Part shown: one piece after another, positions 1 to 64,000 of the stretch
How the letters are laid out: each line of letters begins with the position of its first letter
Position numbering within the stretch: the first letter of the stretch is position 1
Source: Kineosporia succinea
Lineage (GTDB): Bacteria > Actinomycetota > Actinomycetes > Actinomycetales > Kineosporiaceae
Assembly (NCBI RefSeq): GCF_030811555.1
Contig: NZ_JAUSQZ010000001.1
Location: 7,933,241 to 7,997,240, forward strand
Direction of reading: 5' to 3'
DNA: 64,000 nt
Notes under the pieces: model-generated
What the model saw: the letters and a program-made list of their open reading frames with translations, nothing else
What the model was told of the DNA's origin: nothing
Database searches by the model: none
Made by a program: the position numbers and the translations under genes

Positions 1-1181
1 CCGGTCGCCTCCGAGGGGGTCGCGACCATCGGGGCCATCACCCAGACCTCGGTGTCGACGGCCGCGGCGGCCCGGCCCAGCGCCTCGAGCTGCGTCTGCA
101 GCAGGCCCGGGTTCTTCCACGACACCCGCAGACCCCGCAGGCCCAGCGCCGGGTTCTCCTCGTCGCCGTGGTCGACGAACGCCAGCGGCTTGTCGGCCCC
201 CGCGTCCAGCGTGCGCACCACCACCTTGCGCCCGGTGAAATACCCCAGCACCTCACGGTAACTGGCTTCCTGCTCCTCGAGCGAGGGAGCGCTCTGCCGG
301 CCGAGATACAGGCCCTCGGTGCGGAACAGGCCCACCCCCTCGCAGTCGAGGGCGCCTGCGCGCCGCGCGTCCTCGACCGTGGCGATGTTGGCCAGCAGCG
401 CCACCGGGACGTCGTCGGCGGTACGGCCCGGGCCGCTGCCGGTGGCCGCGAGAGCCTTTCGCACACGCGCCTGTTCGGCCACCGCCGCCACGAGCTCGGG
501 AGACGGGTCAACGGTCACGAGACCGGTCGAGCCGTCGACCACCACCGTCGAGCCGTCCGTCAGGCCGGCGGCCGAAACCGCCTGCACCACGGCCGGAACC
601 CCGAGTCCCTTGGCCAGGATCGCGGTGTGGCTGGTCGGCCCGCCCTCGACGGTGACGATGGCCAGCACCTCGGCCGGGTCGAGCGTGGCCGTGTCGGCGG
701 GCGACAGGTCGTGCCCGACCAGCACGAAAGGGTGCCCGGGGTGCGGGATCCCGGGCATCGGCAGGTCGAGCAGCACGGCCAGCGCGCGGTTGCGCACGTC
801 ACGCAGGTCGCTGACCCGCTCGGCCATGTACCCGCCCAGCCCGGCGAGCACGTCGCAGACGCTCTCGACGGCCGCGTCGAGGGCCGCGGCGGTGGGCCGG
901 CCCTGCTCGAGAAGGCCCTTCACCGAGGCGATCAGCGACGGGTCGCGGGCCATCAGGGCGGTGGCGGTGAGCACGTCACCGGCCTCGCCCCCCACCTGGA
1001 CGGCCCGCTCCGACAACAGCACCGCCACCTGCTCCAGCGCCGCGCCCACCCGGCCGAGTTCGGCCGCCGGGTCGGCACCGGGCTGCTCACCGGCCGGTGG
1101 CCGCGGTGGCGGGGCCAGCCGGGCCACCGGCCCGTGGGCCGTGCCCGGGCTGACGCCGAGCCCCTCGATCCGGGTGGGCAT
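1..1181 (-). CDS. ptsI: PTS Enzyme I (phosphoenolpyruvate-protein phosphotransferase), 3' end outside window
   Basis: Cytoplasmic Enzyme I takes phosphate from PEP and passes it to HPr, the first step of all PTS sugar uptake. The visible 393 residues include the swivelling phosphohistidine motif GGPTSHTAILAKG, with the active His at residue 185, and downstream PEP-domain motifs GVGLFRTE and DAGADKPL. The C-terminal part of the PEP-binding barrel lies beyond the window start. The ATG at 1181 follows the HPr stop by one base, so the two are translationally coupled. ptsI placed at the end of a fructose operon suggests that fructose may be the main inducer of the general PTS components (inference). 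Identity is secure; only the truncation by the window limits the call. Confidence 0.96.
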   Translation of the reverse strand, partial: MPTRIEGLGVSPGTAHGPVARLAPPPRPPAGEQPGADPAAELGRVGAALEQVAVLLSERAVQVGGEAGDVLTATALMARDPSLIASVKGLLEQGRPTAAALDAAVESVCDVLAGLGGYMAERVSDLRDVRNRALAVLLDLPMPGIPHPGHPFVLVGHDLSPADTATLDPAEVLAIVTVEGGPTSHTAILAKGLGVPAVVQAVSAAGLTDGSTVVVDGSTGLVTVDPSPELVAAVAEQARVRKALAATGSGPGRTADDVPVALLANIATVEDARRAGALDCEGVGLFRTEGLYLGRQSAPSLEEQEASYREVLGYFTGRKVVVRTLDAGADKPLAFVDHGDEENPALGLRGLRVSWKNPGLLQTQLEALGRAAAAVDTEVWVMAPMVATPSEAT

Positions 1182-1182
1182 C

Positions 1183-1464
1183 TCAGTTCCCCGCCGGCGC
1201 CGCGTCGAGATCCCGCGAGAGCAGGTCGGCGAGCGAGTCGAGCACCGCGTCGGCGCCCTCCCCCTCGGCGGCCAGCGTGACCGTCTCGCCGTTCTTCACG
1301 CCGAGGCTGAGCACCAGCAGGATGCTGCGGGCGTCCACCGGCTCACCTCCGGCCCGGGCGATGGTCACGGGAACGGACGCGGCGGTGGCGGCCTGGGTGA
1401 AGAGGCTGGCGGGACGCGCGTGGAGACCCACGCTGGAACCGATCACAACGGTACGTTCGGGCAT
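1183..1464 (-). CDS. ptsH: PTS phosphocarrier protein HPr
   Basis: A 93-residue HPr that carries phosphate from Enzyme I to the EIIA domain. The phosphorylatable histidine is H15 within SSVGLHARPASLF, the family signature. The region around S47 (DARSILLVLSLGV) matches the regulatory-serine segment of HPr, although I see no HPr kinase in the window. A GAAAGG ribosome site precedes the ATG. The gene sits 21 nt after the EIIBC stop and abuts ptsI, completing a self-contained fructose PTS operon. Length and motif are typical for HPr. Confidence 0.97.
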   Translation of the reverse strand: MPERTVVIGSSVGLHARPASLFTQAATAASVPVTIARAGGEPVDARSILLVLSLGVKNGETVTLAAEGEGADAVLDSLADLLSRDLDAAPAGN

Positions 1465-1485
1465 GACAGAGAACCTTTCGAAAGA

Positions 1486-2964
1486 TCAGGCGTCGACGAG
1501 AGCGGGGTCGGCCACGGCCGCGCGGGTTCGCAGGCCCTTGAGCGCCACCACCGCGAAGGCCGTGATGACGGTGCCGACGACCAGGGCGATCAGGTAGGGC
1601 AGCACCCCGCCGATGAGCGGCGTGACCCACAGGCCACCGTGCGGGGCGCGCAGCGTGCTGCCGAAGCCCATCACCATGCCGCCGGTGACGGCCGAGCCGA
1701 GCATGAGCGACGGGATGACCCGCAGCGGGTCGCCGGCCGCGAACGGGATCGCGCCCTCGGTGATGAACGAGGCCCCGAGAAGCCAGGCGGCGTTGCCGTT
1801 CTCGCGCTCGGGCTCGCTGAACAGGGCCGGGCGCAGGCGGGTGGCGAGGGCCATGCCGAGCGGCGGCACCATGCCCGCGGCCATCACCGCGGCCATGATC
1901 TTGAGCTGCGTGGCGTCGGTCGAGTTGCCGACCGCGGCCAGGCCGGTGGTGGCGAAGGTGTAGGCCACCTTGTTGACCGGGCCGCCCATGTCGAACGCCA
2001 TCATCAGGCCGAGCACGATGCCGAGCACGATCAGGTTGGCGCCGCTCATGCCGTTCAGGCCGTCGGTGAGCGAGTCGGAGACCCACTTCAGCGGGCGGCC
2101 GAGCACGATCAGCATGATCAGGCCGGTGACGAACGTGGCCACCAGCGGGATCACGACGACCGGCATGACGCTGCGCACGGCCTTGGGCACCTTGCGGCGG
2201 GCCAGCCACAGGGCCACGAAGCCGCCGATGAAGCCGGAGGCGATACCACCGAGGAAGCCCGCGCCCACGGCGACCGCGAGCGAGCCGCCGACGAAACCGG
2301 GCACGATGCCGGGACGGTCGGCGATCGCGAAGGCGATGAACCCGGACAGCGCCGGCACCAGGAACGCGAACGACGCGCCGCCGATCTGGAAGAGCAGGGC
2401 GGCCCAGTGCATTCCGGAGGTGACGTCGAAGTTCTGGGTGACCTCGGTGAGCGGGATCTGGGTGACCAGGATGGCGCCCTGCTTGCCCGCCGCCAGCTGC
2501 GCGATCATGAACGACAGGGCGATGAGGATGCCACCGGCCGCGACGAACGGGATCATGTAGCTGACACCGGTCATGAGCCACTGACGGACACGGGTGGCGT
2601 GGCTCGCGTCGGTGGTCACCTTGCTCGCCAGAGCGGGAGCCGGACCGGGAGCAGGTGCCGTGCGCGCCAGCTCGACCGCCTGCGCGATCAGGCCGGGGGC
2701 ATCCGAGATGGCCTTCTTGACGGGAACTTCCACCAGCGGCTTGCCGTCGAACCGGTGCCGGTCGCGGACCTCGACGTCGGCGCCGAAGATCACCGCGTCG
2801 GCGGCCGCGATGACCTCGGGCGCCAGTGGGTCGGAGCCCGCGGAACCCTGGGTCTCGACCTGGATGTCGTGCCCGGCGTCCTTGCCGGCCTGCTCGAGAG
2901 CCTCGGCCGCCATGTAGGTGTGCGCGATGCCGGTCGGGCAGGAGGTGACCGCGACGATCTTCAC
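1486..2964 (-). CDS. fruA: PTS fructose-specific permease EIIBC
   Basis: A 492-residue membrane permease that imports fructose and phosphorylates it to fructose 1-phosphate. Residues 1-100 form the EIIB domain, beginning KIVAVTSCPTGIAHTYMAAE, with the phosphocysteine at about C9. An Ala/Pro-rich linker (about residues 115-130) leads to an EIIC domain with roughly eight to ten hydrophobic segments. The start is a GTG at 2964 that overlaps the EIIA stop as GTGA; the reading frame stays open further upstream but there encodes only out-of-frame sequence from the EIIA gene. Fructose specificity is inferred from the EIIB type and from the adjacent 1-phosphofructokinase. Confidence 0.94.
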   Translation of the reverse strand: MKIVAVTSCPTGIAHTYMAAEALEQAGKDAGHDIQVETQGSAGSDPLAPEVIAAADAVIFGADVEVRDRHRFDGKPLVEVPVKKAISDAPGLIAQAVELARTAPAPGPAPALASKVTTDASHATRVRQWLMTGVSYMIPFVAAGGILIALSFMIAQLAAGKQGAILVTQIPLTEVTQNFDVTSGMHWAALLFQIGGASFAFLVPALSGFIAFAIADRPGIVPGFVGGSLAVAVGAGFLGGIASGFIGGFVALWLARRKVPKAVRSVMPVVVIPLVATFVTGLIMLIVLGRPLKWVSDSLTDGLNGMSGANLIVLGIVLGLMMAFDMGGPVNKVAYTFATTGLAAVGNSTDATQLKIMAAVMAAGMVPPLGMALATRLRPALFSEPERENGNAAWLLGASFITEGAIPFAAGDPLRVIPSLMLGSAVTGGMVMGFGSTLRAPHGGLWVTPLIGGVLPYLIALVVGTVITAFAVVALKGLRTRAAVADPALVDA

Positions 2965-3410
2965 GCCGACACCGCCTGACGCACGATCTCGACCACGGCG
3001 GCGGCGTCGGGCGCCTGGAGCAGCGAGTCGCGGAACGACTGGTGGATCAGCTTGCGGGCCAGCGAGGCGAGGATCTTCATGTGCTCCTCCCCGCCGCCGT
3101 CGGGGGCCGCGATCAGGAAGACCAGGGTGGCCGGGCCGTCCTCGGCGCCGAAGTCGACCCCGGCGGGCACCCGGGCGAAGCCGAGCGTGGGCACGGTGAC
3201 GTGCTTCGAGCGGGCGTGCGGGATGCCGATGCCGCCGGGCAGGCCGGTCGCCATCTGCGCCTCGCGGGCCTGGACGTCGGCGAGGAAGCCGTCGAGGTCG
3301 GTGACACGGCCGGCGGCGGCGAGACGCTCGGCCAGGAGCCGGGTCACCGCCGACTTGTCCGGGGCCGCGACGTCGAGCAGGACCAGGTCTTCGTTGATCA
3401 AGTCGCTCAT
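2961..3410 (-). CDS. PTS fructose-type EIIA component
   Basis: A 149-residue stand-alone EIIA (PTS EIIA type 2, fructose/mannitol family) that accepts phosphate from HPr and gives it to the EIIB cysteine. The active histidine is H65 in GGIGIPHARSKHV. I chose ATG 3410 because a GAAAGGTGA ribosome site lies just upstream and because the N-terminus then matches the family; the open frame continues to 3704 but reads antisense-like low-quality sequence. Its stop overlaps the fruA start. In many bacteria EIIA is fused to EIIBC or HPr; here it is separate. Confidence 0.93.
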   Translation of the reverse strand: MSDLINEDLVLLDVAAPDKSAVTRLLAERLAAAGRVTDLDGFLADVQAREAQMATGLPGGIGIPHARSKHVTVPTLGFARVPAGVDFGAEDGPATLVFLIAAPDGGGEEHMKILASLARKLIHQSFRDSLLQAPDAAAVVEIVRQAVSA

Positions 3411-3448
3411 GGTGGATGTCACCTTTCGAGGAGTTCGCTGAACGGGGA

Positions 3449-4402
3449 TCACAGGAGAGAGAGCTTCTGGGACGGGTCGAGACGTTCGTGGACGGTCGCG
3501 GGGAAGGCCGCGACCTCGTCCGGGCCGGGCATCCGGCTGCCGGGCAGCGACGTGGCGGCCGCACCGAACGACAGGGCGTTGGCGAGGGCGCCGCCGAAAT
3601 CCGCGGGGGCGGAGGAGATGTGGGCCAGATACCCGGCCAGCAGGGCGTCTCCGGCCCCGACGGTGCTCAGGGGACGGGAGACCCGGGCGGTACCGTACAG
3701 GCACACCCCGGAAGACACCAGTACCGCCCCGTCGGCACCGAGACTGGCCAGCACCGTGGAGATTCCACGTTCCAGCAACTCGCGGGCGGCCGACACCACG
3801 TCACCCAGTGTGGACAGCGGGCGGCCGACGGCCTCGACGAGCTCCTCCAGGTTCGGCTTCACCAGATCCGGCCCGGCGGCCAGCACCGCCCGCAGCGCCG
3901 GGCCACTGGTGTCGACGACCACGTGAGCCCCGAGATCCCGCAGCCGGGGCACCAGGTCGGCGTAGAACGAGTCCGGGACCCCGGACGGCAACGAGCCGCA
4001 CCCCGCGACCCAGGTGCCCGGCGAGACCAGGCCGACCACGGCGTCCACCATCTCGGACACCTCGGAGAGCGACAGCGCGGGCCCGGGTTCGTTGATCTTC
4101 GTCGTCACCCCGTCAGGCTCGGCGACCGTGACGTTGACCCGCGGCTCCCCGGCGACGGTCACGACCCGGGCCGGGACACCGGCCAGATCCAGCAGTTCGG
4201 CCAGCCGGGCCCCCGCCGCACCCCCCAGCGGCAGCACCGCGGTACTCGCCAGCCCGTGCGCCGCCAGCGCCCGGGAGACGTTGACGCCCTTGCCACCCGC
4301 GTCCACCCGCCCCCCGGAAGCCCGGACCACCGCACCCCGTTCGAGACGCGGGATCTGTAACGTCTTGTCCAGGCTGGGATTCGGCGTCAAGGTGATGATC
4401 AT
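3449..4402 (-). CDS. fruK: 1-phosphofructokinase
   Basis: A 317-residue PfkB-family kinase that phosphorylates fructose 1-phosphate to fructose 1,6-bisphosphate in the cytoplasm. The N-terminal substrate motif is VDAGGKGVNVSRAL and the C-terminal ATP/anion-hole motif is STVGAGDALLAGYLA, whose Asp is the predicted catalytic base. The ATG at 4402 overlaps the regulator stop (ATGA). Tagatose-6-phosphate kinase (LacC) is a close relative, but the neighbouring fructose EIIA and EIIBC favour fruK. The gene is the second of the operon. Confidence 0.94.
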   Translation of the reverse strand: MIITLTPNPSLDKTLQIPRLERGAVVRASGGRVDAGGKGVNVSRALAAHGLASTAVLPLGGAAGARLAELLDLAGVPARVVTVAGEPRVNVTVAEPDGVTTKINEPGPALSLSEVSEMVDAVVGLVSPGTWVAGCGSLPSGVPDSFYADLVPRLRDLGAHVVVDTSGPALRAVLAAGPDLVKPNLEELVEAVGRPLSTLGDVVSAARELLERGISTVLASLGADGAVLVSSGVCLYGTARVSRPLSTVGAGDALLAGYLAHISSAPADFGGALANALSFGAAATSLPGSRMPGPDEVAAFPATVHERLDPSQKLSLL

Positions 4403-5160
4403 GCCTGTACCACTCTCGGTCCCGCGCTCGTGACCTCGGTGACCAGGTCGGCGTGCAGCTGCGTGTCGGTGACGATGACGTCGACGTCGGCCAGGTGCCC
4501 GAACTGGGCGAAGTGGTCGGCCTCGAACTTGGTGTGATCAGCCAGAACCACCGTGCGGCGGGCCGATTCGATCATGGTGCGCTTGACGGCGGCCTCGGCC
4601 CGGTCGGGCGTGGTGAGCCCGCGGGCCACCGAGACGCCGTTGGCGCCGATGAAGGCGACGTCGACGAACGTCTCGCGCAGCTCGCGCTCGGCCCAGTCGC
4701 CGACCGAGGCGAGGGTGCGCGGGCGCAGCCGGCCGCCGACGGTGTGCAGCGTGATGTTGGGCCGGTCGGCCAGAATCAGCGCGACCGACATGCCGTTGGT
4801 GACGACGGTGAGCGCGCGGTCGTCGGGAATGAGCTGGGCCAGCGCCGCGGTCGAGGTGCCGCTGTCGAGCAGCACCGCGCCCTCCTCGGGCAGCTCCTCC
4901 AGCGCGGCGCGGGCGATGCGCTGCTTCTCGTCGACGTGGAGGGTCTCACGCACCGAGAGCTGCGGCTCGAAGTCGAGCTTCTCGACCGGCACGGCCCCGC
5001 CGTGGGTACGACGCAGCATCCGGCGGCGCTCGAGAGCCGTCAGGTCGCGGCGGATCGTCTCCTGGGTCACCTGCAGGTCGGTCGCCAGGCTCTGGACATC
5101 GACGCGCCCGTCCTGCCGGGCCCGGTCGAGGATGACCTGCTGACGCTCACTCGCGAACAT
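4399..5160 (-). CDS. DeoR-family regulator of the fructose PTS operon
   Basis: A 253-residue DeoR-type repressor. Residues 1-60 form a winged helix with the signature VTQETIRRDLTALERR, and the rest is a DeoR sensor domain (DSGTSTAAL phosphate-sugar loop; TNGMSVALI). The likely ligand is a sugar phosphate such as fructose 1-phosphate, which is inference from operon position. ATG 5160 (MFASERQQVIL) is preferred over the open extension to 5286 because the extension is Cys/Pro-rich and non-homologous. No strong ribosome site is visible. The gene heads the operon and overlaps fruK, so autoregulation is expected. Confidence 0.9.
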   Translation of the reverse strand: MFASERQQVILDRARQDGRVDVQSLATDLQVTQETIRRDLTALERRRMLRRTHGGAVPVEKLDFEPQLSVRETLHVDEKQRIARAALEELPEEGAVLLDSGTSTAALAQLIPDDRALTVVTNGMSVALILADRPNITLHTVGGRLRPRTLASVGDWAERELRETFVDVAFIGANGVSVARGLTTPDRAEAAVKRTMIESARRTVVLADHTKFEADHFAQFGHLADVDVIVTDTQLHADLVTEVTSAGPRVVQA

Positions 5161-5201
5161 TCGACACCATTGTCCAACCACTCGGATCTTTGCTTGTGTC
5201 T

Positions 5202-5230
5202 GGTTTAAGGCCTGCGGCGGCCAAAAGCAA
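5202..5230 (-). promoter_or_regulatory. Possible promoter of the fructose PTS operon
   Basis: Reading the minus strand, TTGCTT (5230-5225) and TAAACC (5207-5202) are separated by 17 nt and would start transcription about 35 nt upstream of the regulator ATG. The local sequence is AT-richer than its surroundings. This is a hexamer match only. Confidence 0.33.
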
Positions 5231-5295
5231 CACGGACAAAGACCCGGATCCGCGAACGGCCGCATCCTGAACCCGACAACCCGCACAAAACAACA

Positions 5296-5325
5296 GCGGC
5301 CGCCCTCCCGGAGGAGGACGGCCGC
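5296..5325 (-). terminator. Hairpin terminator after the small Tudor-like gene
   Basis: A 13-bp stem (GCGGCCGCCCTCC against GGAGGACGGCCGC, one mismatch) with a 4-nt loop. On the minus strand it is followed by TGTTGTTTTGTG, a T-rich tail. It lies 16 nt beyond the stop at 5342 and separates that gene from the fructose operon. Confidence 0.7.
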
Positions 5326-5341
5326 CGTGAGCGGACCGGCG

Positions 5342-5575
5342 TTACAGCTTGGTCAGCTTGAGACGGGAGACGATGCGGCTGGTGCCCTCACTGTCGTGCT
5401 TGAACGTGACGGCGGCCTCGTAGTCATCGATGACCCGCAGCACCGTGCCGAGGCCGTGCCGGTCATGGGTGACCCGGTCACCGTCTTCCAGGTCCTCGGC
5501 GGCGGCCGGAATTCGCGACGACGCCGCGAAAGGACTGCTGGGCAGAACGCGTCGTGCTGCAGGGCGAGGATTCAC
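5342..5575 (-). CDS. Small Tudor/KOW-like protein resembling the UvrD C-terminal domain
   Basis: A 77-residue protein whose last 50 residues (from GDRVTHDRHGLGTVLRVID to RLKLTKL) resemble the Tudor-like barrel found at the C-terminus of UvrD/PcrA helicases and in small stand-alone actinobacterial proteins. Such barrels in UvrD bind RNA polymerase; a similar contact here is inference. The N-terminal 27 residues are basic and poorly conserved, so the GTG start at 5575 is uncertain. It is flanked by a terminator downstream and the ROK gene upstream (69 nt gap) and may be a single gene unit. Confidence 0.68.
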   Translation of the reverse strand: MNPRPAARRVLPSSPFAASSRIPAAAEDLEDGDRVTHDRHGLGTVLRVIDDYEAAVTFKHDSEGTSRIVSRLKLTKL

Positions 5576-5644
5576 ACTTCAGTATGCGCCACCCGGGGCG
5601 CCCCGTCTGACGAACCTGCCCAGAAGTCCCCCTCTCGGACCCCC

Positions 5645-6736
5645 TCACAGAGCTCCGAGTAACCCTTGAATACCCGCCACGCCCGCTCCCCGCGCCCAGT
5701 CCTCGAAGGTCAGAGGCCCGGTGGAGATCTCCAGCGGTGTCCCGCCGGTGCGCTCACGCAGTGTCCGCACCGTGACCGGTGAGGCCCAAAGAGTGTTCAC
5801 GTCCTCCCCCGCCAGAACGATCCTCGGGGTCTGGAGCGCACCGGCCACGGTCGCGACCAGGTGCCCCAGGGTGCGCGCCGCCTGCCCGAGCCAGTCCGGG
5901 TCGACGGCGGCCAGCTGCTCGAAGGTCACCTGCGCCCCGGTGAGCCCGGAGCGCGCGGCCACGACGTCGCGGTCCAGGTAGCTCGACACGCACCCGGGGT
6001 GACCGAGCGCACACGGCGGCCCCGACGCGTCCATCGGCGCGTGGGCCAGCAGGTGACCGTTGTCGATGAGCCGCTCCATCACGACGCCCTCGCGCACCAC
6101 CGCGAACCCGAGACCGGCCCCGACCGTGACCACCCCGAAGGTGTCGTGCGTGCGCCCGGCGCCGAACCACAGCTGTTCCCGGGCCAGCCCGACCACGTCG
6201 TTCGTGAGAACCACCGGCCGACGCGACGATTCGCGCACCCGGGCGCCGAGATCGACGTCCCGCCAGCCCAGGAACGGCCCGTCCCGCACGACCGAGCGGT
6301 CGTCGACGACCCCGCCCACGGACAGCCCCACCCCGTCCACCGGACCGAGACGGTCGGCGAGCTCACCGACGACCGCGACCACGCCGTCCACCGGCACCGC
6401 CCCCTCGAACCGGGCCGGCAGGGGCAGTTCCAGCGAGCCCACCACCGTGCCCGCCAGGTCGCACCGCACGCCGTGGGCGGTGTCGCCGGTGAGCTTGATG
6501 CCGGCCACGTGCCGGGACCCGGGGACCGCCGTGAGGATCTGCTTCGGGCGCCCCACACTCGCCCGTTCGGAGTGCTCGGTGACGATCGCCGCGTCCAGCA
6601 GGATCCGCGCCACCCGCGACAGCGTGGCCTCCGACAGCTGCAGCGCCTCCCCGAGGACGGCCCGGCTCGAGGGCCCGTGCACCAGCAGGAACCGGGTCAG
6701 GGCCAGGGCCCGGGGCGAGAGCGGAGGGGTGGGCAC
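5645..6736 (-). CDS. ROK-family transcriptional regulator
   Basis: A 363-residue repressor with an N-terminal winged helix (residues 1-65; the recognition region runs LQLSEATLSRVARILL) and a C-terminal ROK sugar-kinase-like domain. The ROK zinc-site region is visible as PPCALGHPGCVSSYLD. Kinase catalytic residues are not clearly conserved, as expected for regulators. It is transcribed divergently from the alpha-galactosidase with only 53 nt between starts, so it most likely represses that gene in response to galactose or a galactoside (inference). Confidence 0.9.
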   Translation of the reverse strand: MPTPPLSPRALALTRFLLVHGPSSRAVLGEALQLSEATLSRVARILLDAAIVTEHSERASVGRPKQILTAVPGSRHVAGIKLTGDTAHGVRCDLAGTVVGSLELPLPARFEGAVPVDGVVAVVGELADRLGPVDGVGLSVGGVVDDRSVVRDGPFLGWRDVDLGARVRESSRRPVVLTNDVVGLAREQLWFGAGRTHDTFGVVTVGAGLGFAVVREGVVMERLIDNGHLLAHAPMDASGPPCALGHPGCVSSYLDRDVVAARSGLTGAQVTFEQLAAVDPDWLGQAARTLGHLVATVAGALQTPRIVLAGEDVNTLWASPVTVRTLRERTGGTPLEISTGPLTFEDWARGAGVAGIQGLLGAL

Positions 6737-6789
6737 CCCGCCAATCTACCCCTGCGCACCCGACTTTCTTTCATGGTAAAAGTAATGCC
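6737..6789. promoter_or_regulatory. Divergent control region between ROK regulator and alpha-galactosidase
   Basis: This 53-nt gap must hold the promoters of both genes. Positions 6760-6785 are unusually AT-rich for the window and contain the imperfect dyad ACTTT...AAAGT around a central CATG, a plausible ROK operator. The galactosidase GTG follows within a few bases, so its transcript may be nearly leaderless. Confidence 0.45.
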
Positions 6790-8985
6790 GTGAGCGACGA
6801 CGACATGACTCCGGTCCACTTCCGCGCGGCCGGGGTCTCCCTGGTCATCGGCCTCGACGGGCCGGTCCCGAGCGTCCTGCACTGGGGCGCCGACCTCGGC
6901 GGCCTGAGCGAGGCGGGCCTGCGCGCCCTGCGCCTGAGCTCCGGCGTCGAGCTCACCAACAACGGCCCCGACGTCTCCCGGCGCCTCACCCTGCTGCCCC
7001 TCGAGCGCGACATGTGGTCGGGCACGCCGGCGATCTCGGGTCACCTGGGTGGGCGTCGCACCTCCGCCCGTCCGGTGATGGTGGACGCGTCGGTCACCTC
7101 CGCGGGCCCGTCCGGTTCCGGCGGGGTGCTCGAGACGCGGTTCGCGGACGAGGTCACCGGCCTCGAGCTGTCGCTGCGGATCGCCCTCACCCCGCAGGGG
7201 CTCGTGCAGACGCAGCACCGGGTGCACCGTCCGGGCGAGGACGCCGACGGTGAGATCCCCTACGATCTGGCCTCTCTCACATCGTTCCTGCCGCTACCCC
7301 CGCGCGCGGGGGAGATCCTCGACTTCACCGGCCGCTGGTCGCGCGAGCGCCAGCCGCAGCGCCTGCCGGTCGTCGACGGCTCCCACCACCGTCAGGTGCG
7401 CCGCGGCAAGCCCGGCGCCGACTCGCCGTTCGTGACCGTCGTCGGCACGGCCGGTTTCGGCAACCGCACCGGCGAGGTCTGGGCCTACCACCTGGCCTGG
7501 AGCGGCGACAGCGACTGGCGCGTGGAGCGCCTGGCCGAGGGCGCGGGTGACTCGTCCGCGGTCATCGGTGGCGGAGAAGCGTTGCGTCCCGGCGAGATCC
7601 GTCTGCTGCCGGGTGAGTCGTACGTCTCTCCGGAGGCGTTCTTCGCCTGGTCGGGCGAGGGCCTCGACGGCATCTCCGACCGGTTCCACGACTATCTGCG
7701 GGCCCGTCCCTCCCACCCGCGGCGGCCCCGGCCGGTGCTGGTGAACACCTGGGAGGCGGTCTATTTCGACCACGACCTGACCCGGCTGAAGGCCCTGGTG
7801 GACAAGGCCGCCGAGGTCGGGGCCGAGCGGTTCGTGCTCGACGACGGATGGTTCCTGGGCCGCCGCGACGACGGCACCAGCCTGGGTGACTGGCAGGTCG
7901 ACCCACAGGTCTGGCCGCAGGGCCTGGCGCCGCTGGCCGACCACGTGCGCGAGCGCGGCCTGGAGTTCGGGTTGTGGTTCGAGCCGGAGATGGTCAGCCT
8001 GGACAGCGTGGTGGCGCGCGAGCATCCGGAGTGGATCCTGGCGCCGTCGCAGGGCGCGGGCACCTCGATGCGCCAGCAGTACCTGCTCGACCTGACGAAC
8101 GCCGACGCGTTCGCCTACCTCCTCGAGGCGATCAGCGGCCTGGTGGCGCAGTACCGGGTGGCCTACCTGAAGTGGGACCACAACCGCGACCTGCACGAGG
8201 CCGTCTCCCGCACCCACGGCGACGCCCCGGCCGTGTCCGCGCAGACGCACGCCACCTACCGCCTGATGGATGTGCTGCGCGAACGGCACTCCGGGCTGGA
8301 GATCGAGTCGTGCTCGTCGGGCGGCGGCCGGGTCGACCTCGGCGTGCTGGCCCGTACCGACCGGGTCTGGGCCTCCGACTGCATCGACCCGGTCGAGCGC
8401 ATCATGACCGACCGCTGGACCACCCTGCTCCTGCCGCCCGAGCTGGTCGGCGTGCACGTCGGCTCCTCCCCCGCGCACACCACGAGCCGCCGCACCGACA
8501 CGGCGCTGCGCTTCGCCGGGGCCCTGATCGGGCACACCGGCGTGGAGTGGGACCTGACCAGCCGCACCGCCGAGGAACTGGCCGAGCTGACCGCGTTCGT
8601 GGAGTTCGCCAAGAGCCTGCGCCCGGTCGTCGCCCGCGGCCGGCTGGTGAACGCGGACATCCCCGACCCGGCCACGACGCTGCGCGGGATCGTCGACTCC
8701 GACCGCAGCCGAGCGGTTTTCGTGTGGGCCCGCACGGTGACGTCGCCGTCGATCCTGTCCGGGCAGGTGCGGTTCCCGGGCCTGGACACCACCCGCGACT
8801 ACGCGGTGCGGGTCGTCGGCGAGTTCGGCCTGCCCTCGTTCCCGGGCCGGGCGCAGTCGGCCTGGATGCAGGCCGCGCTCGACGGTTCGCTGGTACTGCC
8901 GGGCGCGGTGCTGGCCACGGCCGGTGTCCCGATGCCGACCCTGGCCGCGCAGCAGGCCCTGGTGCTCGAGCTGACGGCCCGCTGA
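6790..8985 (+). CDS. Alpha-galactosidase, glycoside hydrolase family 36
   Basis: A 731-residue cytoplasmic GH36 enzyme, with no signal peptide, that hydrolyses alpha-1,6-galactosides such as melibiose or raffinose. It has an N-terminal beta-sandwich (to about residue 310), a TIM barrel containing DDGWFLGRRDDG and the nucleophile motif YLKWDHNRD (nucleophile D463), and the acid/base region WASDCIDPVER (D530), then a C-terminal beta domain. In the CSSGGGRVDLG motif the substrate-binding loop is intact. The start is GTG 6790, inferred from spacing to the ROK gene. No sugar transporter lies alongside, so how the substrate enters is unknown. Confidence 0.95.
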   Translation: MSDDDMTPVHFRAAGVSLVIGLDGPVPSVLHWGADLGGLSEAGLRALRLSSGVELTNNGPDVSRRLTLLPLERDMWSGTPAISGHLGGRRTSARPVMVDASVTSAGPSGSGGVLETRFADEVTGLELSLRIALTPQGLVQTQHRVHRPGEDADGEIPYDLASLTSFLPLPPRAGEILDFTGRWSRERQPQRLPVVDGSHHRQVRRGKPGADSPFVTVVGTAGFGNRTGEVWAYHLAWSGDSDWRVERLAEGAGDSSAVIGGGEALRPGEIRLLPGESYVSPEAFFAWSGEGLDGISDRFHDYLRARPSHPRRPRPVLVNTWEAVYFDHDLTRLKALVDKAAEVGAERFVLDDGWFLGRRDDGTSLGDWQVDPQVWPQGLAPLADHVRERGLEFGLWFEPEMVSLDSVVAREHPEWILAPSQGAGTSMRQQYLLDLTNADAFAYLLEAISGLVAQYRVAYLKWDHNRDLHEAVSRTHGDAPAVSAQTHATYRLMDVLRERHSGLEIESCSSGGGRVDLGVLARTDRVWASDCIDPVERIMTDRWTTLLLPPELVGVHVGSSPAHTTSRRTDTALRFAGALIGHTGVEWDLTSRTAEELAELTAFVEFAKSLRPVVARGRLVNADIPDPATTLRGIVDSDRSRAVFVWARTVTSPSILSGQVRFPGLDTTRDYAVRVVGEFGLPSFPGRAQSAWMQAALDGSLVLPGAVLATAGVPMPTLAAQQALVLELTAR

Positions 8986-9050
8986 GCCGACCGGACGGGC
9001 CTGGTGACGTCGTTGCCGGCGTCACCGGGCCCGGGCCTAGCCTGAGGGTC

Positions 9051-9647
9051 ATGACTCTGCAGGACCGGTTCGCCCACATGGCCACCGGCGAGATGTACGA
9101 CGATCTCGCCCCCGAACTGATCGCGGCCCGGATCGAGGCCGTGCGGGCCACGAACGAGTACAACGCCTCGTACGGTCGGCCCCCGGCCGAGCGGGAGGAA
9201 CTGCTGCGCCGGGTCGTGGGCTCGGCCGGCGACGGGGCGAACTTCGAGCCGGTGTTCCGGTGCGAGTTCGGCGCGAACATCCACCTGGGCGCGAACTTCT
9301 TCGCCAACTTCGACTGCGTGATGCTCGACGGCGCCCCGATCACCGTCGGCGACAACGTGCTGCTGGGGCCCAAGGTCGGCCTCTACACCTCCAACCACGC
9401 CTTCGACGTGACCGAGCGCCGCCAGGGAGCCTGCGTGGCCCGGCCGATCACCGTCGGCGACGACGTCTGGATCGCCGGTGGCGTCACCGTGCTGCCCGGC
9501 GTCACCATCGGCGCGGGCGCGGTGATCGGCGCGGGCAGCGTCGTCACCAGAGACGTTCCGCCGCACACGATCGCGGCCGGCAACCCGGCGCGGGTGCTGC
9601 GGGAGATCACCGGGGCCGACCGCACCGGTTACCGGCCGGCCCACTGA
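9051..9647 (+). CDS. Maltose/galactoside-type O-acetyltransferase (hexapeptide repeat)
   Basis: A 198-residue left-handed beta-helix acetyltransferase of the Maa/LacA/NodL group, which transfers acetyl from acetyl-CoA to a sugar hydroxyl. Residues 1-60 are the helical mac domain (MATGEMYDDLAPEL), followed by hexapeptide repeats (ITVGDNVLLGPKVGLYTSNH with the catalytic His of the TSNHAFD segment) and the closing GNPARVLREI motif. GAGGGT precedes the ATG. The stop directly abuts the stop of the convergent glycosyltransferase gene. The acceptor sugar cannot be read from the sequence. Confidence 0.92.
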   Translation: MTLQDRFAHMATGEMYDDLAPELIAARIEAVRATNEYNASYGRPPAEREELLRRVVGSAGDGANFEPVFRCEFGANIHLGANFFANFDCVMLDGAPITVGDNVLLGPKVGLYTSNHAFDVTERRQGACVARPITVGDDVWIAGGVTVLPGVTIGAGAVIGAGSVVTRDVPPHTIAAGNPARVLREITGADRTGYRPAH

Positions 9648-10844
9648 TCAGGGCCGGGCAGCAACCGCCGGGGCCGTGCGCCGCTCGGCCCCGAAGAGGT
9701 CGGCCACCAGGTCACGGTCGGGGAAGTGCCGGGCCCAGCGCTCGGCCCGGCGCCGGGCCCGGGTCGCGACGGCGTGGAATCCGGCTTCGTCACAGCGGAT
9801 CTCACCGGCGTCCGCGGTCATGAGTTCCTCGAGCAGTTCCCGGTGCCCGGCTCCGGGGCCCAGCGTCACCTGCCAGCGGGCGCGCTCGTCGTGATCCCCC
9901 CGGCGGGCGGCGACGTTGAGCCCGGACGCCGTCGCGTCGCCGAGCGGCCCGGTCACCACGATCGCGGGTGGGGCTCCGGCCTGCGGGTGGTCCGGCGGGA
10001 TCCGCCGTGTGAGGGCCTCACGTTCGGCCTGTTTCGTCTGGTACCGCTCGGCCGCGGTTCCCCGTCCGGCCCAGTCCGGGCCGTCGTGCCAGGCCACGGC
10101 GTCGGGGGCGTGGGCCAGCACGGCGCCGGCGTTCCAGGCGCGATAGGCGAAGTCCCAGTCCTCGCCGCCGTACCGGGTGAACGACTCGTCGAACCCGCCC
10201 AGCTCGTCGAACAGGTCGCGGCCGCAGCACATCACGGCGCTGATCACGTACTGGTAGCTCTTCGGCCCGGCCCGCAGCAGGTTGCCGCTCTCCTCGTAGC
10301 CCCGGGCCAGCCAGTGCGGTGGCGTCAGCACCGCCGGCCCCTCTCCCGAGCCGGTGAGCCAGGCGCGCACGGCCGGCGGCGACCAGCCGGTCAGGTCGGC
10401 GTGCTCCCGGCGGCCGACCACCAGCGCGTCGGGCAGATGTGACGGCAGGCGGCTGATCGCCTGCAGGTAGCCCGGTTCCGGAATCGTGTCCTGGTCGAGG
10501 AAGCAGAGCACCTCCCCCGACGACGCCCTCACCGCCAGGTTCCGGGCGGCCGCGGCCCGGAAGCCCTGATCCTCCTGCCGGACCTGCACCACCGTGAGGG
10601 GGCCGATCTCGTCGGGCCGCAGGTCCAGCGGCGGGGACGAGCCGTCGTCGGCCACCACCACCTCGAATTCCGGCCCGGTCTGGAGCTTCAGCGCCTCGAG
10701 CACCAGCCGGAGCTGGTCGGGGGCCTCGAAATAGGGCACGACGACGCTGATCCGGGCCCGCCGGGAATCGTCGGGCACCAGGTCCCAGCGGTTGCCGGGC
10801 ACCACGTACGAGCCGTCGGGCAGCCGCAGCGCGTGGTCGATCAC
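9648..10844 (-). CDS. Glycosyltransferase family 2
   Basis: A 398-residue GT-A enzyme. The core is ISVVVPYFEAPDQLRLVLEAL, the nucleotide-sugar DxD region is FLDQDTIPEPGY, and the C-terminal GT2/GT27-like half has GGFDESFTRYGGEDWDFAYR, with the ED(W) catalytic-base motif typical of galactosyl or GalNAc-type transferases. The GTG at 10844 overlaps the stop of the previous gene as GTGA; the open frame upstream is antisense noise. It is the last gene of a four-gene operon (methyltransferase and three transferases), probably for an extracellular glycan or a small glycosylated metabolite (inference). Confidence 0.88.
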   Translation of the reverse strand: MIDHALRLPDGSYVVPGNRWDLVPDDSRRARISVVVPYFEAPDQLRLVLEALKLQTGPEFEVVVADDGSSPPLDLRPDEIGPLTVVQVRQEDQGFRAAAARNLAVRASSGEVLCFLDQDTIPEPGYLQAISRLPSHLPDALVVGRREHADLTGWSPPAVRAWLTGSGEGPAVLTPPHWLARGYEESGNLLRAGPKSYQYVISAVMCCGRDLFDELGGFDESFTRYGGEDWDFAYRAWNAGAVLAHAPDAVAWHDGPDWAGRGTAAERYQTKQAEREALTRRIPPDHPQAGAPPAIVVTGPLGDATASGLNVAARRGDHDERARWQVTLGPGAGHRELLEELMTADAGEIRCDEAGFHAVATRARRRAERWARHFPDRDLVADLFGAERRTAPAVAARP

Positions 10845-11827
10845 GACGCCGCGATCCGGGCGAAGAACGCGCGGTAGGCCCCGGCCACGGCAGCCTCGCA
10901 CCGGGCGGCCGGCGGCGGCCGGTCCAGCCAGGTCCGCGCCGGGTCGTCGAGGGCGGCTCGGATGGCCTCGCCCAGCCGGCCGGGACGGTACAGGCTGACG
11001 AGGTGCGGGCAGTCCGTCGCGAACTCACGGCCGTAGTCGCTGTCGACGACGAGCGGGCGGCGCCCGGCGGCGATCCAGGTGTTCAGCGATCCGGACGCCG
11101 AGACGCTGGGCGCGGGCACCACCGGCACGGCGACCTCCCGCAGCCGGCGCCCGAGATCGGCGTCGGGCAGATAGCCGGTCACCTCGAAAGGCCTGTCGCC
11201 GTGCAGGTTCCGCACCAGGTCGTCGTGCCCGTCGGCCGCCCGCCCCAGGGCCACCACGCCGATGTCACCGGGCAGACCGGCCATCTCGCCGAGCAGCTCG
11301 GCGTGGCCCTTGCCCGGGTAGATGTAGCCGAAGACCGCCACGCGACCGTCGGGCCGGGGCCGTCGCACCGGGGGAACGACCTCCGCGGCCGCGATCGGCA
11401 GCGGAATGACCTGCACCGGAACGCGACCCGCCGCGTCACCGAGAAGGGCGGTCAGGCGACGGTGCTCGTGCTCGCTGCTCACACAGACCCCGTCGACGGC
11501 CTCCACCACCCGGCGGAACCCCGCGGCCCGCCGCCGGTACCGGCCCGGCTCGTCGCCGGGATCCGGCAGGTCGTGCAGTGTCACGGTGACCCGCCCGGCG
11601 AGACCGCCCACCAGCTCGGCGAAAGCCTGCGCCGCACTGGTGGTGTCGGGGCCGAACAGCGCCTCGGTGTAGTTCAGGTGGGTCACGGGGCCGGCCCCGG
11701 CGGTCTCCCGCGCCAGCCAGCGCGCGAAGATGACCACGCCGTGCCGCTCCGGGCCGACGACCAGGTGCATGACCGAGCCACCGGCCCCAGGCGTGACCGA
11801 GCCGCCGACCGCGTCGAGGACGCTCAC
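10841..11827 (-). CDS. Glycosyltransferase (GT4/GT1-like fold)
   Basis: A 328-residue GT-B type transferase. The recognisable parts are the central VAVFGYIYPGKGHAELL hinge, a typical start of the nucleotide-binding lobe, and the C-terminal SVSASGSLNTWIAAGRRPLV segment that takes the place of the usual EP(F)G(L)E motif. The start is either GTG 11827, overlapping the upstream stop as GTGA like its neighbours, or ATG 11770 (MHLVVGPERHG), which begins nearer the conserved region. Donor and acceptor are unknown. Confidence 0.8.
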   Translation of the reverse strand: MSVLDAVGGSVTPGAGGSVMHLVVGPERHGVVIFARWLARETAGAGPVTHLNYTEALFGPDTTSAAQAFAELVGGLAGRVTVTLHDLPDPGDEPGRYRRRAAGFRRVVEAVDGVCVSSEHEHRRLTALLGDAAGRVPVQVIPLPIAAAEVVPPVRRPRPDGRVAVFGYIYPGKGHAELLGEMAGLPGDIGVVALGRAADGHDDLVRNLHGDRPFEVTGYLPDADLGRRLREVAVPVVPAPSVSASGSLNTWIAAGRRPLVVDSDYGREFATDCPHLVSLYRPGRLGEAIRAALDDPARTWLDRPPPAARCEAAVAGAYRAFFARIAAS

Positions 11828-12879
11828 CCGGCCACCAGCGCGGCGGCGCCGCGATCGGCCTCCAGGGCCGTCACCGCGTCGTAGACGTCCGCGTGCACCG
11901 AGCGCACCACCGACCGGCGGCGCGGTCCGGTGTCGGACCCGGCCGGAGCGAGTGGTTCCCGCGAGAGTGACCGGGCCACCGCGTCCTTCAGTGAACCGAC
12001 GTCGAGTCCGGCGTTCTCGTCGTTGACGTACGACACCACCGACGACCACTGGTCGGCGTAGTAACCGCACGACGGCGCGACCACGCGGGTGCCCAGGTCG
12101 CGGCACGCCTCGAGCCAGCCCGAGTGGGTGCCGAAGCGGTGCGGCAGCACGTAGGTGTGCAGCGAGGCGAGGTAGGCGGCCAGCTCCCGGTCGTCGAACC
12201 GCTCGTGCACCCGCAGGTCCAGGTGCCCGTCGCGGGCCAGCCGCCGGGTGCGGCGCAGCCCGGGATGCCCGGCCGTCTCCGGGTGCACGTCGATCCGCAG
12301 GCGCCCACCGGCGGCCGAAACCCCCTCCAGCACGGCCAGGGTCACCCGGTCGGGCTCGACCACGTTGCGGCGCAGGCTCTTGAAGTGGATCCCGACCACC
12401 CGCGAGCTCTTGGTCGCGAGCGCCGACCGCACCGACGCGTCCACCATCGCCCCGGGCCCGAAGACCGCCGGATGGGACACGACCCGGGCGCAGACGCCCC
12501 AGCGGTCGAGGATCTCGGCGGCGGCCCCGGTGGTGAGCGTCAGCACCGCGGACGCGGCGGGCACCAGGTGGTCGAGGTGCTCGTCGTGCGCGTGCCGGGT
12601 GGCCTGGTGCGGGTTGCGCAGGTCGTGGACGGTGAGCACGAGCGGGATCCAGAGTTCGCGCAGGGTGGCGATCCACTCGCCGAGCTGCTGCGGGCTCATG
12701 TGCTCGTAGCCGAAATGCAGGTGCACGACGTCGAACTCGGCCCGGTGCTCGCTCAGCCACCCGGGAGTCAGCGCCGGGCTGGGGATCCGCGTCGGCGAGG
12801 AGCTCAGCCGGTAGGCGGGCGGGCAGCTCTGGACGACGTACGGGTGGTCACCGGGAATCTGCAGGACCCGCGGGCTCAC
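11824..12879 (-). CDS. Glycosyltransferase family 1/4-like protein
   Basis: About 351 residues with GT-B features: an N-terminal lobe containing DVVHLHFGYEHMSP and VLTVHDLRNPH, and a C-terminal lobe with RFDDRELAAYLASLHTYVLP and the acceptor/donor loop RFGTHSGWLEACRDLGTRVV. I chose GTG 12879 because it overlaps the methyltransferase stop as GTGA, matching the next two junctions; ATG 12891 (MPHLVSPRVL) is the alternative. It is the second gene of the operon, and no membrane segments are visible. Confidence 0.8.
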   Translation of the reverse strand: MSPRVLQIPGDHPYVVQSCPPAYRLSSSPTRIPSPALTPGWLSEHRAEFDVVHLHFGYEHMSPQQLGEWIATLRELWIPLVLTVHDLRNPHQATRHAHDEHLDHLVPAASAVLTLTTGAAAEILDRWGVCARVVSHPAVFGPGAMVDASVRSALATKSSRVVGIHFKSLRRNVVEPDRVTLAVLEGVSAAGGRLRIDVHPETAGHPGLRRTRRLARDGHLDLRVHERFDDRELAAYLASLHTYVLPHRFGTHSGWLEACRDLGTRVVAPSCGYYADQWSSVVSYVNDENAGLDVGSLKDAVARSLSREPLAPAGSDTGPRRRSVVRSVHADVYDAVTALEADRGAAALVAG

Positions 12880-13394
12880 GAGGTGAGGCATTCGTAGACG
12901 CCGACCTCGGTGCCCGTCCACGAGGCTCCGATGCCGCTGAAAGTGCTGATCACGCGGTCGTGGTCCCAGTCCTCGTCGACGTGGACCTCGTGCGGGTTGC
13001 CCTCGATCTCGCCCTGCGGGTAGTGCACGATCGGGATGGACAGGTAGACGGCCAGCGCCGCCGCGTCCTGGGCCTTCTTCCAGATCCCGAGCGCGTCGGC
13101 CTCGGACATGTGCTCCGCGACGTCTCCGAGGATCACCACGTCGACGGCCGGGAAGGGCACCTCCCGGGCGTCGCCCACCACGATCTCGTCGTAGTAGTCG
13201 TGCAGCCGGTAGGTGTGCACGTAGGGCTCGTAGATCTCGATGCCGGTGATGTGGGCGTCGGTCAGGTCTGCCAGCAGCTTGGCGTAGGTGCCGACGCCGG
13301 GCCCGATGTCGAGCACGCGCATCGGCTCGTCACCGGCCAGTGCGGTCACCCGTTCGCGGATCCAGTCCTTGCCCTCTCGGGAGCTCATTGGCAT
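12876..13394 (-). CDS. SAM-dependent methyltransferase
   Basis: A 172-residue class I methyltransferase. Motif I is VLDIGPGVGTYAKLL, followed by an acidic ribose-binding residue in GIEIYEPYVHTY, and a VVILGDVAEHMSEADAL segment (motif III/IV). The start may be ATG 13394 or ATG 13388; neither has a strong ribosome site, and the longer open frame to 13475 is unlikely. It heads the glycosyltransferase operon, so the target could be a sugar or the carrier it is built on (inference). Confidence 0.83.
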   Translation of the reverse strand: MPMSSREGKDWIRERVTALAGDEPMRVLDIGPGVGTYAKLLADLTDAHITGIEIYEPYVHTYRLHDYYDEIVVGDAREVPFPAVDVVILGDVAEHMSEADALGIWKKAQDAAALAVYLSIPIVHYPQGEIEGNPHEVHVDEDWDHDRVISTFSGIGASWTGTEVGVYECLTS

Positions 13395-13615
13395 TTTCGC
13401 AGCATGGCATCGGGGTCCGGGCAGCACATTTCGACAGGTCCCGGCCGTGATCCCATCCGATCTCCGGCGCCCCATTGGTCACGCGATGCCCGGAGGTCAC
13501 CATCCGTGTGATCATTTGTCCCACGCCTCTTGCGAGGCGCCCCGTGGAGCAGCCGCGGACTCCCCCTTCGACCCCCGTGCGCGGCCTGCCCGCGCACCTG
13601 CCCAGAGAGGCACAC

Positions 13616-14056
13616 GTGACGGTGTCTCGTACCCCCGTCGTCCTGCTCGTCGAAGACGACCCGGGCGACGTCCTGCTCGTGACCGAGGCGCTCGAACGCG
13701 CCACGACCCCGCCCGCACTCCACGTCGCCGGTGACGGCCAGGAGGCCATGGACTTCCTGCACCGGCCGGGCCGCCCCCGGCCCGACCTGATCCTGCTCGA
13801 CCTCAACATGCCCCGCCTCGACGGCCGGCAGACCCTGGTCCGGATCAAGGCCGACCAGCACCTGCGCGCCATCCCGGTGGTCGTGTTCACCACCTCCGAC
13901 GCCGAGGCCGACGTGCTGAGCTGCTACCACGGCCACGCGAACGCCTTCGTCACCAAGCCCATGGGCCTGGACGACCTGGAGGACGTCGTCGACCAGATCG
14001 ACCACTTCTACACCGGCGTCAGCGCGCTCCTGCCCCCGGAGCAGCGCCAGGGCTGA
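13616..14056 (+). CDS. Single-domain response regulator (Rcp1 type)
   Basis: A 146-residue CheY-like receiver with no output domain. The acidic pocket is VEDDPGDVLLV (D14, D15), the phosphoacceptor is D62 in LILLDLNMPRLDG, and the Thr and Lys switch residues lie in VFTTSDAEAD and VTKPMG. The GDV insertion after the acidic pair is typical of Rcp1-like partners of phytochrome-type kinases. GTG 13616 follows an AGAGAGG ribosome site. No histidine kinase is adjacent, so it is an orphan here. The 220 nt upstream, shared with the divergent methyltransferase, presumably holds both promoters. Confidence 0.91.
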   Translation: MTVSRTPVVLLVEDDPGDVLLVTEALERATTPPALHVAGDGQEAMDFLHRPGRPRPDLILLDLNMPRLDGRQTLVRIKADQHLRAIPVVVFTTSDAEADVLSCYHGHANAFVTKPMGLDDLEDVVDQIDHFYTGVSALLPPEQRQG

Positions 14057-14105
14057 CCCGCGCCGGCCTTCCTCCCGGGACCACTGGGAGGAAGGCCCGC
14101 CCGGC

Positions 14106-14390
14106 TCAGGCGACGTGCATCCGGACCCGGCCCGCGTCGTCCACCCAGCCCTTGCTCCGCGCATAGTCGATCATGGCGTCGAAGTCCCTGCGCCACATCG
14201 GGTCCCGGCCCAGTTCACCGGCCAGCCGGACGAGTTCGGGCGCGGGCACCGCCAGGTGCGCCTCGTCCGTCCAGTCCCCGATCCCGGCGGCGCGGGCCCG
14301 GGCCCCGTCGCCCTCCAGCACCAGCGACAGCGCCTTGAGGTTCTGCGCGTCGTCGAGCACGACACCCTCGGCCGAAGCCCGCACGATCAT
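14106..14390 (-). CDS. Conserved small protein of unknown function
   Basis: A 94-residue acidic protein (MIVRASAEGVVLDDAQNLKA...) with no membrane segment or cysteine cluster. It begins 35 nt after the stop of the D-threonine aldolase-like gene and ends with a Trp/Asp-rich helix and VRMHVA. I do not recognise a domain. The position suggests co-transcription with dauR and the PLP enzyme, so a role linked to D-amino acids is possible but unproven. Confidence 0.6.
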   Translation of the reverse strand: MIVRASAEGVVLDDAQNLKALSLVLEGDGARARAAGIGDWTDEAHLAVPAPELVRLAGELGRDPMWRRDFDAMIDYARSKGWVDDAGRVRMHVA

Positions 14391-14424
14391 GTCACCGGTC
14401 CTTCCGTCACGGCGGCCTGGCCTC

Positions 14425-15531
14425 TCACCAGCCCTGCACCCGGGGCCAGGTTCCGGTGATGTCCAGGTTCCCGTCAACCACCGTGTAGCCGCGGTGCTGG
14501 GCCGCGGTGGCGCACGCGTGGTTGGGCAGGATGCGCAGCCGGGTGCCGAGCGGCAGGTCGGGCAGCTCGCCCGAGCTCGTCGTCAGGGTGCCGTGCTCCT
14601 GGCTGGCGTCGGTCATCCGCAGCCCGGGCAGGAGCGTGCCGTCGAGGGTGCTCACCAGGCCGTAGCCCTGGTCGACCGGCTGACGGGCGGTGCCCCGGTC
14701 GCGGGAGGTGGCCATCCAGCCCCCGTCGGTGAGCACACGACCGGGCTGGTGCCCGATCACGGTGACCACGACCGACAGCGCCAGGTCGTCGAGCGCGCAC
14801 ACGCCGATCCCGGCCATCACCAGGTCGAAGAACACGTAGTTGCCGGCCCGGACCTCGGTGATGCCGGTGAGATCGCTCCGGTGATCGAGGGCGTGGGCCG
14901 TGGGGGTCGACCCGATGCTCACGGTCGGCACCGTCAGCCCGGCCTCGCGCAGCCGGGTGGCGGCCCGCACCGCCACCTCCCGCTCGTTGGCGGCGGCCGC
15001 CGCCATCTCACCCGGCGTGTAGGCGAAGTACGACTCGCCCGCGTGCAGCAGCACGCCCTCCAGGCACCCCCGGGAGGCGAGGTGCTCGCCGATGGTGAGC
15101 AGGTCGTCCGCCATCGGCGCCACTCCGCCCCGGTGACCGTCGCAGTCGACCTCGATCAGCGCCGGCACCCCGCACTCGGCCACGGCCACCGCCTGGGCCA
15201 GGCTGTCGAGCAGCACCGTGACGGTGACGCCGCGGTCGTAGAGCGCGCGGACCCTCGGCAGCTTGTGCGGGTCGATGCCGACGGCGTAGGTGATGTCGGT
15301 GAACCCGGCGTCGGCGAACGCCTCGGCCTCGGCCAGCGTGGAGACCGTGATCGGGCCCGGACCGCCGTCGAAGACCAGCCGGGCGACGTCGATCGACTTG
15401 GCCGTCTTGACGTGCGGGCGCAGGATCACGCCGTGCGGTTTCAGGCGGTCACGCAGCCGGGTGACGTTGGTGCGCAGGCGGTTCCGGTCGACGACGGCGA
15501 ACGGGGTGCCCGGGTCGTGCAGGGTGCTCAT
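14425..15531 (-). CDS. D-threonine aldolase / D-serine dehydratase-like PLP enzyme (fold type III)
   Basis: A 368-residue alanine-racemase-fold enzyme. The PLP lysine is K42 in LRPHVKTAKS, and the C-terminal metal-ligand motif is LPNHACATAAQH, as in the metal-activated D-serine dehydratase and D-threonine aldolase group. Substrate (D-serine, D-threonine or 3-hydroxy-aspartate) cannot be settled from sequence. The ATG at 15531 lies 3 nt from the stop of the regulator gene, so the two form an operon. It would detoxify or use D-amino acids, for instance from cell-wall turnover (inference). Confidence 0.87.
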   Translation of the reverse strand: MSTLHDPGTPFAVVDRNRLRTNVTRLRDRLKPHGVILRPHVKTAKSIDVARLVFDGGPGPITVSTLAEAEAFADAGFTDITYAVGIDPHKLPRVRALYDRGVTVTVLLDSLAQAVAVAECGVPALIEVDCDGHRGGVAPMADDLLTIGEHLASRGCLEGVLLHAGESYFAYTPGEMAAAAANEREVAVRAATRLREAGLTVPTVSIGSTPTAHALDHRSDLTGITEVRAGNYVFFDLVMAGIGVCALDDLALSVVVTVIGHQPGRVLTDGGWMATSRDRGTARQPVDQGYGLVSTLDGTLLPGLRMTDASQEHGTLTTSSGELPDLPLGTRLRILPNHACATAAQHRGYTVVDGNLDITGTWPRVQGW

Positions 15532-15534
15532 GCA

Positions 15535-16158
15535 TCACTTCGCATAGTTGTAGACGGTGGCGCGGGAGATGCCGAGCTGGTCGGCGATCGTCTGGGCCGA
15601 GCTGCGGGAGTCGAAATAGCCCTCCCGGTGCAATTTCTGCACCAGCTCCCGCTTCTGCTCGCGGTTCAGCCCGCGCGGGGTGGTGGCCAGATCGGCGGCG
15701 AACGCGTCGATCGTGAGGCGCATCTCGCGGTCGGTGCGGTCGCGGAGGGTCTCGTGCACGACCGCACCGGCGGCCGCGGCCGGATCGGTCGCGACCAGGT
15801 TGGCCAGGCTCAGCGCCATCGGCGACAGGGTGGAGACGTCGAGATTCAGGCACAGCGCGGCGACGTAGCGGCCCTCGGCGTTCTTGATGCCGATCGACGT
15901 GCTCTTGGCCGGGCGCCCGTCGGGAAACTGGTTGCGGTAGTTCTGGATCACCGCCGGGTACTCCGGGTCGGCGATGCGGCGCAGCCCCAGCTCGGTGGCC
16001 GAGTCGCCGACGCTGCGCCCGGAGAGGTTGTTCTCGATCACCCGGATCGCCTGGTCGGGCTCACGCAGGTCGTGCAGCACCACCTCGCACAGCCCCGGGA
16101 ACATCCGGCCGACGGCGACGGCGATCTTCTCGGCCTCGGCCAGCAGGTGCTCGTCCAT
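15535..16158 (-). CDS. YheO/DauR-type PAS and HTH transcriptional regulator
   Basis: A 207-residue regulator with a YheO-like PAS domain (residues 10-115; FPGLCEVVLHDLREPDQAI, STSIGIKNAEGRYVAALCLN) and a C-terminal HTH of the DauR class (QTIADQLGISRATVYNYAK). DauR represses D-arginine catabolism in Pseudomonas; here the adjacent D-amino acid enzyme indicates a comparable role. AAGGTGA lies 5 nt before the ATG. A promoter-like TTGTCG - 16 nt - TCTAAG lies directly upstream on the minus strand. Confidence 0.88.
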   Translation of the reverse strand: MDEHLLAEAEKIAVAVGRMFPGLCEVVLHDLREPDQAIRVIENNLSGRSVGDSATELGLRRIADPEYPAVIQNYRNQFPDGRPAKSTSIGIKNAEGRYVAALCLNLDVSTLSPMALSLANLVATDPAAAAGAVVHETLRDRTDREMRLTIDAFAADLATTPRGLNREQKRELVQKLHREGYFDSRSSAQTIADQLGISRATVYNYAK

Positions 16159-16246
16159 GCGTTCACCTTAGACATGCTGTCCAGACTTCGACAACCATTT
16201 GAGGTTCAGACTGGAGCATCCTCACCCGCCAAGGAGTGCGATCCGC

Positions 16247-17374
16247 ATGCGTCCCTTCCGCATCGACATCCCTCAGCCCGAGATCGACGATCTCCGGCAC
16301 CGCCTCGACACCACCCGCTGGCCCGACGCCGGCCCCGTCGGCGACTGGTCGCACGGACTCCCCCTCGACCTGATGCGGGACCTGACGCGGGAATGGGCAC
16401 ACGGCCACGACTGGCGCACCACCCAGGACCGGCTCAACCGCATCCCGCAGTTCACCCACGAGGGCATCCATTTCCTGCACGTGCGCTCGGCCCGGGCCGA
16501 TGCGACGCCCCTCGTCCTCACCCATGGCTGGCCCGGATCGTTCCTCGAATTCGAGTCCGTGATCCAGCCTTTGACGCAGGGCGAACCCGCGTTCGACGTG
16601 GTGGTCCCGTCGCTGCCCGGCTACGGGTTCAGCGCGGCCCACCCCTGGGACGTGCACGAGATCGCCGACGCCTGGGCCGCCCTGATGGCCACCCTGGGGT
16701 ACCCCGAGTTCGTGGCCGCCGGCAGCGACTGGGGCACGAGCATCAGCACGTGCATCGGCATGCAGCATCCGGAGCGGACTTTCGGGCTGCATCTGGTGCC
16801 GCCGCTGGCGGCTCCCCGGCCCGGGCCGTGGAGCCCCCAGGAGCAACGAGCCCAGGACGAGCTGCGCGAGCGGGCGAGCACCGCGTCGGCCTACTCGGTC
16901 GTGCACCAGACCCGGCCCCAGACGATCGGTTACGCCCTCGCCGACTCGCCGGCCGCCCTGCTGGCATGGATCGGCGAGAAACTGCTCACCTGGGGCGACG
17001 GCCCGCAGGCCCTGTCGAAGGAGCAGATCTTCGACAACCTCAGCCTGTACTGGTTCACCCGCACCGGCGCCTCGTCGGCCCGGCTCTACGCCCGCAGCAT
17101 CGATGAGATCGGCCGCTGGTTCACGGATCCGGAGGTCCTGCCCACCCTCGACGTGCCCGTGGGCGCGACCGTGTTCGCACGGGAGGTGCCCCGGCCGTCG
17201 CGACGATGGGCCGAAAAGCCGTACCGGCACCTCGTCCACTGGGGCGAGCCCGAACGAGGCGGCCACTTCGGCGCCTGGGAGCAGCCCGCCGTGTTCACGC
17301 AGGAACTACGCAAGAGCTTGCAGGGCATGAAAAAGGCCCGGGGCCGCGATGTGTCGCGGAGCCCGGGCCGATAG
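16247..17374 (+). CDS. Epoxide hydrolase (alpha/beta hydrolase with EHN domain)
   Basis: A 375-residue microsomal-type epoxide hydrolase that opens epoxides to diols through an aspartyl ester. The N-terminal EHN region starts MRPFRIDIPQPEIDDL; the oxyanion motif is HGWPGSF; the nucleophile is D161 in GSDWGTS; the catalytic histidine is H340 in GGHFGAWE. I chose ATG 16247 because AAGGAG lies 10 nt upstream. It is divergent from dauR across an 88-nt gap. The last codons overlap a hairpin that terminates the opposing small gene, so the extreme C-terminus (RGRDVSRSPGR) is probably unstructured. Confidence 0.92.
   Translation: MRPFRIDIPQPEIDDLRHRLDTTRWPDAGPVGDWSHGLPLDLMRDLTREWAHGHDWRTTQDRLNRIPQFTHEGIHFLHVRSARADATPLVLTHGWPGSFLEFESVIQPLTQGEPAFDVVVPSLPGYGFSAAHPWDVHEIADAWAALMATLGYPEFVAAGSDWGTSISTCIGMQHPERTFGLHLVPPLAAPRPGPWSPQEQRAQDELRERASTASAYSVVHQTRPQTIGYALADSPAALLAWIGEKLLTWGDGPQALSKEQIFDNLSLYWFTRTGASSARLYARSIDEIGRWFTDPEVLPTLDVPVGATVFAREVPRPSRRWAEKPYRHLVHWGEPERGGHFGAWEQPAVFTQELRKSLQGMKKARGRDVSRSPGR
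17335..17369 (-). terminator. Rho-independent terminator of the 87-aa gene, embedded in the epoxide hydrolase 3' end
   Basis: A GC hairpin (GGCCCGGGGCCGCGA against TCGCGGAGCCCGGGCC, 4-nt loop, one bulge) is followed on the minus strand by TTTTT (17334-17330). It lies 18 nt past the stop at 17387 and overlaps the last 13 codons of the convergent gene. Confidence 0.75.
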
Positions 17375-17386
17375 TCAAGCCAGGTA

Positions 17387-17650
17387 CTACAGGGCCGTGC
17401 GCAGTCTTTCAATGACCTGCTCGGCATCCCAGGAATGGTCGTACCGGTCGGACAGGCAGTCGTCGTCGATGCAGTTCATGACGGCATTCAGTGCTTTGCG
17501 GGCGCGTTCGTTGAGCACGATCGACACGTAGCCGGTCACAGCATCACGCGTGACCGCGACGACGGGGTCGGTCTCCTCGACGACCTCGTCCTCCTCGAAC
17601 TCACTCTCGAAGAGATCGTCGCGGGAAAGCAGCGGGCTCAGGGCATTCAC
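17387..17650 (-). CDS. Small acidic protein of unknown function
   Basis: An 87-residue protein with an acidic N-terminal half (FESEFEEDEVVEETD) and a C-terminal half containing CIDDDCLSDRYDHSWD. I do not recognise a family. The GTG at 17650 has a GGAGG ribosome site 7 nt upstream, and the gene has its own terminator, so it is likely a real single-gene unit. No signal peptide or membrane helix is visible. The two cysteines four residues apart are the only potential functional residues I can point to. Confidence 0.65.
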   Translation of the reverse strand: MNALSPLLSRDDLFESEFEEDEVVEETDPVVAVTRDAVTGYVSIVLNERARKALNAVMNCIDDDCLSDRYDHSWDAEQVIERLRTAL

Positions 17651-18122
17651 GATGAACCTCCAGTAAAGGCTGACGGCACAGCGTCAGGACCTCCTGAACT
17701 CATCTTCCGGATACCAGCGGATTTGGCAACCGGAAGGCCGTGATCCGGACCACATCAACGCGGTTGGAGATCATCGCGCCCCCCGTCCGGTCGCCATCGA
17801 TCCTGATCACTGCCGCACAGGTCAGCACCCGAATGCCGAACCGGTCCACCGACGGGCCGACCACGCAGCGCGGTCTCCCCGTACGTGAGCGGACTCACGT
17901 CGTCCCGGCCCGCCACCAACCGCGACCAGTTCCAGCCGATTTGCCGTCATCCGGCACCGGGCCGAGTGGCCCCGGCAAGCCCTGCAAGAGCTTGCACCCG
18001 CGAGCGCGCGCCCGCCACACCGGCTTTGACCAGGCCTCGGCCGGGCGGGCCCCCATCGGCCTGAGAATTGCTGCGTCAGAGGCCAACCCGCGCAATGGCG
18101 GACGCGGTGGTCGCCCCGGCGG
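17651..18122. other. Intergenic region without a supportable gene
   Basis: About 470 nt. Open frames on both strands here have Pro/Arg/Gly-rich, non-protein-like translations and no ribosome site. The only structure I see is TGCAAG-AG-CTTGCA at 17983-17996, a short inverted repeat. The upstream part must contain the promoter of the 87-aa gene. Confidence 0.6.
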
Positions 18123-18491
18123 TCAGGCCGCCCCGTCGTAGCGTTCCCGGGAGACGAGCACACCGGGCATGTGCTCGCGGGCCCAGGTCTCCAGGCCGAG
18201 CAGCAGCGGCTGGAGCGTGCGCCCGGCCTCGGTGAGTTCGTACTGCACCCGCGGCGGCACCTCGGCGAAGGCCTGCCGCACGATCAGCCCGTCACGCTCC
18301 AGGGCCTTCAGCGTCTGCGACAGCATCTTCGGGGAGATGCCCCCGACCTGGTCGGCCAGGTCGCGGTAGCGGGCCGGCCCCTCGGAGAGGACGCCGATGA
18401 TCAGGATCGTCCACTTGTCGCCGATCCGGTCGACCAGCCCCCGGCTGGGACAGTCGGCGGCGTAGGGGTTGAACGGCAGATCCTCGGTCAC
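18123..18491 (-). CDS. HxlR-family transcriptional regulator
   Basis: A 122-residue winged-helix HxlR protein with the family pattern: Cys near the N-terminus (AADCPSRGLVDRIGDKWTILII), GISPKMLSQTLKALERDGLI recognition helix and a VPPRVQYELTEAGRTL wing. C14 may sense oxidants or electrophiles, as in YodB/HypR (inference). It starts with GTG 24 nt downstream of the reductase stop, so the two form an operon, probably controlled by this protein at the operator at 19193-19211. Confidence 0.93.
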   Translation of the reverse strand: MTEDLPFNPYAADCPSRGLVDRIGDKWTILIIGVLSEGPARYRDLADQVGGISPKMLSQTLKALERDGLIVRQAFAEVPPRVQYELTEAGRTLQPLLLGLETWAREHMPGVLVSRERYDGAA

Positions 18492-18515
18492 GGCGTCCTC
18501 TCCTTGGTCACGGCG

Positions 18516-19163
18516 TCAGTAGGCGACGCTGATGCGCTCGCGCGTGTGCGCACCCGACTCGATCTCGTCAACATAGGCGATCGCGTAGTCGTCACCCGAG
18601 ATGAACGACTTGCCCTCGGCGTCGGACTGCAGCACGTCGCCACCGACCCGGAAGGTGCCGACGCGCTCGCCGGGCACCCAGGAGCCGAACTCGGCCGCGG
18701 GGCTCACGTAGAACCAGTTCAGCTCGCCCTCGGAAACCCGCAGCGCCTCGAGGATCTGGCGGTGACTGCCGGCCTCGCCCTTGTAGGCGTCCGGGAACTC
18801 GGGGGTGTCGATGAGCGCCGGGCCCCCCTCGGCGACGAGCAGCGAGCCCGCGCCACCGACGAAGCTCAGGCGCGCGTCGTTCTCGATCGAGACCCTGGTC
18901 AGGAGCGGCAGGGCGTCGATGAGCCTGGGCTCACCCTCCTCGCCGGGCTCGGCGCGCAGCGCGACGACGATCTGGTCGGCACCCTTCACCACGTCGGCGA
19001 CGAACGCCTCGTCGTGGATCGAGCCGGTGCGCAGCTGGATGCGGCTGTCGAGCTCCTTCTCGTGACGGGCGACGGCGACGACCTCGTGGCCACGGGAGAC
19101 CAGCTCGGCGCCGATCCGGCCACCGGCGTACCCGGTGCCCCCGAAGATGACGACCTTGGCCAT
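18516..19163 (-). CDS. NAD(P)-binding atypical SDR (NmrA/YwnB-like)
   Basis: A 215-residue Rossmann protein beginning AKVVIFGGTGYAGGRIGAEL with the GGTGYAG dinucleotide loop. The family (YwnB, NmrA-like, quinone or anthrol reductase relatives) usually sits next to HxlR regulators and is thought to handle reactive carbonyls or quinones. No classical YxxxK pair is obvious, as is common for atypical SDRs. GGAGG lies 6 nt before ATG 19163. The promoter region contains a clear dyad. Confidence 0.88.
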   Translation of the reverse strand: MAKVVIFGGTGYAGGRIGAELVSRGHEVVAVARHEKELDSRIQLRTGSIHDEAFVADVVKGADQIVVALRAEPGEEGEPRLIDALPLLTRVSIENDARLSFVGGAGSLLVAEGGPALIDTPEFPDAYKGEAGSHRQILEALRVSEGELNWFYVSPAAEFGSWVPGERVGTFRVGGDVLQSDAEGKSFISGDDYAIAYVDEIESGAHTRERISVAY

Positions 19164-19192
19164 GACAACCTCCATGCTTGCTCGCGGATAGC

Positions 19193-19211
19193 TACTACCT
19201 GAAAGATAGTA
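19193..19211. promoter_or_regulatory. Probable HxlR operator
   Basis: A 19-bp dyad, TACTACCT-GAA-AGATAGTA, with 7 of 8 arm positions matched. It lies 30-48 nt upstream of the reductase ATG and resembles TACT-type HxlR operators. It fits repression of the reductase-HxlR operon by its own HxlR. Confidence 0.6.
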
Positions 19212-19264
19212 TCGAGATGCTTGAAGGTCAAACCATCTCCGCGACGGCCGCCGGACGTACCGGA

Positions 19265-20047
19265 TCAGGCGACGCTGAACCCGCCGTCCACGGCGATCGT
19301 CTGGCCGGTGACGTAGGCGGAGGCGTCGGACGCCAGCCACACCGCGACTCCCGCGAAGTCGGGAAGTTCACCGTTGCGTCCCATATGAGTGCGGGCGGCC
19401 AGGGCCTCGGCCCGGCCGGGAATCGCGAAAGCGGGTTCGGTGAGCGGGGTTCGCACGAAACCGGGGGCGACCGCGTTGCAGCCCACCCCGCGCGGCGACC
19501 AGGCCTCGGACTGCGAGCGGGTGAGCCCGGTGACGGCGGCCTTGGAGACGCCGTAGGCCCCGCTGTTGCCGAAGGCGCGCACCGACTGCTGCGAGGCGAT
19601 GTTGATGATGCGGCCCCAGCCACGCTCGGCCATCGCGGGGCCGAGCGCCTGACCGAGAACGAAGGCGGCGTCGACGTTGACGGCCATCGTCCGGTCGTAC
19701 TCGTCGAGGGTGAGCTCGTGCATCGGGGGCCGGAGATTGAGACCGGCCGAGTGCACCAGGATGTCGATCGGCCCGAACTCAGCCTGGGCCCGTTCGGCCA
19801 CGCCGGTGACCTCACGACGGTTCGCGAGGTCGGCCGCGATCCAGTCGGCCCGCACGCCGTCGGCCCGCAGACGTTCGGTGTTCTCGCGCAGCCGGTCGGC
19901 GGTGCGGGCGACGAGGACGACCCGGGCCCCGGCCCGCCCGATCGCCTCGGCCATGCTCAGCCCGATGCCCGAGCTGGAGCCGGTGATCAGCGCGGTGCGG
20001 CCGGCGCAGGAGAAGAGGTGTTCAACCGTGGGATGCACGGCTGACAC
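19265..20047 (-). CDS. Short-chain dehydrogenase/reductase (gluconate 5-dehydrogenase-like)
   Basis: A 260-residue classical SDR. It has the cofactor loop TGSSSGIGLSMAEAI, the NAG-like HSAGLN, catalytic Ser in INIASQQS, the YxxxK pair in AYGVSK, and the C-terminal TGQTIAVDGGFS. The overall layout resembles gluconate 5-dehydrogenase and 2-deoxygluconate dehydrogenase, but the substrate is uncertain. GTG 20047 is the furthest upstream start and GTG 20038 is possible; neither has a ribosome site. The tandem repeat at 20073-20200 lies immediately upstream and so also occupies its promoter region. Confidence 0.88.
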   Translation of the reverse strand: MSAVHPTVEHLFSCAGRTALITGSSSGIGLSMAEAIGRAGARVVLVARTADRLRENTERLRADGVRADWIAADLANRREVTGVAERAQAEFGPIDILVHSAGLNLRPPMHELTLDEYDRTMAVNVDAAFVLGQALGPAMAERGWGRIINIASQQSVRAFGNSGAYGVSKAAVTGLTRSQSEAWSPRGVGCNAVAPGFVRTPLTEPAFAIPGRAEALAARTHMGRNGELPDFAGVAVWLASDASAYVTGQTIAVDGGFSVA

Positions 20048-20072
20048 CGTAAGCGATCGATCACCGCATTTC

Positions 20073-20200
20073 TCGGTCGCCGGCGGTGCGATACAGCTCG
20101 CGTTTCAGTTGCCGGCGGCGCGGTGCTGCTCGCGCCTCAGTTGCCGGCGGCGCAGTGCTGCTCGAGCCTCAGTTGCCGGCGGCGCGGTACTGCTCGAGCA
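20073..20200. repeat. Four 32-bp tandem copies of the lsr2 3' end
   Basis: Units start at 20073, 20105, 20137 and 20169. The last is the real end of lsr2 (final codons plus TGA); the next two differ from it or from each other at only 2-3 positions and keep the TGA; the fourth is degenerate. The 32-nt period is not a multiple of three, so this is DNA-level duplication, not protein repetition. Confidence 0.92.
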
Positions 20201-20489
20201 CGGACGACGCGATGCGGCCCCGGGCGGAGACTTCGACGCCGTTGCTGGCGGCCCAGGCACGCACGGCGGCGGTGTCGACCTCGGTGGTGACCTTGCGAAT
20301 GGTGCGGCCGGACTTGGTCAGACGCCGCGCACTGTTGGCCCACGGCTCGAAAGCCTGCCGCAATTTGGCCGCGTTCTTCTCGGTCACGTCGATCTCATAG
20401 GTCTTGCCGTCGATAGCGAAGGTGACGGTCTCCGCCGCGGGCTTTCCGTTGAGGTCGTCGGTGAATTCCACAATCGTTCTCTGCGCCAT
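20169..20489 (-). CDS. lsr2: Lsr2 nucleoid-associated silencer
   Basis: A 106-residue actinobacterial H-NS analogue that binds AT-rich DNA and silences foreign genes. It has the N-terminal oligomerisation domain (MAQRTIVEFTDDLNGKPA) and the C-terminal DNA-binding domain with WAASNGVEVSARGRIASSV, where R90-G91-R92 is the AT-hook-like minor-groove motif. Length matches the family. The ATG is only 6 nt from a TATGCT -10-like hexamer, hinting at a leaderless mRNA. Its 3' end has been duplicated three times downstream. Confidence 0.97.
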   Translation of the reverse strand: MAQRTIVEFTDDLNGKPAAETVTFAIDGKTYEIDVTEKNAAKLRQAFEPWANSARRLTKSGRTIRKVTTEVDTAAVRAWAASNGVEVSARGRIASSVLEQYRAAGN

Positions 20490-20495
20490 GGGCAG

Positions 20496-20525
20496 AGCAT
20501 AGGGCGAGATTGTCGCCGGGAGTAA
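20496..20525 (-). promoter_or_regulatory. Possible promoter of lsr2, leaderless
   Basis: On the minus strand TTACTC (20525-20520) and TATGCT (20501-20496) are 18 nt apart, and the ATG begins 6 nt beyond the -10. Transcription would begin at or next to the start codon. No ribosome site is visible, which agrees. Confidence 0.42.
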
Positions 20526-20690
20526 TTCGGGGCAGGCGAGTCACTAATTGCGTGGATCACCATTCACCCGGACGGACCAGGTGACTACGCAGACGAACCG
20601 TTTTATCGGGCCGGGCATTTCGTGGACCACGGGGCGCGGTCGGCCGCTCACTCGCCTTTACCCGGGGCGGGCCGCGGATCCGGGACCGGA

Positions 20691-20990
20691 TTAGCGTTCC
20701 GGGTGCCACGGCCGGTCGGCCCGGGTGCGCAGGGCACCGGCCTCCACCCGCAGCGCGTGCACCACGTGACCGTCCCCCTCACCGACGGGGCCCAGGTAGG
20801 TGTGACCGGTGAGGTGACACCACGAGGGCAGGTCGATCGGGGCGGCCGGATCGGTGGTGAGCACGTGCACGAGCGTGCCCGGATCCGCCTCCGCCACCAC
20901 GCCGCGCAGCTTGATCAGCAACCGCACGCAGAGCATGCCGATGCCGTCCACCACGACGTCGGGCGGGACGGAAGACGTTTCCGCGCCCAT
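20691..20990 (-). CDS. TusA-family (SirA-like) sulfur carrier homologue lacking the CP motif
   Basis: A 99-residue two-layer sandwich protein. The pattern VDGIGMLCVRLLIKLRGVV...VHVLTTDPAAPIDLPSWCHLTGHTYLG closely follows TusA (normally GLxCPxP, then DPxxxxDIPxWxxxxGH). The active cysteine is kept but the following proline is Val, and the second proline is Leu. TusA proteins relay persulfide sulfur; some family members in membrane operons have other roles. It begins 11 nt after a small membrane protein gene. I chose ATG 20990. Confidence 0.82.
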   Translation of the reverse strand: MGAETSSVPPDVVVDGIGMLCVRLLIKLRGVVAEADPGTLVHVLTTDPAAPIDLPSWCHLTGHTYLGPVGEGDGHVVHALRVEAGALRTRADRPWHPER

Positions 20991-21001
20991 GCTCTCGGCC
21001 G

Positions 21002-21304
21002 TCAGCCGGCGCGGCGGTCGGACGCCGCCCAGGAGACCGCGGCGGTGACGGCGGAGACCGCGAGCACCGACGGCCAGGGGCCGATCTTCTTGGCCAGCGG
21101 GTGGCTCAGGCCGAAGGCCCCGACGTAGGTCGCGACCAGGGCGCCGGTGGTGACGGGCCCGGTCTTGCGCACCCATTCCCGGCCGGCCAGCACCCCGCCG
21201 GCCGCCAGCACCGCGCCGCCCAGCGGGCGATTGCCGGTGCGGCGGGCGAGTTGCCAGCCCCCGATGAGAGAACCTGCGGTGACGGCGGCCGTGGGAAAAC
21301 GCAT
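21002..21304 (-). CDS. Small membrane protein of unknown function
   Basis: A 100-residue protein with four hydrophobic, Gly/Ala-rich segments (about residues 5-20, 27-43, 50-66 and 77-94) separated by short basic loops such as RRTGNRP and REWVRKTG. The compact four-helix pattern resembles small DUF-type membrane proteins; I do not recognise a family. ATG 21304 starts a frame that ends 11 nt before the TusA-like gene, suggesting an operon in which the carrier protein serves a membrane partner (inference). Confidence 0.68.
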   Translation of the reverse strand: MRFPTAAVTAGSLIGGWQLARRTGNRPLGGAVLAAGGVLAGREWVRKTGPVTTGALVATYVGAFGLSHPLAKKIGPWPSVLAVSAVTAAVSWAASDRRAG

Positions 21305-21515
21305 ATCGCGACGGTAACACCGCAGTTGGCGTGCTCTTCGGCGGGCCTTCCCGGACGCGTACTGTCGATGTCGCCGGCGACCACCTTCACGACAATGTTG
21401 TCGGCGCTGCGTCACTCCACCGGAAAGGCGACCGGCGATTTCCCGGCCGTCCGGTCCCACTCCCCCGGCCCGCCGCCGAGGCGACCTTATTCCACCCAAT
21501 CGTCCACAACGTCCC

Positions 21516-22412
21516 CTATTCGCTGCCCAATGCCGCCGCCGTGGCCGCCCCGATCGCCGCCATCTGCGGGTTGTCGGCGGAATGAGCCAGGAAGACCAGG
21601 GCGAACGCGGCCGCCCAGGCCCGGGCCCGGATTTCCAGCGATTTCCCGGAAAGGGGCGCCCGGTGCGCGTACTCCGCCCAGAACCGCGCTCGGGCCGGAG
21701 CCGGGAGCAGCATCCAGGCCACGGCCAGGTCGGTGGCCGGGTCGCCCGCGGTCAGGTCGCCGAAGTCGATGACCGCCCCGATCCCCCGGCCGGTGATCAG
21801 GAGATTGGCCGGATGCAGGTCGCCGTGGAGCCAGACCGGTTCGTGCGCCCAGGGTTCCGCCGCCGTGCCCCGGTCGATCAGTTCCATCAGGAACCCCGCC
21901 GAGGCACCGGCCGACGCCGCGTTGCGCTCGTCGAGCGGACGGCGGGCGGGCAGGTCGACGCCCCGGAACGGGTTGCGGGGAGCCTGCGTGGGAGCGGGCC
22001 GGTGCAGGGCTCCCAGAAAGGCCGCGAGTTCGGTCGCGACACGGTGCGAATCAGCTTCGGTGAATTCGCCGGTGGCGGTGACCGCAGGGCTTCCGGGCAG
22101 CCAGGGCGTGAGACTCCAGGGGTAGGGGTAGCCGGGCGTGGGGACGCCGGTGCGCACCGGCACCGGGATCGGCAGGGGAAGGCGCGGGGCCAGTTCGGGC
22201 AGCCAGGTCTGCTCGGCGTGCACCAGGGCGGCGGCCTGCTCGCGGCGGGGCAGGCGGGCGACGAGGCCGTCACCGATGCGGGCCATCACGTTGTCCCAGC
22301 CGTTCGCGAGCACGGTGATCGGCTCGTGCGCCAGGTCGGGGTGCTGCTCGGCGAGAAGCTGCCGGATGTCGTCGGTGGTGATCTCGACGTCGGCGGCGGG
22401 CATCCGGGCCAT
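21516..22412 (-). CDS. Aminoglycoside phosphotransferase-like kinase
   Basis: A 298-residue APH/choline-kinase fold protein. The catalytic loop is WLHGDLHPANLLI (Asp as base), the metal motif is VIDFGDL, and the N-terminal lobe has NGWDNVMARIGDGLVARLP. Many chromosomal members phosphorylate small metabolites rather than antibiotics, so resistance should not be assumed. The ATG overlaps the stop of the upstream HxlR gene (ATGA), so the pair is co-translated. Confidence 0.88.
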   Translation of the reverse strand: MARMPAADVEITTDDIRQLLAEQHPDLAHEPITVLANGWDNVMARIGDGLVARLPRREQAAALVHAEQTWLPELAPRLPLPIPVPVRTGVPTPGYPYPWSLTPWLPGSPAVTATGEFTEADSHRVATELAAFLGALHRPAPTQAPRNPFRGVDLPARRPLDERNAASAGASAGFLMELIDRGTAAEPWAHEPVWLHGDLHPANLLITGRGIGAVIDFGDLTAGDPATDLAVAWMLLPAPARARFWAEYAHRAPLSGKSLEIRARAWAAAFALVFLAHSADNPQMAAIGAATAAALGSE

Positions 22413-22996
22413 CAGCGTTGCTCCTCGCCGACGTCATGCTTCTCGCTCCGGCCCGCGTGCTGCGCGATGTGGCCAGTGCGCTTCGCGGCCTGGCCGGTGT
22501 GTCTCTCGAGCTGGCCTTCGTGCTTATCGAGCTGACCTTCATGGGTCTTGAGCCGGCCTTCGTGCTTCTCGGCCCGGCCGTCGTGCTTCTCGGCCCGGCC
22601 TTCGTGCTTCTCGAGCTGGCCTTCGTGCTTCTCGGTCTGGTCGGTGCGGTGCTTCTCGATCTCCGGCACGTGCTCGCGCGCCCACCCGGCCAGCGCGAGA
22701 GCCGGTGCGATGAGGCTCTTCCCGGTGGCAGTGAGCGTGTACTCGACACGCGGCGGCACCTCGGCGTGGGCGGTGCGCGAGACCAGGCCGTCGTGCTCCA
22801 GGTTGCGCAGGGTCAGGGTGAGCATCCGCTGCGAGATCCCCGGGATCCGGGCCTGCAGCTCGGAGAAGCGCAGCACGCTCTGGTCGATCGTGGCGACCAC
22901 CAGGAGGGTCCACTTGTTCGCGATGCGGTCGAGCACCGTGCGCAGGGTGCGCCCGCCGTCACCCCGGATCAGGCAGGTGTTCTCGTACTGCGACAT
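22412..22996 (-). CDS. HxlR-family regulator with a His-heptad C-terminal tail
   Basis: A 194-residue protein. Residues 1-112 are a complete HxlR winged helix (TCLIRGDGGRTLRTVLDRIANKW; ISQRMLTLTLRNLEHDGLV; VPPRVEYTLTATG). Residues 113-194 are a tail unknown in ordinary HxlR proteins, made of heptads such as EKHEGQL and EKHEGRA. Histidine recurs every seven residues at 124, 131, 138, 145, 152, 159 and 166, then at 180 and 187, with Arg at 173. The tail is Lys/Glu-rich and should form a helix or coiled coil with one His face. GAGAGG precedes ATG 22996. It is divergent from a DoxX gene across a palindromic operator. Confidence 0.9.
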   Translation of the reverse strand: MSQYENTCLIRGDGGRTLRTVLDRIANKWTLLVVATIDQSVLRFSELQARIPGISQRMLTLTLRNLEHDGLVSRTAHAEVPPRVEYTLTATGKSLIAPALALAGWAREHVPEIEKHRTDQTEKHEGQLEKHEGRAEKHDGRAEKHEGRLKTHEGQLDKHEGQLERHTGQAAKRTGHIAQHAGRSEKHDVGEEQR

Positions 22997-23012
22997 GACC
23001 TCTCCCGGCCTC

Positions 23013-23030
23013 AGGCACACGTGTGTGCCT
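23013..23030. promoter_or_regulatory. Probable HxlR operator between the regulator and doxX
   Basis: AGGCACAC-GT-GTGTGCCT has two perfect 8-bp arms with a 2-nt centre. It lies 17 nt upstream of the regulator ATG and 70 nt before the DoxX start, well placed to control both. Confidence 0.62.
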
Positions 23031-23099
23031 TTTGTAGCGTCCCGACGGCGGACTCATGATGCTGCCACGTCCCGTTCGCCGGTATCACGGAGTCTTTTC

Positions 23100-23465
23100 A
23101 TGACGATTGCCTTCTGGGTGCTCGCCGCCCTGCTCGCCCTCTTCTACCTCTACAGCGGCGGTCTCAAGGTGGTGCGCACCCGCGATCAGCTGCGTCCGAT
23201 GATGGCCTGGGTCGACAGCGTGCCGCTCCCGGCGCTGCGCACGATCGGCGTGCTCGAGGTGCTCGGTGCCCTGGGTCTGGTGCTGCCTCCGCTGACCGGG
23301 ATCGCACCGGTGCTGGCGGTGGCCGCCGCGATCGGGCTGGCACTGATCCAGGTCGGCGGCACCGCCACGCACGTGTCGCGGGGCGAGACGAGCGTGATCG
23401 GGCTGAACCTCGCGCTGCTCGTCGCGGCGGCGGTCACGGCGTGGCTCGCCACCGTCTGGCTGTGA
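23100..23465 (+). CDS. DoxX-like membrane protein
   Basis: A 121-residue inner-membrane protein with four predicted transmembrane helices. It carries the DoxX-like pattern LLALFYLYSGGLKVVRTRDQL, then LPALRTIGVLEVLGALGLVLPPLTG. DoxX-like proteins near HxlR regulators are linked with thiol or quinone stress. ATG 23100 has GGAG about 8 nt upstream. The frame extends far upstream but antisense to the HxlR gene, so that extension is rejected. Confidence 0.87.
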   Translation: MTIAFWVLAALLALFYLYSGGLKVVRTRDQLRPMMAWVDSVPLPALRTIGVLEVLGALGLVLPPLTGIAPVLAVAAAIGLALIQVGGTATHVSRGETSVIGLNLALLVAAAVTAWLATVWL

Positions 23466-23506
23466 TGCGGGCGTAGGGTGAGCCGCACGTTCACCGAGGG
23501 GGCTGA

Positions 23507-24628
23507 ATGATGCGCGCTTACACCATTTTTCCGTTCGTGATGGCCGTCGGCGTCGTGCTGGCGCCGTCGGCACAGGCGGCGTCCGGGGGCCTGCCGACGC
23601 AGGCCGCGGTCTCGCCGGGCCCGTCGACCCGGTCCGCTCAGGCCCGACTTGCGGAGGCCAGGATCGCGGACGCGCGGTCCGCTCACGCCCGGCCCACCCA
23701 GGCCCGGCCCGCTCACGCCCGGCCCGCTCACGCCCAGCCCGCTCACGCCCGGCCCACCCAGGCCCGGCCCGCTCAGGCCCGGCCCGCTCACGCCCAGCCC
23801 GCTCACCTCCAGCCCGCTCAGGCCGGCTCGGGATCACCCACGGCAGCCACCTCTTCCAGCGCGCCCGCGGTCGCCGGGGTACAGAGGCAGCGGCTCGTCT
23901 ACTCCTCGGCGCCCGGGCAGGCCAACCGGCTCACAGTCACTATGCGCGCCGGCACCGGCACCGACCTCTACTCCTACACGGTCGACGACGTGTACCCGAT
24001 CCGGGCGACCGCGGGCTGCCGTCACCCGGTGCGCACCGACGCGACCAAGGTGGTGTGCTCGCTCGACGTCGCCGGCAACGCAGACCCGTTCTACGCCGGG
24101 CTGTTCTACCTCGGCGACCGTAACGACACCGTGCGCTTCCACAACCTGAGCGGTCAGGAGTTCTACGCCAGTCAGTTCTGGCTGGGCGACGGTGACGACC
24201 GCGCCGTGACCCGGGCCGATCAGCCCGAGCCGGGGCAGGACGGGCACGACGGCAGCTCGGTCTACGGGCAGAACGGCGACGACCAGATCGAGACCGGTCC
24301 GGGCGGCGACCTGAGCTTCGTGATGGGCGGCAACAACGACGACCTGATCCGGGTCTACGGCGAGGGCATCGCCTCCGGCGGCAACGGGAACGACAAGATC
24401 TACGGGACCTTCGGCATCCACACCTTCAACGGCGACGACGGCAACGACCTGATCGACGCCGGTGACGGTGACGACGTGGTCTACGGCGGACGCGGCAACG
24501 ACCGCCTGTGGGGCCGCCAGGGCAACGACACCATCTACGGCAACAGCGGTGACGACCAGCTGCACGGTGGACTCGGGACCGACAACCTCCACGGCGGCCC
24601 GGGCCGGAACGTGATCGACGAGCGCTGA
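23507..24628 (+). CDS. Secreted RTX (hemolysin-type calcium-binding repeat) protein with a pentapeptide linker
   Basis: A 373-residue exported protein. Residues 1-25 are a signal peptide (IFPFVMAVGVVLAPSAQAA). Residues about 43-105 are a low-complexity linker of repeated five-residue units such as AHARP, TQARP and AHAQP. Residues about 130-190 form a small beta domain with two cysteines (GCRHP, VVCSLD). The last 170 residues hold RTX nonapeptides (GGNGNDKIY, GDGDDVVYG, GGRGNDRLWG, GNSGDDQLHG) that bind calcium and fold outside the cell. No T1SS genes adjoin, so Sec export is assumed. GAGGGG precedes the ATG. Confidence 0.88.
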   Translation: MMRAYTIFPFVMAVGVVLAPSAQAASGGLPTQAAVSPGPSTRSAQARLAEARIADARSAHARPTQARPAHARPAHAQPAHARPTQARPAQARPAHAQPAHLQPAQAGSGSPTAATSSSAPAVAGVQRQRLVYSSAPGQANRLTVTMRAGTGTDLYSYTVDDVYPIRATAGCRHPVRTDATKVVCSLDVAGNADPFYAGLFYLGDRNDTVRFHNLSGQEFYASQFWLGDGDDRAVTRADQPEPGQDGHDGSSVYGQNGDDQIETGPGGDLSFVMGGNNDDLIRVYGEGIASGGNGNDKIYGTFGIHTFNGDDGNDLIDAGDGDDVVYGGRGNDRLWGRQGNDTIYGNSGDDQLHGGLGTDNLHGGPGRNVIDER

Positions 24629-24661
24629 AACTGTCGGTGGTCTCTGGCAGAGTGCTTTTTC

Positions 24662-25162
24662 GTGGAGATCGACAGGTTCTGGGAGATCGTCGAGGCGGCC
24701 CGTGCGGTTCCGGCCCCGTTCGACGAGGCGCTGTTCAACCGGCTGCGGCAGCTACCGGGCGACGAGATCGTCGAATTCGGGCGGCGGTTCGGTGAGTTGC
24801 AGCTCGAGCTGTACCGGTGGGACGTCTGGGGTGCGGCCTACCTCATCGGCGGGGGCTGTTCCGACGACGCGTTCATCGACTTCTGTGCCGGGGTGATCTC
24901 ACTGGGCCGGGAGTGGCTCGAGCAGCCCGACAGCCTCGCCACACACCCGGAGGTGCAGGCCGAGGGCGGTGACCAGTTCGAGCCACTGTTCTACGAAGAG
25001 GTCACCTACGTGCCGGCCCGGGCCTGGCGGCAGGCCACCGGCGGCACCGACTTCCCGCAGGAACCCGTCGCGCACGACCGCGACATGGGTGAGTCGTTCG
25101 ACTTCGACGACGAGTCCGAGATGCGGCGCCGCTACCCGTCTCTCGCGCCGGTCTGCCTTTAG
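24662..25162 (+). CDS. DUF4240 domain protein
   Basis: A 166-residue protein that matches the DUF4240 pattern: it opens IDRFWEIVEAARA, continues with WDVWGAAYLIGGGCSDDAFIDFCAGVISLGREW and ends with an acidic segment (FDFDDESEMRRRYP). The family is found widely in actinobacteria and has no known activity. The start is GTG 24662. It follows the RTX gene by 33 nt, so co-transcription is possible, but a functional link is not evident. Confidence 0.85.
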   Translation: MEIDRFWEIVEAARAVPAPFDEALFNRLRQLPGDEIVEFGRRFGELQLELYRWDVWGAAYLIGGGCSDDAFIDFCAGVISLGREWLEQPDSLATHPEVQAEGGDQFEPLFYEEVTYVPARAWRQATGGTDFPQEPVAHDRDMGESFDFDDESEMRRRYPSLAPVCL

Positions 25163-25652
25163 GGACCCCATGGCAGACGCGCCGGTCGGCTAAAGGACGG
25201 GCGCCCCGGACGGCACCCCGCCCCGGACCTCATCTCACACCGCCCCGGCACGCGCCCCGCTCCCCGCCCCCGGCGTCCCGCCTCACCCAGCACCCAGCAC
25301 CCGGCGTCTCGCCCCGCCCCGCCCCGCCTGATGGAGTCTGCGGCACCCACGCCTCCGGAGCCGCTCCCCTCATGCATAGCCACGCGAAGTGCACTGGCTG
25401 CGGGTGCGTCGGTGCAGGGCTCCTGCCCGGCCGCAGGGCTCGTACCGCCGGGCTTCGCGGCGCCGGGAACAGCACCACCCCCTATACCCATTCGGTATAG
25501 GGGGTGTGTCTTCCGCCGAGACTCGGCCCGTCGGGGAGCCTCAGCCCATCAAGGCCTTCCACTCGTCAAGGCATCCACCCGTCAAAGCCCTCCACCCGTC
25601 AAAGCCCTCCCACCCGTCAAAGGGCTTTCCCCCGCCAGGGAGTTTCCACCCG
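25163..25652. other. Intergenic region with C-rich sequence, a strong dyad and a tandem array
   Basis: About 490 nt between convergent genes. 25190-25330 is C-rich with short CAGCACC-type repeats. A 13-bp-arm inverted repeat lies at 25476-25506 and a tandem array at 25545-25656, both listed separately. No open frame here reads like a protein. Confidence 0.6.
25476..25506. repeat. Perfect inverted repeat, 13-bp arms, 5-nt loop
   Basis: CACCCCCTATACC-CATTC-GGTATAGGGGGTG. It combines a G/C run and TATA step in each arm. It could be a metal-regulator operator (CsoR sites share the ATACC/GGTAT plus C/G-run style) or a bidirectional terminator between the convergent DUF4240 and GGDEF-EAL genes. 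No U-run follows on either strand. Confidence 0.85.
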
Positions 25653-25656
25653 TCAG
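25545..25656. repeat. Short tandem array at the GGDEF-EAL gene stop codon
   Basis: About six units of 14-18 bp with the core CCACCCGTCAAAGCCCT. The clearest copies begin at 25575 and 25592, a third near 25610, and a last partial copy includes the TGA (complement of TCA at 25653-25655). Copies decay away from the gene. Confidence 0.82.
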
Positions 25657-27968
25657 GCGGGCAGGTTGACCACGGTGTTGTCGGAGGCCGGGCGCGGGAA
25701 GGGGATGCGCTTGGCCGGACCGGCCTGGCGCAGTAGGTCGGTCATCAGCTCGGCGGGCTGCGGCCGGCACAGGTGGTAGCCCTGGCCGTAGGCGATGCCC
25801 AGCCCGGCCAGACGTTCACGCTGGGGCTCGGTCTCGATGCCCTCGGCCACCACGTCGACCTTCAGCGAGCGGGCCATCGCCACGATGCCCTCGAGCAGCG
25901 GTGACGACGGGTCGGTCTGCAGGTTGCTGGTGATCGAGCGGTCGAGCTTGAGCTGGCGCACCGGGTAGCGGTGCAGGTAGTCGAGCGAGGTGTAGCCGAT
26001 ACCGAAGTCGTCGAGGCTGACGCGCACACCGGCCTCGGTGAGCAGGGCCAGGGTGAGAGCCCCGGCCTCGGGCGGCAGTTCGTCGTGCTCGGTGATCTCC
26101 AGGTGCAGTTGCGTCGGCTTGACCCCGGCGTGCTCCAGCGACTGCAGCGTGGCCTCGGCCAGGCGCGGGTCGAGCATGCTGGTGCGCCCCAGGTTCACGC
26201 TGACGTAGATCGAGCCGATGCCCTCCTGCTCCCACGCGGCCACCTGGGCCAGCGCCTCACCCAGCACCCAGCGGTCGAGTTCCCCGGCCAGGCCCGAGGT
26301 CTCGGCCAGGCCGAAGAAGTCGTCGGGGCGCACCATGCCCCGTTCGGTGTGCCGCCAGCGCATGAGCGCCTCGCAGCCGGTGATCAGGCCGGTGCCGAGC
26401 TCGACCAGGGGCTGGTAGTACACCTCGAAGGTCCCCGCGGTGACGTCTCCGTCGAGCGTGCGGCGCAGGTCGGTGAGCAGGGCCTGACGGCCGAGCACCT
26501 GGTCACGCTGCTTCGGGTCGTAGACCACCACGGTGTTGCGGCCCGCGGCCTTGGCCGAGTAGACGGCGATGTCCACCTCGGTGAACACCTCGGCCTCGTC
26601 GCGGTCGGGCAGGTTCAGCTCGATCACGCCGATGCTCACCCGCACCGGCATCTCGTGACCGGCCACGTCGAACGGGGCGGCGAACACCTTGTCCTTGATC
26701 GCCTCGACCGGGGTGTGCCCGGGCGGGAGGATCAGCACGAACTCGTCGCCGCCGGGACGTCCCAGGATCGCGTCCGGCGACATCTGGCCCCGCAGCCGGC
26801 GGGCGATCTGCACCAGCAGGTCGTCACCGGCGTAGTGCCCGAACGTGTCGTTGACCTGCTTGAAGTCGTCGACGTCGAGAAGGGCGAGCTGCCAGGGCGA
26901 TTCGGCGGTGGGGGCGAGCTCGCGGAAGGCGAGCACCATCCCCCGCCGGTTGAGCAGGCCGGTGTACCAGTCGCGGTCGGCCAGGCGCTCGTTGTCGAGC
27001 ACCGCGGCGGCACCGCGCACCAGGGCCACCATGGCCACGAGCACCCCGGTGAGCACGTAGACCAGGCCGGGCAGCAGGTCCGCGCCGATGACGTACAGCA
27101 GCACGGGCACGGCGGCCAGAGGCATCAGCGCGACCAGGCGCGAGGACTCCGAGCGCCGCCGCAGCAGGGCCTGGGGCGAGAACGCCGCGTGCATCGAGGG
27201 TTCCAGCGGCGCCCAGACGAACAGCCCGACGGCGACCACCGCGGCCACCTGGGCGAACTGGTTGTGCAGCGGGGCCCGCTCCCCCGTGCCGACCACGACC
27301 ACCAGGTCGTTGACGACGGTCAGGATCGCGGCCAGCACCCCGAGAAAGGTGCTGCGCGGGAGACGGTCCCGGGAGATCAGGAACCGCACCAGCAGCCCGC
27401 CGAGCACCACGTCGATCACGGGGATCACGGCCGCCACGACCGAGACCCCGGTGGGAAGAGCCCGCACGGTCGCCACCACCTGGGCGACCACCACTCCGAA
27501 GACACCGACGAGGAGCAGCAGGTCGGCGTACCGGGAGAACCGGTCCCACCGTCCCCCGAACTCCTCGACGGCGCCCGGGAAGAACACGTACCGCGCCTTG
27601 CCCACCGCTTCCTGCTGACCGTGGCGCCGGATCCAGAACAGCCGGACCACGACACCCACGGCACACATCTGTCCCGCGATCACGAGGGCCGCACCGACAG
27701 CAGCGGCATCCTCGTTCAGCAGGCCGACCAGGCCCGCTCCGCCCCACAGCCCCAGCATTCCCGCGACCAGGCTCCAGGCGATCCACTCGGCGGGCCGGTA
27801 CCAGGCGATTCCTCCGAGCGTGGCGCCCACAGCCACCCACGTCCCGGCGAGCAGCAACCACGGCTGCACGTCCGGGTGGCCGGCGGGTACGGCCAGCACG
27901 AGCAACCCCACCAGAGGGAGGATCATCGGCAAGGGCCGGGCTGTGATGGTCCTCGACGTCTCCCTCAT
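25653..27968 (-). CDS. Membrane-bound GGDEF-EAL cyclic-di-GMP enzyme
   Basis: A 771-residue protein with about ten N-terminal transmembrane segments (to residue 330) followed by GGDEF and EAL domains. The GGDEF domain has LLDVDDFKQVNDTFGH and an intact GGDEF in GRPGGDEFVLIL. The EAL domain keeps the catalytic set: CEALMRW, Asn in VSVNLG, EITEH, DDFGIGY, LKLDRS, EGIE and GQGYHLCRP. It may therefore both make and break c-di-GMP. I chose ATG 27968 (MRETSRT); upstream open sequence is not membrane-like. No PAS or other soluble sensor is visible, so the membrane part is presumably the sensor. Confidence 0.93.
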   Translation of the reverse strand: MRETSRTITARPLPMILPLVGLLVLAVPAGHPDVQPWLLLAGTWVAVGATLGGIAWYRPAEWIAWSLVAGMLGLWGGAGLVGLLNEDAAAVGAALVIAGQMCAVGVVVRLFWIRRHGQQEAVGKARYVFFPGAVEEFGGRWDRFSRYADLLLLVGVFGVVVAQVVATVRALPTGVSVVAAVIPVIDVVLGGLLVRFLISRDRLPRSTFLGVLAAILTVVNDLVVVVGTGERAPLHNQFAQVAAVVAVGLFVWAPLEPSMHAAFSPQALLRRRSESSRLVALMPLAAVPVLLYVIGADLLPGLVYVLTGVLVAMVALVRGAAAVLDNERLADRDWYTGLLNRRGMVLAFRELAPTAESPWQLALLDVDDFKQVNDTFGHYAGDDLLVQIARRLRGQMSPDAILGRPGGDEFVLILPPGHTPVEAIKDKVFAAPFDVAGHEMPVRVSIGVIELNLPDRDEAEVFTEVDIAVYSAKAAGRNTVVVYDPKQRDQVLGRQALLTDLRRTLDGDVTAGTFEVYYQPLVELGTGLITGCEALMRWRHTERGMVRPDDFFGLAETSGLAGELDRWVLGEALAQVAAWEQEGIGSIYVSVNLGRTSMLDPRLAEATLQSLEHAGVKPTQLHLEITEHDELPPEAGALTLALLTEAGVRVSLDDFGIGYTSLDYLHRYPVRQLKLDRSITSNLQTDPSSPLLEGIVAMARSLKVDVVAEGIETEPQRERLAGLGIAYGQGYHLCRPQPAELMTDLLRQAGPAKRIPFPRPASDNTVVNLPA

Positions 27969-28115
27969 GCTGATTAGATTCGGCTTCGGGAGGCCGGACT
28001 CAAGCACGCAGCGTGATCGATCTTCACTCTGCGGCAGTCGGTTCGCTCGAACGGCCCAGTGAAAGCCGGTTTCCGCGTAGCAATCGGGCACCGCGCGTGC
28101 CACGTAAGGCCCAGA

Positions 28116-28627
28116 CTAGGGCGTTCGCACCGCCGGCACCACCGCAGCCGACCCCTGGGCCACCTGCGCGAACAGCTCGAAAACCTTCGGCTCGGACACC
28201 ACCGGGCTGTTCGCGATCACCTCGTCGATGCCCAGCTCGGCCGGGCGGGCGAACCGCTCGACCGCTGATCGGGGCTCCGGCTCCTCCCGGCGGGCGCCGT
28301 CGCGGGTGAGGTGCAGGCTCGAGAGCACCGTGCGGTGCGGGGAGTCGAGGTCGCGGCCCTCGGTCTCGCAGTGGCCGCCCAGCACGTCGAGTCGGTGTTT
28401 GAGGACGTGGTGGTCGCCGCTGTTGAACAGGTTGCAGGCGTCGCTGTGGCGGGGCACGAGGCGGAGCGTCTTCTTGTCTCCCCAGCCGCCGCCGATGATG
28501 CGCGGGTACGGGAAAACCTCCGCGGACCGGCCTGGTCCGCGTCGCGCGCGATGCGCCCGAGCGTCGCGCCGATCTGCGCGGGCCCGCCGTCCCGGGTGAA
28601 CCTGGGTGCCTCCAGTCCGATTCGCAT
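28116..28627 (-). pseudogene. LLM-class F420/flavin-dependent oxidoreductase remnant (internal deletion and frameshift)
   Basis: The N-terminus MRIGLEAPRFTRDGG...GRIARDADQAG starts at 28627 and matches the beginning of LLM (luciferase-like) F420-dependent enzymes. After about 34 residues it passes directly, in another frame, into the family C-terminus (FPYPRIIGGGWGDKKTL, then SDACNLFNSGDHHVLKHRL). Some 150-200 residues that should form the barrel centre are missing, and the join near 28520-28530 is out of frame. It cannot make a working enzyme. An intact LLM gene exists at 52993-53895 but belongs to another subgroup. Confidence 0.85.
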
Positions 28628-28649
28628 CGGGCGCCGGAAGCCGGACACG

Positions 28650-28685
28650 GCGAAGGGCCCCGGCTCGTCAGCCGGGGCCCTTCGC
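28650..28685 (-). terminator. Perfect hairpin after ctaB
   Basis: GCGAAGGGCCCCGGCT-CGTC-AGCCGGGGCCCTTCGC, a 16-bp perfect stem with a 4-nt loop, 11 nt beyond the ctaB stop. There is no T-run; GC-only hairpins of this kind are common terminators in actinobacteria. Confidence 0.75.
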
Positions 28686-28695
28686 GACGCGTACG

Positions 28696-29724
28696 TCAGA
28701 AGTGCAGCAGCGGGTCGATCGCGACGACCAGGAACAGCACGGTCAGGTAGGTGATCGAGCCGTGGAACAGCCGCATCGGCTTGAGCTCAGCCTCCTCACG
28801 CTTCGACCGGCCGTACAGCGCATGCGCCTCGTAGAGGAAGTAGCCGCCAGTGACCAGGGCCCCGATCGTGTAGACCCAGCCGGTGTCGGCCGCCGGGATC
28901 AGCAGCAGAGACCACAGCACCATGGCCCACGAGTAGATGACGATCTGCTTGCCGACGACCTTGGGGTCGGCGACCACGGGCAGCATCGGCACACCGGCCT
29001 TGGCGTAGTCCTCGCGGTACTTGATGGACAGCGGCCAGTAGTGCGGCGGCGTCCACAGGAACACGATGCCGAACAGCACGAACGGCGCGAGACTGAGGCT
29101 GTTCGTCACCGCCGACCAGCCGATGAGCGTGGGCAGGCACCCGGCCACGCCGCCCCACACGATGTTCTGCGGGGTGCGGCGTTTCAGGATCATCGTGTAG
29201 CCCACGACGTAGAGCAGGATCGCCGCCAGGCCGAGCACCGCCGACAGCACGTTCACCAGCACGGCCAGCACCGCGAACGCGATCACGCCGAGCGCCAGGC
29301 CGAAGGTGAGGGCGCCGCGCGGGCTGACCTCGCCGGTGACCAGCGGGCGGTTCACCGTGCGCTTCATCTCCGCGTCGATGTCGCGGTCGATGTACATGTT
29401 CAGCGCGTTGGCACTGCCCGCGGCGAGCGATCCGCCGAAGAGCGTGGCCAGGACCAGCCACAGCGAGGGCACGCCCCGCTCGGCCAGCATCATGGCCGGC
29501 ACCGTGGTGACGAGCAGCAGCTCGATGATGCGGGGCTTGGTGAGCGCGATGTACGCGGCGACCGACCGGCGCAGCTTGTGCGAGCGCTTGGCCCGGACGA
29601 GGAAGAGCTCGCTCTCGCCCGTCAGCTCGGGGAAAGCCGCCCTCAGCGCGGGCACGGTCGGGACATGCGTTGGCGGCGCCGTCAGCCCCGAGGGCGGTGC
29701 CGGGCGAGGTTCGACTGCAGTCAC
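28696..29724 (-). CDS. ctaB: Protoheme IX farnesyltransferase (heme O synthase)
   Basis: A 342-residue UbiA-family membrane prenyltransferase that adds farnesyl to heme B to give heme O for cytochrome oxidase. The first Asp-rich motif is [20 protein letters not shown], and the second region is [16 protein letters not shown]; eight to nine hydrophobic helices are visible. The N-terminal 50 residues are a Pro-rich extension. GTG 29724 has GAGGGA upstream. It is divergent from tkt, the usual actinobacterial arrangement. Confidence 0.96.
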
Positions 29725-29932
29725 AATTCCCTCGATGTTCAGATTCGGACGGGCGTCACTCTACGCGGGCCCTTCCGCCCTTCCGGACGCGGCACCCCGT
29801 AACGCAGTTCAAAGCTCGGCAGAACGCTCGGGTAACCCCAGTGAGTTGCGTGCTCAGATCCGGTGATCATGGGTCTGCACTGCTCAGAAGCGGTTCAGAA
29901 GCGCCCCGGTCGTTCCGAAGTGGGACCCGGGA

Positions 29933-29945
29933 CGGTGTGACACCG
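29933..29945. promoter_or_regulatory. Palindrome upstream of the tkt promoter
   Basis: CGGTGT-G-ACACCG, perfect 6-bp arms around one base, 9 nt upstream of the -35-like element for tkt. It looks like a small operator; I cannot name the regulator. Confidence 0.42.
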
Positions 29946-29953
29946 ATCTCGTG

Positions 29954-29984
29954 TTGCCTCATTGTCGTCGGGCTGACGTAAAAT
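29954..29984 (+). promoter_or_regulatory. Possible tkt promoter
   Basis: TTGCCT (29954-29959) and TAAAAT (29979-29984) with a 19-nt spacer, in the least GC-rich stretch of the gap. The spacer is longer than ideal. Confidence 0.35.
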
Positions 29985-30110
29985 CTGTCCGGACATCGGC
30001 GGCCACGGCTCACCTGCAAGAGTTCCACTCGCGTCTGGAACGGCTGGGCTCACCCGCCGGGTCTAGGCTCGATCTTGAGAAGACCATGCAAGGGAAGGAT
30101 CCGGATCGTC

Positions 30111-32219
30111 GTGACAGACACCGCAACCAGCGCCACCAACGGGCTCGAGTGGACCGACTTGGACAAGCGCGCGGTGGACACCGTGCGACTGCTCGCCGCG
30201 GACGCGGTGCAGAAGGTCGGCAACGGTCACCCGGGTACGGCCATGAGCCTCGCCCCCGCGGCCTACATGCTCTACCAGAAGGTCATGAAGCACGATCCGA
30301 GCGACCCCAACTGGGTCGGCCGTGACCGCTTCGTGCTCTCCGCCGGTCACTCCAGCATCACGCAGTACGTGCAGCTCTTCCTCGCCGGCTACGGCCTCGA
30401 GCTCGAAGACCTCAAGGCGCTGCGCACCTGGGGCTCGCTGACCCCCGGTCACCCCGAGTACGGCCACACGGCCGGCGTCGAGATCACCACCGGCCCGCTG
30501 GGCCAGGGTCTGGCCTCCGCGGTGGGTATGGCGATGGCCGCCCGCCGCGAGCGTGGCCTGTTCGACCCGGAGGCGGCCGCGGGCGAGAGCCCGTTCGACC
30601 ACCACGTCTACGTGATCGCGTCCGACGGTGACCTCCAGGAGGGTGTCACCGCCGAGGCCTCGTCGATCGCCGGTCACCAGGAGCTGGGCAACCTGGTCGT
30701 GATCTACGACCAGAACCACATCTCCATCGAGGACGACACCGACATCGCCTTCACCGAGGACGTCGCCAAGCGGTACGAGTCGTACCACTGGCACGTGCAG
30801 AAGGTCGACTGGACCGTCACCGGCGAGTACGTCGAAGACGTGCAGGCCCTGTACGACGCGATCGAGGCGGCCAAGGCCGAGACCTCGAAGCCGTCGATCA
30901 TCCTGCTCCGCACCATCATCGCCTGGCCGGCCCCGACCAAGCAGGGCACGGGTGCCTCGCACGGCTCCGCGCTCGGCCTGGACGAGATCAAGGCCACCAA
31001 GGAGCTCCTCGGTTTCCCGACCGACCAGGACTTCTACGTCGACCCCGAGGTGTTCGAGCACGTCCGGGGTGCCGTCGACCGCGGCCGGTCGCTGAAGTCG
31101 GCCTGGCTCGAGGGTTTCAAGGCCTGGGAGGCCGCCAACCCGGAGCAGGCGTCGCTGCACGAGCGTCTGGCCGCCGGCCGGCTGCCCGACGGCTGGGAGA
31201 AGGCGCTGCCGTCCTTCCCGGCCGGCAAGGACGTCTCGACCCGTAAGGCGTCCGGTGCGGTCCTGAGCGCCCTGGCCCCGGTCCTGCCGGAGCTGTGGGG
31301 CGGTTCGGCCGACCTCGCCGAGTCGAACAACACGACCATGGAGGGCGAGCCGTCCTTCATCCCGTCGCACCGTTCGACCAGCACGTGGAGCGGCAACCCG
31401 TACGGCCGCACGCTGCACTTCGGCATCCGCGAGCACGCGATGGGCTCGATCCTGGCCGGTATCCGCCTGCACGGCAACACCCGCCCCTACGGCGGTACGT
31501 TCCTGCAGTTCAGCGACTACATGCGTGGCGCCGTCCGGCTCACGTCGCTGATGAACATCCCGGTCACCTACGTCTGGACCCACGACTCCATCGGTCTGGG
31601 CGAGGACGGCCCGACGCACCAGCCGGTCGAGCACCTGGCGGCCCTGCGCGCGATCCCGAACCTGTCGATCGTCCGCCCGGCCGACGCCAACGAGACCGCC
31701 TGGGCGTGGCGCGCCAACCTGGAGCGCAACTCCGGTCCGGTCGGGATGATCCTGTCCCGCCAGAACCTGCCCACCTACGACCGTGAGGCCCCCGGCTTCA
31801 ACGGCCCGGAGGGTGTGGCCCGGGGCGCGTACGTCCTGGCCGAGGCCGACGGGGGCGACCCCAAGGTCATCCTCATGGGCACCGGCTCGGAGGTCCAGCT
31901 CGCCGTCGCCGCGCGCGAGGTGCTGCAGGCCGAGGGAATTCCGACCCGGGTGGTCTCGGTTCCCTGTGTCGAGTGGTTCAACGAGCAGGACGCCAACTAC
32001 AAGGCGAGTGTGCTGCCGCACACCGTGAAGGCGCGTGTCTCGGTCGAGGCCGGTCTGGCCCTGGGCTGGCGCGACTTCGTCGGTGACGCCGGCCGCAGCA
32101 TCTCGGTCGAGGGTTACGGCGCGTCCGCCGACTACAAGCGGATCTTCAAGGAGTACGGCATCACCACGGAGGCCGTGGTCGAGGCCGCCAAGGAGAGCCT
32201 GCGCGCCACCGAGGCCTGA
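30111..32219 (+). CDS. tkt: Transketolase
   Basis: A 702-residue thiamine-diphosphate enzyme that moves two-carbon units between pentose and other sugar phosphates in the pentose phosphate pathway. Visible are GNGHPGTAMSLAP, the TPP/metal motif SDGDLQEGVTAEASSIAGHQ with NHISIED, the pyrimidine-domain FGIREHAMGSI and THDSIGLGEDGPTHQPVEHL. Length is normal. GTG 30111 is chosen, with AGGGAAGGA about 12 nt upstream; the few upstream in-frame codons are not conserved. It leads the tkt-tal-pgi cluster. Confidence 0.97.
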   Translation: MTDTATSATNGLEWTDLDKRAVDTVRLLAADAVQKVGNGHPGTAMSLAPAAYMLYQKVMKHDPSDPNWVGRDRFVLSAGHSSITQYVQLFLAGYGLELEDLKALRTWGSLTPGHPEYGHTAGVEITTGPLGQGLASAVGMAMAARRERGLFDPEAAAGESPFDHHVYVIASDGDLQEGVTAEASSIAGHQELGNLVVIYDQNHISIEDDTDIAFTEDVAKRYESYHWHVQKVDWTVTGEYVEDVQALYDAIEAAKAETSKPSIILLRTIIAWPAPTKQGTGASHGSALGLDEIKATKELLGFPTDQDFYVDPEVFEHVRGAVDRGRSLKSAWLEGFKAWEAANPEQASLHERLAAGRLPDGWEKALPSFPAGKDVSTRKASGAVLSALAPVLPELWGGSADLAESNNTTMEGEPSFIPSHRSTSTWSGNPYGRTLHFGIREHAMGSILAGIRLHGNTRPYGGTFLQFSDYMRGAVRLTSLMNIPVTYVWTHDSIGLGEDGPTHQPVEHLAALRAIPNLSIVRPADANETAWAWRANLERNSGPVGMILSRQNLPTYDREAPGFNGPEGVARGAYVLAEADGGDPKVILMGTGSEVQLAVAAREVLQAEGIPTRVVSVPCVEWFNEQDANYKASVLPHTVKARVSVEAGLALGWRDFVGDAGRSISVEGYGASADYKRIFKEYGITTEAVVEAAKESLRATEA

Positions 32220-32261
32220 TCCTGGCCTGAACCTCCCGCAAGACCAGTAACACCCCGGCCC

Positions 32262-32333
32262 GCCGTCCGTGCCACCGCAGTCACGGACGGCGCAGGCCGG
32301 AATTCGATATGAGCCGTGCGGATGCCGCACGGC
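32262..32333 (+). terminator. Two consecutive hairpins in the tkt-tal gap
   Basis: First GCCGTCCGTG...CACGGACGGC (32262-32291, 10-bp stem, 10-nt loop), then GCCGTGCGG-ATG-CCGCACGGC (32313-32333, 9-bp stem, 3-nt loop). They could be a partial terminator or processing site that sets tal expression apart from tkt. Confidence 0.55.
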
Positions 32334-32355
32334 ACCGCAACTGGAGGCCCATCTC

Positions 32356-33477
32356 GTGAGTAACGCTGTCAAAGACCTTGCGGCCGCAGGCGTCTCGGTC
32401 TGGCTGGACGACCTTTCCCGCGAACTGCTGGAGAGCGGCGACCTGCAGAAGCTGATCGACGAGCGCAACATCCTCGGGGTCACCACGAACCCGACGATCT
32501 TCGCCAACGCCCTCTCGAAGGGTGACCGTTACCAGGACCAGGTCGACGCCCTGGCCAAGAAGAACGCCGACGTCGACACCGCGGTCTTCGAGATCACGAC
32601 CGACGACGTGCGCTCCGCGTCCGACGTGTTCAAGCCGCTGTTCGAGAGCACCGACGGCCAGGACGGCCGGGTCTCGATCGAGGTCGACCCGCGCCTGGCC
32701 CGCGACACCCAGGGCACGATCGAGAGCGCCAAGAAGCTCTGGTCCACGGTCAACCGCCCGAACGCCATGATCAAGATCCCGGCGAGCGTCGAGGGCCTGC
32801 CCGCGATCACCGCCGTTATCGCCGAGGGCATCAGCGTCAACGTCACGCTGATCTTCTCGCTCGAGCGCTACCGCGCCGTGATCGACGCCTACCTGGCCGG
32901 TCTCGAGCAGGCCAAGGCCAAGGGCATCGACCTGTCCACGATCCGTTCCGTCGCCTCGTTCTTCGTGTCCCGCGTGGACACCGAGATCGACAAGCGCCTG
33001 ACCGCGGTCGGCACCGACGAGGCCCTCGCCCTCAAGAGCAAGGCCGGCGTCGCCAACGCGCAGCTCGCCTACCAGGTCTACGAGGAGAGCATCGCCACCG
33101 CCCGCTGGGCCGAGCTCGCCGCCGCCGGCGCCCACCCGCAGCGCGCGCTGTGGGCCTCCACCGGCGTCAAGGACCCGAAGCTCCCCGACACGCTCTACGT
33201 GACCGAGCTGGTCGCGAAGAACACGGTCAACACCATGCCGGGCGCCACGCTCGAGGCCACCTTCGACCACGGCGTGATCAAGGGTGACTCGATCACCGGC
33301 TCCTACGCCGCCGCCACGGAGACGATGAACGCGCTCGCCGGCGTGGGCATCGACTACAACGACGTCGTGACGCTGCTGGAGACCGAGGGTCTCGACAAGT
33401 TCGAGAAGAGCTGGGCCGAGCTCCTGGGCACGGTGACCGACGAGCTGGAGCGCGCCAAGGCGCGGGTTGCCGAGTGA
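32356..33477 (+). CDS. tal: Transaldolase
   Basis: A 373-residue transaldolase of the longer actinobacterial/cyanobacterial type, which transfers dihydroxyacetone between sugar phosphates. The Schiff-base lysine is K140 in [12 protein letters not shown], with [12 protein letters not shown] near the N-terminus and the family motifs [11 protein letters not shown] and [21 protein letters not shown] 32356 has GGAGG upstream. The stop overlaps the pgi start as GTGA, so translation is coupled. Confidence 0.96.
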
Positions 33478-35150
33478 GCGACGACTCCGCCGTATGGCCG
33501 GCCGATGACGTGGCGGCCGACGTGACCGTCACGCCGGCTGGGCCGGACGCACTGAAGGCCGTCGAGAAGCACGTCGCCACCCTGGTCTCCGACCGGGTGG
33601 CCTCGCGCATCGCGCAGAAGGACCCGACGCTCTGGGGCGAGGCCGCGGTCTCCGAGGCCTCGGTCCGCCTGGGCTGGGTCGGCCTGGCCGACTCCTCCCG
33701 TCCGCTGGTCGAGCCGATCGAGTCGCTGCGGGCCGAGCTGCTCGCGGAGGGCGTCGACCGGGTCGTGCTGGCCGGCATGGGCGGCTCGTCCCTGGCCCCC
33801 GAGGTGATCACCAAGACGGCCGGCGTCGAGCTGGTCGTGCTGGACACCACCGACCCGGGTCAGGTCCGCAGCGCGCTGGTCGAGCTGGAGCGCACGGTCG
33901 TCGTGGTCTCCAGCAAGTCCGGCGGCACCGTCGAGACCGACAGCCAGCGGCGGGTTTTCGAGGCCGCCTTCACGGCCGCCGGGATCGACGCCAAGCGCCG
34001 CATCGTGGTCGTCACCGACCCGGGCTCCCCGCTGGAGAAGGCCTCGGCCGAGGCCGGCTACCGCGCGGTCTTCAGCGCCGACCCGACGATCGGCGGCCGG
34101 TACTCGGCGCTGACCGCGTTCGGCCTGGTGCCGTCCGGTCTGGCCGGTGTCGACGTGGGCGCCCTGCTCGACGAGGCGGCCGCGGTCAGCGACCAGCTCG
34201 CCGAGGACACCGAGTCCAACCCGGGCCTGGTGCTCGGCGCGGTGCTCGGCGGGTCCCCCACGCCGGGCTCCAACGGCTTCCGGGACAAGATCGTCTTCGC
34301 CGACTACGGCTCGGGCATCAGCGGTTTCGGCGACTGGGCCGAGCAGCTGATCGCCGAGAGCACCGGCAAGGAGGGCACCGGCCTGCTGCCGGTCGTCGCC
34401 TCGCCGAACGCCCCGGACGTCACCACCCCCGGTGACGACACGGTCGTGGTGCGGCTGGCCCCGATCGGCTCGGACTCCACCACGGCTCCGACCGCGACCG
34501 ACGCCGCCGCGTCGGTGACGGTCAACGGCCCGCTCGGTGCGCAGTTCCTGCTCTGGGAGTACGCCACCTCGGTGGCCGGGCGCCTGGTCGGGATCAACCC
34601 GTTCGACCAGCCCGACGTGGAGAGCGCGAAGGTCGCCGCCCGCGGCCTGCTCGACGCCACGCCGGAGCCCACCCCGGCCGACGCCGTCGACGGCGGGATC
34701 GAGATCCGGGCCACGCCCGGCCTTCTCGGTGGCGCCACGACGGTCGAGGCGGCGGTGGACGCGCTGCTCGCGCAGCTGCCGGGCCGCGGCTACCTGGCCG
34801 TCATGGCGTACCTCGACCGGCTCGCCGAGAGCGAGCTGGAAGGCGTGCGCGACCCGCTGGCCCAGCGCACGAACCGCCCCGTCACCTTCGGGTGGGGGCC
34901 GCGGTTCCTGCACTCCACCGGGCAGTTCCACAAGGGTGGCGCCCCGGTCGGGGTCTACCTCCAGATCACGGCGGACAACGCCAAGGACCTGGAGATCCCG
35001 GACCGGCCGTTCACCTTCGGCAAGCTCATCGGGGCCCAGGCCGCCGGTGACGCGGGCGTGCTCGCCCAGCACGACCGGCCGGTGCTGCGCCTGCACCTGA
35101 CCGACCGCGAGGCCGGGCTGAAGAAGCTGATCCAGGTGCTCAGCCGGTAA
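33474..35150 (+). CDS. pgi: Glucose-6-phosphate isomerase
   Basis: A 558-residue isomerase interconverting glucose 6-phosphate and fructose 6-phosphate. The SIS-domain features are [25 protein letters not shown] and [18 protein letters not shown]; the C-terminal part has [15 protein letters not shown] with the predicted catalytic residues. It belongs to the actinobacterial group that sits after tal in PPP clusters. The GTG start overlaps the tal stop. It links the pentose phosphate cluster to glycolysis. Confidence 0.94.
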
Positions 35151-35162
35151 AAGATTCTCCCG

Positions 35163-35270
35163 TCGGGGCGAGACACGCGAGATCTTGCGCGCACGAGCGT
35201 GTTCCGCCCCGAAGAGCACTCGCAGAAGGGTGGTTCCGCCGGTCCCTGGGACCAACGGAACCACCCTTCT
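35163..35270 (+). terminator. Compound hairpin region between pgi and zwf
   Basis: Two parts. TCGGGGCG (35163-35170) pairs with CGCCCCGA (35205-35212). Then AGAAGGGTGGTTCCG (35224-35238) pairs perfectly with CGGAACCACCCTTCT (35256-35270) and encloses GGTCC-CTG-GGACC (35241-35253). It probably terminates tkt-tal-pgi; its nested form is unusual. No U-run follows. Confidence 0.68.
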
Positions 35271-35381
35271 CGTGCACTTGACGGGAATGCCGGGGACTGC
35301 GCCAGACTTGGTCCCCAGTACGTGCGCTCGCCGGCCCGACCGGCGTCCACCATTTTCTGTACAGCTCTGAGAGGAACAACG

Positions 35382-36922
<1,541 letters not shown>

Positions 36923-36926
<4 letters not shown>

Positions 36927-37852
36927 TCGTCGACCTGCCGAACACCACCACCAACGAGGTCAGCAAGCGCCTCGTCGAGGCCCGGGGCGAGAGCGGCGCC
37001 GTCGCCCTCGGCCGGGTGCTCACGCTCATCCTGGTCACCGACGAGGAGGGCTCCGACGAAGCGGTCGGCACCGCCAACGACGCCAGCCGGGAGCACCCCT
37101 CGCGCGTGCTGGTCGTCGTGCGCGGCACCACCGACGGCGACGCGCGGCTCGACGCGCAGATCCGGGTCGGCGGTGACGCCGGGGCCAGCGAGGTGATCGT
37201 GCTGCGTCTGTTCGGTGAACTCGCCGAGCACGGTTCCGCCCTGGTCACGCCGCTGCTCCTGCCCGACGCGCCGGTCGTGGTCTGGTGGGCCGGCGAGCCC
37301 CCGGCCGACCCGCTGAGCGAGCGCATCGGCACCATGGCCACGCGACGCATCGTCGACACCGCCAAGGCCGCCGACCCGTGCGCGGCGCTGGAGCAGCTGT
37401 CGAAGGTGGCCGCCCCCGGCACCACCGACCTGTCGTGGAGCCGCCTGACCCGCTGGCGGGCCCTGCTCGCGGCGGCGCTCGACCAGCCGCCGTACGAGGA
37501 CGTCACCTCCGCCGTGGTGCGGGGTGCGGCCGACAAGCCGAGCGTCGAGCTGATGGCCGCCTGGCTGGCCCACGCCCTCGACATCCCGGTCACCGTCGAG
37601 CACACCGAGCCCGGCACCGGCATGGTCGGGGTGCACCTGACGCGCGCCTCCGGCGAGATCTCGATCGTGCGGGAAGACGGAACGGTCGCCACCATGACCC
37701 AGCCCGGTCAGCCCACCCGCCGGGTCGCGCTGCACCGGCGCACCGACGTGGAGTGCCTCACCGAGGAGCTGCGCCGGCTCGACCCCGACGAGCTGTTCGC
37801 CGACGTGCTCACGAAGGGCATGCCGCGTATCCGAGAGGGGGCCTCCGCATGA
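36923..37852 (+). CDS. opcA: Glucose-6-phosphate dehydrogenase assembly protein OpcA
   Basis: A 309-residue redox-responsive assembly factor for Zwf, conserved in cyanobacteria and actinobacteria. Recognisable are the DLPNTTTNEVSKRLVEARGE start, the central VTPLLLPDAPVVVWWAGEPP segment and the closing FADVLTKGMPRI. Two cysteines (ADPCAAL, DVECLTE) may mediate redox control (inference). GTG 36923 overlaps the zwf stop and its own stop overlaps pgl (ATGA), giving a tightly coupled zwf-opcA-pgl unit. Confidence 0.95.
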
Positions 37853-38577
37853 CCTCGAAGTCCGAGCGTTTCGTCTACGAGGACGGCACGGCGCTGGCCG
37901 CGGCCGCCGCGGCCCGGCTGATCACCGAGATCAGCGACGCCCAGAACGCCCGGGGCACGGCCCATGTCGTGCTCACCGGCGGCTCGAACGGCGGCGCCCT
38001 GCTCAAGGCCGTCGCCGCCTCACCGGCCCGGGACACCGTCGACTGGTCGCGCGTCGACCTGTGGTGGGGCGACGAGCGGTTCCTGCCCGCCGGTGACGGT
38101 GAGCGCAACGAGGTGCAGGCGCACGAGTACCTGCTCGGTGCTCTGCCGTTGGAGCCCGAGCGGGTGCACGTGGCCGCCGCCTCCGACGCCGGTCTCGATC
38201 TGGACGCCGCGGCCGCCGCCTACGCGTCCGAGCTCGCCGCCGCCTTCGGTGACGGGCCGACCGCGTTCGACGTGCTGCTGCTGGGCGTCGGGCCGGACGG
38301 GCACGTGGCCTCGCTGTTCCCGGGCCACCCGGGCTACGCGGTCACCGAGGGCACGGCGATCGCGGTGCGCGAGTCGCCCAAGCCCCCGCCCGAGCGGATC
38401 TCCCTGACGCTGGGCGCGATCCGTGCCGCGCGTCAGGTGTGGCTGCTCGCCGGTGGCGAGGGCAAGGCCGACGCCGTGGCCGGTGCGCTGGGCGGTCAGG
38501 ACCTGCCCGCCGGTGCCGTGCACGGCACCGGGCGCACGCTGTGGCTGCTCGACCGGGCGGCCGCCTCGAAGCTCTAG
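37849..38577 (+). CDS. pgl: 6-phosphogluconolactonase
   Basis: A 242-residue lactonase of the NagB-like fold that hydrolyses 6-phosphogluconolactone. Motifs are VVLTGGSNGGALLKAV, VDLWWGDERFLPAGDGERNEVQAHE split over the active site, and LGVGPDGHVASLFPGHP with the catalytic His region. ATG 37849 overlaps the opcA stop. A perfect terminator follows at 38592-38630, closing the operon. Confidence 0.96.
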   Translation: MTSKSERFVYEDGTALAAAAAARLITEISDAQNARGTAHVVLTGGSNGGALLKAVAASPARDTVDWSRVDLWWGDERFLPAGDGERNEVQAHEYLLGALPLEPERVHVAAASDAGLDLDAAAAAYASELAAAFGDGPTAFDVLLLGVGPDGHVASLFPGHPGYAVTEGTAIAVRESPKPPPERISLTLGAIRAARQVWLLAGGEGKADAVAGALGGQDLPAGAVHGTGRTLWLLDRAAASKL

Positions 38578-38591
38578 AGAGCAACGGCTTG

Positions 38592-38630
38592 AGGACGCCG
38601 GTGGGCACCGTGGGTGCCCACCGGCGTCCT
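38592..38630 (+). terminator. Strong terminator of the zwf-opcA-pgl operon
   Basis: A perfect 18-bp stem (AGGACGCCGGTGGGCACC against its complement) with a 3-nt loop, followed by TGTTCT, 15 nt after the pgl stop. Confidence 0.88.
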
Positions 38631-38815
38631 TGTTCTGCCGCGGGTCGGGACAACCGGTAACCGGCAGCCGTCGGCCCCCACGTCGTCCTCACGCCCGAAC
38701 GGCCGATGCCCCCCGGACGACCCGGTCGGAAAGCGCCGCCGAACAGTGGATCAGGGCCCTGACGGCCGGATCCCGTGACGACAATGGAGCCTCACAGCGA
38801 AGTGGGGGTCGCCTG

Positions 38816-41137
38816 ATGAGCCGTCCCGGCCGTAGGACCGTCCTGATCCGGGCGGGCGGGCTGCTCGCGGCCCTGGCACTGCTGGGCGCCTGGCTGCTGG
38901 CGCCGACGAGCGCCACGGCCGGCGAGAACTCCACGCAGGCCCCGTTCCACGCCGTGCCGCAGGTGAGCCTGAACCTGCTCGGCGGCTCGGGCGAGGGCTA
39001 CGCGGTGCAGATGCTGACGCCGGTACCGGGTCACACCTGGGACCTCTACACCGGCACCGATCACCTGACGCGCCGCGCCTACCCGGTTCCCGCCGACCTG
39101 ATCGGGGAGGTCACCTGGCTGGGGGTCGTGGGCCAGCAGGCCGGATGGGTGCTCGACCATCCCGGCACGATCACGCGCTACGAGATGCACCGGGTGAACG
39201 TGATCACCGGCACCGACACCGAACTGGGCACGGTGACCACGCGGCCGATCGCGTTCACCGCCGACAGCTGGCTCGGCTGGTCCGGGAACGACCTGGTCGC
39301 CACGCGTTTCGACGACGGCAGCGCGACCACCCTCGCCCGGCCGGGCCGTTCGCCCGGCCGGGTCGAGCTGGCCGACGACGCGCTGGTGGTGCGGAGCGAG
39401 AACGACGCGCACACCGAGACCTATCTCGACCTGGTCGAGTTCGGCAACGGCCGGGTGACCCGGGTGGCGACCGAACCGGCGATCGCCGACTTCGGCGTCT
39501 CGGCCACGAGCATCTTCTGGACCGGGCCCACGATCGCCGGGGAACCCCAGGCGATCCGGGTGCGGGACCGCTCCGACGGAACGGTTTTCGGGTACTCGGA
39601 GACGGACGACGCGGCCGACTCGGTGCACCGGGTCGCCGGTGAGCACGGGATGGGCTACGTGATCGCGGCCGACAACGTGTGGCGGCTGCGCACGATCAGC
39701 ACCACGGGCACGGTGAGCACCGTTGTCCTGCCCGATGATTCGGGCGGCCTGATCGCGGACGGGCCGCGCTACCTCGTGGGTGCGGGCGGGCGAACCGGGG
39801 ACGCGGGGGTGTACGCGGTCGCGGCGAGCACACTTTCGCGGGTGGCCACGGTGGACGCACCGGATCTGCCCGTCACCGCGCTCGCCATGGCCGCCGGGCG
39901 GGTCTACTCCGCCGACGACTACTTCCCCGACGACGGCCGGACGCCCCTGGGGGCGCGGCCCCCGATGGCCGTGTGGTCGCGTCCGGTGACCGGGCTGGGC
40001 CGGCCGGTGCTCGGCGACGAGACCCGTTTCCCCTACCGCACCGGCTATCTCGACGGCAGCGCGCAGAGCATGGACTTCTCGGCCGGGCGGGGCGTGATCA
40101 GCGGGGTGCTGCAACCGGCCCGCTTCACCTGGCGCCTGCTCGACCGCGGCCGCCTCACCGGCAGCGTGACGCAGGCCTGGTGGTCCGGCCGCACGCAGGA
40201 GATCGACACCCGGCACCCGGACGCGTCCGGCCCGTTCGTGCTGGCGGCCGGTCACGTCTACGACCCGGCCGGCACCCGCCTGTACTCACGTCCGGGAGCG
40301 AGCACCGCCACCGCCCCGGCCACCGGGCAGGACGATCTCTACGGCCCCCGCCTGATCTACTCCCGCGCCGCCGCCCGGCCCGGCCACGAGGACATCTGGC
40401 TGCGTGACCTCGATCGGCCGCGATCCCGCTCGAACCCCGGAAAGCTGGCCGCCGTCAAGGTCTCCGGCGCGAAGGTGGCGATCTGGGGCGACACCGTGGC
40501 CTACCAGTCCGGACCGCGCGAGATCACCCTGCGGGCGGCGACCGTGCGCCGGTTCCGCACCACCGGCGTCCTCACCGAACTGACGCTCGGGGAAGGCACC
40601 CTGGCCTGGAACGTGGGCACCCGCACGTATCTCGTCGACACCCGGAACAACTCCTCGCGACCCGCCGCCTACCCGGGCTCGGGCACCCTGCTCCACCTCG
40701 ACGACCACTACCTGGCCCGCCGCGTCACCAGCGGGGCGCTCGTCGTGTACCGCAGCTTCTACACCGAGAAGTACCGGCCGCGACTCATCGGCACCTACGC
40801 CCCGGCCGGTTTCACGCCCGACGGCGACGGCCGCGCCGACACCTGGTCGCCCCAGTTCGACCTGAGCAAGCCGGTCACCGCGGTGAGACTCCTGATCCGC
40901 TCGACGAAGACCGGATCGGTCCTGCGCACCCTGAACGGCACCGGGCCGGACGGCAGCGTCCGCGACCTCACCTTCGACGGGCTCAGTGGTTCGGGCAGGT
41001 CCCTGGCCGCCGGCACCTACCGCTGGGAGCTCGAGGCCTCCGCCACCGACGGCGAGGGCGCGGCCGTCGGGATCCGCGGTGAGCGCACCCTCACCGGCAC
41101 CGTACGGATCAGCCGGGCCGGCCCGCCGGCCCGGTGA
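38816..41137 (+). CDS. Large secreted protein with C-terminal FlgD/Ig-like domain
   Basis: A 773-residue exported protein. Residues 1-42 form a signal peptide (basic start, then AGGLLAALALLGAWLLAP, then SATA). The body (about 50-650) is a succession of short beta-strand units with many Trp, Asp and Gly residues, suggesting a beta-propeller. Residues about 662-760 match FlgD-type or gliding-motility-type Ig modules (GFTPDGDGRADTWSPQFDLS ... LAAGTYRWELEA). No catalytic motif is visible. ATG 38816 is chosen because the signal peptide begins there. Related secreted proteins occur in spore-forming, motile actinomycetes; function is unknown. Confidence 0.82.
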   Translation: MSRPGRRTVLIRAGGLLAALALLGAWLLAPTSATAGENSTQAPFHAVPQVSLNLLGGSGEGYAVQMLTPVPGHTWDLYTGTDHLTRRAYPVPADLIGEVTWLGVVGQQAGWVLDHPGTITRYEMHRVNVITGTDTELGTVTTRPIAFTADSWLGWSGNDLVATRFDDGSATTLARPGRSPGRVELADDALVVRSENDAHTETYLDLVEFGNGRVTRVATEPAIADFGVSATSIFWTGPTIAGEPQAIRVRDRSDGTVFGYSETDDAADSVHRVAGEHGMGYVIAADNVWRLRTISTTGTVSTVVLPDDSGGLIADGPRYLVGAGGRTGDAGVYAVAASTLSRVATVDAPDLPVTALAMAAGRVYSADDYFPDDGRTPLGARPPMAVWSRPVTGLGRPVLGDETRFPYRTGYLDGSAQSMDFSAGRGVISGVLQPARFTWRLLDRGRLTGSVTQAWWSGRTQEIDTRHPDASGPFVLAAGHVYDPAGTRLYSRPGASTATAPATGQDDLYGPRLIYSRAAARPGHEDIWLRDLDRPRSRSNPGKLAAVKVSGAKVAIWGDTVAYQSGPREITLRAATVRRFRTTGVLTELTLGEGTLAWNVGTRTYLVDTRNNSSRPAAYPGSGTLLHLDDHYLARRVTSGALVVYRSFYTEKYRPRLIGTYAPAGFTPDGDGRADTWSPQFDLSKPVTAVRLLIRSTKTGSVLRTLNGTGPDGSVRDLTFDGLSGSGRSLAAGTYRWELEASATDGEGAAVGIRGERTLTGTVRISRAGPPAR

Positions 41138-41355
41138 GCGGGGCGGTGACCACGCACGGACGGTACACAGGGTGTCGCAACGGCCATAACGGCGCGGGGA
41201 CAGTTCTGGACAATCACCGATTCTGCCCACTCGGAGAGTTGACAACCCGCCAGACTGTGAGCCGGGAGGAGCCGGGAACGGACCTGATCGGTCAAGAACG
41301 GCATTCCAGCGACCGATTGTCCTCAGGTCAGGGATCGTCAGAAAGGCGCGGGGTT

Positions 41356-42921
41356 GTGATCGAGGTGAACCAGCCCCGGGCCCAGGTGACGCACGACCTG
41401 GCCGAGGAACTGGCGGCGCTCGACGACGTCGTCGGGTTCGACCCGGCCCGGGCCCTCGACCGTGCACGCCGTCTGCAGGAGGCCGCCGAGCAGGCCGGCG
41501 ACCACGACTCCACCGTCAGCGCCCTGCTCTGGCAGGCCGAGGCGCACCAGCGTGACGGCGACCCGGCGGCCTCGGCCGGCGTCATCACCCGCACCCGCGA
41601 GACCCTGGCCCCGCTGACCGCCGAGCACGCCGTGCGCGCGTCCTGGCTGCTGTCCCGTGTGCACACCGACCTCGGCGACCGGCCCACCGCCCTGGAACAC
41701 GTGATGGACGCGGTGGGCGCGTTCACCGACGACGTCCCCCGCCGCCTGCGCACCCGCGTCCTGATCAAGGTCGCCGACCTGCTCGACGAGCTCGGCGCCC
41801 GCGAGGACTCGCTGATCTGGTACTCCCGCGCCGAGGAACTGGCCCAGGGCGACGGGCGCATGCACATGCTCGTGGTGAACAACCGGGCCTACGGGGCGCT
41901 CGAGGCCGGCGAGGGCGACGAGGCCCTGGAGCAGGCCCGTCTGCTGACCACCCTGAGCGAGCACTACGGGCGCCCCCTGAACGCCGACGCCCTCGACACC
42001 GTCGCACGCATCCACCTCCTGCGCGGCGACCCGGCCGCGGCCGCCGAGACCTCCCGGCGCGCCGTGGACGCGACCCAGACGCTCGAGACGAAGGTCGCCG
42101 ACGCGCTGCCCGAGTACCTGCTCACCCTCGCGGTCGCACAGCGCGAACTGGGCGAGGCGGCCACCGCGGCCCGCACCCTCGAACGGGCCCGGGCCCTGTG
42201 CGGACCCGAGGGTTTCGCCCGCACCAAGGCCCGCATCCTCGAGGAGGAGGCCGAGGTGCGCGCCGCGCTCGGCGACTACCGCGCCGCCTACGAGACGCAC
42301 AAGGCGTTCTACCTCGCCGACCAGGAACTGCTCTCGCAGCAGCGCGAGGCCCAGGCCCGCGCCCGGCAGACGATCTTCGAGACCGTCACGGCCCGCGAGG
42401 AGGCCGCCCGCTACCGCGAGGAGGCCCGCCGCGACCCGCTCACCGGCCTGTGGAACCGGCTCTACGTCGAGGAACGACTGCCGCTGATGCTGCGGGAACA
42501 ACCCTCGCACACCGGGGTTCTGAGCGTCGCGCTGCTCGACCTCGACCACTTCAAGTCGGTCAACGACACGTTCTCGCACGAGGTCGGCGACGAGGTGTTG
42601 CGGGTGGTCGCCGGGCTCCTCGACGCCGCAGCGGCCCGGGCCCCCGGCTCGTTCGCGGCCCGCCTGGGCGGCGAGGAGCTGCTGCTCATCCTGGCCACCG
42701 ACGACCGTGGCACGGCCCTGCGGATCGTGGACGACGTGCGGGCCGCGGTGCGCGGGTACGCCTGGTCACCGATCACCCCCGGGCGGGTCGTCACTCTCAG
42801 CGGCGGGATCGCGACCGCCACCGCGGAAGACACCCGGTCGTCACTGCTGGCCCGGGCCGACGCCCAGCTGTACGCGGCGAAATCGGCCGGGCGCAACCGC
42901 ATCTGCACGGACGCGATCTGA
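41356..42921 (+). CDS. TPR-containing diguanylate cyclase (GGEEL), paralogue 1
   Basis: A 521-residue soluble protein. The first 330 residues are helical repeats of TPR type (pairs such as ALEHVMDAVGAFTDD, DSLIWYSRAEELAQGD), followed by a short coiled coil (AREEAARYREEARR) and a GGDEF domain: DPLTGLWNRLYVEERLP, LLDLDHFKSVNDTFSHEVGD and the active-site RLGGEELLLI. GGEEL is a permitted active variant. I see no RxxD inhibitory site. GTG 41356 is assumed; the preceding 70 codons of open frame look non-coding. The TPRs probably sense a protein partner. A paralogue follows 35 nt later. Confidence 0.88.
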   Translation: MIEVNQPRAQVTHDLAEELAALDDVVGFDPARALDRARRLQEAAEQAGDHDSTVSALLWQAEAHQRDGDPAASAGVITRTRETLAPLTAEHAVRASWLLSRVHTDLGDRPTALEHVMDAVGAFTDDVPRRLRTRVLIKVADLLDELGAREDSLIWYSRAEELAQGDGRMHMLVVNNRAYGALEAGEGDEALEQARLLTTLSEHYGRPLNADALDTVARIHLLRGDPAAAAETSRRAVDATQTLETKVADALPEYLLTLAVAQRELGEAATAARTLERARALCGPEGFARTKARILEEEAEVRAALGDYRAAYETHKAFYLADQELLSQQREAQARARQTIFETVTAREEAARYREEARRDPLTGLWNRLYVEERLPLMLREQPSHTGVLSVALLDLDHFKSVNDTFSHEVGDEVLRVVAGLLDAAAARAPGSFAARLGGEELLLILATDDRGTALRIVDDVRAAVRGYAWSPITPGRVVTLSGGIATATAEDTRSSLLARADAQLYAAKSAGRNRICTDAI

Positions 42922-42956
42922 GCACACCGGCTTACCACGAGGGAACGGGGCGAAAG

Positions 42957-44534
42957 ATGCTGGAAGGCACGGCATCAGGAACGGTCATGCGCGACCGCGC
43001 GCTGCTCGCGGTGCGTCTGGCCGACCTCGACGACCTGGTCGGCTCCGACCCCTCACGGGCCCGGCACGTCGCCTTCGAGCTGGAACAGCTGGCCCGTCGT
43101 CTCGACGACAGCCTCTCCGTCGCCACCGCGCTGATCTGGCAGGCCGAGGCCGCCGGGCGTGAGGGCCACCAGAGCATCGCCGCCCAGCTGGTCAACACCA
43201 GCCGCGAGCACGGCCCGCTCCCGCCCGAGCTCGTGGTGCGTGGCGCCTGGGTGATGGCCCGGGTCTACAACGACTTCGGCGACCAGGCCACGGCTCTCGA
43301 CCGGATCATGGACGCGGTGGCCGCCTTCGGTCCCGACGTCACCCGCCGTCTGCGCACCCGGGTCATGCTCACCGGCGCCGACCTGCTCGACGACCTCGGC
43401 GACCGCGAGGACAGCCTGCTCTGGTACGGCCGCGCCGAGGAACTCGCCGACGGCGACGCCCACATGCAGATCATGGTCGCGAACAACCGCGCCTACAGCT
43501 CCCTCACGGCTGGCGACCTGGACGACGCCCAGGCCCAGGCCCGGTTGCTCGCCGAGCTCAGCACCCGGCACAAGCGCCCCCTCAACGCCGGGGTGCTCGA
43601 CACCATCGCCAACGTGCACCTCCTGCGCGGTGACTACCGCGCCGCGCTCGAGACCGCCCACCAGGCCGTCGACGTCACCGACCGGATGGACACCAAGGTC
43701 TCCGACGCCCGGCCCGAGCACCTGCTCACCCTCGGCATCGCGCAGCGCCTGCTCGGCCTCCCCGAGCAGGCCGCCGAGAGCCTGGCCCGGGCTCGTGCCG
43801 CCTGTGGTCCCGAAGGGCACGGCCGGGTCAAGGTCCGCATCCTCGAGCAGGAGGCCGAACTGCTGGCCGGACGCGGCGAGTGGGAGGCCGCCTTCCACCG
43901 CTACCGCGAGTTCCACACCGCCGACCAGGAGCTGCTCTCCGCCCAGCGGGAGGCCGCCGCCCGCTCGCGCCAGGCCGTGTTCGAGACCGGCCAGGCCCGG
44001 GAGGAGACCGACCGGGCCCGGGAGGAGGCCGCCCGCTACCGCGAGGAGGCCCGCCGCGACCCGCTCACCGGACTGCGCAACCGCCTCTACGTCGAGGAGC
44101 ACCTCGGGCCCCTCATCGAGTCCTCGCACACCCTGGGCGTGGCCCTCATCGACCTCGACCACTTCAAGTCCGTCAACGACACGTACTCGCACGAGGTCGG
44201 CGACGAGGTGCTCCGCGTCGTCGCCCGCGTCCTGGACGCCTGCCTCGCCGAGGCGACCCACGCGTCCTCCGGCAGTTCGTTCGCCGCCCGCCTGGGAGGC
44301 GAGGAACTGCTCGTCGTGATGGCCGACGCCGCCCGCGGCGCCCGGGAGGTCGCCGAACTCTGCCGCGCCGCGGTGGAGGGGCAGGACTGGTCGCGCCTCA
44401 CCCCCGGCCGCGTGATCACCCTGAGCGCCGGCGTCGCCGTGGCCGAACCCGGCGACAACCGCGCCACCCTGCTGTCCCGGGCCGACGCCCAGCTCTACGA
44501 GGCCAAGGCGGTCGGGCGCAACCGGGTGCGATGA
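42957..44534 (+). CDS. TPR-containing diguanylate cyclase (GGEEL), paralogue 2
   Basis: A 525-residue protein aligned end to end with the preceding gene: the same TPR pattern (VMARVYNDFGDQATALDRIM, DSLLWYGRAEELADGD), a longer coiled coil (AREETDRAREEAARYREEARR), and a GGDEF domain with LIDLDHFKSVNDTYSHEVGD and RLGGEELLVV. The spacing of 35 nt suggests co-transcription and a recent tandem duplication. ATG 42957 is preferred; ATG 42987 (MRDRALLAV) is possible. Like its neighbour it has no membrane segment and no visible RxxD site. Confidence 0.88.
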   Translation: MLEGTASGTVMRDRALLAVRLADLDDLVGSDPSRARHVAFELEQLARRLDDSLSVATALIWQAEAAGREGHQSIAAQLVNTSREHGPLPPELVVRGAWVMARVYNDFGDQATALDRIMDAVAAFGPDVTRRLRTRVMLTGADLLDDLGDREDSLLWYGRAEELADGDAHMQIMVANNRAYSSLTAGDLDDAQAQARLLAELSTRHKRPLNAGVLDTIANVHLLRGDYRAALETAHQAVDVTDRMDTKVSDARPEHLLTLGIAQRLLGLPEQAAESLARARAACGPEGHGRVKVRILEQEAELLAGRGEWEAAFHRYREFHTADQELLSAQREAAARSRQAVFETGQAREETDRAREEAARYREEARRDPLTGLRNRLYVEEHLGPLIESSHTLGVALIDLDHFKSVNDTYSHEVGDEVLRVVARVLDACLAEATHASSGSSFAARLGGEELLVVMADAARGAREVAELCRAAVEGQDWSRLTPGRVITLSAGVAVAEPGDNRATLLSRADAQLYEAKAVGRNRVR

Positions 44535-44594
44535 GTTCCTCGGGTACGGGCGGTCCGTGGAGCGGGCTCACGCCGGAGCAGGAGCGCGGGTTCC

Positions 44595-45392
44595 TCAGCC
44601 GGCCTGCACCAGATTGACCCCGGCCTCCCGGATCGCCGCCGCGTCGGCCGGGTCGAGCCCCGCGTCGGTGACCACGGTCGAGAGCGCCGGCAGCTCACAG
44701 ACCCGGTACATGCCGAACCGCCCGTACTTGGAACTGCCCGCCACCAGCACCGACTCGGAGGCACTGGCCATCGCGGCCTGCTTGACGGCGACCTTGTCCG
44801 GGTAGGGCGTGGTCACGCCGCGGCGCAGGTCCCACGAGCTGCTCGACACGAACGCCACGTCGAGGGCGATGCGCTCGAGCACGGCGGTGGCCAGAATGCC
44901 CACGCTGGAACGGTTCTGCCGGTCGACCGCTCCCCCGGTGTGGATGACCTCGACGTCCGCACCGGAGGCGAGCAGGTCGTCCACCACCGCGAAATCGTTG
45001 GTCACGACGGTCATCCCGCTCAGCCGCACCAGGTGCGGTACCAGCTGGGCGATCGTGGTGCCGGCGTCGAGGTACACGGTCATCCGGTCGGTGAGGACCT
45101 CGGCCGCGGCCCGCGCCGCCATCGCGGCCTTGCCGGCCGGCTCGACCCGGGCCTTGTCGAGCCGGGACTCCTCGGCCTCCAGGTGCCGGGCCGGGCCGGC
45201 GATGCGGACACCGCCGGGCACCGGCACGACCCGGCCCTCACGTTCGAGCGTGGCGATGTCCCGCCGCACCGTCATGTGCGAGACCTCGAGCAGGTCGGTG
45301 AGCTGGTGCACCGACAGCACCCGTTCGCGCTGCAGGTGCTTCAGCAGCAGCTCCCGGCGCTGGTCGGGGATCAGCGGGGTCTCTTCAGTCAT
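44595..45392 (-). CDS. DeoR-family regulator of the sugar-acid locus
   Basis: A 265-residue DeoR regulator: N-terminal winged helix with LLEVSHMTVRRDIATLERE, then a sensor domain with YLDAGTTIAQLVPHL and TNDFAVVDDL. It follows the GntP permease gene by 16 nt on the same strand and so is the third gene of the dehydrogenase-permease-regulator operon. The likely effector is a phosphorylated four-carbon sugar acid (inference), and the likely target is the divergent promoter region at 48147-48291. Confidence 0.92.
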   Translation of the reverse strand: MTEETPLIPDQRRELLLKHLQRERVLSVHQLTDLLEVSHMTVRRDIATLEREGRVVPVPGGVRIAGPARHLEAEESRLDKARVEPAGKAAMAARAAAEVLTDRMTVYLDAGTTIAQLVPHLVRLSGMTVVTNDFAVVDDLLASGADVEVIHTGGAVDRQNRSSVGILATAVLERIALDVAFVSSSSWDLRRGVTTPYPDKVAVKQAAMASASESVLVAGSSKYGRFGMYRVCELPALSTVVTDAGLDPADAAAIREAGVNLVQAG

Positions 45393-45408
45393 GGCGGGCG
45401 TCAGTCCA

Positions 45409-46761
45409 TCAGATGATCGCGTCCAGCACCAGAACGCCGATCAGGCCGATGAGCGACTGGATGCAGAGGAACAGCGTCCAGGTGCGGAACGTCTGCTTCA
45501 CCGTGAGCTGGTAGAACTCCTTGAACAGCCAGAAGCCCGAGTCGTTCACGTGCGAGAGCATGACCGAGCCGGACGCCGTGGCCAGCACCAGCAGTTCCGG
45601 TGACAGCGTCGGGTCGGCGATCAGCAGCGGCGCCGCGATGCCCGCCGCGGCGGTGGTGGCGACCGTGGCCGAGCCCAGGCAGATCCGCAGCAGGGCGGCG
45701 ACCAGCCAGGCCAGGGCGACGGCCGGAATCGGCCAGCCCGCCGCGTGATCGGCGATGATCGCGTCCACGCCGGTGGCGGTGAACATCTGCTTCAGGGCCC
45801 CGCCCGCCCCCAGGATCAGGATGATCGGGCCGACCGCGCTCAGGCCCTTGCCCGACATCTTCTGCAGCTGCCCGGCGCTGAAACCACCGCGGCGGCCCAG
45901 GGCGAAGAACGCGAAGATCACGGCGACCAGCAGCGACAGGATCGAGTCGTTCAGCGCCTCGAACACGTTGTACGGCGCGGTGCCCTCGGCGGTGCTGGCC
46001 GTGCCGATGGTGCCGATGAGCATGAGCACGGGCGGCAGCAGCACCGAGATCAGGCTCAGCGCCAGACTCACCGGCTTGCCCGGCTTCTCCGGCTCCACGT
46101 CGGTGACCGGGGCCGGGCCGCCGTCCAGGTCGGGGGCCGGGCCGAACCAGCGCTGCGCGAAGCGGGTGAACAGCGGACCGCAGACGATGGCCGTGGGGAT
46201 CGCGATGATCAGGCCGTAGGCGATGGTCAGGCCGGTGTTGGCGCCGTACGCGCTGACCGCGACCGTGGGTGAGGGGTGCGGCGGGAGCAGTCCGTGCGAC
46301 ACGTAAAGCCCTGCGGCCAGCGGGAGACCGACCCACAGCAGGTGCACGTTGCGGCGGCGGGCCACGGTGTAGACCAGCGGTGCGAGCATGACGAAGCTGA
46401 CGTCGAACAGGTGCGGCAGGCCGATGATGACGGCGGCCGCGGTGATCAGCGCGGGGATCCAGGCGACCGGGCGCTGGCCGAGGAACGAGTCGACGATCTT
46501 GTCGGCGCCGCCGGAACCCAGGAGCAGGCTGCCCAGGATGACGCCGAGGCCGATGGTCGGGGCGGTGCCGCCGAGGGTGGAGCCGAGGCCGTCCTTGAAC
46601 GCGTCGACCACCTCGCCCGGGGTGAGGCCGTTGACCAGGCCCAGCCCGAGGGCGGTGATGGTGAGTGACAGGAACGGGTTCAGCTTCGCCCGGGTGATGA
46701 GCAGGATCAGGACGAGGACGGCGGCGCCGGCCAGGAGCAGGGAGGTGACTTCGCTGCTCAT
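45409..46761 (-). CDS. GntP-family sugar-acid permease
   Basis: A 450-residue secondary transporter of the gluconate:H+ symporter family with about twelve hydrophobic helices. Typical motifs are LTPGEVVDAFKDGLGSTLGG, IGLGVILGSLLLGSGGADKI, YVSHGLLPPHPSPTV and LRICLGSATVATTAAAGI. The neighbouring kinase and aldolase suggest that the substrate is a four-carbon acid such as threonate or erythronate rather than gluconate (inference). The ATG overlaps the dehydrogenase stop (ATGA). Confidence 0.92.
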   Translation of the reverse strand: MSSEVTSLLLAGAAVLVLILLITRAKLNPFLSLTITALGLGLVNGLTPGEVVDAFKDGLGSTLGGTAPTIGLGVILGSLLLGSGGADKIVDSFLGQRPVAWIPALITAAAVIIGLPHLFDVSFVMLAPLVYTVARRRNVHLLWVGLPLAAGLYVSHGLLPPHPSPTVAVSAYGANTGLTIAYGLIIAIPTAIVCGPLFTRFAQRWFGPAPDLDGGPAPVTDVEPEKPGKPVSLALSLISVLLPPVLMLIGTIGTASTAEGTAPYNVFEALNDSILSLLVAVIFAFFALGRRGGFSAGQLQKMSGKGLSAVGPIILILGAGGALKQMFTATGVDAIIADHAAGWPIPAVALAWLVAALLRICLGSATVATTAAAGIAAPLLIADPTLSPELLVLATASGSVMLSHVNDSGFWLFKEFYQLTVKQTFRTWTLFLCIQSLIGLIGVLVLDAII

Positions 46762-48146
46762 GCGCCCAGCCCGGTCCGGGGGGCGGTGCCGGTGCCGGCC
46801 TCGAGTCCGGTTCGGTAGGCCTCGAGCAGGTCGGCGTCGGGGTTCTCGAGGTCGGCGAAGGTGATGAGCTCGCCGGCCTTCACGTCGCGGGCCAGGGTGG
46901 TGTGGGCGGCGAGGTAGAACGGGGCCGTGTCCTCGGTGGGCCGGACCAGAACCGGCTCCACGCCGTCGATCTCGTGGTGGTGACCGCCCATGTGCAGCAC
47001 GGTGCCCTTGGCCAGGTCGTGACGTGCGCGCCCGGCCATCACGGCGTTCTGCCGCGGGTTCCGCACGCCCGAGCCGATGTTCAGGCGCACGGCCGCCAGC
47101 AGCGAGATCGCCGTCTCCACGCCCATCACGTGGTACGGCAGGTACAGGCAGGCGTACCTGCCGTCTCGGCTGACCACGTGCCCCTTGCCCTCGAGCAGCT
47201 TCCAGGTCTCCGGGTCGCCGGTGCGCACGACCGCGAAGACGCCCCCGGCGAAGCTGGCCTCGTCGGGCCGGCGCAGCACGGTGAAGACGTCCACCACCCC
47301 GGTGCCCGCGAGGATCCCGCCGTCCTCGCGCAGTGCGTAGACGTCGGCCAGCTCGCTGATCCGGGCCAGCGGGTAGTGCAGCGACTCGGTGTCGGCCACG
47401 AAACCGCCGTGGGTGGTGACGACGGCCATCTCGCACGGGTCGGCGGCGGCGCGGAGCTTGAGGCTCTTCACCGTCTCCGCGCGCTTCGTGAGCGTGTCCG
47501 CGACACTCGTGCCGAGCGTCATCAATTCAGGTAGTTCGCCCGCCGGGACCGTGGTCTCGAGGTAACGGATCTCGTCGCCGTCCAGCACCACGTCGTACTC
47601 ACCGGACTTGCCGACCGCGACGATCTCCAGCCCCAGCGTGCGCACCCAGCTGACCAGCGCGAGCAGGTTCGCGGGCTGGTCGCCGTCGGCGGGCGTGTAG
47701 ACGACACCGTTGTCCCGGGCGATCCGCGCGAGACGCACACCGGTGACGGAGTCGACCTCCTTGCTGACCATCGCGACGTGACGCTTGTTCTCCAGGGCCT
47801 GGCGGGCCATCCGGTACCCGTGGGCGGGGCTGCCGGTGCCCTCGACGAGCACGTCGTAGCGCCGGGGGTCGAGAAGGTCGGCACTGGGGACGATGAGCGT
47901 GCCGGCGGTGGCCTTCTCCATCTCGCCGGCCGTGCGGCAGATCGCGAGGTCGGTGTAACCGAGCTCGGTGGCCAGCGCGTGGACCTTCTCGACGTCGACG
48001 TCGCACAGCAGCGAGGGGTGCAGCGCGTCGATGAGAAGGGTCTGGGCCAGGAGGGTGCGCCCGAAACCGCCGCCGGCTCCGGAGAGGGCGTAGCGGACAG
48101 GCTGGTTCGCCGGTTCTTGCTGGGACAGCAGCAACCCGAGGTTCAT
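46758..48146 (-). CDS. NAD(P)-dependent homoserine-dehydrogenase-like oxidoreductase with SAF domain
   Basis: A 462-residue protein. Residues 18-150 form a Rossmann domain (YALSGAGGGFGRTLLAQ, VLVEGTGSPAHGYRMAR), the centre resembles homoserine dehydrogenase (VSKEVDSVTGVRLARIARDN), and the C-terminus is an SAF-like domain (AAHTTLARDVKAGELITFADL). Proteins of this architecture occur in sugar-acid gene clusters. Its place with GntP, a DUF1537 kinase and an aldolase suggests that it oxidises the imported acid. The exact substrate is unknown, and it is not homologous to the LtnD/DenD dehydrogenases of described tetronate pathways. Confidence 0.82.
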   Translation of the reverse strand: MNLGLLLSQQEPANQPVRYALSGAGGGFGRTLLAQTLLIDALHPSLLCDVDVEKVHALATELGYTDLAICRTAGEMEKATAGTLIVPSADLLDPRRYDVLVEGTGSPAHGYRMARQALENKRHVAMVSKEVDSVTGVRLARIARDNGVVYTPADGDQPANLLALVSWVRTLGLEIVAVGKSGEYDVVLDGDEIRYLETTVPAGELPELMTLGTSVADTLTKRAETVKSLKLRAAADPCEMAVVTTHGGFVADTESLHYPLARISELADVYALREDGGILAGTGVVDVFTVLRRPDEASFAGGVFAVVRTGDPETWKLLEGKGHVVSRDGRYACLYLPYHVMGVETAISLLAAVRLNIGSGVRNPRQNAVMAGRARHDLAKGTVLHMGGHHHEIDGVEPVLVRPTEDTAPFYLAAHTTLARDVKAGELITFADLENPDADLLEAYRTGLEAGTGTAPRTGLGA

Positions 48147-48291
48147 GGTGTTCCTAACCAGGAGTTCGTTCGGGCCGCCGAGGGTGAGACCTCGACGGTG
48201 AGGTGTTGCGAGACGCTAACCACGATTCACATCAGCGTCAACTCATGTAACGTAACTTCACACATCGTCTCAGTGACTCTTGGAGGGACCC
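48147..48291. promoter_or_regulatory. Divergent control region of the sugar-acid locus
   Basis: A 145-nt gap with an AT-rich core at 48220-48275. It contains the direct repeat GTAAC-GTAAC and two TTCACA elements (TTCACATCA, TTCACACATC), candidate half-sites for the DeoR regulator. GGAGGG before the kinase GTG is its ribosome site. Confidence 0.5.
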
Positions 48292-49542
48292 GTGCTCGGC
48301 GCTCTGGCCGATGACTTCACCGGCGCCACGGACCTGGCGATGGCCCTGGTCGCCCGCGGTTTCCGCACCGTGGTGTCGATCGGTGAGGCCCCCTCGTCCG
48401 CTTCCCCGGCGTCTGCTTCCCCGGCGTCGGCTGACGCCGTGGTCGTGGCGCTGAAGACCCGCACCATCGAACCGTCACAGGCCGTGGCTGCCAGCCGGGA
48501 CGCGCTGCGTTCCCTGCAAGAGATGGGCGCGACGCAGATCTACGACAAGTACTGCTCGACGTTCGACTCGACGCCGCGCGGCAACATCGGGCCGGTGCTC
48601 GACGCGCTGATGACTGACCTCGGCGCTTCACTGACCGTCGTGGTGCCGTCGTTCCCGGCAGCGGGGCGCACGGTGGTGAACGGGCAGCTCTACGTGCACG
48701 GCACTCCGCTGGCCGAGAGTCCCATGCGTCACCACCCACTCACGCCGATGACCGATTCCGACGTGCCGCGCCTGCTGGCGGCGCAGAGTTCCGCGGTGGT
48801 GCGGCTGGTGACGTTGGAGACGGTGCGGGCCGGGGTTGCGTCCGTGCGTGCGGCTCTCGATCGTTTTCTTGAGGACGAGGCGGTCGCCGTGGTCGTGGAC
48901 GCGGAGTCCGAGGGTGATCTGGTCACGATCGCCGCTGCCTGTGCCGACCTGCCGTTGATCACCGGGGGTTCCGGTCTGGCGCTCGGTCTCACCGGTCCCG
49001 GGGCACCGCCGGTCCGGCTGCCCGCCCGCGGCGGACCCCAGGTGGTGCTCGCCGGAAGTGCCTCCGTCGCCACCATGGGCCAGATCGAGCACGCCCGCTC
49101 ACGGATGCCGCACCGCCGGCTCGACCTGGCCGAGCTCCGTCAGGACTTCCCCGCCCACGTGGGGTCCCTGGTGTCGTGGGCCCGCTCGTCGTGGTCGTCG
49201 TCACCGGTTCTGATCTACGCGGTCGGGGATCCCTCGGACGTCGAGGCGGCGGTGCCGGACGGTGCCGTTCCGGCGTCGGAGCTGATCGAGCGGGCCCTGG
49301 CGCAGCTGGCCTCGGACCTGGCGGACGCCGGGTGCCGGGAGCTGATCGTGGCCGGCGGCGAGACGTCGGGGGCGGTCGTGTCGGCGCTCGGGGTGCGGGA
49401 ACTCGTGATCGGGCAGCCGGTGGCGGCCGGGGTGACCTGGGCGTCGGGGGTCTCGCGGGGGCGGGAGATGAACCTGCTGCTGAAGTCGGGCAACTTCGGG
49501 GACGTCGACCTGATGAGCGCGGCGTGGGGAGTGCTGGCGTGA
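48292..49542 (+). CDS. Four-carbon acid sugar kinase (DUF1537; OtnK/DenK-like)
   Basis: A 416-residue kinase of the DUF1537 family, whose members phosphorylate 3-oxo-tetronates or related sugar acids. The N-terminal domain begins VLGALADDFTGATDLAMALV (the DDxTGA motif) and has YDKYCSTFDSTPRGNIGP; the C-terminal domain has the nucleotide motif AGGETSGAVVSALGV. A short Ser/Ala/Pro insertion (SSASPASASPASAD) comes from a 15-bp DNA duplication. GTG 48292 has GGAGGG 5 nt upstream. Its stop overlaps the aldolase start (GTGA). OiaK of D-apiose pathways is in the same family, so the substrate is open. Confidence 0.92.
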   Translation: MLGALADDFTGATDLAMALVARGFRTVVSIGEAPSSASPASASPASADAVVVALKTRTIEPSQAVAASRDALRSLQEMGATQIYDKYCSTFDSTPRGNIGPVLDALMTDLGASLTVVVPSFPAAGRTVVNGQLYVHGTPLAESPMRHHPLTPMTDSDVPRLLAAQSSAVVRLVTLETVRAGVASVRAALDRFLEDEAVAVVVDAESEGDLVTIAAACADLPLITGGSGLALGLTGPGAPPVRLPARGGPQVVLAGSASVATMGQIEHARSRMPHRRLDLAELRQDFPAHVGSLVSWARSSWSSSPVLIYAVGDPSDVEAAVPDGAVPASELIERALAQLASDLADAGCRELIVAGGETSGAVVSALGVRELVIGQPVAAGVTWASGVSRGREMNLLLKSGNFGDVDLMSAAWGVLA

Positions 49543-50183
49543 GCGACCTCCTGACGTCCCGGGACGCGCTGGTCGAAGCCGGGCGGCACCTGGTGTCGCT
49601 CGGGCTGAGCCCGGGCACCTCGGGCAACATCAGCGTGCGGGTGGGGGACCGCATGATCATCACCCCGACCAACGAGTCGATGGGCGAGCTCGACCCGTCG
49701 CGGCTGGCGGTGCTGAGCCTGTCCGGTGAGCACCTCGAAGGGCCGCGTCCGTCCAAGGAATTCACGCTGCACCGCGCGTTCTACCGGCGGCTGCCCGAGG
49801 CCGGGGCGGTGGTGCACCTGCACAGCGTGCACGCCGTGGCGGCGGCCTGTCTGCCGCCGTGGTCCGCGGCGAGTGCGGTCGCGCCGATCACGCCGTACTT
49901 CGTGATGCGGGTCGGGCAGACACCGCTGATCAGTTACGCCCCGCCCGGTGACAGTGCCCAGGCCGACGAGCTGGAGGCGCTGGACGTGCCCTGCCGGGCG
50001 GCGCTGCTGGCGAACCACGGGTCGGTGGTGGCGGCGGACGATCTCGGGGCGGCGGTGAACGCGGCGGTGGAGCTGGAGGAGGCCTGCAAGCTGAGCCTTC
50101 TCACGGCGGGGCGGCCGGTGAGTCTGCTGACGCACGAGCAGGCGGTGTCGCTGGCGGCGAAGTACGGGAGCTTCTGGGGATAG
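49539..50183 (+). CDS. Class II aldolase/decarboxylase (OtnC-like)
   Basis: A 214-residue class II (AraD/FucA) aldolase. The N-terminus has LGLSPGTSGNISVRVGDRMIITPT; zinc ligands are the paired histidines of VVHLHSVHAVAAA and the later LANHGSV. In described tetronate pathways OtnC decarboxylates 3-oxo-tetronate 4-phosphate to DHAP, and the coupling to the DUF1537 kinase points to the same reaction here (inference). The GTG overlaps the kinase stop. It ends 39 nt before a tandem-repeat block. Confidence 0.9.
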   Translation: MSDLLTSRDALVEAGRHLVSLGLSPGTSGNISVRVGDRMIITPTNESMGELDPSRLAVLSLSGEHLEGPRPSKEFTLHRAFYRRLPEAGAVVHLHSVHAVAAACLPPWSAASAVAPITPYFVMRVGQTPLISYAPPGDSAQADELEALDVPCRAALLANHGSVVAADDLGAAVNAAVELEEACKLSLLTAGRPVSLLTHEQAVSLAAKYGSFWG

Positions 50184-50221
50184 CCCCTGGTCTCCTGCGG
50201 GTTCTCGTGGGTCAGCTGGTG

Positions 50222-50309
50222 CCGCTCGCGGCGTGCCCCGCGGCCTCTCGCGGCATGTCCCGCGGCCTCTCGCGGCATGTCCCACAGCTTCTCGCGGCTT
50301 CTCGCGGTG
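50222..50309. repeat. 22-bp tandem repeat between convergent genes
   Basis: Units at 50222, 50244, 50266 and 50288 of the type GCCTCTCGCGGCATGTCCCGCG. The second and third are nearly identical; the first and fourth are degenerate. The array fills most of the gap between the aldolase stop (50183) and the GGDEF gene stop (50330). Confidence 0.88.
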
Positions 50310-50329
50310 CCCGGAGCCGGCTGCGGACG

Positions 50330-51436
50330 TCAGTAGCCGGCTACCGACGGAAGCGGCAGTCCGGTCGTGCGTGCTGCGGCTCCGGCCCGCTTGTCCTCGT
50401 ACATGCCCTTGTCGGCCTCACGCATCAGGGCGTCGGGGTCGCGATCGGGCCCGGCGCTCCACGAGACGCCCACACTGACCCCGACCGCCACCGGCACCGC
50501 GCGGTGACTGTCGGGGTTCTGGACCTCGAAGGGCTGGTCGAGGCAGTCCTGCAGCAGGGCCGCGAACCCGAAGGCCTCCTCGTGCGAGGCGAAACCGGGC
50601 ACGACGGCGACGAACTCGTCACCACCCATCCGGGCCAGCACTCCGGGGGCGGGCACGGCGTCCTCGAAGCGCAGCGCGACCTCCACGAGCAGGGCGTCAC
50701 CGACAGCGTGCCCGTGCTGATCGTTGACGGCCTTGAACCCGTCGAGGTCGAGGTAGACCACGGCCAGCCCCGGCGCGTTCCGGATCGGCCCGGCCAGTGC
50801 GTCGCTCAGACCGCGGCGGCTGAGCATGCCGGTGAGGGCGTCATGGGTGGCGGCGTGCCGGAGTTCCTCGTGGCGGCGGGCCTGTTCGTGGGCGAGCTCG
50901 CGGCGCAGGGCGGCGCTCTGCCGGGCCCGGCCCAGGCCGCGCACGATGAGCACACTGCCGAACAGGGCCAGGATCACCGAGAGATGGTGGTTGTCGTCGG
51001 GCCGGAAGATGCTCGGCACCAGGCCGGCCTGCACGCACCACTCCATCAGCCCGGTACCGACCAGCGTGAACGCGAGGCCGAAACCCGCTGTGCGCCAGGA
51101 ACTGTCCCGCTCGGCCAGCTCGACCGTGGCGATGCCCATGAGCATCGGGAACATGCTGGGCAGGTACGTGGTGGACGCCGCGCACCAGATGGCCGTGCCC
51201 GCGACGACCAGGAAGATCCTCAGGTCACCGCCGGTGCGGCTGACGATCCACGACTGCACCGGGGCGGCGTAGAGCACCAGGCAGGCGGTCCAGACCAGCA
51301 TCGTGACGCCGAACGAGGCCTGGGGCTGATCGAGGTAGTGAAGCACCAGCCAGGTGGTGGCACTGAATGACATCTCGAGCCCGAGAATGCCGGACGCGTA
51401 CAGCCAGTCGCGTCGCGTTACCCTCTCGAACCGCAT
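50330..51436 (-). CDS. Membrane diguanylate cyclase (GGDEF)
   Basis: A 368-residue protein with six or seven N-terminal hydrophobic segments (to about residue 170) and a C-terminal GGDEF domain with HDALTGMLSRRGLSDALAG, VYLDLDGFKAVNDQHGHAVGD and an intact MGGDEFVAVV. It is a predicted c-di-GMP synthase. I see no EAL domain or soluble sensor module. The ATG at 51436 begins just before the first helix. This is the fourth GGDEF protein of the window. Confidence 0.9.
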   Translation of the reverse strand: MRFERVTRRDWLYASGILGLEMSFSATTWLVLHYLDQPQASFGVTMLVWTACLVLYAAPVQSWIVSRTGGDLRIFLVVAGTAIWCAASTTYLPSMFPMLMGIATVELAERDSSWRTAGFGLAFTLVGTGLMEWCVQAGLVPSIFRPDDNHHLSVILALFGSVLIVRGLGRARQSAALRRELAHEQARRHEELRHAATHDALTGMLSRRGLSDALAGPIRNAPGLAVVYLDLDGFKAVNDQHGHAVGDALLVEVALRFEDAVPAPGVLARMGGDEFVAVVPGFASHEEAFGFAALLQDCLDQPFEVQNPDSHRAVPVAVGVSVGVSWSAGPDRDPDALMREADKGMYEDKRAGAAARTTGLPLPSVAGY

Positions 51437-51577
51437 TCAGTCCTAACCCAACGTGACAACCACGGACAGACCCCACTCCTTCCTAACGAATCGTCGACCG
51501 TTCGTCGCGGGTGCTGAGCCCGGTTCACCCGTTCGGGCGTACGGCCCCGTGCCCGTCACCCGAAACGCGGAACCCAC

Positions 51578-52039
51578 TCAGTCGAGGCAGAACTCGTTGC
51601 CCTCGGGATCGGCCAGGGTGATGTGACCGAAGGTCATGGGTGGTGCGGGTTCCTCGCGGTGCAGACGCCGGGCTCCGAGCGCCACCAGCCGGTCGGCCTC
51701 GGCCTCGAGGGCGCTCATGCGCTCGTCGCCGCGGAGCTCGGCGGCGACCCGGATGTCGAGGTGCAGCCGGTTCTTGCCGGCCTTGGGCTCGGGGACCTGC
51801 TGGAAGAACACCCGCGGCCCCTGCCCCTGCGGGTCTTCGAGGGCGGAGCGGGTGTTGCGGTACCCCTCGGGAACGCCGAGTCCGGCGAGGAACTCGTCCC
51901 AGGCCTCCAGCGGGTCGGCGCCCTCGGCGAGCTGGACACCGGGCGGGCCGGGGATGACGTACCCGAGCACGTCACGCCAGAAGACCGACAGCGCGGCGGG
52001 ATCGTGGGCGTCGACGGTGACCTGGAACTCGCGTCTCAT
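51578..52039 (-). CDS. VOC/glyoxalase-like domain protein
   Basis: A 153-residue protein of the glyoxalase-like (VOC) fold, with paired beta-alpha-beta modules: FQVTVDAHDPAALSVFWRDV at the start and HITLADPEGNEFCLD at the end. The usual metal ligands are only partly recognisable (HLDIRV, E in EGNEFCLD). Such proteins have very diverse substrates and no function can be assigned. ATG 52039 is preceded by AAGGGGAA. Its promoter would have to lie next to or inside the G-rich repeat block. Confidence 0.83.
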   Translation of the reverse strand: MRREFQVTVDAHDPAALSVFWRDVLGYVIPGPPGVQLAEGADPLEAWDEFLAGLGVPEGYRNTRSALEDPQGQGPRVFFQQVPEPKAGKNRLHLDIRVAAELRGDERMSALEAEADRLVALGARRLHREEPAPPMTFGHITLADPEGNEFCLD

Positions 52040-52102
52040 CAGGCGTTCCCCTTCGTGAGCGGGTTGGGCGGGTGCTCAGGACTGGTGCTTGGGTGCGGTG
52101 CT

Positions 52103-52190
52103 GGGGCGAGGGCTGGGGCGAGGGCTGGGGCGAGGGCTGGGGCGAGGGCTGGGGCGAGGGCTGGGGCGAGGGCTGGGGCGAGGGCTGGGG
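52103..52190. repeat. G-rich 12-bp minisatellite
   Basis: Seven exact copies of GGGGCGAGGGCT (52103-52186) and a degenerate eighth. Because 12 is a multiple of three, both strands stay open, producing spurious Gly-Leu-Gly-Arg type frames. The plus strand has dense GGGG/GGG runs able to form G-quadruplexes. Confidence 0.95.
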
Positions 52191-52263
52191 CGCGGTGCTG
52201 GGGCTGAGCCTGGGGCGCAGTGCTGGTGCTGGGCGCAAGGCTGTTACTCGGGCCCTGTGCTGC

Positions 52264-52319
52264 GATCAGGCCCCATCGATCAGGCCCCATCGATCAGGCC
52301 CCATCGATCAGGCCTCGTC
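52264..52319. repeat. 14-bp tandem repeat next to the DinB gene stop
   Basis: Units GATCAGGCCCCATC at 52264, 52278 and 52292 are exact; the fourth at 52306 has two changes. The DinB stop context (CGCTCAGGCCCGG at 52333-52345) resembles a further decayed copy, so the array again seems to derive from a gene end. Confidence 0.9.
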
Positions 52320-52335
52320 ACCCAAGCGCCGTCGC

Positions 52336-52908
52336 TCAGGCCCGGTGCTGGTGCAGATACAGGTCGCGCAGCAGGCACACCTCGGACAGATGGTGAATCA
52401 GCTCCCGGTGGATGTGCAGCACCAGGTCGGCCGTCGTCAGGTCCGGAAAGGCCGGTTCCTTCTCCCCCACCGGCGTACGCAACTCCTCCTCGCTCAACCC
52501 CCTCACCCCACGCGTCCATACAGCCAGTTGCTCGTCGAGCTGCCCGAGAGCCGCCGCGCCCCCACCGGGATACGACCAGGTGCCGTGATCGGCCTCGGGC
52601 GCCCCGAAGTGCGTGGCGTTGCGCATGGCGAGCACACCCACCACGACGTGCGCCAGACGCCAGGCGATCGTGGTGAAGGGCGCGGGCTCGGGATTGGGGA
52701 ACGTCCAGTCGATGACGAAGTCCCCCGCCCCGAACTGCTCCTCGGCCGACGACGGGTCACGCGGGCGCACGTTCCAGGCTCCGGGCACTGGTTCCCAGGT
52801 GTACTCCTCGTCGGTCAGACCCTCGAGCCGCTGCTGCAGCTGGTGGTCCCAGTGCCACGTCCACTGCGAGAGCAGGGTCTGCGTCCAGGTGGATCCGGGT
52901 GTGTCCAT
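52336..52908 (-). CDS. DinB-family protein
   Basis: A 190-residue four-helix-bundle protein of the DinB/YfiT type, seen as QWTWHWDHQLQQRLEGLTDEEY, WRLAHVVVGVLAMRNATHFG and LHIHRELIHHLSEVCLLRDLY. Three histidines (H29 or H31, the WRLAH His and the HRELIHH cluster) can form the metal site of this superfamily, which includes thiol transferases. The extension upstream to 52935 is less likely than ATG 52908. No strong ribosome site is present. Function unknown. Confidence 0.85.
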   Translation of the reverse strand: MDTPGSTWTQTLLSQWTWHWDHQLQQRLEGLTDEEYTWEPVPGAWNVRPRDPSSAEEQFGAGDFVIDWTFPNPEPAPFTTIAWRLAHVVVGVLAMRNATHFGAPEADHGTWSYPGGGAAALGQLDEQLAVWTRGVRGLSEEELRTPVGEKEPAFPDLTTADLVLHIHRELIHHLSEVCLLRDLYLHQHRA

Positions 52909-52992
52909 AGCCGAACACCCTGACAGGCGACCCACCCGGATCCGCTCCGAATTCCGTTCGGCGCGGGGGTGATTCGCTGTCCACCGTCTTTC

Positions 52993-53895
52993 TCACTCCG
53001 CCAGCAACGGGCGCACCTCCTGCCCCAGGAACTGGATGAAGCCCTCGAGATCCGGCTCGTCGGACGTCGGCTGGAGAATCACCGTCGTCACACCCAGCCG
53101 CCCCAGCCGGCGCACGTCGGCCGCGATGGTGGCCGCATCGCCCGCCACCCCGTCTCCCGGGCCGGGCTTGCGCCCCCAGACGGGGATCTCGGCGTCGACC
53201 CGGGCCTGCGCCCCCTCACCCGTCGCCGCGATCTGCCCGATCGTGATGCGGTGCGGGCTCCGCGCGCCCGGTTTCGCCCCTTCGCCCAGTCCGTCGCGCA
53301 CCAACTGCACGCGCCGGCTCACCGACTCGTCGTCACCGGCCCAGCTGAGCATCGACGCGTCACCGACCTCACCGGTCAGCGTGAGCGTCTTCGGCCCCTC
53401 ACCGCCGACGTACAACAGCGGCGCCGGGCTCGGCGGCCAGTCGAGCGCGACCTCGTTCAGCTTCACGTAAGTGCCGTCGACGGTGACCTTCTCGCCGTGC
53501 AGCAGCCGACGGAGCGCGGTCGAGTACTCACGCAGCAGGGTCATCGGGGAGGCCGCGCGCTGGCCGACCTGCCCCATCCAGTCCTGCACACCGTGACCGA
53601 CCCCGGGCATCAGCCGCCCCGGGAACATCCGCTCCAGCGTGGCGATCTCCATCGCCGTGACCGCGACGTTGCGCAGGGGCGCGGGCATCAGGCCGATGCC
53701 GACGTGGATGCGCTCGGTCCAGGCGAGGGCCGCGGCCGCCGTGGCGATGCCGCTCTCCTTGAAACAGTCTTCCCAGACCCAGAGCTCGTCGAGCCCCGAC
53801 TCCTCCGCCGCGCGCGCGACGGAGCGCAGCCGCTCGGGCGGCACGACCGGGACGAAGGCGATACCGAGGCGGGGCACGACGGACGAGGTAGTCAT
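52993..53895 (-). CDS. LLM-class flavin/F420-dependent oxidoreductase
   Basis: A 300-residue TIM-barrel protein of the luciferase-like family: RLGIAFVPVVPPERLRSVAR, AEESGLDELWVWEDCFKESG, RIHVGIGLMPAPLRN and FPGRLMPGVGHGVQDWMGQVG. The pattern resembles F420-dependent enzymes of actinomycetes, but FMN-dependent relatives are equally possible. ATG 53895 is preferred to the longer frame. The gene stands alone. Confidence 0.9.
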   Translation of the reverse strand: MTTSSVVPRLGIAFVPVVPPERLRSVARAAEESGLDELWVWEDCFKESGIATAAAALAWTERIHVGIGLMPAPLRNVAVTAMEIATLERMFPGRLMPGVGHGVQDWMGQVGQRAASPMTLLREYSTALRRLLHGEKVTVDGTYVKLNEVALDWPPSPAPLLYVGGEGPKTLTLTGEVGDASMLSWAGDDESVSRRVQLVRDGLGEGAKPGARSPHRITIGQIAATGEGAQARVDAEIPVWGRKPGPGDGVAGDAATIAADVRRLGRLGVTTVILQPTSDEPDLEGFIQFLGQEVRPLLAE

Positions 53896-54008
53896 GGCCC
53901 ACATCATGCCGGGCACCACCGACAGTTTCGATACGGAACCGCAACGAACGATCGGCCCCCGGCACAGAGCCGGAGGCCGATCGGTGGAGCCAGATCAGGG
54001 GCGACGGA

Positions 54009-54359
54009 TCAGCGGATGATCCGGCGGGCCCGCAGCGAGGCCAGGGCCTCTTCCAGAATCGCCTGACCGTCGGCGTCGCTGCGACGCTCCTTCACATACG
54101 CGAGGTGCGTCTTGTACGGCTCGTTGCGCGGAGGCGACGGCGGGGTGGTGCGATCCTGGCCGGCCGGGAATCCGCAACGAGGGCAGTCCCAGGTCTCCGG
54201 GGGCTGCACACCGGCCTCTTCCGAGAAGCTCGGCTTGGTCTCGTGCTTGTTGGCACACCAGTAGGAGACGCGGAACCTCGGGGCCGTGTCGCCCCGCTCC
54301 GCCTCGCCCATCGGACCGGCGCCCACTCGGCTACCGCGGATAGCGTTGCCACTCGCCAC
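54009..54359 (-). CDS. rbpA: RNA polymerase-binding protein RbpA
   Basis: A 116-residue actinobacterial factor that binds sigma and stabilises open complexes. The N-terminal tail MASGNAIRGSRVGAGPMGE is the conserved promoter-contacting region; the core has YWCANKHETKPSF and WDCPRCGFPAG, giving the characteristic cysteines; the sigma-interacting helix is RRSDADGQAILEEALASLR. The start is GTG 54359 with AAGGAGAG upstream. It lies next to secG as in many actinomycetes. Confidence 0.97.
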   Translation of the reverse strand: MASGNAIRGSRVGAGPMGEAERGDTAPRFRVSYWCANKHETKPSFSEEAGVQPPETWDCPRCGFPAGQDRTTPPSPPRNEPYKTHLAYVKERRSDADGQAILEEALASLRARRIIR

Positions 54360-54412
54360 CGTGAATCCTCTCCTTCAGTACCCGGACTCGCGCCGGTTGC
54401 AGATTTAGTCGT

Positions 54413-54667
54413 TCAGAACGCGTCGGGGAAGAACCGGTAGATCAGGTTCAGCAGAACGATCACCGTTGCCCAGGTGACGCCGATCGCGATCGTGAAGCGA
54501 TTGAGGTTGCGCTCAGCGACCCCCGAGCTGCCCATGCTGGAGGACATGCCACCACCGAACATGTCCGACAGCCCACCGCCCCGCCCCTTATGGAGGAGGA
54601 TCAGCAGCGTCAGGATGAGGCTGGTGATGACGAGAAGCACCTGAAGACTCAGGCGAAGCACGGACAC
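54413..54667 (-). CDS. secG: Preprotein translocase subunit SecG
   Basis: An 84-residue inner-membrane protein with two hydrophobic helices (about residues 5-24 and 59-79) flanking the cytosolic loop HKGRGGGLSDMFGGGMSSSMGSSG, the SecG signature. It assists SecYEG protein export. GTG 54667 starts the frame. It lies downstream of tpiA with a 157-nt gap that contains hairpins, so it is probably partly uncoupled from the glycolytic operon. Confidence 0.96.
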   Translation of the reverse strand: MSVLRLSLQVLLVITSLILTLLILLHKGRGGGLSDMFGGGMSSSMGSSGVAERNLNRFTIAIGVTWATVIVLLNLIYRFFPDAF

Positions 54668-54749
54668 GAAGCGGACCTCTATCTCACTCGCTCTACGTCA
54701 GACGCAGACTCGATCTGGGAAGCACTCTGAAGTCACAGAGTAGGCGATG

Positions 54750-54784
54750 CGCGGCCCCTGATCGGACAGATCGGAGGCCGCGCG
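54750..54784 (-). terminator. Hairpins between tpiA and secG
   Basis: GCGCGGCC (54750-54757) pairs with GGCCGCGC (54777-54784) and encloses a GATC-containing inner stem. A second smaller dyad, ACTCTG-AAGTCA-CAGAGT, follows at 54725-54742. They may terminate gap-pgk-tpiA transcripts at least in part. Confidence 0.58.
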
Positions 54785-54824
54785 CCGCCGGACACGCGGT
54801 TTTTACCAGACCTAAGCGTATGGC

Positions 54825-55637
54825 TCAGGCTGTCTTATGGTCCCGATAGCGGACAATTGACGCGAACTCGCCCGGATCGATGGCTGCGCCGCCGACGAGA
54901 GCACCGTCGACGTCTTCCTTCGCCATGATGCCGGCCACGTTCGCGGCCTTGACCGAACCGCCGTACAGGACCCGCACCGCCGCCGCCACGTCCTCGGAGT
55001 ACAGCTCGGCGATCCGCCGGCGGATCGCCGAGCAGACCTCCTGGGCGTCGTCCGGGGTGGCCACCTCGCCGGTGCCGATCGCCCAGACCGGCTCGTACGC
55101 GATCACCAGGGTCGCGACCTGCTCGGCGCTCACGCCGGCCAGGTCGGCGTCGAGCTGCGCCAGGCAGTGAGCGACCTGACGGCCCTCCTTGCGCACCTCG
55201 AGACCCTCACCGATGCAGACGATCGGGATCAGGTCGTGCTTCAGCGCCGCCTTGGTCTTGGCATTGACCACGGCATCGTCCTCGGCGTGGTACTGCCGGC
55301 GCTCGGAGTGACCGACCACCACGTAGGTGCACTTCAGCTTCGCGAGCATCGCACCGGAGATCTCCCCCGTGTACGCGCCCTTGTCGTACTGCGACAGGTC
55401 CTGTGCGCCGTACGTGAAACCGAGCTTGTCCCCGTCCACCAGCGTCTGCACGGAACGCAGATCGGTGAACGGCGGGAGCAGCGCCACCTCGACGACGTCG
55501 AAGTCGTGCTTCGCGTCGTCGAGGGTCCACGCCAGCTTCTGCACCAGGTGGGCCGCCTCGTGGTGATCGAGGTTCATCTTCCAGTTCCCCGCCATCAGCG
55601 GGGTCCTCGAAGAGGCGTCGTTGCCCTTCGCAGCCAT
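54825..55637 (-). CDS. tpiA: Triose-phosphate isomerase
   Basis: A 270-residue TIM barrel interconverting DHAP and glyceraldehyde 3-phosphate. Catalytic residues are K20 (GNWKMN), H110 (VVVGHSERR) and E182 ([11 protein letters not shown]), with the phosphate loop [10 protein letters not shown] and GGAAID. ATG 55637 overlaps the pgk stop by one base (TGATG). Length is normal. It also would take up DHAP made by the sugar-acid locus at 44.6-50.2 kb. Confidence 0.98.
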
Positions 55638-56848
55638 CAGTTCTCCAGCACCGTGAGGCCCGGAAGGGTCTTCCCCTCCAGGAATTCGAGGCTCGCGCCG
55701 CCACCCGTCGAGATGTGCCCGAAGGATTTCTCGTCGAAACCGAGCGTGCGCACGGCGGCGGCGGAGTCACCGCCACCGACCACGCTGAACGCGTCGCCGT
55801 CGGTCAGGGCCTGGGCCACGGCACGCGTGCCGTGGCTGTAGGGCTCCATCTCGAAGACGCCCATCGGGCCGTTCCAGAACACGGTCTGGGTGTCGGCCAG
55901 CTTGGCGGCGAACAGCTTTCCGGACTCGGGGCCGATGTCGAGACCCAGCCGGTCGGCCGGGATCTGGTCCGCGGCCACGGTGGCGTGCTCGGCGTCGGCG
56001 GCGAAGGCCGTCGCGGCGACCACGTCGACCGGGAGCACGAGCTCGACGCCCTGCTCCTTGGCCCGCGCGATGTAGCCGCGGACGGTGTCGAGCTGGTCTT
56101 CCTCGAGCAGGCTCTTGCCCACCTCGTGGCCCTGGGCCTTCAGGAAGGTGAAGACCATGCCGCCGCCGATCAGCAGCCGGTCGGCCGTGTTCAGCAGGTT
56201 GTCGATGACGCCGAGCTTGTCGGAGACCTTCGACCCGCCGAGAACGACCGCGTACGGGCGCTCGGGCGTCTCGGTCAGGCGCTTGAGCACCTCGACCTCG
56301 GCGAGCACGAGGCCACCGGCGGCGTGGGGCAGCTTCTGCGCCACGTCGTAGACGCTGGCCTGCTTGCGGTGCACGACGCCGAAGCCGTCGCTGACGAAAC
56401 CGTCGGCCAGAGCGGCGAGCTGGTCGGCGAACGCGCCGCGTTCGGCGTCGTCCTTGCTCGTCTCACCGGCGTTGAAACGCAGGTTCTCGAGCACCAGCAG
56501 CTCACCGTCACCGAGGGCGGCGACCGCGGCCTGCGCGGACTCGCCGACGGTGTCCTCGGCCAGGGTGATGCTCACCCCGGGCAGCAGCTCCTTGGCCCGC
56601 TCGACCGCGGGGGCCAGCGAGTACTTCGCCTCCGGAACGCCTTTCGGGCGGCCGAGGTGGGCGACGACGATGACCTTCGCCCCCGCGTCCAGGAGCCGCT
56701 GCCAGGTCGGCAGCGACGCCCGGACGCGACCGTCGTCCGTCACCGCGCCGGTCTCCTTGTCCAGCGGCACATTCAGGTCGCTGCGGACCAGAATGCGCTT
56801 GCCGGCAAGGGTTCCCAGCTCGGCGGTGAGGTCGTCGATGGTCTTCAT
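55637..56848 (-). CDS. pgk: Phosphoglycerate kinase
   Basis: A 403-residue two-domain glycolytic kinase. The N-terminal signature is [17 protein letters not shown], followed by AHLGRPKG, the [15 protein letters not shown] region, the central [16 protein letters not shown] and the nucleotide-domain [14 protein letters not shown] and [11 protein letters not shown]. The ATG at 56848 lies 5 nt after the gap stop. It is the second gene of gap-pgk-tpiA. Confidence 0.98.
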
Positions 56849-56853
56849 GAAAA

Positions 56854-58217
<1,364 letters not shown>

Positions 58218-59198
58218 TCAGGCGTCGAGCATGTCCGGCGTCAGGTTCGCGTCGGTGCCCGGCACACCCAGGTCGGAGGCCCGCTTGTCGGCCATCGCCA
58301 GCAGCCGACGGATCCGGCCGGCCACCGCGTCCTTCGTCATCTGCGGCTCGGCCAGCTGACCGAGCTCCTCGAGGCTCGCCTGCTTGTGCGCCAGGCGCAG
58401 CCGCCCGGCGGAGCGCAGGTGCTCGGGGACGTCTTCGCCGAGGATCTCCAGCGCCCGCTCCACCCGGGAACCGGCCGCCACCGCGGCCCGCGCCGAGCGC
58501 CGCAGGTTCGCGTCGTCGAAGTTCGCCAGACGGTTCGCGGTCGCACGCACCTCGCGGCGCATCCGGCGCTCCTCCCAGGCCATCACCGCGTCGTGCGCCC
58601 CGAGCCGGGTGAGCAGCGCGCCGATCGTGTCGCCGTCGCGGATCACCACCCGGTCCACGCCCCGGACCTCGCGGGCCTTCGCCTGGATGCCGAGCCGGCG
58701 CGCGGCGCCGACCAGGGCGAGCGCGGCCTCCGGGCCCGGGCAGGTGACCTCGAGAGCGCTGGAGCGGCCGGGCTCGGTGAGCGAGCCGTGGGCCAGGAAC
58801 GCACCCCGCCAGGCGGCCTCGGCGTCGCAGGTGGCGCCGGAGACGACCTGCGGCGGCAGCCCGCGCACGGGCCGGCCACGGCCGTCGACCAGGCCGGTCT
58901 GGCGCGCCAGGGACTCGCCGTCGCGGATCACCCGCACCACGTAGCGGCTGCCGCGGCGGAGGCCGCCGGGCGCCAGGACCACGATGTCGCTGGTGTGACC
59001 GAACACGTCGCTGATGTCCTTGCGCAGCCTGCGGGCGGCATGGGCGGTGTCGAGCTCGGCCTCCACGACGATGCGGCCACCGACGATGTGCAGCCCCCCG
59101 GCGAACCGGAGGGTCGCCGATACCTCGGCCTTGCGGCAGCAGGGTTTGGTGACCTGCAGCCGACTCAATTCGTCTTTGACCAGTGCCGTCAATGCCAT
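58218..59198 (-). CDS. whiA: Sporulation/cell-division transcription factor WhiA
   Basis: A 326-residue WhiA with an N-terminal LAGLIDADG-like domain ([33 protein letters not shown]) and a C-terminal HTH domain ([34 protein letters not shown]). It acts with WhiB to control sporulation septation and is conserved in all Gram-positive bacteria. I chose ATG 59198. It is the last gene of the rapZ-yvcK-whiA cluster, 85 nt after yvcK. Repeats follow its stop. Confidence 0.97.
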
Positions 59199-59283
59199 GA
59201 ACAGCATCTTGCCATCGTGCGCAAGCATGGTTCGTGAACTTGTGAAACGGCTTCCGATTACCGCCTCTTCGCCCGGTTGCGCA

Positions 59284-60261
59284 TCATCTGTTCAGGTCGA
59301 TCGCCCCGCTGAAGAGGTCGCGGTAGGCCGCCGCCAGGAGGAGCGGGTCGTGGCGCGGAGTGCCGTCTCCGATGGCCACGTCGCGGGCCACCACGACGGC
59401 GCCCATGCTCTCGGCCACCCGGTTCAGCGACGCCTCGTCCTCGATCTGTGACGGGTCGACCAGCACCGCGTCGAGACGGAGGTCGGGGGCGTGCGCGGCG
59501 AGCACCTCGAGGTGGTTCTCGGGTGAGAAGCCGTCGGTCTCGCCGGGCTGCTGGCCCAGGTTCAGGGTCAGGCAGATCCTGGCGTCGGTGCGGCTCAGCG
59601 CGCGGGCCAGCTCGGGCACCAGCAGGTGCGGCAGCACACTGGTGTACCAGGAGCCGGGACCGAGCACGGCCCAGTCGGCGTCGCGCACGGCGGCGAGCAC
59701 CTCGGGCCGGGCCGGCGGGTCGTTCGGGCTCAGCTGCACCCCGATGACCCGGCCGGGCGTCGTCGCGACCGCGACCTGGCCCCGCACCGTGGTGAGACCC
59801 GACGGGTCGTCCGGGTCGATGCCGAGCACGGTGGCCTCGATGTCGAGGGGCACCGCGGCCATCGGCAGGACGCGTCCCCGGGCCCCGAGCAGCCGGGCCA
59901 CCCAGTCCAGCCCACTGACCGGGTCGTCGAGAAGCTCCCAGAGGGTGACGATCAGCAGGTTGCCGAGGGCATGGTCGTGCAGGGCACCGGCGCTGGCGAA
60001 GCGGTGCTGCAGCACGTCACGCCACAGCAGGCCCCACTCGCTGTCGTCGCACAGCGCGGACAGGGCCATGCGCAGGTCGCCGGGCGGCAGCACGCCGAAC
60101 TCGCGACGCAGCCGCCCGGAGGAACCGCCGTCGTCGGCGACGGTGACCACGGCCGTGAGCCGGTCGGTCAGGTGCCGCAGCGCCGACAGCGAGGCCGCGA
60201 GCCCGTGCCCGCCGCCCAGGGCGACGACGTCGGGACCCCGGCCGGAGGTCGTCGGGGTCAC
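59284..60261 (-). CDS. yvcK: YvcK/CofD-like gluconeogenesis factor
   Basis: A 325-residue protein of the CofD-like fold. Motifs are [56 protein letters not shown] and [16 protein letters not shown]. Homologues bind UDP-sugars and are needed for growth on gluconeogenic carbon and for normal cell-wall synthesis. The GTG start overlaps the rapZ stop (GTGA), so expression is coupled. Confidence 0.95.
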
Positions 60262-61163
60262 TCGCGCCCCAGGTCACGGTGGACGGCGGTGACGGCGACC
60301 CCGTCGCCCTCGAGCTTCTGCGTGAGCAGCTCGGTGATCGCGACCGAGCGGTGCTTGCCCCCGGTGCAGCCGACCGCGATGGTCGCGTAGCGCTTGTTCT
60401 CGCGCACGTACCCGGCCAGCACCGGCTGCAGGGCCAGGGCGTAGCGGTCGACGAACTCGGCCGCGCCCTCCTGCCCCAGCACGTAGTCGGCGACGTCGGC
60501 GTCCAGGCCGTTGTGCGAGCGCAGCTCCGGCACCCAGAACGGGTTGGGCAGGAACCGCACGTCGGCGACCTGGTCGGCGTCGAGGGGCAGGCCGTACTTG
60601 AACCCGAACGACATCAGCAGGATCCGGATCGCCGGGTCGCCCTCGTCACCGAACATCGCGATGATCTTGCTCGAGAGCTCGTGCACGTTCAGGCGCGAGG
60701 TGTCGATCAGGTTGTCGGCGTTGCCGCGCAGCTCACCCATCACCTTGCGCTCGGCGCGGATGCCGTCGAGCGGAGCGCCGTCGCCCTGCAGCGGGTGGGG
60801 CCGGCGCACCGACTCGTAGCGGCGCACCAGCGTCTCGTTGGTGGCGTCGAGGAACAGCAGGCGGGTGCGGATGCCGTTGTTCTCGGCCGTCGACACCGCG
60901 TCGGCCAGGGCGCTGAAGAACGAGCGCCCGCGCACGTCGACCGCGACCGCGATGCGGCGCACCCGCGGCTCGGCCGTGGCCGCCAGCACCGCCAGCTCGG
61001 CGATCAGCTGCGGCGGCAGGTTGTCGACGACGTACCAGCCGAGGTCTTCGAGGGCCTTGGCCGCGGTGCTGCGCCCGGCCCCGGACATGCCGGTGATGAT
61101 CAGCAGCTCGGACGCGGACGCCGGGCCGGTCCCCTCCGGGCCGCTCTCCGGGATGGTCGTCAC
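60258..61163 (-). CDS. rapZ: RNase adapter/nucleotide-binding protein RapZ
   Basis: A 301-residue P-loop protein. The Walker A motif is [16 protein letters not shown], followed by VDNLPPQLI, the RRPHPLQGD signature, [27 protein letters not shown] and the C-terminal [15 protein letters not shown]. In E. coli it guides RNase E to GlmZ; the role in actinobacteria is unclear, but the linkage to yvcK and whiA is conserved. The start is GTG 61163, after an apparent gene-free gap of 321 nt. Confidence 0.96.
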
Positions 61164-61484
61164 TTCAGCTCTCCATACCTGTCGGATGTCTGGTGCTGTC
61201 GATCTGTCGGTTCACCGGGACGGTCGGCCCGTCCGCTGCCGGATTCGTGGGGGCTGGTCATTATTGCGCCCCACTGGCCCGGATCGTGCGGGTGGGCCCG
61301 GACGGCCCGGGCCCACGGGACCTCCGGTCCTGGGCCCGGGGCTCCCGGTCTGCGTCCGGTTTCGGACCGGACCAGGCTTAACGGATCCCGGGACGCGGGC
61401 AGAACCGGCCGATCGGTGCTTCCGCTCTCCGTCGAGCGGCCCGGTCGGTGCGCCGGCCCCTTCCCGTTCCTGATCACGATCGGA
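61164..61484. other. uvrC-rapZ intergenic region
   Basis: About 320 nt. An open frame running to 61160 on the minus strand is Pro/Arg/Gly/Ser-rich and I do not call it. The notable element is the hairpin at 61306-61340. A rapZ promoter should lie between the hairpin and 61164. Confidence 0.55.
61306..61340 (-). terminator. Probable uvrC terminator
   Basis: CCCGGGCCCA (61306-61315) pairs with TGGGCCCGGG (61331-61340) and GGACC-TCC-GGTCC continues the stem inside with a 2-nt bulge. It lies about 145 nt past the uvrC stop and has no T-run. Confidence 0.6.
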
Positions 61485-63506
61485 TCAGTCGAGCAGTTCC
61501 CCGGTGGCCATGTCGACCGCCACCGGGGCGTCGGCCTTCGTGGGGGTCTCCGGATTCAGGGTGTCGACCACCGACTGCGCCACCTTCGGCCCGACGCCCT
61601 GCACCGAGGCGATGGCCTCCACCGACGCCGCGCGCAGCTTCTTCACCGACCCGAAGTGCGCCAGCAGGGCCTTCTTGCGGGCCGGGCCCAGACCGGGCAC
61701 GGAGTCGAGCTCGCTGACCGTCATCGCGGTGCTGCGGCGCTGGCGGTGGTGGGTGATGGCGAAGCGGTGGGCCTCGTCACGCACCCGCTGCAGCAGGTAC
61801 AGGCCCTCGCTGGAGCGGGGCAGGATCACCGGCATCTCGTCGTCGGGGACCCACACCTCCTCCAGGCGCTTGGCCAGACCGCAGAGCGCGACGTCCTGGA
61901 TGCCGAGCTCGGCCATCGCGGCCTGGGCGGCGGCCACCTGGGGCGCGCCGCCGTCGACCACGACGAGCTGGGGGGCGTAGGAGAACTTCTTCGGGCGGCC
62001 GGTCTGCGGGTCGATGCCCGCGGGCCCGGACGGCAGGCCCTCCTCCTCGAGAGAGGGCGCCTGGTCGAGGATCTCGCCGGTGGCGTGGTCGACCGAGGGC
62101 TCCTTCTCGTCGAGCATCCGGCGGAAGCGCCGGGTGATGACCTCACGGATCGAGGCGACGTCGTCGGAGCTGCCCTCGGCGAGACTCTTGATGGTGAACT
62201 TGCGGTACTCGGACTTCTTGGCCAGCCCGTCTTCGAAGACCACCATCGAGGCGACCACGTTGGACCCCTGGATGTGCGAGATGTCGTAACACTCGATGCG
62301 CAGCGGGGCCTCGGGCAGGTCGAGCGCCTCCTGGATCTCCTGCAGGGCCTTCGAGCGGGTGGTGAGATCGCCCGCCCGGCGCGTCTTGTGCAGGGTGAGG
62401 GCCTGGCCGGCGTTGCGGGCCACGGTCTCCATCAGGGTGCGCTTGTCACCGCGCTGCGGCACCCGCACCTCGACCCGGGAGCCGCGCAGCCCGGCCAGCC
62501 AGCTCTCCACCTCGTCGAGCGCCGGCGGCTCGGTGGGCACCAGCACCTCGCGCGGCACCGCCTCACCGTTCGCGTCGCCGTAGACCTGCTGCAGGAGGTG
62601 CTCGACCAGGTCGGCCCGGGTCACGTCCTCGACCTTCTCGACCACCCAGCCGCGCTGCCCCCGGATGCGCCCGTCGCGCACGTGGAACACCTGCACCGCG
62701 GCCTCGAGCTCGTCGTCGGCGAGCGCGAACACATCGGCGTCGGTGCCGTCGGCGAGCACCACGGCGTTCTTCTCCATGGCCCGGGACAGGGCCTGGATGT
62801 CGTCGCGCAGGCGGGCGGCCTGCTCGAACTCCAGTTCCTCGGAGGCGCGCAGCATGTCGCGCTCGAGGCGCTTGACGTAGCGGTCGGTCTTGCCGCCCAT
62901 GAAGTCGCAGAAGTCGTCGGCCAGGCGGCGGTGCTGCTCGGGCGTGACCTTGCCGACGCAGGGCGCCGAGCACTTGTCGATGTAGCCGAGCAGGCAGGGG
63001 CGCCCGACCTGACCGGCCCGCTTGAACACGCCGTTGCTGCAGGTGCGCACCGGGAACACCCGCAGCAGCAGGTCGACGGTCTCGCGGATGGCCCAGGCGT
63101 GCGCGTAGGGCCCGAAGTAGCGCGTGCCCTTGCGTTTCGCCCCGCGCATCACCTGCACCCGGGGGAACTCGTCGCCCATGGTCACGGCCAGGTAGGGGTA
63201 CGACTTGTCGTCGCGGTACTTCACGTTGAACCGAGGGTCGTACTCCTTGATCCAGGAGTACTCCAGCTGCAGCGCCTCGACCTCGGTGTTCACCGTGGTC
63301 CACTCCACGCTGGCCGCGGTGAACACCATGGTCTGGGTGCGGGGGTGCAGCCCGGCCGGATCGGCGAAGTACGAGTTCAGCCGCTGCCGCAGGCTCTTGG
63401 CCTTGCCGACGTAGATGACCCGGCCGGAGGCCTCGCGGAACCGGTAGACGCCCGGTTGCTCGGGAATGGTGCCGACAGCCGGTCGGTACGTCGATGGATC
63501 AGCCAC
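61485..63506 (-). CDS. uvrC: Excinuclease ABC subunit C
   Basis: A 673-residue nuclease that makes both incisions in nucleotide excision repair. It has an N-terminal GIY-YIG domain ([22 protein letters not shown]), the cysteine-bearing region ([15 protein letters not shown]), UvrB-binding UVR motif ([20 protein letters not shown]), RNase-H-like domain ([32 protein letters not shown]) and C-terminal HhH pair ([30 protein letters not shown]). The start is GTG 63506. Residues 490-520 are an acidic linker. Confidence 0.98.
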
Positions 63507-63515
63507 ACCACAACC

Positions 63516-64000
63516 CTAAGCGTCACCACCGACAGTCTCGGCCCGGGACCGGAGCATGCGGGCGACCTCGTCCGCCCGGCCCCGCACCGTCTTGGCCACG
63601 AGCGGGGTCAGGTCGCCCTCCGCCGCCGCGACCGCCCGGGCCAGGAGGGCCTCGTCCACCCCGAACACCGGGAACAGGAACTGGGTGTAGAAGAAGGCGG
63701 GAACCATGGCGCCGTGATCGGCGGACGGCAGGAACTCCAGGTACCGGTCGCCGTAGCCGGCCAGCACCTCGTCCTGACCAGGGCGCCAGAAGGCCGCGGC
63801 CACCACGGAGAGCGACCCCAGGGGCACCTCCCGCCCGGTGAGGGCCCGCCACACCTCCTCCTTGGCCTCCGCGTCGGGGGCGGCGGCGCGGACCGTCACC
63901 GCGCGCACCTTGGCATCCGGGTCGGGGTCCCGGGCCAGCAGGTCCGCGACCTGCGCCCCGGTGTCACCCCCGAGCTCCGACTTGCGGATCAGCGCCCGCC
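63516..64000 (-). CDS. pepN: Aminopeptidase N, C-terminal part (start outside window)
   Basis: 161 C-terminal residues of a large M1-family aminopeptidase. The sequence RALIRKSELGGDTGAQV, then AKVRAVTVRAAAPDAEAKEEVWRA in register and PFFYTQFLFP-like FFYTQFLFPVFG matches the alpha-helical ERAP1/PepN C-terminal domain of actinobacterial PepN; the catalytic HExxH domain lies beyond the window. It ends 10 nt before the uvrC start on the same strand, so read-through into uvrC is possible. Confidence 0.85.
   Translation of the reverse strand, partial: RALIRKSELGGDTGAQVADLLARDPDPDAKVRAVTVRAAAPDAEAKEEVWRALTGREVPLGSLSVVAAAFWRPGQDEVLAGYGDRYLEFLPSADHGAMVPAFFYTQFLFPVFGVDEALLARAVAAAEGDLTPLVAKTVRGRADEVARMLRSRAETVGGDA

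Follow-up and report, generated by a model that had tools for sequence, protein, structure and literature searches.

Organisation of the locus

The window, by which we mean the whole 64-kb stretch that was analysed, from 7,933,241 to 7,997,240 in the genome of a soil bacterium of the genus Kineosporia, carries a gene for an HxlR-family regulator between a divergent doxX-like gene and a gene for an APH-family phosphotransferase. The features of this region are given below, with coordinates counted from the first base of the window.

21516..22412, minus strand: APH-family phosphotransferase gene (Pfam E 6.9e-38), whose ATG overlaps the stop codon of hxlR by one base (TGATG)
22412..22996, minus strand: hxlR open reading frame, 194 aa, with the HxlR winged-helix domain at residues 25-112 and Cys8 as its only cysteine
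22424..22636, minus strand: likely minisatellite tail of EKHEG-type heptads, encoding residues 121-190 in ten 21-bp units cut by register; the coordinates span all units, last to first, give or take a codon or two
22637..22660, minus strand: ATCGAGAAGCACCGCACCGACCAG (IEKHRTDQ), probably the seed of the array; K. mesophila has the homologous IEKSRTAY here; coordinates approximate to a codon
23014..23029, between hxlR and doxX: palindrome GGCACAC-GT-GTGTGCC, a putative HxlR operator; the conserved block ACAAAAGGCACA reaches 23035
23100..23465, plus strand: doxX-like gene (Pfam DoxX_2, E 9e-24), divergent from hxlR and its probable target

Membership of the hxlR product in the HxlR family (PF01638) is clear from its winged-helix domain, which is matched over residues 25-112 with an E-value of 1.7e-26 and 92.3 bits against a curated cut-off of 20.8. 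A second HxlR-family match occurs in the window at 18153-18443, with 45% identity over residues 19-115. The initial annotation had described an ordinary HxlR domain followed by EKHEGxx heptads, and translation of 22412-22996 (minus strand) bears this out, with histidines at 124, 131, 138, 145, 152, 159, 166, 180 and 187 and an arginine at 173. Two additional histidines are H116, which lies within an EKH eight residues before H124 and is out of register, and H176.

The heptad periodicity is not due to chance, as nine histidines never fell in one heptad phase when the tail was shuffled 100,000 times at constant composition. Nevertheless, the coding DNA itself repeats every 21 bp and this gives the seven-residue spacing, so that the histidine period is the period of the underlying DNA repeat.

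An in-frame array and its probable origin

Tandem Repeats Finder reports a core at 22504-22634 with a 21-bp unit (ACC GAG AAG CAC GAA GGC CAG), 6.2 copies, 0% indels and a score of 164. Cut by register, the array comprises ten units of 21 bp each, open and in frame throughout, of which the last three have diverged. Agreement is 16-20 of 21 bases among units 1-4 and 6, and drops to 8-16 when units 8-10 are compared with any other; the array is therefore a homogenised core with a worn end. As tandem arrays are described as error-prone in assembly (PMC6868369), the array length could in principle be an artefact or specific to the strain, with a true tail that is shorter or longer. This is barely credible for an array of only about 210 bp whose units differ by 1-13 of 21 bases, which short reads should be able to order, in a genome assembled as one contig of 8,065,021 bases.

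The most informative comparison is with K. mesophila JCM 16902 (contig NZ_JAJOMA010000002.1), which has the same gene order, GGDEF/EAL - doxX - hxlR - APH, and an HxlR protein with 73-74% identity over residues 1-129/130 that ends in ..HVPHIEKSRTAYEDR (..IEKSRTAYEDR) without a tail. At the seed site, hxlR reads ATC GAG AAG CAC CGC ACC (IEKHRT) in the window and ATC GAG AAG AGC CGC ACC (IEKSRT) in K. mesophila. Since GAGAAGCAC is common to the repeat unit and the seed site, the simplest history that we infer from these two species is a single Ser-to-His difference followed by tandem amplification. According to this scheme, the last codons of hxlR (IEKHR..) would already have changed from Ser to His in this Kineosporia lineage relative to K. 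mesophila, and their duplication would then have created a 21-bp unit that multiplied in frame as far as the APH start codon downstream. The change would thus be a gain rather than a loss of the tail, adding about 75-80 residues that probably form a part-helical or disordered appendage of little function.

The tail is likely to be a minisatellite that sits in frame in the 3'-terminal part of hxlR, and this Kineosporia is the only one among those examined to have it. Like other in-frame bacterial minisatellites (intragenic tandem repeats), it has a short unit divisible by three, a homogenised core, a lineage-limited distribution and a position at the end of a gene, with a copy number of about ten here against none in K. 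mesophila or in 81 homologues. By contrast with those systems, it is carried by a cytoplasmic transcription factor, and the comparison of copy number is one of lineages only, between species.

Distribution of the tail among relatives

The homologue set (n=81) comprises the best 80 of 408 relatives from a contig scan, whose peptide patterns included three drawn from the hxlR tail, together with one Nonomuraea record. K. mesophila is among them, and the counts leave out L010 and also L009, which duplicates L082, a K. mesophila gene. The initial annotation had noted that ordinary HxlR proteins end near residue 120, and this holds for the present subfamily, with lengths from the match start of 112-179 aa and a median of 125 (the 112-aa value belongs to a late-starting match). 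The longest homologue, from Hamadaea (L090:3001-3537, 179 aa), carries an unrelated C-terminal extension rich in Ala, Lys and Pro, which indicates that the C-terminus of this HxlR subfamily tolerates additions.

EKHEG-type tails in other HxlR proteins, as sought by the initial annotation, were not encountered: the motif [ED][KR]H[ED]G occurs in none of the 81 homologues (best 80 of 408 relatives plus one), which rules out the histidine stripe as a conserved feature, and no homologue has more than one tail histidine per heptad phase. The tail is therefore absent from K. mesophila and from every other member of the set, the outcome that the initial annotation had said would refute its proposal. 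Among the matches listed from the genomes of 58 relatives, all HxlR matches that extend past residue 130 are interrupted by stop codons except the window's own. In four other genomes of the same genus, the best HxlR match has 45-52% identity and the best DoxX match 40-44% or none; as neither comes near the identity seen with K. mesophila, these genomes probably lack the hxlR-doxX pair.

An EKHEG protein family in the genome itself was also considered and was not found. There is no convincing second protein of this type there (the next match to the tail has an E-value of 0.05), and a mismatch-free array unit occurs nowhere else in the genome. Near copies of the unit outside the array, two sites with one mismatch and others with two, appear at a rate like that of the control (36 + 31 vs 27 + 31). 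Across the phylum sample, one of 395 other genomes gives a match to the tail, over 28 aa only and in an intergenic stretch between two open reading frames. This match (L148:1501-1584), from a different actinobacterium, is to an independent array with a 21-bp period that translates as KSHDGRA, a sequence similar to the tail unit. A literature search returned nothing on HxlR tails and no paper joining Kineosporia with HxlR.

Constraint on the repeat units and predicted structure of the tail

Comparison between units yields a pN/pS of 1.04 when all ten are included and 0.97 when only the first seven are. For the remaining two reading frames the values are 1.09 and 0.68, and 1.66 and 0.66, and the ratio is itself a blunt tool here because one other frame yields a lower value (0.68) than the true one. 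Departures from the unit consensus number 11, 19 and 13 at the three codon positions, with no third-position bias. The reading frame has probably been kept open, given that 143,949 of 163,949 simulated neutral arrays contained a stop codon and were rejected, whereas the real array contains none. The histidine column shows one departure in ten units, as does the glycine column. At most one amino-acid change in the histidine column was seen in 2.2% of the stop-free simulated arrays (P 0.022), and the same outcome in any of the seven columns in 24.7% (P 0.247), in a simulation that ignores the shared descent of the units and for a column picked post hoc. The amino-acid sequence of the units thus shows no clear constraint, and the retention of the histidine column, the one result favouring a metal or pH role, is weak and post hoc.

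In the AlphaFold monomer, blocks of the domain reach a confidence of up to 96 and the last domain helix runs on to residue 139, with a pLDDT of 84 for residues 121-130 and 64 for 131-140. Residues 141-194 score 55-58. Helices are predicted in the tail region of this monomer at 111-139 and, at the lower confidence of 55-58, at 156-177, so that helix may extend through the first heptads at least.

These features invite the alternative that the tail is a functional histidine zipper, with Leu or Ala at position a and His at d, which would join subunits or dimers in a coiled coil dependent on metal or pH and tune DNA binding. The heptad register is compatible with such an arrangement (a column TLAALLLAIS, d column HHHHHHHRHH), as are the net charge of 0 with neutral His, the histidine column kept in 9 of 10 units and the two predicted helices. 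Designed histidine coiled coils bind metal, and the tail resembles them in having His at d. It differs from them in having Gly at f in all but one of the ten heptads, which should weaken a helix, in the low predicted confidence beyond residue 140 and in the lack of conservation. Moreover, a spacing of seven residues on one helix separates histidines by roughly one coiled-coil layer, and such residues do not form a chelate within the same chain. With pN/pS about 1, and with neither the tail nor its histidine register conserved in K. mesophila or the rest of the homologue set, we consider a functional zipper very unlikely. The initial annotation had proposed the histidine stripe as a metal- or pH-responsive device, and this reading is not supported, because the stripe follows automatically from the 21-bp repeat, the tail is absent from the homologues and the units show no constraint in pN/pS; the conserved sensor candidate is Cys8.

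The adjoining APH gene and other arrays in the window

An open frame in an array with no clear constraint on its sequence could also be explained if the tail serves the APH gene, the in-frame array bringing ribosomes to the overlapping start (TGATG) and selection acting on the frame rather than on the sequence. The single base shared by the hxlR stop and the APH start would agree with this, as would an open array in which every unit is exactly 21 bp. Other arrays in the window also bear on the matter, and three of the features concerned are as follows.

20072-20196: 32-bp array of 3.9 copies, covering the final 28 bp of an Lsr2-like open reading frame and continuing into the spacer
23507-24628: predicted secreted RTX-type calcium-binding repeat protein, with an N-terminal five-residue repeat PAHAR/PTQAR in 15-bp units at 23628-23824
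58064-58197: 52-bp array of 2.4 copies, between GAPDH-like and WhiA-like open reading frames

Both arrays that lie within open reading frames, the hxlR tail (period 21) and 23628-23824 (15/60), have periods divisible by three and 0% indels. The six others (20072, 25545, 50221, 52100, 52263 and 58064) fall in spacers or at the ends of genes, as judged from the lists of open reading frames with gene names assigned by eye. Their best periods are 32, 33 (also 17/18), 22, 12, 14 and 52, respectively, with 4-18% indels in the arrays at 25545, 52100 and 58064, and all six thus have either a period not divisible by three or indels. However, K. mesophila has the same hxlR-APH order with neither the overlap nor the tail, which shows that the tail is not needed for the pair, and APH is not adjacent to hxlR in 80 of the 81 loci, K. 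mesophila being the one exception. A tail maintained for the sake of APH is therefore unlikely.

Compared with K. mesophila, two of the spacers that contain arrays are longer: the lsr2-SDR spacer measures 121 bp against about 43 bp (about 80 bp shorter in K. mesophila), and the GAPDH-whiA spacer 290 bp against about 187 bp (about 100 bp shorter). The RTX-type protein has no match within the 80-kb K. mesophila stretch. Merged arrays scoring at least 90 number 8 in the 64-kb window and 5 in that stretch, too few for an enrichment to be claimed.

A conserved regulator pair with a candidate operator and sensor

Set against the tail, the remainder of the locus is widely shared. The divergent doxX gene adjoins hxlR in 78 of the 81 loci, and the spacer between them (22997-23099) is strongly conserved among actinobacterial homologues (TACAAAAGGCACAC..GTGTGC). 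Of the 81 upstream regions between the genes, 73 contain the core ACAAAAGG[AC]ACA and 62 contain GCACA-N4-TGTGC, each against 0 of 81 equal in-gene stretches, for a stretch picked after its conservation had been seen by eye and in related homologues whose counts are not independent. In the 8.07-Mb genome itself, a single site fits the palindrome pattern exactly and three more differ from it at three positions; the reversed pattern, used as a control, has no sites. A literature search found no paper joining DoxX with HxlR and none joining DoxX with DUF24. From its position and conservation, the palindrome looks like a dedicated operator that is new to the literature searched, and the hxlR product probably regulates the divergent doxX gene. 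Of the earlier proposal of a metal- or acid-responsive repressor of doxX, the repressor part thus gains support from this genomic context and the metal- or acid-responsive part does not. The locus shares its arrangement, cysteine and palindrome with other actinobacterial hxlR-doxX pairs; it differs from them in the heptad tail, which the homologues examined lack, and in a distal element, GTTAC-N5,6-GTAAG, which is present in 39 of the 81 homologue loci and absent from this window.

Cys8 is invariant in a 41-row alignment, and a cysteine lies within the first 12 residues of 80 of the 81 homologues; in the remaining one the match begins only at residue 14. The conserved candidate for a sensor residue is thus Cys8 and not histidine. 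By sequence, the nearest solved structure is YybR (E 1.7e-17), which we take to be HypR, and YodB matches too. The CatR target CatD is DoxX-like. In Bacillus subtilis, two reports place the N-terminal cysteine of these regulators at Cys6 in YodB, Cys7 in CatR and Cys14 in HypR, and attribute to it the sensing of electrophiles or hypochlorite (PMC6943732, PMC10458429). With its HxlR domain and Cys8, the hxlR product has the N-terminal cysteine of these MarR/DUF24 redox sensors. Their operators differ from the putative one at the hxlR locus, and they have no tail as far as they are matched, the matched stretches ending by residue 127. Many homologues carry a second cysteine, and as the product here has only one, a disulfide of the C6-C101' type found in YodB is impossible within the family pattern. 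By analogy, a single cysteine would fit alkylation, mixed disulfides or Cys8-Cys8' disulfides. We read the hxlR product as a local thiol-switch repressor of doxX; an activator, as HypR is, seems less likely.

Interpretation and implications

The explanation that we favour, and hold with considerable confidence, is that a thiol-redox repressor of doxX, encoded in a conserved gene pair, has acquired a recently amplified 21-bp-repeat tail that probably does little. The hxlR product would repress as a dimer bound to the palindrome in the hxlR-doxX spacer, and an oxidant or electrophile reacting with Cys8 would release it, as is the case for YodB and CatR. A more ambitious possibility is that a redox repressor with a single cysteine became a dual sensor when the minisatellite arose in one Kineosporia lineage, the repeat helix zipping dimers together with metal or neutral His and opening in acid. 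We regard this as highly improbable; if true, it would mean that slippage of one His-bearing heptad created a regulatory domain in a single step.

More generally, the locus is a caution that a striking residue period in one protein can reflect the period of a young DNA repeat. It also offers a clean case in which an in-frame array at the 3' terminus lengthens a conserved transcription factor, and a syntenic relative without the tail is available for comparison. A further gain, and the more useful one, is the conserved hxlR-doxX pair and its candidate operator, whose single exact site in the genome means that the regulation can readily be tested.
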